Part shown: positions 1-32,139 of the stretch, one piece after another
Layout of the letters: every line of letters begins with the position of its first letter
Position numbering within the stretch: position 1 is the first letter of the stretch
Assembly (NCBI GenBank): GCA_025361285.1
Contig: JANYAP010000051.1
Span: 1 to 32,139 of the forward strand
Source of the DNA: Bacteroidales bacterium
GTDB taxonomy: Bacteria > Bacteroidota > Bacteroidia > Bacteroidales > JAAUTT01
Direction: 5' to 3'
DNA: 32,139 nt
The notes under the pieces: model-generated
Database searches by the model: none
Seen by the model: only the letters and a program-made list of their open reading frames with translations
Told to the model about the DNA's origin: nothing
Position numbers and translations under genes: made by a program

Positions 1-113
1 GCGCTCTCATGAGCGAAAGCGAATAAAAAAGTAACAAGAAAAAAATTTGAAACTCCTTATAAATATTGACTTACAACTATGTTTTTAACATTTTAATGAG
101 TTTTATTAGTAAC
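1..113. repeat. Dispersed repeat, copy A
   Basis: This stretch matches 29949-30061 in the same orientation without gaps, about 85 percent identical over positions 5-113 (roughly 16 mismatches in 109 by eye). Shared landmarks are TCTCATGAG, AAGCGAATAAAAAAGTAACA and ATATTGACTTACAACT. The copy may extend left of the window. No reading frame is evident in it. It may be intergenic repeat DNA or the edge of a duplicated segment. Confidence 0.8.
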
Positions 114-221
114 ATTATATAAACAACGCAATAAATAATCTGATATATTAAATTCATAAAGCACTAATATACTGTTAATCACATCTCGATTATTCGCAGG
201 CTCATGATAACGCTGCATGAG

Positions 222-263
222 TTCTTGGCTCTTTGTTCTTGTTTCTTGTTTCTTGGCTCTACA
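222..263. repeat. Period-7 tandem repeat tract
   Basis: The sequence reads as six 7-base units: TTCTTGG, CTCTTTG, TTCTTGT, TTCTTGT, TTCTTGG, CTCTACA. It lies in the leader region of the exporter gene at 359. It is one of five period-7 tracts in this window whose unit sequences differ. Confidence 0.7.
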
Positions 264-305
264 CATTATATTAAGGCTGCTCGATACAAAAAAGTTTGAT
301 TACAC

Positions 306-331
306 TTGATTAAATATTTTTGTTAAATTTG
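306..331 (+). promoter_or_regulatory. Bacteroidota promoter for the exporter gene
   Basis: TAAATTTG at 324-331 fits the TAnnTTTG -7 consensus of Bacteroidota. A TTG at 306-308 is a possible -33 element, though the 15-base gap is shorter than usual. Transcription would start near 338, about 20 bases before the ATG at 359. Confidence 0.55.
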
Positions 332-358
332 CATAATCTACCTTAAATTACCTATCTA

Positions 359-1420
359 ATGCTTATAAACGTTATCCAACAAACAATTATGATTACCAGT
401 TTGGTAATGGTAATGATGTTGTTGATTGAATATTTTAATGTGCTAACTAAAGGCAAATGGGGTACTAGCCTTTATAAATCGAAGTTTAAGCAGGTGTTTT
501 TTTCGGCCTTGTTGGGGCTTATACCTGGTTGCATAGGCGGGTTCGCGGTTGTGTCGATGTTTACCCATAATCTCGTTAATTTAGGAGCACTTGTTGCTAC
601 AATGATTGCATCGAGCGGCGACGAAGCTTTCGTGATGTTTTCCATGATGCCCAAAACAGCTATTATTTTAAATGTGGTTATTTTTGGTGTAGCCATCGTT
701 GCTGGGCTGATTACTAATTTGTTTGTAAAATCCTATCCAATTGCATATTCCGATACAGCACACATGGTGGTACACCATCAGGAAATAAATTCCGACGCAC
801 ATTCGTGGAAAAACATTCGAGTAAACATCGCAAATATATCATTCCCAAGAGCCATATTGGTTTTAGGTTTATTTATGTTTCTTTTTGGTATAATTACTGG
901 TCAATTTGAGCACGGTGGACACGAAATTGGAGAACCATCCACTGCTACTCATTCCGAATGGGGACTCGAAAATTTACTGTTCGTAGGTTTATCCATAATA
1001 GTATTATACATATTACTAATTGTAGATGAGCATTTTCTGGAAGAACACCTTTGGGAACACATTATTAAAAAGCACTTTGTAAAAATTTTCCTTTGGACGT
1101 TTGGCGCTTTGATAGGTATTGAATTACTATTACATTATCTCGATATCGGTCTATGGCTTCAAAATAATTTGCTAATTGTTTTATTTATAGCTGTTTTAGT
1201 TGGTTTAATACCCGAATCGGGACCACATTTGATATTTTTAACATTATTTTTTAATAACACCATTCCATTTAGTATTCTTTTGGCCAATTCCATAGTGCAG
1301 GACGGTCACAGTGCCCTTCCTTTAATGGCCGAATCGAAAAAAAACTTTTTTTTAATGAAAGGAATTAATCTTTTTGTTGGTTTAATTGTTGGATTAATGG
1401 GCTATTTTATGGGATGGTAA
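359..1420 (+). CDS. Putative manganese/heavy-metal exporter (ArsP_2-like, about 10 TM)
   Basis: 353-residue inner-membrane protein that I recognise as the putative 10-TM heavy-metal exporter family (Pfam ArsP_2, often named putative manganese transporter). It has about ten hydrophobic segments. The two halves resemble each other: GLIPGCIGG near residues 53-61 is mirrored by GLIPESGPH at 282-290. TMIASSGDEAF (81-91) is mirrored by NSIVQDGHSA further on, each followed by a lysine and a VxGLI-type helix. That suggests an internal duplication. The central loops are rich in His and acidic residues (HMVVHH, FEHGGHE, DEHFLEEHLWEH), consistent with metal handling. The ATG follows a good -7 box. Substrate is inferred from family only. 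The gene stands alone, before lpd. Confidence 0.75.
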   Translation: MLINVIQQTIMITSLVMVMMLLIEYFNVLTKGKWGTSLYKSKFKQVFFSALLGLIPGCIGGFAVVSMFTHNLVNLGALVATMIASSGDEAFVMFSMMPKTAIILNVVIFGVAIVAGLITNLFVKSYPIAYSDTAHMVVHHQEINSDAHSWKNIRVNIANISFPRAILVLGLFMFLFGIITGQFEHGGHEIGEPSTATHSEWGLENLLFVGLSIIVLYILLIVDEHFLEEHLWEHIIKKHFVKIFLWTFGALIGIELLLHYLDIGLWLQNNLLIVLFIAVLVGLIPESGPHLIFLTLFFNNTIPFSILLANSIVQDGHSALPLMAESKKNFFLMKGINLFVGLIVGLMGYFMGW

Positions 1421-1425
1421 TGAAA

Positions 1426-1516
1426 TTTTTAATTGTCGATTTTTAATTTTTTATTTTTAATTGTCACGCATAAGTCATTTGTAATCTGTAATTTATAATC
1501 AGTCATTTATCATTAT
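1426..1516. repeat. Period-7 tandem repeat tract running up to lpd
   Basis: Thirteen consecutive 7-base units can be laid out: TTTTTAA, TTGTCGA, TTTTTAA, TTTTTTA, TTTTTAA, TTGTCAC, GCATAAG, TCATTTG, TAATCTG, TAATTTA, TAATCAG, TCATTTA, TCATTAT. The next heptad (1517-1523) ends in the lpd ATG, so the tract fills nearly the whole spacer between the exporter and lpd. No clear promoter is visible inside it. Confidence 0.75.
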
Positions 1517-1520
1517 TTAT

Positions 1521-2912
1521 ATGAAATACGATTTAATAGTAATAGGAAGTGGTCCAGGCGGATACGTAGCAGCTATTAGGGCTTCGCAATTAGGTTTGAA
1601 AGTTGGCGTAGTTGAACGCGAAAATCTTGGAGGTATATGCCTTAATTGGGGGTGCATTCCAACCAAATCGCTTTTAAAAAGCGCTCAAGTGCTTGAATAT
1701 GCGCAACATGCTGCCGATTACGGCATTAAGCTAGAAGGTACAGCAAAGCCCGACTTCACCAAAATTGTTGAACGTAGCCGTGGTGTAGCCGATGGTATGA
1801 GTAAAGGCATTCAGTTTCTTTTTAAGAAAAACAAAATAGAAACTATTTTGGGTACAGGCAAACTACTTAATAATAAAATAGTTGAAGTAACCGATAAAGA
1901 AGGTAAAAAAACTCAGGCTAGTGCCGACAATATAATTATAGCAACCGGAGCCCGATCGAGAGAACTGCCTAACCTTAAACAGGATGGCGTAAAAGTTATA
2001 GGTTACAGGCAGGCAATGAACTTAGCTAAGCAACCAGCCTCGATGATAGTAGTTGGTTCGGGCGCTATAGGTAGCGAATTTGCCTATTTTTACAATACCA
2101 TTGGTACAAAAGTAACGTTGGTTGAATTTCTTCCCAATATTGTTCCTTTGGAGGACGAAGAAGTATCGAAGACATTAGAGAAGTCGTTTAAAAAGGCTGG
2201 GCTGAATATACTTACTAGCTCTACTGTTGAGTCGGTTGATACTTCTGGGACACTATGTAAGGTGAAAATTAAAACACCTAAAGGGGAGGAAATTCACGAG
2301 GCAGAAATAGTTCTATCGGCTGTGGGTATCGCACCCAACCTCGAAAATATTGGTATTGAGGAACTTGGCATTGAACTCGAAAAGGGAAGAGTTAAGGTTA
2401 ATCAGTTCTACCAAACAAACATAGAGGGAGTTTACGCTATTGGCGATATTATTGCAACACAAGCACTTGCCCATGTTGCATCGGCCGAAGGTATTATATG
2501 CGTCGAAAAAATTGCAGGTCAAAACCCACATCCTATCGATTACAAAAATATTCCAGGCTGCACCTACACAAACCCCGAGGTTGCTTCGGTTGGCATGACG
2601 GAAAAAGCTGCAAAAGAGGCCGGATTCGATATTAAAGTTGGGAAATTCCCTTTCTCGGCTTCAGGAAAAGCCAGTGCTGCTGGAGCTAAGGACGGTTTCG
2701 TGAAAGTTATTTACGATGCCAAATATGGCGAACTACTTGGCGCTCACCTTATTGGAGCTAACGTAACCGAAATGATTGCCGAATTAGTGGTAGCCCGTAA
2801 TTTAGAAACTACAGGACACGAAATTATTAAATCGGTGCACCCGCACCCTACAATGAGTGAGGCTATTATGGAAGCCACCGCAGCTGCTTATGGCGAAGTA
2901 ATTCACTTGTAA
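1521..2912 (+). CDS. lpdA: Dihydrolipoyl dehydrogenase (E3)
   Basis: 463 residues, the usual family length. FAD/NAD-dependent oxidoreductase that re-oxidises the dihydrolipoyl group of 2-oxoacid dehydrogenase complexes or the glycine cleavage system. Seen directly: N-terminal FAD Rossmann motif GSGPGG (9-14), redox-active disulfide C40-LNWG-C45, second Rossmann motif VVGSGAIGSEFA near 177, FAD-contacting YAIGDI, and the C-terminal dimer motif HPHPTMSE starting near 440, which supplies the catalytic His-Glu pair. Start is the ATG right after the heptad tract. No E1/E2 genes lie nearby, so it probably serves several complexes. A strong hairpin follows it. Confidence 0.95.
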   Translation: MKYDLIVIGSGPGGYVAAIRASQLGLKVGVVERENLGGICLNWGCIPTKSLLKSAQVLEYAQHAADYGIKLEGTAKPDFTKIVERSRGVADGMSKGIQFLFKKNKIETILGTGKLLNNKIVEVTDKEGKKTQASADNIIIATGARSRELPNLKQDGVKVIGYRQAMNLAKQPASMIVVGSGAIGSEFAYFYNTIGTKVTLVEFLPNIVPLEDEEVSKTLEKSFKKAGLNILTSSTVESVDTSGTLCKVKIKTPKGEEIHEAEIVLSAVGIAPNLENIGIEELGIELEKGRVKVNQFYQTNIEGVYAIGDIIATQALAHVASAEGIICVEKIAGQNPHPIDYKNIPGCTYTNPEVASVGMTEKAAKEAGFDIKVGKFPFSASGKASAAGAKDGFVKVIYDAKYGELLGAHLIGANVTEMIAELVVARNLETTGHEIIKSVHPHPTMSEAIMEATAAAYGEVIHL

Positions 2913-2958
2913 TTTATAAATATGCGATAATCACAGTAACGAAATAATCGACAATAAG

Positions 2959-2996
2959 AAAGGTTGTGTAAAAAAGTTAATTACACAGCCTTTTTT
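2959..2996 (+). terminator. Rho-independent terminator after lpd
   Basis: GGTTGTGTAA (2962-2971) pairs with TTACACAGCC (2981-2990) in a 10-bp stem with one G-U pair and a 9-base loop. A run of T follows at 2991-2996, and flanking A/T bases can lengthen the stem. Confidence 0.85.
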
Positions 2997-3028
2997 GTTG
3001 GTATTGCCACACAAACACAATTTTCTAC

Positions 3029-3058
3029 TTGCTTTGGCGTTTTTATTTCGTACATTGT
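3029..3058 (+). promoter_or_regulatory. Possible promoter for the coiled-coil membrane protein
   Basis: TACATTGT at 3051-3058 has one mismatch to TAnnTTTG, and TTG at 3029-3031 lies 19 bases upstream, the usual spacing. Weak on sequence alone, but it sits between the lpd terminator and the ATG at 3104. Confidence 0.35.
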
Positions 3059-3103
3059 GGCAACCTTCAAAAATTAGCTAACTAACATAAAAAGCTATTA
3101 AAC

Positions 3104-3817
3104 ATGAAATCGACAAGTTCGTTAAATGGCTCAGTTTTGCATAATGCACTAGAAATGCTCGAAAATATTATTATTTCGACCTATGCAAATTTTAAATCAC
3201 TCCACTTACTGGTCATAATCAGCATAATAACACTGGGATTTTTTCAGACTTCGTGCATAATTAATGCACAAGAACCTGTCCAAAAAATTCGAATCGACTT
3301 AACGCCTCTCGAAACGGGCTCGGTTGCTACTCAGTTCGATTTTGTATTAGATAAATCGAGCAAATTCGAGGACAGCCGCGTAGTGAAGGCTTTTTGGCTT
3401 ACACGCTTAAAAGCTCATGTTGTGGATACAATAAAAACAGGTAATAAAAAACTCTCCGAAGCCCAAAAAACAATAGTAAAAAATCAATTAACCATCGATT
3501 CGTTGCAAGCCAGTATTATAAGCATAAATACAGATCTGGCCACTATTAATAGCGAAAAAAACAGCATGAAACTGTTCGGTGTACTAATCCATAAAAACAT
3601 CTACAACACTATTATATGGTTAATTATTAGCGGGTTAGTAGTACTACTTGTTATATTGAGTGTTCTATTTAAAAGAAGCAATTCCGTTACAACACAGGCC
3701 AAAACCGACTTGGAAGAGCTTAAAGAAGAGTACGAAACACATCGCAAAAGAGCCCTCGACCGAGAAGCTCAATTGTCGCGAAAGCACTTAGATGAAATTA
3801 TTAAATTAAAGAAGTAG
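3104..3817 (+). CDS. Conserved Bacteroidota coiled-coil membrane protein (often misnamed tRNA (guanine-N1)-methyltransferase)
   Basis: 237 residues. A hydrophobic segment near residues 34-50 ending in an AQE-like signal cleavage site is followed by an exported part with QFDFVLDKSSKFEDSRVV. Then come a long helical stretch (roughly 100-155), a transmembrane helix (NTIIWLIISGLVVLLVILSV, about 168-188) and a charged C-terminal coiled coil ending in lysines. I recognise this layout and the IYNTIIW and EEYETHRKRALDREAQLSRK signatures from a Bacteroidota family that databases often label as a tRNA methyltransferase. No SAM-binding motif is visible, so that label is very likely wrong. The first ~30 residues are unusual for a signal peptide, so the start may be further in, for example Met18. 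Confidence 0.7.
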   Translation: MKSTSSLNGSVLHNALEMLENIIISTYANFKSLHLLVIISIITLGFFQTSCIINAQEPVQKIRIDLTPLETGSVATQFDFVLDKSSKFEDSRVVKAFWLTRLKAHVVDTIKTGNKKLSEAQKTIVKNQLTIDSLQASIISINTDLATINSEKNSMKLFGVLIHKNIYNTIIWLIISGLVVLLVILSVLFKRSNSVTTQAKTDLEELKEEYETHRKRALDREAQLSRKHLDEIIKLKK

Positions 3818-4001
3818 AATAAATAAAAACTTCATTGCAGCTTATTTTATGTTGCAATTTGATGGTTAATAATTGCAATATTATTTAATATCATACACCA
3901 TTAATTGTTCACTGCCAAAAATTTAACAGATTTATGCTTGTTAATTTCTTGCCAAATAAACATTTCTAAGAAAACTAAAGAAAGAAAATTCTCGAACATG
4001 G

Positions 4002-4030
4002 TTGTAATAATAAAATAAATTGTATTTTTG
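4002..4030 (+). promoter_or_regulatory. Promoter of the rplM-rpsI-rpsB-tsf block
   Basis: TTG at 4002-4004, an 18-base spacer and TATTTTTG at 4023-4030 match the Bacteroidota -33/-7 consensus well. The start would be near 4037, giving a leader of about 55 bases. The preceding gap (3818-4001) is AT-rich and contains three ATTGCA-type words (3834-3839, 3853-3858, 3872-3879) that could form a weak hairpin. Confidence 0.75.
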
Positions 4031-4090
4031 CAGTCCATTTTACGATGGATTATTACGTATTAGCATATTAATTAAAAACTTAGATACAAG

Positions 4091-4546
4091 GTGGACACTT
4101 TGAGTTATAAAACGGTTTCGGTAAATAAGGCAACCGCAAATAAGGAGTGGATTGTGGTTGACGCAACAAATCAAACGTTGGGTCGATTCTCTTCAAGAGT
4201 TGCACAAATCCTTAGAGGAAAACATAGGCCTAGTTATTCCGAACACGTAGATTGCGGAGACAACGTGATTGTTCTTAATGCAGACAAAGTTCGGTTAACT
4301 GGTAAAAAATGGTCCGATAAAGTATATATCAGATATACAGGATACCCAGGAGGTCAGCGTTTTGCAACCGCAAAAGAATTAATGACAAAACATCCGATTG
4401 CATTAGTAGAAAAATCGGTAAGAGGCATGCTTCCAAAAAATCGTTTGGGCGATGCTATCTACGGTAATCTACACGTATATGCAGGAACTGAGCATCCTCA
4501 TGCAGCTCAACAACCAAAGGAATATAATATTAATACAATCAAATAG
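4091..4546 (+). CDS. rplM: 50S ribosomal protein L13
   Basis: 151-residue large-subunit protein. The family signature is seen: KEWIVVDATNQTLGR, HVDCGDNVIVLNADKVRLTGKKW, YTGYPGGQ, VRGMLPKNRLG, LHVYAGTEHPHAAQQP. The start is a GTG at 4091. The resulting MDTLSYKTVS N-terminus is the one typical of Bacteroidota L13, so it is preferred to the TTG nine bases later. It is first in the operon: rpsI follows after 5 bases. Confidence 0.97.
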   Translation: MDTLSYKTVSVNKATANKEWIVVDATNQTLGRFSSRVAQILRGKHRPSYSEHVDCGDNVIVLNADKVRLTGKKWSDKVYIRYTGYPGGQRFATAKELMTKHPIALVEKSVRGMLPKNRLGDAIYGNLHVYAGTEHPHAAQQPKEYNINTIK

Positions 4547-4551
4547 TTGGT

Positions 4552-4938
4552 ATGGAAGTTACTAATGCAATAGGGAGAAGAAAAGCAGCAGTTGCCCGTG
4601 TTTACCTCACTCCAGGTAAGGGTAATATTATAATTAACGAAAGAGATTTCAAAACATATTTCCCAAATTCACTACTTCAGTATATTGTTGAGCAACCACT
4701 TCATTTATTGGAAATTGCTCAAAAGTACGATATCAAAGTAAACCTCGACGGTGGTGGTATTAAGGGTCAGGCCGAAGCTTTGCGTTTGGGCATTACTCGT
4801 GCGCTAATTAAAATTGACGAAACCTGTAAACCAAAATTAAAACTTGCTGGTTTTACAACTCGCGATCCTCGCGAAGTAGAACGTAAAAAACCAGGTCGTC
4901 CGAAAGCACGTAAACGCTTCCAGTTCAGCAAACGTTAA
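4552..4938 (+). CDS. rpsI: 30S ribosomal protein S9
   Basis: 128-residue small-subunit protein. IGRRKAAVARVYLTPGKG at the N-terminus, GGGIKGQAEALRLGITRAL in the middle and the basic C-terminal tail KKPGRPKARKRFQFSKR are diagnostic. The tail normally reaches the P-site tRNA. The five-base gap to rplM shows co-transcription and probably coupled translation. Confidence 0.98.
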   Translation: MEVTNAIGRRKAAVARVYLTPGKGNIIINERDFKTYFPNSLLQYIVEQPLHLLEIAQKYDIKVNLDGGGIKGQAEALRLGITRALIKIDETCKPKLKLAGFTTRDPREVERKKPGRPKARKRFQFSKR

Positions 4939-5043
4939 TCGATATTATACGGTAGTTTAGTATCTAAATTGTTAAGACTTTCCAATGTTTTGGAGCTACT
5001 TAGCAATTGGTGAAAGAGAATGTAAACAATTAAAAAATAGTAA

Positions 5044-5928
5044 ATGTCAAGAGTATCAGTTCAACAATTATTGGATGCAGGTGTGCATTTTGGCCACCTT
5101 CGCAGAAAATGGAATCCAGCCATGGCGCCTTATATCTTCATGGAAAAGAACGGAATCCATATTATCGATCTTCATAAAACTCAGGCAAAGCTTGAAGAAG
5201 CTGCTTTAGCACTTAAAGCAATTGCAAAATCGGGTCGCAAAATATTATTTGTAGCCACAAAAAAGCAAGCTAAAGATATTGTTTCCGAACGTATCCAGTC
5301 AATTAACATGCCTTACGTAACCGAGCGCTGGCCAGGTGGTATGCTTACCAACTTCCCAACCATTCGTAAAGCAGTTAAAAAGATGTCGACCATCGATAAA
5401 ATGGCTACCGACGGTACATTCGACAACCTTTCGAAACGCGAAAAACTACAAATAGGACGTCAACGTGCTAAACTCGAAAAAAACTTAGGAAGTATTGTGG
5501 ATCTAACTCGTTTACCAGCTGCACTATTCGTAGTTGACGTTTCCAAGGAACATATCTCGGTTCGCGAAGCAAAACGTTTAAACATACCAGTATTCGGTAT
5601 GGTTGATACTAACTCGGATCCTAACTTAGTTGATTTTCCAATTCCAGCAAACGACGATGCTTCGGCTTCAATATCATTAATAATCGATGTTGTTAGTGCT
5701 GCAATTCAAGAAGGTTTGGGCGAACGTAAAAACGAACGCGACAAAGAAGATGGCGATAAGCCTGAAGGTGGAAAAGCCGATAAGAGTAAAGCTCGTAAAG
5801 GTGGCGACAAACCAAAAGCTAGAACTGAAAATCAACCACTTGAAGAAGAGGAATTAGCTATGCCAAAAGCCAAATTGGAAACTGGCATAATTAAAAAGAT
5901 AGCTAAGAAAGTTAAAATAGACGAATAA
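5044..5928 (+). CDS. rpsB: 30S ribosomal protein S2, with charged C-terminal extension
   Basis: 294 residues. Residues 1-225 are a normal S2: [62 protein letters not shown]. The remaining ~70 residues are an extension rich in Lys, Glu, Gly and Asp that ends in a basic helix ([10 protein letters not shown]). Bacterial S2 is usually about 240 residues. The 105-base gap after rpsI may hold leader regulation, but I see no named motif in it. tsf follows after 21 bases, the usual rpsB-tsf pair. Confidence 0.97.
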
Positions 5929-5949
5929 CAATAAAATATACAATATATT

Positions 5950-6789
5950 ATGGCAATTACTGCTGCAGAAGTTAACAAACTTCGTCAAATGACTGGTGCT
6001 GGAATGATGGATTGCAAAAAAGCTCTGGAAGAAGCAAACGGCGATTACGAAAAAGCCTCAGAAATTATCCGCAAAAAAGGTCAATTAGTTGCTGCAAAGC
6101 GTGCCGACCGCGAAGCTACAGAAGGCGTTGTGCTTGCAAGTATTTCGGCCGATGCTACTTTTGGTGCTCTTACCGTTGTTTGCAGCGAAACCGATTTTGT
6201 TGCTAAAAACGAAAGCTTTGTTGCATTTGCTAAGTCGATTAACGATTTAGCTGTTGCAAACAAACCTGCCGATATAGCTGCTCTTAAACAATTAAAACTC
6301 GACAATTTAACTGTTGCCGATGTAGTTATGGGCAAGGTTGGTACAATTGGCGAAAAAATAGATCTTATTATTTATAATAAAATTGAGGCCGCTCAGGTTA
6401 TTGCTTACATACATCCAGGTAACAAACTGGCTACAATGGTTGGTTTCAACAAAAAACTTTCCGATGCGCAAATAGGCAAGGACATTGCAATGCAAATTGC
6501 TGCTATGAGTCCCGTTGCCGTTGATAAAGACGTTGTTCCCGCCGAAGTTGTTGCTAAGGAAAAAGATATAGCCTTGGAACAAACTCGCTTAGATAAAAAG
6601 AACGAAGGTAAACCAGCTAATATTCTGGAAAAAATTGCCGAAGGTCGTCTCGAAAAATTCTTTAAGGAAAGCACCTTGTTAAACCAGGAATTTATTAAGG
6701 ATTCGAAGGTTACCGTTCGCGAATATTTGAAAAGTACCGATAAAGACCTAACAGTAACACAATTTGTGCGTTACACACTTAACGCTTAA
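5950..6789 (+). CDS. tsf: Elongation factor Ts
   Basis: 279-residue guanine-nucleotide exchange factor for EF-Tu. The N-terminal UBA-like domain (VNKLRQMTGAGMMDCKKAL, residues 8-26) and the EF-Tu-contacting TDFVAKNESFVAFA near 81-94 are seen. The later core carries YIHPGNKLATMVGFN and DIAMQIAAMSP, and the C-terminal part ends LTVTQFVRYTLNA. It pairs with rpsB as in most bacteria and is last in its operon: a clear terminator begins 25 bases after the stop. Confidence 0.97.
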   Translation: MAITAAEVNKLRQMTGAGMMDCKKALEEANGDYEKASEIIRKKGQLVAAKRADREATEGVVLASISADATFGALTVVCSETDFVAKNESFVAFAKSINDLAVANKPADIAALKQLKLDNLTVADVVMGKVGTIGEKIDLIIYNKIEAAQVIAYIHPGNKLATMVGFNKKLSDAQIGKDIAMQIAAMSPVAVDKDVVPAEVVAKEKDIALEQTRLDKKNEGKPANILEKIAEGRLEKFFKESTLLNQEFIKDSKVTVREYLKSTDKDLTVTQFVRYTLNA

Positions 6790-6814
6790 AATTATTAAGC
6801 TGTTTATTATATAG

Positions 6815-6843
6815 AAGAGAGAGCCGAAAGCTCTCTTTTTTTT
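6815..6843 (+). terminator. Rho-independent terminator after tsf
   Basis: AGAGAGC (6818-6824), loop CGAAA and GCTCTCT (6830-6836) form a perfect 7-bp stem, extendable by A/G-U pairs. Eight T bases follow (6836-6843). Confidence 0.9.
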
Positions 6844-7109
6844 GCTACCTACTATTAAAAGCAAACATGTTTTCTTTTAATAAGTTTTATATTTGCACAA
6901 TTGACAAAAGTAAAGTAAATACATAGAACTTGTAATTAAATATGTTATATTAAATGTTTGAGAAACAAACCCTCTACCAAAGCAATCTTAGAAAGTATGC
7001 TGTCATTCCGACGTAGGTCGAAATAACACTTAATTACATGAGTTATTTTATTACGCCGTCATGAATTTTTCTACAGATATTAATTAGTTAATAATCAAAT
7101 TATTATAAA
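6844..7109. other. tsf-pyrH intergenic region with REP-like fragment
   Basis: A 266-base spacer. It holds the pyrH -7 box (6888-6895) and, around 7001-7027, GTCATTCCGACG followed by TAGGTCGAAATAAC. That resembles, from memory, fragments of short palindromic repeats scattered in Bacteroidota genomes. No convincing gene is present; the longest AUG frame in the spacer that I checked is about 20 codons. Confidence 0.4.
6888..6895 (+). promoter_or_regulatory. Predicted -7 box for pyrH
   Basis: TATATTTG matches TAnnTTTG exactly. No good -33 TTTG lies at the right distance. If used, the pyrH leader would be about 200 bases long. Confidence 0.5.
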
Positions 7110-7823
7110 ATGGCAACATACAAACGGATTTTATTAAAACTTAGCGGCGAGGCATTAATGGCCGACAAACCTTATGGCATTGACACACAACGCTTAATAG
7201 AATACGCTGAGCAAGTGAAAGAAGCTGCTAATTTAGGGGTTAAAATAGGTATTGTAATAGGTGGAGGCAATATTTTCCGCGGTTTGCGCGGCGTAAGCGC
7301 TGGTTTCGACCGGGTTAAAGGCGATTATATGGGAATGCTTGCCACAGTTATTAATGGTTTAGCAATTGCAAGTGCTCTGGAAAGTATTGGAGCTAAAGCC
7401 CGCGTGCTTACTGCAATAGGTATGGAGCCTGTTGGCGAGCGATATAGCAAGCAAAAAGTGGAGGATGCATTTGCCAATGGCGAAATAGTAATTTTTACGT
7501 TTGGCACTGGTAATCCGTACTTTACAACCGATACCGCTTCGGCATTACGCGCCGTTGAAATGGATGCCGAAGTTCTATTAAAGGGAACCAGAGTTGACGG
7601 CGTTTATACTGCCGACCCTGAGAAAGACCCAAAGGCCGTAAAATTCGACGAAATAACGTTCGACGAAGCATATACACGAGGCTTAAATGTAATGGATATG
7701 ACCTCATTTACAATGTGTAAGGAGAATAATTTACCTGTAATAGTTTTCGATATGAACCAAAAAGGGAATCTGAAACGACTTCTATCTGGCGAAAAAATTG
7801 GAAGCTTGGTAAAGGTTAAATAA
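7110..7823 (+). CDS. pyrH: UMP kinase
   Basis: 237 residues, standard length. Phosphorylates UMP to UDP in pyrimidine nucleotide synthesis; cytosolic hexamer of the amino-acid-kinase fold. Seen: KRILLKLSGEAL at the N-terminus, IVIGGGNIFRG phosphate-binding loop, GDYMGMLATVINGLA, and TGNPYFTTDTASALRA, which contacts UMP and is diagnostic for PyrH. The C-terminal IVFDMNQKGNLKRLLSGEKIGSLV matches the family. It sits between tsf and frr, the common tsf-pyrH-frr order, but terminator and promoter signals separate it from tsf. Confidence 0.97.
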   Translation: MATYKRILLKLSGEALMADKPYGIDTQRLIEYAEQVKEAANLGVKIGIVIGGGNIFRGLRGVSAGFDRVKGDYMGMLATVINGLAIASALESIGAKARVLTAIGMEPVGERYSKQKVEDAFANGEIVIFTFGTGNPYFTTDTASALRAVEMDAEVLLKGTRVDGVYTADPEKDPKAVKFDEITFDEAYTRGLNVMDMTSFTMCKENNLPVIVFDMNQKGNLKRLLSGEKIGSLVKVK

Positions 7824-7844
7824 TCGGTCGGAAATTTATTTTTT

Positions 7845-7852
7845 TATCTTTG
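7845..7852 (+). promoter_or_regulatory. Predicted -7 box for frr
   Basis: TATCTTTG in the 67-base pyrH-frr gap matches TAnnTTTG. It places a start near 7859, about 30 bases before the frr ATG, so frr may have its own promoter besides read-through from pyrH. No -33 element at proper distance was seen. Confidence 0.5.
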
Positions 7853-7890
7853 TTCATTTTTAACAACAAATACCTAAAAACTTCAAGTTT

Positions 7891-8454
7891 ATGGAAGAAG
7901 AAGTTGAATTATATATCGACGACGCTAAGGAAATGATGGAGAAAGCACTTATTCATCTATCTAACGAGTTAATTAAGCTTCGCGCAGGCAAAGCTAACCC
8001 TAATATGCTTGATGCAATTTTTGTTGATTATTACGGAGCTAGTTCTCCATTAGCTAATGTTGCAAATATAAACACTCCCGATGCCAAATCGCTGGTTATT
8101 CAGCCTTGGGATCGGAAAATGATTGGGCCTATTGAAAAGGCTATTCTTGCTGCAAATATTGGTGTTACACCCATGAATAACGGCGACTTAATACGGTTAA
8201 ACCTACCTCCACTTACCGAAGAACGTCGCAAACAATTGGTTAAAACTACTAAACACGAAGGCGAAAACGCCAAAGTAAGTATTCGTAATGCTCGCCGCGA
8301 TGTAATTGAAGAGATTAAAAAAATGCAGAAGAACGGATTAGCCGAAGACGCTGCCAAAACATACGAGGAAAAGGTTGAAAAGCAAACCGATATTTATAAC
8401 AAAAAAGTTGACGAAATATTGGTTAGAAAAGAAGCCGAAATTATGACTGTTTGA
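7891..8454 (+). CDS. frr: Ribosome recycling factor
   Basis: 187 residues, usual size. With EF-G it splits post-termination ribosomes. Seen: three-helix-bundle sequence with LIKLRAGKANPNMLDAIFVDYYG (the RxGxA motif), VIQPWDRKMIGPIEKAI, the hinge and domain II region NGDLIRLNLPPLTEERRKQLVK, and ARVSIRNARRD-type helix (AKVSIRNARRDVIEEIKK). The C-terminal helix ends near EIMTV. It ends the translation block and is followed by a strong hairpin shared with the convergent M56 gene. Confidence 0.97.
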   Translation: MEEEVELYIDDAKEMMEKALIHLSNELIKLRAGKANPNMLDAIFVDYYGASSPLANVANINTPDAKSLVIQPWDRKMIGPIEKAILAANIGVTPMNNGDLIRLNLPPLTEERRKQLVKTTKHEGENAKVSIRNARRDVIEEIKKMQKNGLAEDAAKTYEEKVEKQTDIYNKKVDEILVRKEAEIMTV

Positions 8455-8535
8455 TGGTTAAGTAGATATTGTTTTAGAAAAGTTATTTCGCTTCGAAAAC
8501 GCTAGTGTTGACTATGTAAGATATTGAATATAAAT

Positions 8536-8567
8536 AGCCCGACTAAATTGATTGATTTAGTCGGGCT
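8536..8567. terminator. Bidirectional terminator between frr and the M56 gene
   Basis: AGCCCGACTAAAT (8536-8548) and ATTTAGTCGGGCT (8555-8567) form a perfect 13-bp stem with loop TGATTG. AT-rich, T-containing flanks lie on both sides. It is placed between two convergent genes and can serve both strands. Confidence 0.85.
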
Positions 8568-8599
8568 GTTAATTTTATTGCAATCCCATTTTTAATATG

Positions 8600-10135
8600 T
8601 TATTTATTTTCAATTGTATAACATCCATGGTACATGCTTTTATTGTCAGGAAAATTAAGTTTCAAATGATCTAACACTACCACTTTCCCCTTTTTAAAAC
8701 CAGTTAGAATAAGTGCTATATCCTTATCGGATAGTTTATTACCAGAGATATAAAATACTTCCTCGTCTGATTTGCCCTGATTAAAGAAAATTCTAAATTC
8801 GACAACATCAAAAATTGGCTTAAGTCCTTCGTTATAAGATACATGAAGTTCACGATTCGCTTTTAATTCACTTAAAGTGATTTTATTTCCAATAGACATA
8901 ACTTTTCCTCCTACTTCAAACGAATTTGCTGACGGTAAAGTAACAGCTTGAAACTTTTGCGATGATTCGTTACCATTTTGTTTAGTCGTAATGGTTAAAG
9001 CCCCGTCTTTAGAAGGAATTATAAAATACTCGCCATTTTGTTTTTTAATTTCGCCCTGGTCTGCCGTTATTTCAAAATCGCCAGTAAGTTCAACATTAAT
9101 AGGGTTGTAGGCAAATTTATAAACGAAATTATTTTTTAAAAAAACTTTCGGCAACGGTGGTGGAGGTGGTGAATTTGGTGGCGGTATTGGGGGTGTGGTT
9201 GAAATAGTATCATTTGTACCCTGTTTACTCTTTCCGTTAAAACATGCAACCCCAATAAAAAGTATTGCAACAACCGGAATTAAAGCTAGAAATTTTAACT
9301 TTGCTTGCTGATTAAATTTACTTTTAGTCATCATAATCATTCGTTTTTTAATTAATGAGTGGTTAAAACTTGAAGAAAGACAGATGAGTCGTTCTTCGGT
9401 TACCTGATTAATAAGGAGTGCTTGGTACTTGAGCTTGTCAATTCCAGTACTAAGTGCTCCTTCATCTGCTAAATATTCATGCACCAGTTGCATCGAGTTA
9501 CGCATCATCCAAACTAAAGGATTAAACCACATTACGGCCGCTAGTAATTCAATCATTATAAGGTCGATGGAATGATATTGTGAAGCATGAATTTTTTCGT
9601 GAGATAATATTTGGGCCTTTTCGTTGGGTAATATTTGATCGGAGTTAGTAAATATTAAATTGAAAAATGAGAATGTACTTTTATACTTTTTGTTATTGAT
9701 AATAAGATAATTACCTTGCTTTTCGCGTTCCGACTTTAAAGCCACAATGCACAATGTAATTACTTGATATACAATATTAAACAGTAGCAACACACAAACA
9801 ATGAAGTAGAACCATTTTATTAGTAGCCACCAATTAACATTTGAATGGCGTATATTGCTATTAACTATTGCATTACCAAATATTTGAGGTTTTATTTCTC
9901 CATTATCTAAACTTGTAATCGAATAGTTTTTCGCCTCATTAATATATTGTTTTTCAAACACATCTATATTTATTCGGTAACTATTTAACGGCATTAAAAC
10001 AGCAATTGCAATCGACGCCAAAAGATAAACCCGCATTAGCCTGAAATTGGTTTCGTTGCGAGAAATTATACGAAAAATTATATAAGTAACACTTATGCAA
10101 AGTGTTGAAACTACTAGATATTGTAATGCGCTCAT
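8600..10135 (-). CDS. BlaR1/MecR1-type M56 metallopeptidase receptor with GldM-like C-terminal domains
   Basis: 511-residue membrane protein. About four N-terminal transmembrane helices surround a cytosolic zinc protease: HEKIH at 179-183 is the gluzincin HExxH motif and HEYLADEGAL at 219-228 carries the third ligand Glu. A further helix (about 282-298, ALIPVVAILFIGVACF) leads to a proline-rich linker (314-329) and an exported C-terminal region (about 330-511). That region does not look like a penicillin-binding sensor: no SxxK plus KTG is seen. It instead reads like the third and fourth domains of gliding protein GldM (VYKFAYNPINVEL, then GEYFIIP, VGGKVMSIGNKITLSEL, FDVVEFRIFF). By family, sensing triggers proteolysis leading to BlaI removal. 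It starts one base after the blaI stop, so the two are translationally coupled. Confidence 0.85.
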   Translation of the reverse strand: MSALQYLVVSTLCISVTYIIFRIISRNETNFRLMRVYLLASIAIAVLMPLNSYRINIDVFEKQYINEAKNYSITSLDNGEIKPQIFGNAIVNSNIRHSNVNWWLLIKWFYFIVCVLLLFNIVYQVITLCIVALKSEREKQGNYLIINNKKYKSTFSFFNLIFTNSDQILPNEKAQILSHEKIHASQYHSIDLIMIELLAAVMWFNPLVWMMRNSMQLVHEYLADEGALSTGIDKLKYQALLINQVTEERLICLSSSFNHSLIKKRMIMMTKSKFNQQAKLKFLALIPVVAILFIGVACFNGKSKQGTNDTISTTPPIPPPNSPPPPPLPKVFLKNNFVYKFAYNPINVELTGDFEITADQGEIKKQNGEYFIIPSKDGALTITTKQNGNESSQKFQAVTLPSANSFEVGGKVMSIGNKITLSELKANRELHVSYNEGLKPIFDVVEFRIFFNQGKSDEEVFYISGNKLSDKDIALILTGFKKGKVVVLDHLKLNFPDNKSMYHGCYTIENK

Positions 10136-10136
10136 A

Positions 10137-10511
10137 TTATTGCTTTTGTTTTAAAATTTCGTTTTCCAACATTACTTTTAACTCTTCGAGCTCGGTAATG
10201 CCAACATCCTTATTTTTAACAAACGACGCAACCAGTTGATTTAGCGATCCATTGAAAAAGCTTTTAAACGTGTACTTTAGCACATACTGTCCATAATCCT
10301 TTTTGGCAACAACTGCATAATAAACGTTGGTTTTACCAAAGCTCTTGTGCGATACATAGCCTTTTTTTTCGAGTACTTTAATTACCGTTGCCACTGTATT
10401 ATAGGCGGGTTTTGGCTCGGGCAACACGTCGACAACATCGCTAACAGCGCCTTCTTTTATTGCCCATAGCGCTTTAAGTATATCTTCCTGTGCTTTTGTA
10501 ATTTCTTTCAT
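10137..10511 (-). CDS. BlaI/MecI/CopY-family repressor
   Basis: 124-residue winged-helix repressor. Seen: ITKAQEDILKALWAIKEGAVSDVV, then KPAYNTVATVIKVLEKKGYVSHKSFGKTNVYYAVV, the recognition helix and wing typical of BlaI/MecI, then a C-terminal dimerisation helix. Members bind palindromes as dimers and are inactivated when the partner M56 protease is stimulated. It is first in a two-gene operon with the M56 receptor. A double 14-bp palindrome overlaps the predicted promoter directly upstream, indicating autoregulation. The target may be only this operon, since no beta-lactamase gene is nearby. Confidence 0.92.
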   Translation of the reverse strand: MKEITKAQEDILKALWAIKEGAVSDVVDVLPEPKPAYNTVATVIKVLEKKGYVSHKSFGKTNVYYAVVAKKDYGQYVLKYTFKSFFNGSLNQLVASFVKNKDVGITELEELKVMLENEILKQKQ

Positions 10512-10528
10512 GAAAATTATATTTGATA

Positions 10529-10536
10529 CAAATATA
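10529..10536 (-). promoter_or_regulatory. Predicted -7 box of the blaI-M56 operon
   Basis: On the minus strand this reads TATATTTG, a match to TAnnTTTG. Its distal end overlaps the left palindrome of the predicted operator (10534-10571). Transcription would begin near 10522, only about 10 bases before the ATG at 10511. Confidence 0.6.
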
Positions 10537-10571
10537 CTATAATTATATTAATATAACTATAATTATAGTAT
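10534..10571. promoter_or_regulatory. Predicted BlaI operator: two 14-bp palindromes 20 bp apart
   Basis: ACTATAATTATAGT is a perfect palindrome at 10556-10569. A second copy with one change (ACTATAATTATATT) lies at 10536-10549. Centres are 20 bp apart, two helical turns. Together they form a larger perfect inverted repeat with 14-base arms, 10534-10547 and 10558-10571. The array overlaps the -7 box and the -33 zone of blaI, as expected for a dimeric repressor binding cooperatively. Identity as the BlaI site is inference from place and symmetry. Confidence 0.65.
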
Positions 10572-10594
10572 TAATTTCAAAATTTATCTAATAA

Positions 10595-10611
10595 ATTACA
10601 CCAAATGTAAT
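10595..10611. promoter_or_regulatory. Possible HigA operator
   Basis: ATTACA (10595-10600) and TGTAAT (10606-10611) form an inverted repeat around CCAAA, just upstream of the higBA -33 element. HigA-type antitoxins commonly bind such sites at their own promoter. Short and AT-rich, so it may be chance. Confidence 0.35.
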
Positions 10612-10615
10612 AAAA

Positions 10616-10646
10616 TTTGTATTGTAGAAAATAATATCTAAATTTG
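10616..10646 (+). promoter_or_regulatory. Promoter of the higB-higA operon
   Basis: TTTG at 10616-10619, a 19-base spacer and TAAATTTG at 10639-10646 give a full consensus match. Transcription should start near 10652, which excludes the in-frame TTG at 10644 as start codon and supports the ATG at 10665. Confidence 0.75.
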
Positions 10647-10664
10647 TATTTTAACAAACAGTTT

Positions 10665-10961
10665 ATGCACATTATATCTTTCAGAAGATTGAGGGAATTT
10701 TACGAGAATGATGAAAATTCGAAAGTTGCATTGCAAGACTGGTATAAACGATTAAGCAAAGCCGATTGGGATAATTTTTCGGAGGTAAAACGAACATTTA
10801 ATTCTGCTGATTCTGTAGGCAATTCAAGGTTTGTATTTAATGTAAAAGGAAATCATTATCGTATTGTAGTTCAGATACTTTTTACTATAAAACGGGTTTA
10901 TATACGATGGGTGGGAAACCATAAAGATTATAGTAGTATTAAACAAATTGAAAATATATAG
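10665..10961 (+). CDS. higB: HigB-family toxin (mRNA interferase)
   Basis: 98 residues from the ATG at 10665; a longer frame from TTG at 10644 would begin inside the -7 box. RelE-superfamily fold by sequence: N-terminal helices (FRRLREFYENDENSK, ALQDWYKRLSKADW), then strands with SRFVFNVKGNHYRIVVQILF and VYIRWVGNHKDY, matching the HigB_toxin family (RFVFNIKGNxYRL and VYIRFIGTHxEYDKI types). By family it would bind ribosomes and cut mRNA. It is followed after 6 bases by higA, the toxin-first order typical of HigBA. It is divergent from the blaI operon. Confidence 0.88.
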   Translation: MHIISFRRLREFYENDENSKVALQDWYKRLSKADWDNFSEVKRTFNSADSVGNSRFVFNVKGNHYRIVVQILFTIKRVYIRWVGNHKDYSSIKQIENI

Positions 10962-10967
10962 CTGAAA

Positions 10968-11330
10968 ATGAAAGCAATAAGTGAAATAGAATATCGAAGA
11001 GCCACTTCACGGATTGAGGAGCTTTTGAAATCGGTAAATGATAATACACCTACGAATGACCCTAGTTTAATAGAACTAGTTGACATGTCGGATATTGTAG
11101 AAAAATATGAGAATCTGAATTATGCTATTGGTACACCATCGCTCAAGGAAGTTATTGAATTACGTATGTTTGAGCTAAAATTAAAACAGAAAGATTTGGC
11201 TGAAATACTCGAAACCAGTACTTCGCGAGTGAGCGAGTACCTTAATGGAAAACGCGATATAACTATCGAAATAGCTCGTGCATTGCACAAAAAGCTAAAT
11301 ATCGACAGTGATATTATTTTGCAGAGATAA
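10968..11330 (+). CDS. higA: HigA-family antitoxin with C-terminal helix-turn-helix
   Basis: 120 residues. The N-terminal half (about 1-60) is helical and acidic, the expected toxin-wrapping part. The C-terminal half carries an XRE-type helix-turn-helix: LRMFELKLKQKDLAEILETSTSRVSEYLNGKRDITIEIARALHKKL. By family it neutralises HigB and represses the operon with it. The ATG lies 6 bases after the higB stop. Confidence 0.9.
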   Translation: MKAISEIEYRRATSRIEELLKSVNDNTPTNDPSLIELVDMSDIVEKYENLNYAIGTPSLKEVIELRMFELKLKQKDLAEILETSTSRVSEYLNGKRDITIEIARALHKKLNIDSDIILQR

Positions 11331-11344
11331 CCAATTAAATTTTA

Positions 11345-11435
11345 AGTAAATAGTAAATAGCATCTTATAGCTAAGAAATATAGTAAGAGTAGGTGGAGTA
11401 TTGTTACTCGGTACTATTTACTCGGTACTTACCAC
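11345..11435. repeat. Period-7 tandem repeat tract at the 3' end of the ABC-F gene
   Basis: Thirteen 7-base units can be read without interruption: AGTAAAT twice, AGCATCT, TATAGCT, AAGAAAT, ATAGTAA, GAGTAGG, TGGAGTA, TTGTTAC, TCGGTAC, TATTTAC, TCGGTAC, TTACCAC. The tract fills the gap between convergent higA and the ABC-F gene and touches the ABC-F stop codon (11435-11437). It includes the direct repeat TTACTCGGTACT at 11404 and 11418. Confidence 0.7.
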
Positions 11436-13072
11436 TAATTCTTCCTCTCCAACTCCCTCAATGTATCGAGCTTTTTCTTTTCCAGGAAACTGTAAATATC
11501 GCCCAAATGTTCTTTAACACGTTTATTGCCAAATTCGTACACTTTACTAACTAATCCATCGAGGAAATCGCGATCGTGCGAAACCAAAATAAGTGTGCCA
11601 TCGAAATCTTTCAGCGCACTTTTTAAAATATCCTTAGTTTTAATGTCGAGGTGATTGGTAGGCTCGTCGAGAATAAGCAGATTTACAGGTTCAAGCAATA
11701 ACTTTATCATTGCCAAACGGGTTCGTTCGCCCCCCGAAAGAACTTTTACCTTTTTTGTTGAGTTGTCGCCTCCAAACATAAATGCCCCAAGTAAATCCTT
11801 TATTTTCGAGCGAATATCGCCACGTGCAACATCGTCGATAGTTTGAAAAACGGTAATTTCTTCGTCGAGCAGCGATGCCTGATTTTGAGCGAAATAGCCA
11901 ATTTGCACATTGTGTCCGATGGTAAGGCTGCCGTCGAAATCAATTTCGCCCATTATGCTCTTAATTAAGGTCGATTTTCCTTCGCCATTTTTTCCCACAA
12001 ACGCCACTCTTTCGCCGCGTTCGATAGTGAGTGATGCGTTTGCGAAAACGGTGTGGTTGCCGTAACTTTTACTCATACCTTCCAATATAATAGGGTAATT
12101 GCCCGAGCGTGGCGATGGCGGAAATCGCAACCGTAGCGACGAATTATCTTCTTCGTCAACCTCAATAATTTCGAGCTTTTCGAGCATTTTTACACGCGAT
12201 TGCACCTGGTTTGTTTTGGAATAAGTGCATTTAAAGCGGTCGATAAAATCCTGATTATCGGCAATCATTTTGCGCTGCTCCTCGGCTTGTTTTTGTTGCT
12301 GTTCGCGACGCTCTTTTCGTAGTTGTAAGTACGTGGTATAGTTAACTTTATAATCGTAAATGCGCCCCATTGTAATTTCGATAGTACGGTTTGTAATGTT
12401 ATCGACAAAGGCACGGTCGTGCGAAATAACAATTACCGCCTTGGCGCTGTTTACAAGAAATTCCTCGAGCCATTGAATCGACTCAATATCCATGTGGTTG
12501 GTAGGTTCGTCGAGCAGAATAAGATCGGGTTTTTGTAACAGTATCTTTGCCAGCTCTATGCGCATACGCCAGCCACCACTAAATTCGCCAGTTGGGCGGG
12601 TAAAGTCTTCACGCACAAAACCTAAGCCGAAAAGTATTTTTTCTACTTCGGCATCGTAATTTATTTCATCAATGGAATAAAATTTCTCGCTTAAAGCGGA
12701 CACTTTTTCAATAAGTTCGTAATAACATGTTGATTCGTAATCGGTTCGTGAGGCAAGTTGATTATTAAGGTCGTCAATTTCGTGTTGCATTGCAAAAACG
12801 TGTGCGAATGCTTGTGCGGCTTCATCGAAAACTGTTCGGTTATCTTCGGTAAGTAAATGTTGTGGCAGATAGGCAATTACCGCATCTTTTGGTGTGGAAA
12901 TATTTCCGGTTGAAGGATTTCGTTTTCCTGCAAGAATTTTTAACAAAGTCGATTTTCCTGCGCCATTTTTGCCCATCAATGCAATTCTATCCTTCTCGTT
13001 TATGGCAAACGATACATCTTTAAATAGAGTAGTTCCTCCGAATTCTACGCCAAGTCCGTCAACTGAAATCAT
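11435..13072 (-). CDS. ABC-F family ATPase (translation factor type)
   Basis: 545-residue soluble protein with two ABC ATPase domains and no membrane segment. Domain 1: Walker A GKNGAGKST (34-42), signature FSGGWRMRIELAK, Walker B LILLDEPTNHMD. A charged linker with KERREQQQKQAEEQRK follows, as in the interdomain P-site-tRNA-interaction region of ABC-F proteins. Domain 2: GKNGEGKST, LSGGERTRLAMIK, LLILDEPTNHLD. ABC-F proteins act on ribosomes, either as translation factors (EttA, Uup, YbiT types) or as antibiotic-protection proteins; the exact subtype cannot be fixed here. The EQ2-type acidic residues in both Walker B motifs are present, so both sites should hydrolyse ATP. Confidence 0.93.
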   Translation of the reverse strand: MISVDGLGVEFGGTTLFKDVSFAINEKDRIALMGKNGAGKSTLLKILAGKRNPSTGNISTPKDAVIAYLPQHLLTEDNRTVFDEAAQAFAHVFAMQHEIDDLNNQLASRTDYESTCYYELIEKVSALSEKFYSIDEINYDAEVEKILFGLGFVREDFTRPTGEFSGGWRMRIELAKILLQKPDLILLDEPTNHMDIESIQWLEEFLVNSAKAVIVISHDRAFVDNITNRTIEITMGRIYDYKVNYTTYLQLRKERREQQQKQAEEQRKMIADNQDFIDRFKCTYSKTNQVQSRVKMLEKLEIIEVDEEDNSSLRLRFPPSPRSGNYPIILEGMSKSYGNHTVFANASLTIERGERVAFVGKNGEGKSTLIKSIMGEIDFDGSLTIGHNVQIGYFAQNQASLLDEEITVFQTIDDVARGDIRSKIKDLLGAFMFGGDNSTKKVKVLSGGERTRLAMIKLLLEPVNLLILDEPTNHLDIKTKDILKSALKDFDGTLILVSHDRDFLDGLVSKVYEFGNKRVKEHLGDIYSFLEKKKLDTLRELERKN

Positions 13073-13095
13073 TTAGTGTTTTTAATTTGAGGGCG

Positions 13096-13103
13096 CAAAG
13101 ATA
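13096..13103 (-). promoter_or_regulatory. Predicted -7 box of the ABC-F gene
   Basis: Reads TATCTTTG on the minus strand, a match to TAnnTTTG. The TTTG at 13119-13122 (minus) is a candidate -33 element with a short 15-base spacer. The start would be about 15 bases before the ATG. Confidence 0.5.
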
Positions 13104-13207
13104 GTACTTTACTCGATGCAAAGAACATTGAGTTTAATAATCATTTTTAGAAAATTTCTGGCAGTAATCATCTATTTATCATTACTCTTTTTATTCCTAA
13201 TAAATTG

Positions 13208-13215
13208 TACATTTG
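13208..13215 (+). promoter_or_regulatory. Predicted -7 box of the Rpn-type nuclease gene
   Basis: TACATTTG matches TAnnTTTG. The predicted start is about 20 bases before the ATG at 13242. No TTTG is seen at -33. Confidence 0.5.
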
Positions 13216-13241
13216 CGGAACATAATAACACTTAAAACCTT

Positions 13242-14228
13242 ATGCCGCGCAAAATAATACATTTCGATTGGGCGCTTAAAAAGCTACTTCGTCAAAAGGC
13301 CAACTACGACATTTTAGAGGGTTTTTTAAGTGTACTGCTAAATCAGGATATTATTATTGATAACATTGTTGATTCGGAAAGCAACAAAGAGTACGATACC
13401 GACAAATACAATCGCGTTGATGTATTTGCCCAAACCTCAGCAGGAGAGCTTATTATTATTGAAGTGCAAGTTGATAGTGAGGTCGATTATTTTCAACGTA
13501 TGGCTTATGGCACAAGCAAAGCTATTAACGAGTATATGGTTAGCGGCAACGAGTATATGCAGGTTAAAAAAGTATATTCGGTAAACATTGTATATTTTAA
13601 TTTAGGACAGGGTAACGATTATGTTTACCACGGCATTACCGAGTTTAGAGGTTTGCATAATAACGATATTTTACAGCTTTCCGAAAAGCAAAAAAACGCA
13701 ATGCCGTACCATAAGGTAGCCGATATTTTCCCTGAATACTACGTGCTAAAAGTAAACCACTTTAACGATATTGCTAAAGATAGTTTGGACGAATGGATAT
13801 ACGTGCTTAAAAACTCGGTTGTTGAAGATAGTTTTAAAGCCAAAGGCTTAGACAAGGTAAAAGAAGCCCTTTTATACGAAAATATGACCGATGCCGAAAA
13901 GCAGAACTATCAGGCTTTTATGGGACACCTACGTAAAGACAAAAGCACAATTTTTACCGCAAAACTTGAAGGAAGAATCGAAGGAAGAATCGAAGGAAGA
14001 ATTGAAGGTAAAATTGAAGGTAAAGTTGAAGGGTTTAAAGAAGGCGAACTAATTGGCAAATTAAAAACCGCATTAAAAGCTTTACGCAAGGGGTTTGCAA
14101 TATTCGATGTAGCGGAACTTACCGACCTGTCGGTCGCAACTGTTGAACAATTACAACTTTTGCTTACTAAATATGGCGCCGATGCCGAACAATATCTGAA
14201 CGAGATACTTACCGATAAAAATTACTAA
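13242..14228 (+). CDS. Rpn-family recombination-promoting nuclease/putative transposase (PD-(D/E)XK)
   Basis: 328 residues. The N-terminal two thirds match the Rpn/PDDEXK_2 family: FDWALKKLLRQKANYDILEGFLSVLL, then the nuclease core NRVDVFAQTSAGELIIIEVQ with the D...ExQ catalytic pattern, then DYFQRMAYGTSKAINEYM. Family members are DNA endonucleases that raise recombination and are tied to selfish or anti-phage functions. Residues about 243-270 are a 4-residue repeat (EGRI, EGRI, EGRI, EGKI, EGKV, EGFK, EGEL), followed by a short C-terminal helical domain. Such EGR/EGK repeats vary in number among relatives. It stands alone, with no inverted repeats showing an IS. Confidence 0.88.
   Translation: MPRKIIHFDWALKKLLRQKANYDILEGFLSVLLNQDIIIDNIVDSESNKEYDTDKYNRVDVFAQTSAGELIIIEVQVDSEVDYFQRMAYGTSKAINEYMVSGNEYMQVKKVYSVNIVYFNLGQGNDYVYHGITEFRGLHNNDILQLSEKQKNAMPYHKVADIFPEYYVLKVNHFNDIAKDSLDEWIYVLKNSVVEDSFKAKGLDKVKEALLYENMTDAEKQNYQAFMGHLRKDKSTIFTAKLEGRIEGRIEGRIEGKIEGKVEGFKEGELIGKLKTALKALRKGFAIFDVAELTDLSVATVEQLQLLLTKYGADAEQYLNEILTDKNY
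13968..14051 (+). repeat. 12-bp in-frame tandem repeat within the Rpn gene
   Basis: GAAGGAAGAATC occurs at 13968 and 13980, then GAAGGAAGAATT at 13992, GAAGGTAAAATT at 14004, GAAGGTAAAGTT at 14016, and two more diverged units to 14051. Each unit encodes Glu-Gly plus two residues, so copy-number change keeps the frame and alters linker length. Confidence 0.9.
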
Positions 14229-14284
14229 AAACCTCCGCTATATTATCAAACTCCAATTCCAACCCTACGCTACAAATATTCAAC

Positions 14285-14292
14285 TATCTTTG
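14285..14292 (+). promoter_or_regulatory. Predicted -7 box of the DEAD-box helicase gene
   Basis: TATCTTTG matches TAnnTTTG and lies 25 bases before the TTG start codon at 14318. No -33 TTTG was seen. Confidence 0.5.
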
Positions 14293-14317
14293 CAGCCAAA
14301 TTTATAAAATTATTATT

Positions 14318-15436
14318 TTGAAAACGTTCTCAGAATTAGGTGTTTCCGAGGCTTTTGTAAAAGCACTTACGGAAATGAACATTAACAGACCTACCGAAAT
14401 ACAATCTAAATCTATTCCATTTTTAATCGAAACCGGAACCGATTTTATTGGTCAAGCTCAAACAGGCACTGGTAAAACTGCTGCCTTTGGGCTCCCGCTA
14501 TTGCAGTCGATTTATACCGATAGCGATAAAATTCAAGCGTTGATATTGGCTCCAACTCGCGAATTAGGCCAACAAATTGCTAAACAGTTGTTTAAGTTTA
14601 CAAAGTATGTTCCCAAAAAAATATTTGTAGAATGCGTTTATGGCGGGGCACATATCGAGGAGCAAATAAGTGCATTACGTCGTCCAACACACATTGTTGT
14701 TGCCACACCAGGGCGATTAATCGACCTTTTAGACCGAAAAGCATTATCGATTAGTGCAGTAAAAACAATTGTACTTGACGAAGCCGACGAAATGCTTAGC
14801 ATGGGTTTTAAAGACGAGTTGGATTGTATTCTTAAGCAAACCGCAGGTCGCCGCCACACATGGTTGTTTTCGGCAACAATGCCTCAGGAAATTAAGGCAA
14901 TTATAAAAACGTATATGTCGCCAACCGCATTTAAAATTGAGGTTGATAAACTGGATGTTATAAATAAAAATATCGATCATCAATACGTTATTTGCGATAC
15001 TACCGAAAAGTTAGATATTCTAGTGCACTTTCTTAAGTCGCAAGGAAAAAACCGAGGCGTAGTTTTCTGCAAAACAAAAAGTGGCGCGCAAGAACTTGCC
15101 AAACAATTAGTTGCCAAAAACTACCTTGCCGATGCATTGCATGGCGATTTGCTACAAATAGAGCGCGATAAGGTAATGCGAGCTTTTAAGAACGAAAAAC
15201 TACAAATTTTGGTTGCTACCGATTTGGCTGCCAGAGGTATAGATGTAGAAAAACTTGCCTATGTAATTCACTACCAGATACCCGAAAAGATTGAGTATTA
15301 CACACACCGTAGTGGACGTACTGCACGTGCCGGAAACAAAGGCTTGTCGATTAGTTTTATAAATAACAACGAGCTTGTTGAGTTAAAGAAGATACAGCAT
15401 ATTTTGGGTTTTCCTTTAAAAGAGGTTCACCGATAA
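14318..15436 (+). CDS. DEAD-box RNA helicase
   Basis: 372 residues, essentially only the two RecA-like domains, without the basic C-terminal extension of CsdA/DeaD or DbpA. Seen in order: Q motif with RPTEIQS (Q29), Walker A AQTGTGKT (47-54), PTRELGQQ, TPGRLIDLL, DEAD at 154-157, SAT, the domain 2 motifs VVFCKT, ATDLAARGID and HRSGRTARAG. It would remodel RNA or ribosomal particles using ATP. The start is a TTG giving MKTFSELGVSE, the N-terminus usual for the Bacteroidota homologues. rnhA follows after 6 bases, so both are likely one transcript and may deal jointly with RNA structure and RNA-DNA hybrids. Confidence 0.95.
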   Translation: MKTFSELGVSEAFVKALTEMNINRPTEIQSKSIPFLIETGTDFIGQAQTGTGKTAAFGLPLLQSIYTDSDKIQALILAPTRELGQQIAKQLFKFTKYVPKKIFVECVYGGAHIEEQISALRRPTHIVVATPGRLIDLLDRKALSISAVKTIVLDEADEMLSMGFKDELDCILKQTAGRRHTWLFSATMPQEIKAIIKTYMSPTAFKIEVDKLDVINKNIDHQYVICDTTEKLDILVHFLKSQGKNRGVVFCKTKSGAQELAKQLVAKNYLADALHGDLLQIERDKVMRAFKNEKLQILVATDLAARGIDVEKLAYVIHYQIPEKIEYYTHRSGRTARAGNKGLSISFINNNELVELKKIQHILGFPLKEVHR

Positions 15437-15442
15437 TTATAT

Positions 15443-15940
15443 ATGCCTGTAATTAAAATATTTACCGATGGAAGTTGCAATCCAGCCTGCAAAATAGGCG
15501 CCTGGGCTGCAATTTTACTTTTTGGCTCAAAAAAGGCGCAGTTGCATGGCAATGAGCAAAATACCAATCATCAACGTATGGAGCTATTGGCAGTAATTAA
15601 GGCAGTTGAGTTTGCCGACGCAAATTTTGGTAATGCACCAATAGAAATTTATACAGATAGTCAATACGTTGCGCGAATTACCGACCGTAAAGATAAACTA
15701 ATTAAAAATGAGTTCATTACTAAACGTGGCAATCTACTCCACAACTCCGATTTAATAGAATTAATAATTCACCAAATTGAAGCTCATTCAATTACGTTTA
15801 TTAAGGTTAAAGCTCATCAAAGGATTAATAATGAAGGCGATAACCGACTCGAGTTCAACCCAATTTCTTTTAATATAGAAGTTGATAAATTAGCGCGACT
15901 TATTGTAAGAGAAGAAGTTAGTAAAGTGGAACGAAATTGA
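15443..15940 (+). CDS. rnhA: Ribonuclease HI
   Basis: 165 residues. Cleaves the RNA strand of RNA-DNA hybrids. Carboxylates of the active site are all visible: D9 in KIFTDGSC, E47 in HQRMELLAVIKA, D72 in IYTDSQYV, and D148 in NIEVDKLAR. There is an insertion after VKAHQRINNEGDN compared with short E. coli-type enzymes. No N-terminal hybrid-binding domain is present. It lies 6 bases downstream of the DEAD-box helicase gene. Confidence 0.92.
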   Translation: MPVIKIFTDGSCNPACKIGAWAAILLFGSKKAQLHGNEQNTNHQRMELLAVIKAVEFADANFGNAPIEIYTDSQYVARITDRKDKLIKNEFITKRGNLLHNSDLIELIIHQIEAHSITFIKVKAHQRINNEGDNRLEFNPISFNIEVDKLARLIVREEVSKVERN

Positions 15941-16006
15941 CAGATTATTTCCGAGTAATCCTCTAAATATGTAACTTCGTATCCTTAATTCTAAAATACT
16001 ACAACT

Positions 16007-17899
16007 ATGCGACATTTAACTTATGTTTTACTATTTATTTTAATTGGTATTATGTTTGAAAATAAAATTGTTAATGCACAAAAGTCCGAACGTTCGGCAA
16101 TTGAACAAAAATATAAATGGAACCTAAAGGACATTTATCCGACGGACGAAGCTTGGAAACTAGCCTTCGAAAAGGTAAAAACCGATGCCGATAAAATTGA
16201 AAGCTATAAGGGTAAACTTGGCACTTCGGCCAAAACATTGTATGAGTTTCTGGAGTTTTCCACCTTATTAAGTAAAGAAATTGACAGGGTATATTCATAT
16301 TCTGCAATGCAATCGGACGAGGACACTCGCGAAGAAAAATACCTTTCGATGATACAAGAATTGAGCCAGTCGCTAGCTGTTATTGGTGCCAAATCGGCAT
16401 TTTCCGACCCTGAAATTCTTGCAATTGGTAAAACAAAGGTTGACAAGTTTTTACAAGACGATTCGCGCCTTTTATCATATCGAATGTATTTCGATAATTT
16501 GTTCCGCCAGCAGGCACATACACTATCGGAAAAAGAAGAAAAAATACTGGCGCAAGCATCGGTAATACTCGACGCTCCAGGCTCCATAAACAAGGTGTTT
16601 ACCAATGCCGAGTTTCCGTACCCATCGGTAACGTTATCCGACGGAAAAACGGTAACACTCAACCAATCGGAGTTTTCGAAATGCCGCACATCGCCTATTC
16701 GTGCCGATAGGGAATTGGTTTTTACCACATTTTGGACATCTATGAGCCAATACAAAAAAACCATGGCTGAGCAACTGTTTTCGCAGGTTAATGGGCATAT
16801 TTTTACTGCTCGAACACGCAACTACAACAGTTCACTCGAAAGTGCTCTCGATAACTACAATATACCTGTAAGTGTTTATAAATCACTAATATCGAACGTT
16901 AACAAAAATTTGGGAACTTTTCATCGTTACCTTAAGCTTCGTAAGCGAATGATGGGCCTTGACACTCTCAAATATTCCGACATGTATGCGCCTGTAGTAG
17001 AAGGCGTTAAGAAAAGCTTCACATTCGAAGAGTCTCAAAATATGGTAGTTAATGCGATGCAGCCTTTGGGAAAACCATATCAGAACGTGCTAAACAGGGC
17101 ATATTCCGAACGTTGGGTGGATGTGTTTCCTTCAACAGGAAAGCGTACTGGAGCTTATTCGAACGGTTCTGTGTACGATGTACATCCATATATTCTTTTA
17201 AATTTTAACGGGCAATATAACGATGTAAGCACTTATGCTCACGAACTTGGTCATACCATGCACAGTTATTTTTCGAACACCACTCAACCATACCAAAACT
17301 CGAACTATTCGATATTTGTAGCGGAAGTTGCGTCGACCTTTAACGAAGCGTTACTAAGCGATTATGTGGTTGCAAACACCACCGACAAGAACGATAAACT
17401 ATCTCTGCTAATGGATCGTTTGGATGGATTTAAGGGAACTCTTTTTCGCCAAACACAATTTGCTGAATTTGAGCTTACTATACACGAGAAAGCCGAAGCT
17501 GGCGAACCTTTAACTAGCGACGGTCTTAATAAAATTTATGGAGATATTTTAAACCGATACTATGGAAGCGACCTTGGAGTATGCCAAATAGATCCGATAG
17601 TGAACGTAGAATGGGCTTATATACCGCATTTTTACTACAATTTTTATGTTTACCAATATGCCACATCGTTTACAGCATCAATGGCTTTAGCCGAAAAAGT
17701 TATGAATGGCGAAAAAGGAATAGTTGAGAAGTATCTCGCTTTCCTTTCGGCTGGAAGCACCGATTACCCTGTAACATTACTCAAAAATGCTGGCGTTGAC
17801 ATGACCTCGAACGAACCTTTCGACAAAGCAATACAAGCAATGAACAAAATTATGGACGAAATTGAGGGGATAATTGGTGATGGGAAGATGGGAAGATGA
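16007..17899 (+). CDS. pepF: Exported oligoendopeptidase F (M3B zinc peptidase)
   Basis: 630 residues. HELGH (412-416) in DVSTYAHELGHTMHS is the zinc motif, with the third ligand Glu in FVAEVASTFNEALL. The N-terminal helical domain begins KYKWNLKDIYPTDEAWK, the standard PepF opening. Unlike cytosolic PepF it has an N-terminal hydrophobic stretch (LTYVLLFILIGIMF) followed by a possible signal cleavage at VNAQ (about residues 22-25), so it probably acts in the periplasm on oligopeptides. The last residues (GDGKMGR) and the stop are encoded in two 8-base repeats that adjoin a heptad tract, so the natural C-terminus may have shifted. Confidence 0.92.
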   Translation: MRHLTYVLLFILIGIMFENKIVNAQKSERSAIEQKYKWNLKDIYPTDEAWKLAFEKVKTDADKIESYKGKLGTSAKTLYEFLEFSTLLSKEIDRVYSYSAMQSDEDTREEKYLSMIQELSQSLAVIGAKSAFSDPEILAIGKTKVDKFLQDDSRLLSYRMYFDNLFRQQAHTLSEKEEKILAQASVILDAPGSINKVFTNAEFPYPSVTLSDGKTVTLNQSEFSKCRTSPIRADRELVFTTFWTSMSQYKKTMAEQLFSQVNGHIFTARTRNYNSSLESALDNYNIPVSVYKSLISNVNKNLGTFHRYLKLRKRMMGLDTLKYSDMYAPVVEGVKKSFTFEESQNMVVNAMQPLGKPYQNVLNRAYSERWVDVFPSTGKRTGAYSNGSVYDVHPYILLNFNGQYNDVSTYAHELGHTMHSYFSNTTQPYQNSNYSIFVAEVASTFNEALLSDYVVANTTDKNDKLSLLMDRLDGFKGTLFRQTQFAEFELTIHEKAEAGEPLTSDGLNKIYGDILNRYYGSDLGVCQIDPIVNVEWAYIPHFYYNFYVYQYATSFTASMALAEKVMNGEKGIVEKYLAFLSAGSTDYPVTLLKNAGVDMTSNEPFDKAIQAMNKIMDEIEGIIGDGKMGR

Positions 17900-17998
17900 G
17901 GAAATTACAGATGTGCAAATGACAAATGACAAATCACTTCCGACTTCGGTCTTTCGTCTTCCGTCTTCCGTCTTCCGTCTTCCGACTTCCGACTCACA
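17880..17998. repeat. Octamer pair and period-7 tract between pepF and prmA
   Basis: ATGGGAAG occurs twice at 17880-17895 inside the last pepF codons. After a short spacer, twelve 7-base units run from 17915: GCAAATG, ACAAATG, ACAAATC, ACTTCCG, ACTTCGG, TCTTTCG, TCTTCCG four times, ACTTCCG, ACTCACA. The tract ends ten bases before the prmA ATG. The four perfect TCTTCCG copies make it the most regular tract here. Confidence 0.85.
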
Positions 17999-18007
17999 TA
18001 CGACTAT

Positions 18008-18847
18008 ATGGATTACATACAACTTAACTGCAAAATACAGACCCACAACTTGCCGCTGTTTCAGCAAATGCTTATGCACGAGCTTGGAAACATTGGCTTC
18101 GAAAGCTTTTCGGAAACTTCCGATGGGCTTATAGCTTATATTGAATCAAAAAGTTTCGACGATTCGTTGGTAAATAATATCACATTTTACAACGATTTAG
18201 CGCTTGGTAATGTGGAGTTTACAAGCATCTTTATAAAAGATAGAAACTGGAACGAGGAATGGGAGAAGAATTTTCCGCCAGTTGAAATAGCCGATAAGTG
18301 CAATATACGAGCACCTTTCCACGCGCCTACAAACATGGCTTACGAAATAGTAATTGAGCCAAAAATGTCGTTCGGAACTGGTCATCACGAAACCACAAGC
18401 TTGATGATTGAACAGATGCTCGATATGCAATTTGTCGATAAGCAGGTGCTCGACATGGGTTGCGGAACTGGAGTACTTTCAATTATGGCATCGAAACTGA
18501 AGGCTGCATCAATTGTTGCAATCGATATCGATGAGTGGGCATACAACAATACAATCGAAAACTGTACAATTAATAATGCATATAACGTTGCTACTGAAAT
18601 TGGCGACATCGATTTAATTTTGGGCAAACATTTCGACATTATTTTGGCCAACATAAACCGAAATATTTTGCTCAAGCAAATTGCGCATTATGCAGATTGT
18701 CAATCGAATAATGGAAATTTAATAATGAGCGGAATTTATTTAGAGGATCTTCCAATGATTCAGAAATGCGCTGAACAACAACACTATATGTTTGTAAAAG
18801 TTGTCGAAAAAAATAATTGGATTGCCGTTCTGTTCTGCAAAAAGTAA
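18008..18847 (+). CDS. prmA: Ribosomal protein L11 methyltransferase
   Basis: 279 residues. SAM-dependent methyltransferase for lysines and N-terminus of L11. N-terminal substrate-recognition domain, then MSFGTGHHETTSLMI (FGTGHH from residue 122), SAM motif I VLDMGCGTGVLSIMASKL (from 147), VAIDIDEWA and ILANINRNIL, the NPPF-equivalent catalytic region of PrmA. ATG start at 18008 follows the heptad tract directly. No obvious promoter is seen; it may rely on read-through from pepF, whose stop is about 108 bases upstream. Confidence 0.95.
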   Translation: MDYIQLNCKIQTHNLPLFQQMLMHELGNIGFESFSETSDGLIAYIESKSFDDSLVNNITFYNDLALGNVEFTSIFIKDRNWNEEWEKNFPPVEIADKCNIRAPFHAPTNMAYEIVIEPKMSFGTGHHETTSLMIEQMLDMQFVDKQVLDMGCGTGVLSIMASKLKAASIVAIDIDEWAYNNTIENCTINNAYNVATEIGDIDLILGKHFDIILANINRNILLKQIAHYADCQSNNGNLIMSGIYLEDLPMIQKCAEQQHYMFVKVVEKNNWIAVLFCKK

Positions 18848-18942
18848 CTTAGAAATGCTTTATATAGTTGCTATTGGCACAATTTAAAGCATTTCTTTAT
18901 GCAATATTTCGGTACATATTTGCAACTTGCTTATAATTAACC

Positions 18943-18972
18943 TGTTTATTTCTGTTTATTTCTATTTATTAC
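18943..18972. repeat. Decamer triplet upstream of the giant gene
   Basis: TGTTTATTTC at 18943 and 18953, then the diverged TATTTATTAC at 18963. It lies 30 bases before the ATG at 19002. Possibly slippage-derived DNA. Confidence 0.6.
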
Positions 18973-19001
18973 AAACATTACAAATTTAACGAACTATTTA
19001 T

Positions 19002-22000
19002 ATGAATAAGTATATCGCTCTGGTAGTCATATTACTTGCCGTTGCTCCGAGTGCGTTGGCTCAAAAATTCACTGGTTTTAAGGATACTGCAAGTTTTCCA
19101 AACGAACTTTCCACTATTCTTGGGGCTAACCTTCAAGTTGAAGAGGCAACCCTAATGACCAACTTTTCCCATTCGTGGCGTGGCAATGTATTTTCGTTAA
19201 ATGAAAAGGCCGATATTATGCAATTGGCCAGTTTAATGTACGATAGAAACGCTCGTAGCAATCAGTTTCAATCTCTTATACACTCCTTAATTTCACTAAA
19301 AAACAGGGCGAACAACCAAAGTAATTTCGAGGTATGGCTGAAGTTCCTGTTAAAGCATATAACTATTAAGCAAACCACTTTAACCAAATTAAACAGCTTA
19401 TTTGAAAATACAACAGATTTAAGTCGCGACAACTATTTGTATAATTCGGCAGCTGTTCAATGGAGATACTTTGGTCCCGATTATAAATTTCAAGTTGAAA
19501 ATGCTCTGTTAGTTGCCACTTTCGAAAAAGGAAATTTGACCTGCTATTCGAAACGCGACAGTATTATAATTAACCAAACATCGGGTACATACAGCATTAC
19601 CGATGGAAAGTGGCGAGGCAAAGGCGGCGTCGTAAATTGGGCTCGATCGGGCATGGATACACAAGAAGTTAACGCTAAGCTTACCAGATACTTAATTGAG
19701 CTAAACAAAGCCGAATACAAGGCCGATTCGGTAATGTTTACATACAATAAATATTTCAGCAAGCCAGTAATGGGCCAGTTAACCGATAAGGTAATGTATA
19801 TTGCTGGCTCCGAACATGCCACATATCCCGAATTTGCAACCTACAGCAAAAGGTATGTGTTTAAAGAGCTTTATCCTAACGTAGACTATGATGGTGGTTT
19901 TACCATGAAAGGCTCTAAAATTATAGGCTCCGGTGTTGAAGATAATTTGGCGAAAATTATTGTTAAAAAAGGCGCGAAAACGCTTATGGAAGTTAGTTCG
20001 AAATATTTTGTGCTTCGACCTGATCGAATTAACGGACTTAATTCATCGGTAAAAATATACATAGAGCGCGATTCGATATCTCATACAGATTTAGCTTTTA
20101 CATATTACGTAAAATTGAAAGAAGTTAATCTTATTCGCACCGAGGAATATTCATCGCAAAGCCCTTATTATGACACATATCATAAAATTGATATGGACTT
20201 CGAATTATTATCGTGGAAAATAGATCAACCACGAATAAACTTAACTATGGCTAAGAGTTCGTCCATTGGAAAAGCGCGTTTTGAATCGCTTAACTATTTC
20301 AACCAGGAGCAATACGAAAGCTTGCAAGGTATGGATTTAGAGCACCCATTGATGTCCATTCGAAAATTTGGCAAAAATTACACAAAAGAAGGATTTTCGG
20401 CTACTGCTTTTGCCAATTACGTAGGTCGCCAACTTAATGAAGTTAGGCAGGTATTAATGGAAATGACCAAAAAGGGCTTTATTTATTATGATTCCCAAAC
20501 CGATATGGTTCAAATTAAACAAAGGTTGCACAACTACGTAAGCTCGAGCTTCGGAAAAATTGATTACGATGTTATGGATTTTGCATCTAATACACAAGCA
20601 CCTCTCGAAAATGCAATACTCGACATGAACAACTTCGATCTTACAATAAACGGTATTCCACAAATTGCAGTTAGCGACTCACAAAACGTTATTATTTACC
20701 CTGCGCGCCAACAAATTATGCTCAAACAGAACCGTAGCTTTCAGTTCGATGGTGTAATTGAGGCTGGATTGTTTACTTTTTATGGCAGTAATTTTTATTT
20801 CGATTATAATAACTTCAAAATCAATCTTCAAAATGTCGATTCGGTTTCTATTATGGTACTTACAAGCGAATTAGATAATTTTGGCCGACCAATAAAGCGA
20901 AGAGTAAATAATGTTATTCAACATCTTACAGGCGATATACTTATCGACAAGCCCGACAATAAATCGGGTCGAAAAAGTTATGCCGAATACCCTATTTTTT
21001 CAAGCCGAGGTAATTCTCTCGTATATTACCAACGTCAAGATATCGAAAAAGGTGTTTATCCCGAGGAAAGCTTCTTCTTCGAAATATATCCCTTTGTGCT
21101 CGACAGCTTAGATAATTTCAGAAAGGAAGGCATGCAGTTTCAGGGTAAGTTCCTGTCGGCTGGCATTTTACCTCCGATGGAACAAAAATTATTGCTTCAA
21201 ACCGACTATTCGCTTGGTTTCAAATTTAACCCTGGTGAGGAAGGCATTCCCGTTTACGACGGAAAAGCTAAACTATTTGCAAATATTCAGCTTAGCAACA
21301 ACGGGTTACGTGCCGATGGAAAGCTAAACTACATAACTTCAACTACTACATCGAAAGATTTTAAACTATACCCCGATTCGATGAATACACAATCGACCGA
21401 TTTTACTATTGCAGAGCAAACCGCTGGAACACAATATCCTACTGCTGGGGCGAAAGACAATTATGTGCATTGGATGCCCAAAAAAGACGTGATGTTCATA
21501 AAACAAGGCTCAGCACCTTTCCAGATGTTTAACGACCAAACAAACTTAGTTGGAAACTTAATTCTACGACCAAAGGGATTAACTGGCGGAGGAACTATGA
21601 ACCTTACATCGGCCGAACTACAATCGAATTTATTCCAGTATGGAGCTAAAATTATCGATGCCGACACATCAAAATTTCTCTTGAAATCGCTTCATAAAGA
21701 AGGATATACGGTGCTTACCGAACGAAATATTAATTCTCATATCGATTTCGGAATGCAAAAAGGCGAATTTAATGCAAACGACGATTATACTCTTGTGGAA
21801 TTTCCTGAAAATAAATACCTTAGCTATCTCGACTATTTTAAGTGGAATATGACCGAAAAAACACTCGAAATGGGAGCAAAGCGACTTGCAAATGCAGCTG
21901 TACCCAGTTCGAAAAGAAAAAAACTACGTCCTAGAAACGACGATTTTCATCGTTTTGAGGAAGAGCCTATTGGGCCACGGTATATTTCAACTCATTATCA

Positions 22001-23690
22001 GCAAGATTCGCTCAATTTTGTAGCGCCCTTGGCAATTTACGATTACCAAAAAAACCTCATAAATGCATCGGAAGTTAAGCTAATAAGAGTTGCCGATGCT
22101 ATTATATACCCCAAAGATGGCAAGGTTACCGTGGCCGAAGCTGCCCAAATGCAATCTATTTTTAAAAGCACAATTGTAGCTAATTATATCGATCGGTTTC
22201 ACACTATTTACGATGCCGATGTTAATATTCAAGGTCGAAACGCCTTTACTGGTGCAGGAAAATACGATTATATCGACGAAACAAGTAAACCTCAGGTTGT
22301 AAATTTTACTAATATTGAAGTAGATAAGGAATTACACACCATTGCTAAAGGTACAGTAATTGAAGACGACGACTTTACATTAAGTCCAGACTTTGGTTTT
22401 CAAGGTACGATAAGGTTAAATTCCACAAAGCCATTGCTTACTTTCGATGGCGGAGCTAGCATAAAAGCCAACTGCACGCATCTTACACCTTCATGGCTAA
22501 AATTCGAAACCGAAATCGACCCGAAAGCAATTTATATTCCTATCGATGGTAATCCATTGAATATCAATAATATCAATATTTTTGCAGGAATATTCCTCGC
22601 GCCAGATTCTATTCATATTTACCCATCATATTTATCCTCCCGCCGAGGTTACAACGATCAGTATATCACCACATCTCAAGGATATTTATATTTCAATAAA
22701 ACCGAAATGAAATACGAAATAGCCTCGAAAGAAAAGCTAGCCGCCAACGATTCGGCAGGTAACTATTTAAGTTTGCACAAAAACGATTGCATTGAGTACG
22801 GTGAAGGAAAAATTAATTTGACCTCCGATTTAGGCCAGGTAAAATTGAATGCCTACGGAAACGCCAGCTTCAACCTTGTTAGTAAAGAGGTAAATCTCGA
22901 TATTCTTGTTGGAATCGATTTCTTTTTCGACGAAAGCTTAATGCGTTTTGTTGCCAGCAAAATTGATAGCTTTCCCAATTTGAAAGGCGTTGATATTACT
23001 CGCAACAACTACATTAAGTCGATGCGCGAAATTATGGGAACTAGTAAAACCCAAAAATATTTAACCGATGTGTCGGTTTTTGGTAAACCCAAGGAATTTC
23101 CTGCCGAATTGCTGCACACCCTTAATATCACCCACTTAACACTAAAATGGAACGACGAAACTAACTCGTTTCAATCGTACGGAAAAATTGGCGTAGGTAA
23201 TATTCTTAATTACCAGATTAATAAGGAGGTAGAAGGTTATTTCGAAATTGTTCGCAAACGAAGCGGCGATGTAATGAACATATTCCTAAAACTCGACGAA
23301 AATAACTATTTCTACTTTGGCTATACTCGCGGGCAAATACAAGCATATTCGTCGAATGCCACTTTCGTGGAAACTTTAACCAAAATGCCTCTTAAGGTTC
23401 GACAACTCGACACCGAAAAAGGTCAAACGCCTTATAGCTATATGGTTACTTCCGATACCAAGTTTCGTACGTTCATGCGTAATTACAACAAACATTTAAA
23501 AATTAATGTTAACGAAAATTCCGAGGTTTCACCAAGTGAAAGAGCCGCAGAACCTTCTAATAATGAACCATTGGAGCCCAATAACAACAATCTCGAAAAC
23601 AATAAAAATAGCAACCAGCTTCAGGAAAAGCCTGAACTAAAGGAAGATATGCCGGAAAACAAAGAAGGCGAGGTTATTGAAGTGAAATAA
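19002..23690 (+). CDS. Giant secreted protein of unknown function (1562 aa)
   Basis: I do not recognise a named domain. The first ~20 residues are a classic signal peptide (NKYIALVVILLAVAPSALAQ). Residues 20-400 are mixed helix/strand. From about 540 on the protein is beta-rich, with alternating polar/hydrophobic strands and G-rich turns. An internal repeat is visible: LSNNGLRADGKLNY near 757-800 parallels LRPKGLTGGGTMNL near 848-890, each followed by an S-x2-F/L-x3-Y/G pattern. Phrases such as DADVNIQGRNAFTGAGKYDYID and VNFTNIEVDKELHTIAKG recall LptA/OstA-like beta-taco strands, but this is only an impression. The last ~60 residues are disordered and rich in N, E, P. It lacks a T9SS-type C-terminal domain that I can see. 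It precedes the propeller/ferredoxin genes in the same direction; the 60-base gap leaves co-transcription open. Confidence 0.75.
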   Translation: MNKYIALVVILLAVAPSALAQKFTGFKDTASFPNELSTILGANLQVEEATLMTNFSHSWRGNVFSLNEKADIMQLASLMYDRNARSNQFQSLIHSLISLKNRANNQSNFEVWLKFLLKHITIKQTTLTKLNSLFENTTDLSRDNYLYNSAAVQWRYFGPDYKFQVENALLVATFEKGNLTCYSKRDSIIINQTSGTYSITDGKWRGKGGVVNWARSGMDTQEVNAKLTRYLIELNKAEYKADSVMFTYNKYFSKPVMGQLTDKVMYIAGSEHATYPEFATYSKRYVFKELYPNVDYDGGFTMKGSKIIGSGVEDNLAKIIVKKGAKTLMEVSSKYFVLRPDRINGLNSSVKIYIERDSISHTDLAFTYYVKLKEVNLIRTEEYSSQSPYYDTYHKIDMDFELLSWKIDQPRINLTMAKSSSIGKARFESLNYFNQEQYESLQGMDLEHPLMSIRKFGKNYTKEGFSATAFANYVGRQLNEVRQVLMEMTKKGFIYYDSQTDMVQIKQRLHNYVSSSFGKIDYDVMDFASNTQAPLENAILDMNNFDLTINGIPQIAVSDSQNVIIYPARQQIMLKQNRSFQFDGVIEAGLFTFYGSNFYFDYNNFKINLQNVDSVSIMVLTSELDNFGRPIKRRVNNVIQHLTGDILIDKPDNKSGRKSYAEYPIFSSRGNSLVYYQRQDIEKGVYPEESFFFEIYPFVLDSLDNFRKEGMQFQGKFLSAGILPPMEQKLLLQTDYSLGFKFNPGEEGIPVYDGKAKLFANIQLSNNGLRADGKLNYITSTTTSKDFKLYPDSMNTQSTDFTIAEQTAGTQYPTAGAKDNYVHWMPKKDVMFIKQGSAPFQMFNDQTNLVGNLILRPKGLTGGGTMNLTSAELQSNLFQYGAKIIDADTSKFLLKSLHKEGYTVLTERNINSHIDFGMQKGEFNANDDYTLVEFPENKYLSYLDYFKWNMTEKTLEMGAKRLANAAVPSSKRKKLRPRNDDFHRFEEEPIGPRYISTHYQQDSLNFVAPLAIYDYQKNLINASEVKLIRVADAIIYPKDGKVTVAEAAQMQSIFKSTIVANYIDRFHTIYDADVNIQGRNAFTGAGKYDYIDETSKPQVVNFTNIEVDKELHTIAKGTVIEDDDFTLSPDFGFQGTIRLNSTKPLLTFDGGASIKANCTHLTPSWLKFETEIDPKAIYIPIDGNPLNINNINIFAGIFLAPDSIHIYPSYLSSRRGYNDQYITTSQGYLYFNKTEMKYEIASKEKLAANDSAGNYLSLHKNDCIEYGEGKINLTSDLGQVKLNAYGNASFNLVSKEVNLDILVGIDFFFDESLMRFVASKIDSFPNLKGVDITRNNYIKSMREIMGTSKTQKYLTDVSVFGKPKEFPAELLHTLNITHLTLKWNDETNSFQSYGKIGVGNILNYQINKEVEGYFEIVRKRSGDVMNIFLKLDENNYFYFGYTRGQIQAYSSNATFVETLTKMPLKVRQLDTEKGQTPYSYMVTSDTKFRTFMRNYNKHLKINVNENSEVSPSERAAEPSNNEPLEPNNNNLENNKNSNQLQEKPELKEDMPENKEGEVIEVK

Positions 23691-23694
23691 ATTG

Positions 23695-23736
23695 CAATAA
23701 ACAAATGTTTATCTTTACCGACAATAAACAAGTGTT
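23695..23736. promoter_or_regulatory. Paired direct repeat before the PQQ-like propeller gene
   Basis: CAATAAACAAATGTT (23695-23709) and CAATAAACAAGTGTT (23722-23736) are 14/15 identical with a 27-base period. The first copy also contains the inverted repeat TAAACA-AA-TGTTTA. The pair occupies the 60-base spacer before the ATG at 23751, where a regulator could bind. No consensus -7 box was found. Confidence 0.4.
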
Positions 23737-23750
23737 AGACATACTCTAAA

Positions 23751-25178
23751 ATGCAAAATCGCACCGAAAAAATTATTCTTACTATAGTTATCGTAATTGC
23801 CATTGCAACGTTTTGTTATTGGTTATATTACAACCCAGTAAAGGATTTAACGGTTAATTTGCCAGGCCTCGATAACCGTCCTTCAAAAGGCGAAAGTGCC
23901 GACACAATGGCAGTTATTGGCGAAAAGTTTAAGGAATATACAACATATACTTCATCGCTAACAGGTAAATGGCCTAGGTTTAGAGGTGCCGATATCGACA
24001 ATATCAATAAAGAAAAAATAAAGCTTATAGATAATTGGGGCAGCAGCAGACCTAAAATTCTTTGGAAAACCGATCTTGGCGAAGGACACGCCGCGCCAGT
24101 AATATACAATGGAAAAGTATATCTGCTCGATTACGACGAACGCAAGAAAAGCGATGCGTTGCGTTGCTTTGCTCTCGAAAATGGCATCGAGCTTTGGCGA
24201 CGATGGTATAGCGTTAACCTAAAGCGCAATCATGGCATGTCGCGCACTTTGCCTGCAATTACCGATAAGTATATTGTTACCATTGGTCCTAAATGTCACG
24301 TAATGTGCTGTAATCCAACCAATGGCAATCTTTTATGGGGTATCGATTTGGTTAAAACCTATAAAGTTGAAGTTCCGCTTTGGTACACAGGTCAATGCCC
24401 TCTTATAGTGAACGATACCGCAATTATTGCCGTTGGTGGAAACGCACTTATGATAGGCGTTGAATGTGCCTCAGGCAAAGTTGTTTGGAAAACGCCAAAC
24501 CCCGACAATTGGAAAATGTCGCACTCATCCATCATTCCTATTACTTTTGGCGGAAAAAAAATGTACGTGTATTGCGCTATTGGCGGTATAATAGGGGTGT
24601 CGGCCGAAGGAATTGATAAAGGCGAAATTCTATGGAAAACCGATAAATTTAAACCATCGGTATGTGCACCTTCGCCAGTTATAATAGGCACCGGGAAACT
24701 ATTTATTACCGCTGGATATGGCGCTGGTAGTGCTGTTATTCAGTTAATTAAAACCGACAGCACATACTCGGTTAATATTATTCAACAATATCGCCCAAGC
24801 GAAGGTATTGCCTCCGAACAACAAACTCCTATTCTATATAACAATTTTCTATTTTCCATTCAACCAAAAGATGGGGGAACAGCTCGCAATCAGTTTGTTT
24901 GCTGTAATCCAAGCAATTGCAAAACAATTTTATGGACAAGCAGTAAAGCCGATAGATACGGGTTAGGTCCATACATTGTTGCCGATGGTAAATTCTTCAT
25001 TTTAAACGACGATGGAACTTTAATAATTGCCAAAGCCAGCGCAACAAAATTTACACTTCTCGACAAAGCCAAAATTATGGACGGACAAGATGCATGGGGG
25101 CCACTTGCAATTGCCGATGGATACCTACTTATGCGCGACTCCAAACAAATGGTGTGTATTGATATAAAAACTAAATAA
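23751..25178 (+). CDS. Membrane-anchored PQQ-like beta-propeller protein
   Basis: 475 residues. An N-terminal signal anchor (about 7-27, IILTIVIVIAIATFCYWLYY) is followed by a linker and an eight-bladed-type PQQ-like repeat domain facing the periplasm. Blades are marked by tryptophan-docking repeats such as LWKTDLGEGHAAPVIYNGKVYLLDYD, GNLLWGIDL, GKVVWKTPNP and GEILWKTDKF. There are 12 cysteines in the propeller, including C182HVMCC187 and VCCNPSNC, far more than usual for periplasmic propellers. I recall closely similar proteins (LRC, KRNHGMSRT, WYTGQCPLI, WKMSHSS motifs) from Planctomycetes and other phyla, with unknown role. No quinoprotein dehydrogenase catalytic signature is evident, so PQQ binding is unproven. 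The NHL-like propeller gene follows after 6 bases. Confidence 0.8.
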   Translation: MQNRTEKIILTIVIVIAIATFCYWLYYNPVKDLTVNLPGLDNRPSKGESADTMAVIGEKFKEYTTYTSSLTGKWPRFRGADIDNINKEKIKLIDNWGSSRPKILWKTDLGEGHAAPVIYNGKVYLLDYDERKKSDALRCFALENGIELWRRWYSVNLKRNHGMSRTLPAITDKYIVTIGPKCHVMCCNPTNGNLLWGIDLVKTYKVEVPLWYTGQCPLIVNDTAIIAVGGNALMIGVECASGKVVWKTPNPDNWKMSHSSIIPITFGGKKMYVYCAIGGIIGVSAEGIDKGEILWKTDKFKPSVCAPSPVIIGTGKLFITAGYGAGSAVIQLIKTDSTYSVNIIQQYRPSEGIASEQQTPILYNNFLFSIQPKDGGTARNQFVCCNPSNCKTILWTSSKADRYGLGPYIVADGKFFILNDDGTLIIAKASATKFTLLDKAKIMDGQDAWGPLAIADGYLLMRDSKQMVCIDIKTK

Positions 25179-25184
25179 ACTTCT

Positions 25185-26168
25185 ATGAAACAAAAACTTG
25201 TTATCGCTCTGTCGCTTATACTTCTTATTGGAGTTATATTTCTTATTTATAACGATTTATTCAACGGCAACCCTGCCGATTCAACAAATGCAACAGAATA
25301 TAATTTGGAGAAGCTAAAGCAAATCGACTCTTCGCTTATTTGTTATAACGAAGTGATTACCATTGACTTAACTATGGAAAGTGTTAACGCACTTACTATC
25401 GACAGTAATTCGAATATTTATGTAGCTGGCGACAACGAAATTCAGATTTTCGACAAGACGTTGCAAAAAACACACACCATAAAGCTCGATAGTTCAGCTA
25501 ATTGCTTGGCAGTTTTCGACAATACCCTTTATTTGGGTGTTGGCAATTATGTTGAAGTTTACACATCGAAGGGCGTAAAACTCTCTCGATGGAAAAGCTT
25601 TAATTCAAAAGGGTATATAACCTCCATAGCAGTTAACAAAACAAATGTTTATGCTGCCGATGCCGAAAATAAGGCTATTTTGCGATACAATTTAAATGGC
25701 GTTTTGCTTAATGTAATCGGGAAGAAGGATAAAGATAAAAGTATTGATGGTTTCATAATACCAAGTATGTATTTCGATTTGGCAATAAGTGCCGAAAACG
25801 AATTATGGGTAGCAAACCCTGGCAAGCACGAGCTTATTAATTTTACCGAAAAAGGCGATTTTCGAACTTCGTGGGGCATTGCATCAATGCAAACAACAGG
25901 TTTTGCTGGATGTTGTAATCCTATTCATTTTTGTATGCTTTCAAACGGAAGTTTTGTTACCTTCGAGAAGGGTTTAGATCGCATTAAACTGCACGACCAA
26001 ACAGGTAAGTTAGAGTGCATTGTAGCATCGTTTTCCGATGCAAACGCACAAGCACTTGATAATTGCAGTATTGGAGCACGTGTGCACGATTTGGCAACCG
26101 ACTTGCAAGGAAATATATATGCATTAGATGCGAAAGACAAAAAAATTCGTGTTTTCTCAAGAAAGTAA
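25185..26168 (+). CDS. Membrane-anchored NHL/6-bladed beta-propeller protein with GCCNP motif
   Basis: 327 residues. N-terminal hydrophobic anchor (about 5-22, LVIALSLILLIGVIFLIY), then a six-bladed NHL-like propeller: repeated strands ALTIDSNSNIYVAGDNEIQIFD, SIAVNKTNVYAADAENKAILRYN, DLAISAENELWVANPGKHELINF, DLATDLQGNIYALDAKDKKIRVF. Between blades lies G242-CCNPIHFC-250, a paired-Cys plus Cys motif that I recall as conserved in this family and that could bind a metal or cofactor. The start is 6 bases after the PQQ-like gene stop, so the two propellers are made together and probably interact at the outer face of the inner membrane. Function unknown. Confidence 0.75.
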   Translation: MKQKLVIALSLILLIGVIFLIYNDLFNGNPADSTNATEYNLEKLKQIDSSLICYNEVITIDLTMESVNALTIDSNSNIYVAGDNEIQIFDKTLQKTHTIKLDSSANCLAVFDNTLYLGVGNYVEVYTSKGVKLSRWKSFNSKGYITSIAVNKTNVYAADAENKAILRYNLNGVLLNVIGKKDKDKSIDGFIIPSMYFDLAISAENELWVANPGKHELINFTEKGDFRTSWGIASMQTTGFAGCCNPIHFCMLSNGSFVTFEKGLDRIKLHDQTGKLECIVASFSDANAQALDNCSIGARVHDLATDLQGNIYALDAKDKKIRVFSRK

Positions 26169-26178
26169 CTAAGTAATG

Positions 26179-26336
26179 TGTAGGAAATAAGTTCCTACAA
26201 GGCGCGCAAAAATTTTAATACCGGAGCTTACTACAGTAAGTGAGAAACTTAGCGAAGCGTTCACGAACACCATTAAAAAATAATGGATTTGTGAGTAATT
26301 TAAAATTTTTGCAGCAACGTAGTAGGAGCTTATTTA
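26179..26336. repeat. Large imperfect palindromic element (MITE/REP-like or structured RNA)
   Basis: Nested inverted repeats: outer arms 26186-26198 and 26322-26334 (12/13 pairs), inner arms 26206-26218 and 26300-26312 (13/13, GCAAAAATTTTAA type). Inside are a CTTAC/GTAAG hairpin (26227-26240) and CCATTA/TAATGG (26270-26286). The left end also forms its own hairpin TGTAGGAA-ATAAG-TTCCTACA (26179-26199). It fills the gap between the NHL-like gene and the ferredoxin gene. I recall similar intergenic repeats in other Bacteroidota, but no search was run. Confidence 0.7.
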
Positions 26337-26393
26337 ATACATATTACTAATCTGTTGCAAACAACATATAATTATGCATTTAGCACTTTTATT

Positions 26394-26954
26394 ATGGCAG
26401 AAAAAAAACAATACAATCGGCGAGATTTTATAAATAATAGCTTGCGAGCAGGAATTGCAGTAAGCCTTGCTGGCATTACCGTAGCACTTACAACCCGTGC
26501 CCTTTCAGGAAAATCGGTTTGGCAACTTAACCCTGCCAAATGCGTGCAATGCGGGCGTTGTGCTACAAGCTGTATATTGGAAACATCGGCTGTTAAATGC
26601 GTACACGTTTACGATATGTGCGGATACTGCGATTTGTGTGGCGGTTACCTAAGACCCGACACGAAAGAGTTGAATACCGCTGCCGAAAACCAGCTATGCC
26701 CAACATCGGCAATATCGCGCAAATACATCGAAGAACCATTTTTCGAATACCAAATTATTGAGGAACTGTGCATAGGATGCGGCAAATGCGTTAAAGGATG
26801 TGGTGCTTTTGGTAACGGATCGCTACAACTGCAAATAAACCATAAACTATGTGTTAACTGCAACCAGTGCGCCATTGCGAGAGTTTGTCCTTCCGAAGCT
26901 TTCAGTTTGGTATCGGCAAGCGATGCGTATTTATATCAGGGTAAAAAAATGTAA
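26394..26954 (+). CDS. Tat-exported multi-[4Fe-4S] ferredoxin
   Basis: 186 residues from the ATG at 26394. The frame is open back to a TTG at 26355, but only the ATG start gives a normal twin-arginine signal: NRRDFINNS (RR at 9-10), then a hydrophobic AGIAVSLAGITVALTTRA. Mature protein has cysteine sets C50-x2-C-x2-C-x3-C60, C76-x2-C-x2-C82, C126-x2-C-x2-C-x3-C136 and C153-x2-C-x2-C-x5-C165, enough for about four iron-sulfur clusters. Folding before Tat export fits a cofactor-bearing periplasmic electron carrier. It would pass electrons to or from the membrane polyferredoxin encoded next, 49 bases downstream. NapG/NosR-partner-like by layout; donor and acceptor unknown. Confidence 0.85.
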   Translation: MAEKKQYNRRDFINNSLRAGIAVSLAGITVALTTRALSGKSVWQLNPAKCVQCGRCATSCILETSAVKCVHVYDMCGYCDLCGGYLRPDTKELNTAAENQLCPTSAISRKYIEEPFFEYQIIEELCIGCGKCVKGCGAFGNGSLQLQINHKLCVNCNQCAIARVCPSEAFSLVSASDAYLYQGKKM

Positions 26955-26964
26955 GTTTAATAAA

Positions 26965-26999
26965 ATCTAAGTGTCTAGTAATTAGTACTTAGTACTAAG
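26965..26999. repeat. Period-7 tract before the polyferredoxin gene
   Basis: Five 7-base units: ATCTAAG, TGTCTAG, TAATTAG, TACTTAG, TACTAAG. The next heptad overlaps the ATG at 27004. Same layout as the tract before lpd. Confidence 0.65.
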
Positions 27000-27003
27000 A
27001 AAA

Positions 27004-28266
27004 ATGAAAAACTATCTCGTTAAACTAATACTTGCACTTATCTTGTTCATTCAGGCATTTAACTTATATGCTGTTCAGCGATTTCCGAAGCCCGAATTTG
27101 AAACAAAATATTCGCAGCCTACCATGCAAACGCCTTGTCCAAGGTCGGTTTACATGGAGTATTTCGATGTGGCAGTGCTTGTAGCTAGCTTATCGCTAAT
27201 TACTTGGCTAATCCTTAAAAAAAGGTCGCGGCAAGGCGTTTTCTGGACGACCATCTTTTCGCTTTTGTATTTTGGTTTTTACCGCAAAGGTTGTATTTGT
27301 GCGGTAGGGTCGTTGCAGAATGTAACTATGGCACTGTTTAATCCCGATTATTATATACCCATTACAGCCATTGCGTTTTTCATTATTCCATTAGTGTTTA
27401 CTATGTTTTACGGGCGAACTTTTTGTGCAGGTATTTGCCCATTAGGTGCCATTCAGGATATTTTTGTACTTCGTCCAATGCCTCTAAAACAATGGGTTCA
27501 AACAATCTTAGGACTTATCCCTTATATTTATCTGGGTTTAGCCGTTTTATACGCTGCCACTGGAACCGATTTTATAGTATGCCGATACGATCCGTTTGTT
27601 GGTATATTTAGGCACAATGGCACGTTTATGATGTTCGCTATTGGAGGCGTTCTTCTGCTGATAGGCGTATTCGTTGCACGACCTTATTGCCGGTTTTTAT
27701 GCCCTTATGGCGTACTTCTTAATTTTGTAAGCCGCGTATCGAAAAACCATTTATCAATAGCGCCAGGTAAATGCATCGAATGCCGATTGTGCGAAAATTC
27801 GTGCCCATTTGGAGCAATAAATAAACCCACGCCAACTCGAAATGTCGAAAAACGTAACGTTATGGTAAAGCGGTTTGCAATATATTTTGTAATAACTCCT
27901 CTACTTATTTTATTAGGTGGGTGGACAGGATCACGATTTCACGAAAACCTTGCTAAGGTGCACCCAAAAGTTAGGCTAGCAAACGAACTTTTACTTGCCA
28001 ACAACAATAAAATAAGTTCATTATCTATGGAAATATCAACATTTAAATCGATGGGCAAGCCTTTAGATAAATTATATGCCGAGGCGAACATAATTATCGA
28101 TAAATTCTATATAGGAGGTTGGATTCTTGGCGGATTTTTAGGTTTGGTTTTTGGCTTAACGCTAGTTAATCTATCTGTATTTCAATACCGTACCGATTAT
28201 ACAACTAATAAGGGCACATGTTTTAGTTGTGCCCGTTGTGTCGATTTTTGTCCGGTAAAAAAATAA
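27004..28266 (+). CDS. Membrane polyferredoxin (NapH/NosR/CcoG-type 4Fe-4S protein)
   Basis: 420 residues with an N-terminal signal-like segment and about seven transmembrane helices. Cysteine motifs: C97-I-C99 (KGCICAVG), C141-x3-C145P and C229-x3-C233P, the CxxxCP pair typical of NapH/NosR, then two ferredoxin motifs, C257-x2-C-x2-C-x3-C267P and C406-x2-C-x2-C-x3-C416P. Such proteins shuttle electrons across or along the membrane, in NosR from quinol towards periplasmic reductases. NosR's FMN-binding domain is absent and no separate FMN-binding gene is in the window. Together with the Tat ferredoxin and two propellers it suggests a dedicated redox module. A helical loop (about 318-358) separates the last helices. 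Confidence 0.88.
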   Translation: MKNYLVKLILALILFIQAFNLYAVQRFPKPEFETKYSQPTMQTPCPRSVYMEYFDVAVLVASLSLITWLILKKRSRQGVFWTTIFSLLYFGFYRKGCICAVGSLQNVTMALFNPDYYIPITAIAFFIIPLVFTMFYGRTFCAGICPLGAIQDIFVLRPMPLKQWVQTILGLIPYIYLGLAVLYAATGTDFIVCRYDPFVGIFRHNGTFMMFAIGGVLLLIGVFVARPYCRFLCPYGVLLNFVSRVSKNHLSIAPGKCIECRLCENSCPFGAINKPTPTRNVEKRNVMVKRFAIYFVITPLLILLGGWTGSRFHENLAKVHPKVRLANELLLANNNKISSLSMEISTFKSMGKPLDKLYAEANIIIDKFYIGGWILGGFLGLVFGLTLVNLSVFQYRTDYTTNKGTCFSCARCVDFCPVKK

Positions 28267-28445
28267 CGAACACTACTTATAATTCATACCGCAAAAATGC
28301 TAACAATGGATTGTCTCTAAAAATGAACTTTAGTTTGAAATGGACAAAATGCTGGTTAAAAGGGCTGGGGTTTGGAGAGGTTATGTAAAATGCGTTTAGG
28401 GTTTACTTTTTGCAAAAATATACTGATTATTGAGTTTGCTTTTTA

Positions 28446-28453
28446 TATATTTG
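28446..28453 (+). promoter_or_regulatory. Predicted -7 box of the AAA_14/DUF4143 gene
   Basis: TATATTTG matches TAnnTTTG. The start would be near 28460, about 33 bases before the ATG at 28493, which supports that upstream ATG over the TTG at 28530. No well-spaced -33 element is seen. Confidence 0.5.
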
Positions 28454-28492
28454 TTCTCGGTATTGGGTACTTAAAATACAATATTCGAAACT

Positions 28493-29822
28493 ATGTCGAA
28501 CTTAAAACATGAATACATTCCAAGATTAGTTGACAAACATCTTGTTGAATGGAAAAATGATAAGGACAAAAAAACCTTTGTTGTTGCGTGGTGTACGACA
28601 AGTTGGGAAATCATCGGCTGTTCGGAATTTGTCGCAATATTTTAAGCATTACATTGAGGTAAATTTCGAGTTACAAAAAGATATTGCAGCAATTTTTGAG
28701 AACTCGCTCGAACCACAACAAATATGTTCAAAGCTATCGGCAATTTATGGCATTCCAATAATTCCAGGTCAAACATTGGTTTTTTTCGATGAAATTCAAG
28801 CTTGTATTCCTGCAATTTCATCATTACGTTTTTTTTTCGAAAAATGTTCCGAATTACATGTAGTTGCAGCAGGTTCGTTGTTTGAATTTGCTTTAAGCGA
28901 AATACCATCGTTTGGCGTTGGTCGCATACGTTCCATGTTTATGTATCCGTTTTCGTTTGATGAATTTTTGCTTGCCAACAATGAAAAATTGTTAATTGAA
29001 GAAAAAAGACAATCGTCGGCGCAAAATCCGTTGTTAAAACCATTGCACGATAAACTATTAGACTATTTAAAAGTTTTTTTAATTATTGGTGGGTTGCCCG
29101 AAGTAGTTCGTAAGTATATTACTGCAAAAGATTTTATTAAATGTCAGGAAATACTTAACGATTTGGTAATAACGTATACCGACGATTTTGCAAAATACAA
29201 GAAACGGTTCTCTCCATTAATAACAACAAATGTTTTTAATACGTTAGCAAAAAACTCGGGTAGTAAATTTGTTTATTCTACTATCTCCGAAAACGTTAAA
29301 AGCTATCAGGTTAAGGAAGCAATTGCATTGTTAACCAAAGCCGGAATGGTTATTCCGGTAACCCACACTGCGGCCAACGGCATACCTTTAGGCGCAGATA
29401 CAAACGAAAAATTTCGAAAATTCCTAATTTTCGATACCGGAATCCAACAAGTAATGCTAGGCTTGAATATTGGTGAAATATTGTTGCACAATGAGTTTGA
29501 GGTGATAAACAAGGGATTTATTGCCGAAACGTTTGCAGGACTCGAATTGTTGAAATACAATTCGTGCTACCAAAGGGATTCATTATATTACTGGCAACGT
29601 GAAGAAAAATCGGGCAATGCCGAGGTCGATTATGTTATTCTGCAACAAAATGAAGTTGTTCCGATTGAAATAAAATCGGGTACAAAAGGTTCTATGCAAA
29701 GTATGCAGTATTTTATGCAAAAAAAGAATCTTTATAAAGGAATACGATGTTCTACCGAAAATTTTGGTAAATATGCTAATATTGAAATTGTGCCGTTATA
29801 TGCTATTTCTAATTTGCTTTAA
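28493..29822 (+). CDS. AAA_14/DUF4143 ATPase, frameshifted at an A7 tract
   Basis: Two frames together encode a standard family member. The ATG at 28493 starts MSNLKHEYIPRLVDKHLVEW, the usual N-terminus (IPRLxDxxLxxxL), up to KNDKDKK. At seven A bases (28568-28574) the frame is lost and would stop at 28643-28645, a 50-residue product. The frame from 28530 (TTG) continues with KKPLLLRGVRQVGKSSAVRNL. Deleting one A joins them perfectly. The rest is intact: Walker A RQVGKS, Walker B VFFDEIQACIP, AAGSLFEFAL, the DUF4143 region, and a C-terminal PD-(D/E)XK-like GNAEVDYVILQ...PIEIKSG. Family role is unclear, associated with accessory and defence regions. The shift may be a sequencing error, decay, or on/off switching by slippage. 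Confidence 0.85.
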
Positions 29823-29948
29823 AACGTCCAAAATAGTTTGAAAAAATCGGTTGTCAATTAAAATTTACGGTCAGCTCTTCGAACTCGTGGATGGTTTTGC
29901 AGTTCAAACATTTGTGCAACTTATTTAATTACAAATCCTTAGCCGAAG

Positions 29949-30061
29949 ACGGTCTCATGAGTGCAAGCGAATAAAAAAGTAACAAGACAAACATTTGAAA
30001 CTTATTATAGATATTGACTTACAACTTTGTTTTTGATATTTTAACGAGTTTTCTTGCCGAC
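29949..30061. repeat. Dispersed repeat, copy B
   Basis: Ungapped match to 1-113, about 85 percent identical, same orientation, nearly 30 kb away. It ends one base before the stop codon of the chemotaxis-protein remnant (stop at 30063-30065), so the repeat borders or truncates that gene. The preceding stretch 29823-29948 shows no feature. Confidence 0.8.
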
Positions 30062-30062
30062 A

Positions 30063-30566
30063 CTACTTAGTTTTAAATTCTTGCACCGTATTGTTAAGAA
30101 CATTAGCCGATTCAAAAAGTTTAACAGAGTTTTCGGCAAGCATATCGGAAATTGTAGTGTTTTGCTGACTTATGCTACTTAATGCATTTACAGCGATTTC
30201 AATTTGATGTATCGACTCTTTTATATCGTCTCCATCGGTTGCAATTTGAGCTACTCCCTGAACAAGTTCATTGAGCTGATCGACTAGTTCTTTTACGGTG
30301 TCTTCCGATTGTTTAGAAACTTCCTTTCCTTTAGCCGAAGCTGCCCTTATTTCGCTTACTGCGTCCTGAGTGCGCGCCTTTTCAACAAACTGACTAAAAT
30401 AGCCGTTTATCATCAACGCACTTTGTTGGTTATACGAATCGGCCTTTAAAAGAAACTGCTGTTTCGACGATTTTATAATCCGTTGAGTATAAAAAATGGT
30501 TAATGGGATTAATACTAATAGAATTATCCCCAAAAAATAAACAGTAATTTTGTTTTTAAGTTTCAT
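30063..30566 (-). CDS. Remnant of a methyl-accepting chemotaxis protein (internal deletion)
   Basis: 167 residues. The N-terminus is a normal receptor start: cytosolic KLKNK, one transmembrane helix (about 8-27), then ~30 residues of the exported sensor domain (SSKQQFLLKADSYNQQSALMINGYFSQFVEKA). It then passes directly into coiled coil like the far C-terminal part of these receptors (SSISQQNTTISDMLAENSVKLFESANVLNNTVQEFK). Missing are most of the Cache-type sensor, the second membrane helix, HAMP and the conserved signalling hairpin (EAARAGE region), so it cannot contact CheA/CheW in the usual way. The polypeptide would also put cytosolic helices outside. Best read as an in-frame deletion derivative, probably non-functional; next to repeat copy B. 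Confidence 0.65.
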   Translation of the reverse strand: MKLKNKITVYFLGIILLVLIPLTIFYTQRIIKSSKQQFLLKADSYNQQSALMINGYFSQFVEKARTQDAVSEIRAASAKGKEVSKQSEDTVKELVDQLNELVQGVAQIATDGDDIKESIHQIEIAVNALSSISQQNTTISDMLAENSVKLFESANVLNNTVQEFKTK

Positions 30567-30694
30567 TAGTTAAGTGTTATACTGTTAGTTAAAATGAAAT
30601 TCAAATTTTTACAAACCCAGCTGAACAAACGAACTAGCCTTATTCAAAATTAGTAAATTATTTGGGAAAATTAGCTGATTGATTTCATATTCAC

Positions 30695-31894
30695 CTACTT
30701 ATTAGTAAAAAACATCAATTGTAAAAGATTTAAACCCCGGATTGCTACAATTGCAATTAATAGGTAGGTAGGAATAGGTATTTCCTGCACAATAAAAAAC
30801 GAAGCTAGTATAAAAATAGAAATAGATACTAAATATAGCCACAGTATATATTTAAACCACAGTGATTTAGATTGAACTAGAGCGCCAAAAGCAACTATAA
30901 TTGCCAACGGATTAGCCCACAGAATATTATAGTTACACCATAACTCTTCGTGCAAGCTGGCAGTCATTAAAAACAGAATTAGCGAGCCCAGCAAACTAAC
31001 AACAAAAAAAAGCGGAAAATCAATCCATCTACTACAACGCCTTCTCTTAAAGTCTACTATAGTTAAGCCCAAAACAAGAAGAAAAATTAGTGTAAAAATT
31101 AGCAAAGGGGAGTGCCAAAACGATGGCTTCTCGAACTTAATGATACTCGGAAATAGCTCGCGCGGTTTTTCGGATAGTGGTGTAATTGTGTCATCTCTAA
31201 CTACATTGGTATTATTGTAAATATTCATAAGATGCTCTGGCAGAAACATATAACCTGTAACAGTAGCAACTTCGTCGGTAGCCGTACCAAACACCAAATC
31301 GATGCCATAATTAAGCCATGGAACGGTAATGTAATTTGGGCGTATTAATTGCCTAAATGTTATAGGTTTAGTTACATACGAGCTATCGTACATAAGTTTT
31401 CCATCAACCGATTTTTCAATAATATCGCGAATACGGGTAGCGCAGTTGTCGTGAAAGAAGTCGTACCGGTAATATCTATTTTCGGGTTTATAATTTTCTG
31501 AAAGATTCGACATTAGCAACCATTTTTCCTTATTTGTTAGTTTAAGTTGCTGTTCATAAAGGGCTTGACCATATGTTTGATACGAATAGAAAAATCTTTC
31601 GTAAGAAGTTACAGATAAAGAATATAATAGTTTGCCTGTTGTAAATTTGAGGTAAAAATTTGGAGTGTCGAAATCGTAAGTACCGTATCCATATACAGCA
31701 TCGAAGTTTTGCCTTTTATCTACTACCCTAATGCCACTATGCCCAAATGCCGAGCTTGGGTCGTCGCCCCACGAAATAGTTAACAAATATATTTTTGCCG
31801 AATCGGTATTGTATTGAGCATTAACACTATGGATGCTATTTACAATCAGAAAAATAAAATTCACTAAAAGTTTAAGCCAAATAATTTTAAGCAT
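30695..31894 (-). CDS. DUF4105 (Lnb N-terminal-like) membrane protein
   Basis: 399 residues from the ATG at 31894. An in-frame TTG at 31921 gives 408, but it lies inside a near-consensus -7 box and adds nothing typical. Signal peptide (about 3-26, ending VNAQ), then the DUF4105 periplasmic domain: ISWGDDPSSAFGHSGIRVVD (H52), GTYDFDTPNFYLKFTTGKLLYSL, YRYDFFHDNCATRIRDII, with the conserved His and Cys found in this papain-like fold. About four transmembrane helices follow in the C-terminal 130 residues. Relatives include the Enterococcus lipoprotein acyl-transferase Lnb, but function in Bacteroidota is not established. Stands alone; the upstream 31922-32139 region has no gene. Confidence 0.82.
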   Translation of the reverse strand: MLKIIWLKLLVNFIFLIVNSIHSVNAQYNTDSAKIYLLTISWGDDPSSAFGHSGIRVVDKRQNFDAVYGYGTYDFDTPNFYLKFTTGKLLYSLSVTSYERFFYSYQTYGQALYEQQLKLTNKEKWLLMSNLSENYKPENRYYRYDFFHDNCATRIRDIIEKSVDGKLMYDSSYVTKPITFRQLIRPNYITVPWLNYGIDLVFGTATDEVATVTGYMFLPEHLMNIYNNTNVVRDDTITPLSEKPRELFPSIIKFEKPSFWHSPLLIFTLIFLLVLGLTIVDFKRRRCSRWIDFPLFFVVSLLGSLILFLMTASLHEELWCNYNILWANPLAIIVAFGALVQSKSLWFKYILWLYLVSISIFILASFFIVQEIPIPTYLLIAIVAIRGLNLLQLMFFTNK

Positions 31895-31918
31895 AAAGTA
31901 AAAATTTAGTACGCCATA

Positions 31919-31926
31919 CAAAAGTC
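31919..31926 (-). promoter_or_regulatory. Possible -7 box of the DUF4105 gene
   Basis: Minus strand GACTTTTG, one mismatch to TAnnTTTG, about 25 bases upstream of the ATG at 31894. Confidence 0.35.
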
Positions 31927-32139
31927 AACAAAATTTTAAATATATCTTGTGGTTTTTAAGGTAATTCGACATTTTCAGTGGGATGAGAATTTAAAACTAA
32001 AGTTTCCCACATCAAAAAACATTGATAATCAACTAAATCAGACATTGCTCTTACATGTTCTTAACAATATGCATCTTATAAATATAAATTATTGAAAAAC
32101 GGCTTGTTTTCATCCCAATTTTAAAGGCGTTTAGGTGTG

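Follow-up and report, generated by a model that had tools for sequence, protein, structure and literature searches.

The window analysed here, a stretch of 32,139 nucleotides from a Bacteroidales bacterium (contig JANYAP010000051.1), contains four consecutive genes, A, N, G and H, and a MITE-like repeat (Table 1). The four open reading frames proved to have the strand and ends of the original prediction, with 6 bases between A and N, and the families were likewise borne out: A matches PQQ_2 (50.9 bits), N matches SBBP/NHL (28.3/21.1 bits), G carries Fer4 clusters, and H has Fer4_5 and Fer4 domains. For G, the ATG at 26394 (MAEKKQYNRRDF) is a more likely start than the TTG from which the frame was listed. 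Relative to L068, the nearest relative found, dN lies between 0.10 and 0.22 in A, N, G and H and silent sites are near saturation; purifying selection acts on all four genes. Counting this one, the genome contains about 20 near full-length copies of the repeat, which is no part of the function of the operon.

Table 1. Genes and repeat at the locus, in coordinates of the window.
Feature	Position	Strand	Description
Gene A	23751..25178	+	PQQ-like 8-bladed propeller with one N-terminal helix ahead, 475 aa; predicted structure pLDDT 88.8
Gene N	25185..26168	+	6-bladed NHL-like propeller of 327 aa with an invariant GCCNP and one helix at the N terminus; predicted structure pLDDT 89.3
MITE-like repeat	26172..26348	.	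177 bp, situated between N and G; its terminal inverted repeats are 27 nt long
Gene G	26394..26954 (ORF listed from TTG 26355)	+	Tat-signal ferredoxin with four [4Fe-4S] motifs
Gene H	27004..28266	+	NapH-like membrane polyferredoxin with two CX3CP, one CxC and two 4Fe-4S motifs, 420 aa

The original prediction had pointed to 12 propeller cysteines in A. All are present, but only six are conserved among 26 orthologues, C186 and C216 without exception and C139, C239, C384 and C469 in 22-24 of the 26, while C182, C187, C275, C305, C385 and C390 are kept in just 1-11. Similarly, the C243-C244 pair of the proposed GCCNP...C motif in N is invariant (23/23) and constitutes the sole invariant cysteines of the seven in this propeller, but the trailing C250 is found in 2 of 23 sequences. 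The argument from paired cysteines can thus be retained for about 8 of the 19 propeller cysteines of A and N, the remainder not being well conserved. No redox cofactor was predicted in either protein.

The closest folds to A are effectively tied, namely YxaL (Z 32.6), tetrathionate hydrolase (32.0) and BamB (31.6), all PQQ-like 8-bladed propellers; quinoprotein dehydrogenases are more distant, and quinoproteins are absent from the best 50 fold matches. Profile matches were weak (tetrathionate hydrolase, E 9e-6; quinoprotein ethanol dehydrogenase, 4.5e-4; BamB, 2e-3), and in a similarly weak profile alignment the single C216 of A falls opposite the second cysteine of a CC pair of 6zcw; quinoprotein dehydrogenases have such a vicinal Cys-Cys beside their cofactor. 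Unlike known PQQ-like propellers, A reaches no NCBIfam family cut-off and has strongly conserved motifs of its own (GEGH, KRNHGxSRT, WYTGQCP, MSHSS and GLGPY). Its conserved residues just precede the putative innermost blade strands, as assigned from predicted secondary structure; the active site of quinoproteins lies at the innermost blade strands. The catalytic residue of tetrathionate hydrolase is an aspartate, Asp325. We dropped the idea that A is a tetrathionate hydrolase acting by a cysteine mechanism, since the sole cysteine of that enzyme is not involved in its mechanism according to an excerpt of the review PMC10859504; the fold match itself is tied with YxaL and BamB.

About four cluster motifs had been proposed for G, and all 16 cluster cysteines are invariant in 20 of 20 sequences. 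A Tat motif is present in 77 of 87 G proteins, and many relatives encode a small Tat protein, s, between N and G. (In L049, L116, L118, L127, L138 and L145, G was missed by longest-ORF calling and detected by tblastn.) In H, both CX3CP motifs (C141/C145 and C229/C233) occur in 90/90 proteins, and C97, C99, C141, C145, C193, C229 and C233 are kept in 89-90 of 90, the count covering 90 of 94 proteins after exclusion of truncated ones. H and G thus resemble NapGH and NosR / RdhC in pairing a membrane protein with two CX3CP and two 4Fe-4S motifs with a four-motif Tat ferredoxin; MauMN is a comparable membrane ferredoxin system. In contrast to these systems, H is well under the NapH cut-off (TIGR02163, 53 bits vs. 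213), the genes are coupled to NADH flavoprotein genes, no other family recurs alongside in more than 9 of 111 loci, and H has no detectable FMN-binding domain of the NosR / RdhC kind, this family being absent from its 17 Pfam matches up to E 1. The best 25 of 39 NCBIfam matches of G include no NapG/MauM model.

The four genes belong to a longer operon with the order P-A-N-(s)-G-H-T-EF-D-Q, in which P stands for one to six PQQ-like propellers (1-6). Gene order and strand are identical in 80 loci, those with the highest similarity among 546, where the median gap is 15 bases for A-N, 11 for G-H, 25 for H-T, 6.5 for T-EF and 6 for EF-D; L047, where the ORF caller marks no A, was excluded from the spacing comparison. 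Linkage is looser in a second set of 26 loci, which overlaps the first (e.g. L078 / L034) and is not independent of it: H lies beside A in 21/26, T in 19/26 and EF in 16/21. T, EF and D are absent from the window; in the same genome (G000), contig C151 carries T and EF, and contig C177 carries D. The locus had been put forward as a candidate conserved, undescribed redox module; co-occurrence and gene order support this, but the four genes are only a fragment of it, T, EF and D following in relatives. Only 1 of 881 proteins across the nine families of the operon contains CxxCH, and the operon therefore encodes no c-type cytochrome. When neighbours were grouped by clustering, those not of the operon's own families formed no cluster seen in over 9 of the 111 loci, and there is therefore no sign beside the operon of nitrate or nitrous oxide reduction, the kind of named system to which the genes might have belonged.

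T is a membrane-anchored propeller. EF is a NuoE and NuoF fusion with extra Fe-S domains (NuoE, FMN, NADH_4Fe-4S and double 4Fe-4S). In the L087 protein, PF01512 (148 bits), PF10589 (115) and PF14697 (37) all score above the Pfam cut-off, the definition of Bfu itself using InterPro entries; PF01257, the NuoE-like counterpart of BfuC (175 bits), is fused at the N terminus, and SLBB (PF10531; 20.8 bits, E 3.5e-4) is below its 27-bit cut-off. The motif H-x4-C-x4-C is present in 71/71 EF proteins (of 82, truncated ones excluded), with a spacing off by one from the published H525, C531 and C536 (H-x5-C-x4-C). The B2-cluster histidine is found in nearly all BfuB and is absent from non-bifurcating relatives, according to the part of PMC9304861 concerned, and we therefore counted its match in favour of EF being of the bifurcating Bfu kind. 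On these features, EF has most of the sequence hallmarks of a Bfu (HydBC) bifurcating core.

D is a 2Fe-2S/FAD/4Fe-4S protein related to BfuA/GltD. The L087 protein matches Pyr_redox_2 in a single stretch (1-111 of 291), and its best stretches on gltA (33-234 of 449) and PRK12814 (4-296 of 657) are each accompanied by a second one. The spacing from the FAD GxGxxG to VFxxG is 113-120 in 42/55 D proteins, and a second Rossmann-like motif occurs in 6/55 (counts are on 55 or 58 of 72 proteins, truncated ones excluded); the NADP-binding half of D seems to be missing. The nearest known enzymes are the electron-bifurcating Bfu (HydABC-type), notably Nfn-Bfu / Sporomusa-type Nfn, which share with EF the NuoE plus NuoF-like FMN core, a second thioredoxin-like [2Fe-2S] domain, and a C-terminal double 4Fe-4S domain with B2-type His and Cys, and with D a 2Fe-2S/4Fe-4S/FAD partner protein. 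In contrast to Bfu, NuoE and NuoF are fused in EF, the partner D apparently lacks the NADP-binding half, a membrane polyferredoxin, a Tat ferredoxin and propellers are encoded in addition, and the relevant part of PMC9304861 lists no such function.

Of 198 genomes, 36 have strong orthologues of A, 34 have N and 33 have H, these three being strictly nested; D occurs in 26 and the EF fusion (by our own criterion of >=56% identity and no internal stop) in at least 30 among the matches listed, and both are likewise confined to genomes with A. None of the 162 genomes without A has N, H, D or, among the matches listed, the EF fusion; the Fisher test of this co-occurrence ignores phylogeny. An EF relative at E<=1e-120 exists in 141/198 genomes, mostly as separate NuoF/HydB-like genes, and the match is therefore specific only as a fusion. 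Unlinked genes still co-occur: A, N, H and EF+D lie on four contigs in G016, and in G000 EF and D are on contigs other than that of A, N and H. D is below our cut-off in 10 of the 36 genomes with A. In four of these (G023, G090, G112 and G192) a D-family gene, identified by clustering, adjoins EF; one is truncated at the edge of the retrieved sequence, the other three are short (323-366 aa), and some D proteins therefore lack part of the machinery. G167 (97% complete; L034/L078) has A, N and P genes without H, D or the EF fusion, and the propellers can therefore exist without the conduit.

The loci and genomes covered gave no support for the suggested spread across phyla: by title, the 80 loci (of 546) are all from Bacteroidota save two odd MAG titles, and 0 of 394 other Bacteroidota genomes match at E<=1e-50. 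To judge by the titles of named relatives, the carriers belong to one order, Bacteroidales/Marinilabiliales, and include cultured Marinifilum, Labilibaculum, Ancylomarina and Perlabentimonas.

From gene content, order, co-occurrence, conserved cofactor motifs and the predicted folds of A and N, we infer that these genes probably form one system, in which electrons from NADH and ferredoxin would pass via EF/D and H to Tat-exported G and on to periplasmic propellers. A, N, G and H would be its envelope half, and cytoplasmic EF and D with the anchored propeller T, elsewhere in this genome, the other half. EF would take electrons from NADH, probably also from reduced ferredoxin, possibly as a bifurcating enzyme, and D would pass them on to H. 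H would carry them through the membrane via its two ferredoxin motifs and seven conserved membrane-region cysteines. G, and in many relatives also s, would take them up in the periplasm and hand them on to A, N, P and T. These anchored propellers would bind or reduce the final acceptor, the first candidates for which are sulfur compounds and Fe(III)/Mn(IV). NapH proper is thought to draw electrons from menaquinol, as presented in part of PMC5928378, and H could therefore do so too.

An alternative that we regard as rather improbable, though the best of those considered, follows from this: H and G would be NapGH-like and supply the periplasmic propellers with electrons drawn from menaquinol, with EF/D an independent transhydrogenase sharing the operon. 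H does have the two CX3CP and two ferredoxin motifs of NapH (in the portion of PMC5928378 describing them), and EF/D resemble the Sporomusa-type Nfn-Bfu treated in a section of PMC9304861. Yet T, EF and D succeed H at median gaps of 6-25 bases, EF and D co-occur with H even if unlinked, the NADP-binding half of D is seemingly missing, and the NapH score of H falls far short.

Inward flow, with the propellers oxidising a periplasmic substrate and electrons reaching NAD+ and ferredoxin, is less probable still. A belongs to the PQQ-like propeller superfamily, which includes quinoprotein dehydrogenases, and Bfu enzymes are described as reversible in a part of PMC9304861. Against this, A scores 12.4 bits with quinoprotein dehydrogenase TIGR03075 (cut-off 480), pqqC is above cut-off in 0/198 genomes, with one weak match in a genome lacking A, though control genomes also give 0/14, and inward flow would require a donor at around -400 mV, for which no catalytic cofactor is visible. 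That the propellers are BamB-like scaffold or assembly factors, the ferredoxins serving maturation of another exported redox protein, is the least probable reading: BamB ranks with the best fold matches of A and G167 retains the propellers without the conduit, but A keeps enzyme-like invariant loops and scores 23.8 bits with BamB TIGR03300 (cut-off 285), and no other family accompanies the operon beyond the neighbour frequency given above.

Returning to outward flow from NADH and ferredoxin, we tentatively suggest a quinone- and cytochrome-independent respiration or electron dumping, in which a bifurcating flavoprotein would feed a polyferredoxin wire and exported ferredoxins, and the cysteine-bearing propellers would act as terminal reductase for acceptors such as Fe(III)/Mn(IV) or low-potential sulfur compounds. 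The genome of Labilibaculum manganireducens 59.10-2M carries the operon (L085). Reduction of Fe(III) and Mn(IV) is a trait of this strain, and in part of PMC5760507 its describers call for more detailed studies of the genes behind it. An excerpt of PMC6797604 reports hybrid dehalogenases from these genera; as a candidate terminal enzyme, reductive dehalogenase PF13486 matched 0 of 198 genomes, and the controls gave 0 as well.

The gene set is a new combination of known parts and apparently undescribed. Searches of open-licence PMC papers listed none that describes it by title or abstract, and "PQQ" does not occur in PMC7382037 or PMC11129491. In the Bfu family, 17-18 of 57 clades have no assigned function in the part of PMC9304861 that lists them, and EF may already be one of those numbered clades.

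Apart from forming H2 and organic acids, the ways in which fermenting Bacteroidota rid themselves of electrons in anoxic sediments and sulfidic waters are, to our knowledge, largely open, and the gene set described here is a concrete candidate. If the proposed path is true, the Bfu family of bifurcating enzymes would gain a membrane-crossing output.

The four plus-strand open reading frames that the original prediction grouped as a candidate periplasmic redox module, referred to here as A, N, G and H, are real and have the boundaries claimed for them. Structure prediction gave confident models of both propellers (mean pLDDT 88.8 for A and 89.3 for N), and structure comparison matched them to PDB propellers at Z scores near 30. 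Purifying selection is evident in each of the four genes (dN 0.10-0.22, with silent sites close to saturation) when it is compared with its counterpart in the closest relative, a Bacteroidales MAG (L068) whose A is 77% identical and whose layout, like that of the window, ends after H.

Coordinates of the four genes and of other features in the window
Feature	Position	Strand	Description
Upstream gene	19002-23690		1562-aa exported-looking protein
A	23751-25178	+	PQQ-like propeller, one N-terminal helix ahead
N	25185-26168	+	NHL-type propeller, one N-terminal helix ahead
Repeat element	26172-26348		177 bp, MITE-like, 27-nt terminal inverted repeats
G	ATG 26394 to 26954	+	Tat-signal ferredoxin, four [4Fe-4S] motifs
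H	27004-28266	+	membrane polyferredoxin
Apparent frameshift	28491-28580		near start of ATPase gene, read by eye
ATPase gene	28530-29822		AAA_14/DUF4143
Receptor-like fragment	30063-30566	-	167 aa, like ends of chemotaxis receptor

The protein encoded directly upstream of A has no Pfam match over the cut-off and no NCBIfam match. The repeat element has about 20 copies spanning most of its length, plus fragments, genome-wide, the other copies being 84-97% identical. In the ATPase gene, the frame opened by an upstream ATG at 28491 would encode a plausible N terminus as far as an A run, where a different frame takes over, which looks like a sequencing error or a broken gene. The receptor-like fragment, its translation judged by eye, is possibly a decayed gene.

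To place the four genes among relatives, A was searched against 198 genomes from the order to which the window belongs; 26 longer stretches were taken around matches in other genomes, and the best 80 of 546 relatives from named genomes were added. A, N, G and H recur together in these Bacteroidota, a conserved set of the kind hinted at in the original prediction, and gene calling and clustering indicate that they are half of a larger putative system with the recurring order P(1-6)-A-N-(s)-G-H-T-EF-D-(Q). Here P stands for one to six PQQ-like propellers ahead of A, s for an often-present Tat protein of 65-87 aa (mostly with C-x5-C-x2-C-x5-C), T for a PQQ-like propeller plus three hydrophobic helices, EF for a NuoE-NuoF fusion, D for a 2Fe-2S/FAD/4Fe-4S protein and Q for another propeller, often found after D. 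Among named loci on contigs long enough to include the gene in question, P lies upstream in 69/72, and N is present in 73/75 (exceptions L071 and L075), H in 67/68, T in 58/60, EF in 52/54 and D in 47/49. ORF calling found G in 65/71; tblastn traced five of the six absences to the ORF caller, L078 being the one genuine absence. Median gaps in named loci are 15 bases (A-N), 11 (G-H), 25 (H-T), 6.5 (T-EF) and 6 (EF-D); the N-G gap is 222 bases, and s often sits there. Many relatives have the s gene at the site taken by the repeat element in the window. The one s member scanned (L087, 12449-12655) matched nothing in Pfam or NCBIfam, and s is a possible family of tiny exported Fe-S proteins. Linkage is looser in the 26 unnamed loci, window included (N 23/26, G 20/26, or 21 with L049, H 21/26, T 19/26, EF 16/21, D 4/6). 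In one locus (L040, genome G128) H and EF are each split into two ORFs, through frameshifts or assembly errors. Cultured carriers among the best 80 of 546 include, by title, Marinifilum, Labilibaculum, Ancylomarina, Perlabentimonas and Marinilabiliaceae JC017.

Co-occurrence extends to whole genomes. Across the 198, A is present in 36 (E<1e-100), N in 34 (E<=1e-20), H in 33 (E<=1e-40) and D in 26 (E<=1e-80); the genomes with N, H or D are all subsets of those with A, and 0/162 genomes lacking A have any of the three. Relatives of EF at E<=1e-120 occur in 141/198 genomes, mostly as separate NuoF/HydB-like genes; the full-length fusion, defined by us as at least 56% identity and no internal stop, is found in 30, all among the 36 with A. 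These 36 represent 28 families by label, at least 13 of which also hold non-carriers. Shared ancestry alone is a poor explanation, because carrier families also include non-carriers, even in the window's own genus (G064 and G169, without A, N, H and D). The set also persists when unlinked: in G016, A, N and H each lie on a contig of their own and EF and D share a fourth, and the window's genome has T-EF on contig C151 (T 55% and EF 72% identical to those of G154) and D on C177 (63% identical), apart from A-N-G-H on C160. There are exceptions: in G136 and G164, A sits at the edge of a contig and both N and H are missing; in G167 (97% complete), a 220-kb contig carries A, N and two P (L034/L078) with no G, H, T, EF or D adjoining them, and the genome has no H, D or EF fusion. 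D is below cut-off in 10/36 A genomes; despite this, G023, G090, G112 and G192 still have a D-family gene after EF by clustering, truncated in one case by the end of the retrieved stretch and shorter (323-366 aa) in the other three. In a draw of 395 Bacteroidota genomes the window's own was the sole match at E<=1e-50; among the twenty other entries listed, five came from the window's order and fifteen from its class.

The original emphasis on propeller cysteines was half right, since A conserves six of its twelve and N one adjacent pair among its seven. A also has the conserved motifs GEGH, KRNHGxSRT, WYTGQCP, MSHSS, GLGPY and DAWGP, which, with strands placed by predicted secondary structure alone, we take to sit just before the innermost strand of each blade. 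Innermost blade strands form the cofactor and substrate site in quinoproteins. C216 of A aligns, in a weak profile match, with the second Cys of a Cys-Cys pair in a PQQ ethanol dehydrogenase. Motif placement and this alignment suggest either an active site or a binding site. Against NCBIfam models A reached no quinoprotein or BamB cut-off, and its best PDB profile match is tetrathionate hydrolase (E 9e-6), described as a propeller enzyme that needs no PQQ and has a single, non-catalytic cysteine (PMC10859504).

The seven cysteines in the membrane region of H (CxC, two CX3CP and one single) and its eight ferredoxin cysteines are kept in 89-90 of 90 sequences. CX3CP motifs in NapH and NosR are described as important for passing electrons to partners in the periplasm (PMC5928378); by score, H is not NapH (53 bits vs. 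a cut-off of 213). The 16 cluster cysteines of G are invariant in 20/20 sequences, and 77/87 G proteins have a Tat motif. A single CxxCH is present among 881 proteins from the nine families, and the operon therefore contains no c-type cytochrome. A distant second H-like protein (28% identical) is encoded on contig C63 of the window's genome (L060, 3977-5476) near a 109-aa Tat ferredoxin-like protein (6831-7160), perhaps another membrane ferredoxin system.

EF is built from NuoE, another thioredoxin-like [2Fe-2S] stretch, the FMN/NADH and 4Fe-4S domains of NuoF, and a double 4Fe-4S domain at the C terminus; its SLBB match is below cut-off. According to one study, the same parts define the BfuBC core of the HydABC-type electron-bifurcating family, and the histidine ligand of the B2 cluster is absent in only 8/1558 BfuB and not found in non-bifurcating homologues (PMC9304861). 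A counterpart of this motif, H-x4-C-x4-C, is present in 71/71 EF sequences, one residue shorter than in the published BfuB numbering (PMC9304861). D combines 2Fe-2S and GltD-type 4Fe-4S domains with an FAD motif and, at the C terminus, a 4Fe-4S motif. Judging by incomplete profile matches and the spacing of motifs, it seems to lack the NADP-binding half, which would point to an acceptor different from NADP+.

Searches of the open-licence literature aimed at the gene set or its carriers found no description of it. We propose that electrons would start from NADH and probably ferredoxin, enter through EF and D, pass to H and then to G (and s), and from there reach the propellers and an acceptor. 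The strongest support for this mechanism is that an NADH flavoprotein, a membrane polyferredoxin and exported ferredoxins co-occur with the propellers; flow direction, coupling and acceptor are inferred. Purely from context, Fe(III)/Mn(IV) is a candidate acceptor because the operon carrier L. manganireducens 59.10-2M (L085) reduces both; its describers called for closer study to pin down the genes, and mention NrfHA and a ferric reductase as possible ones (PMC5760507). Sulfur compounds are likewise a contextual candidate, because several carriers, by title, seem to come from sulfidic waters.
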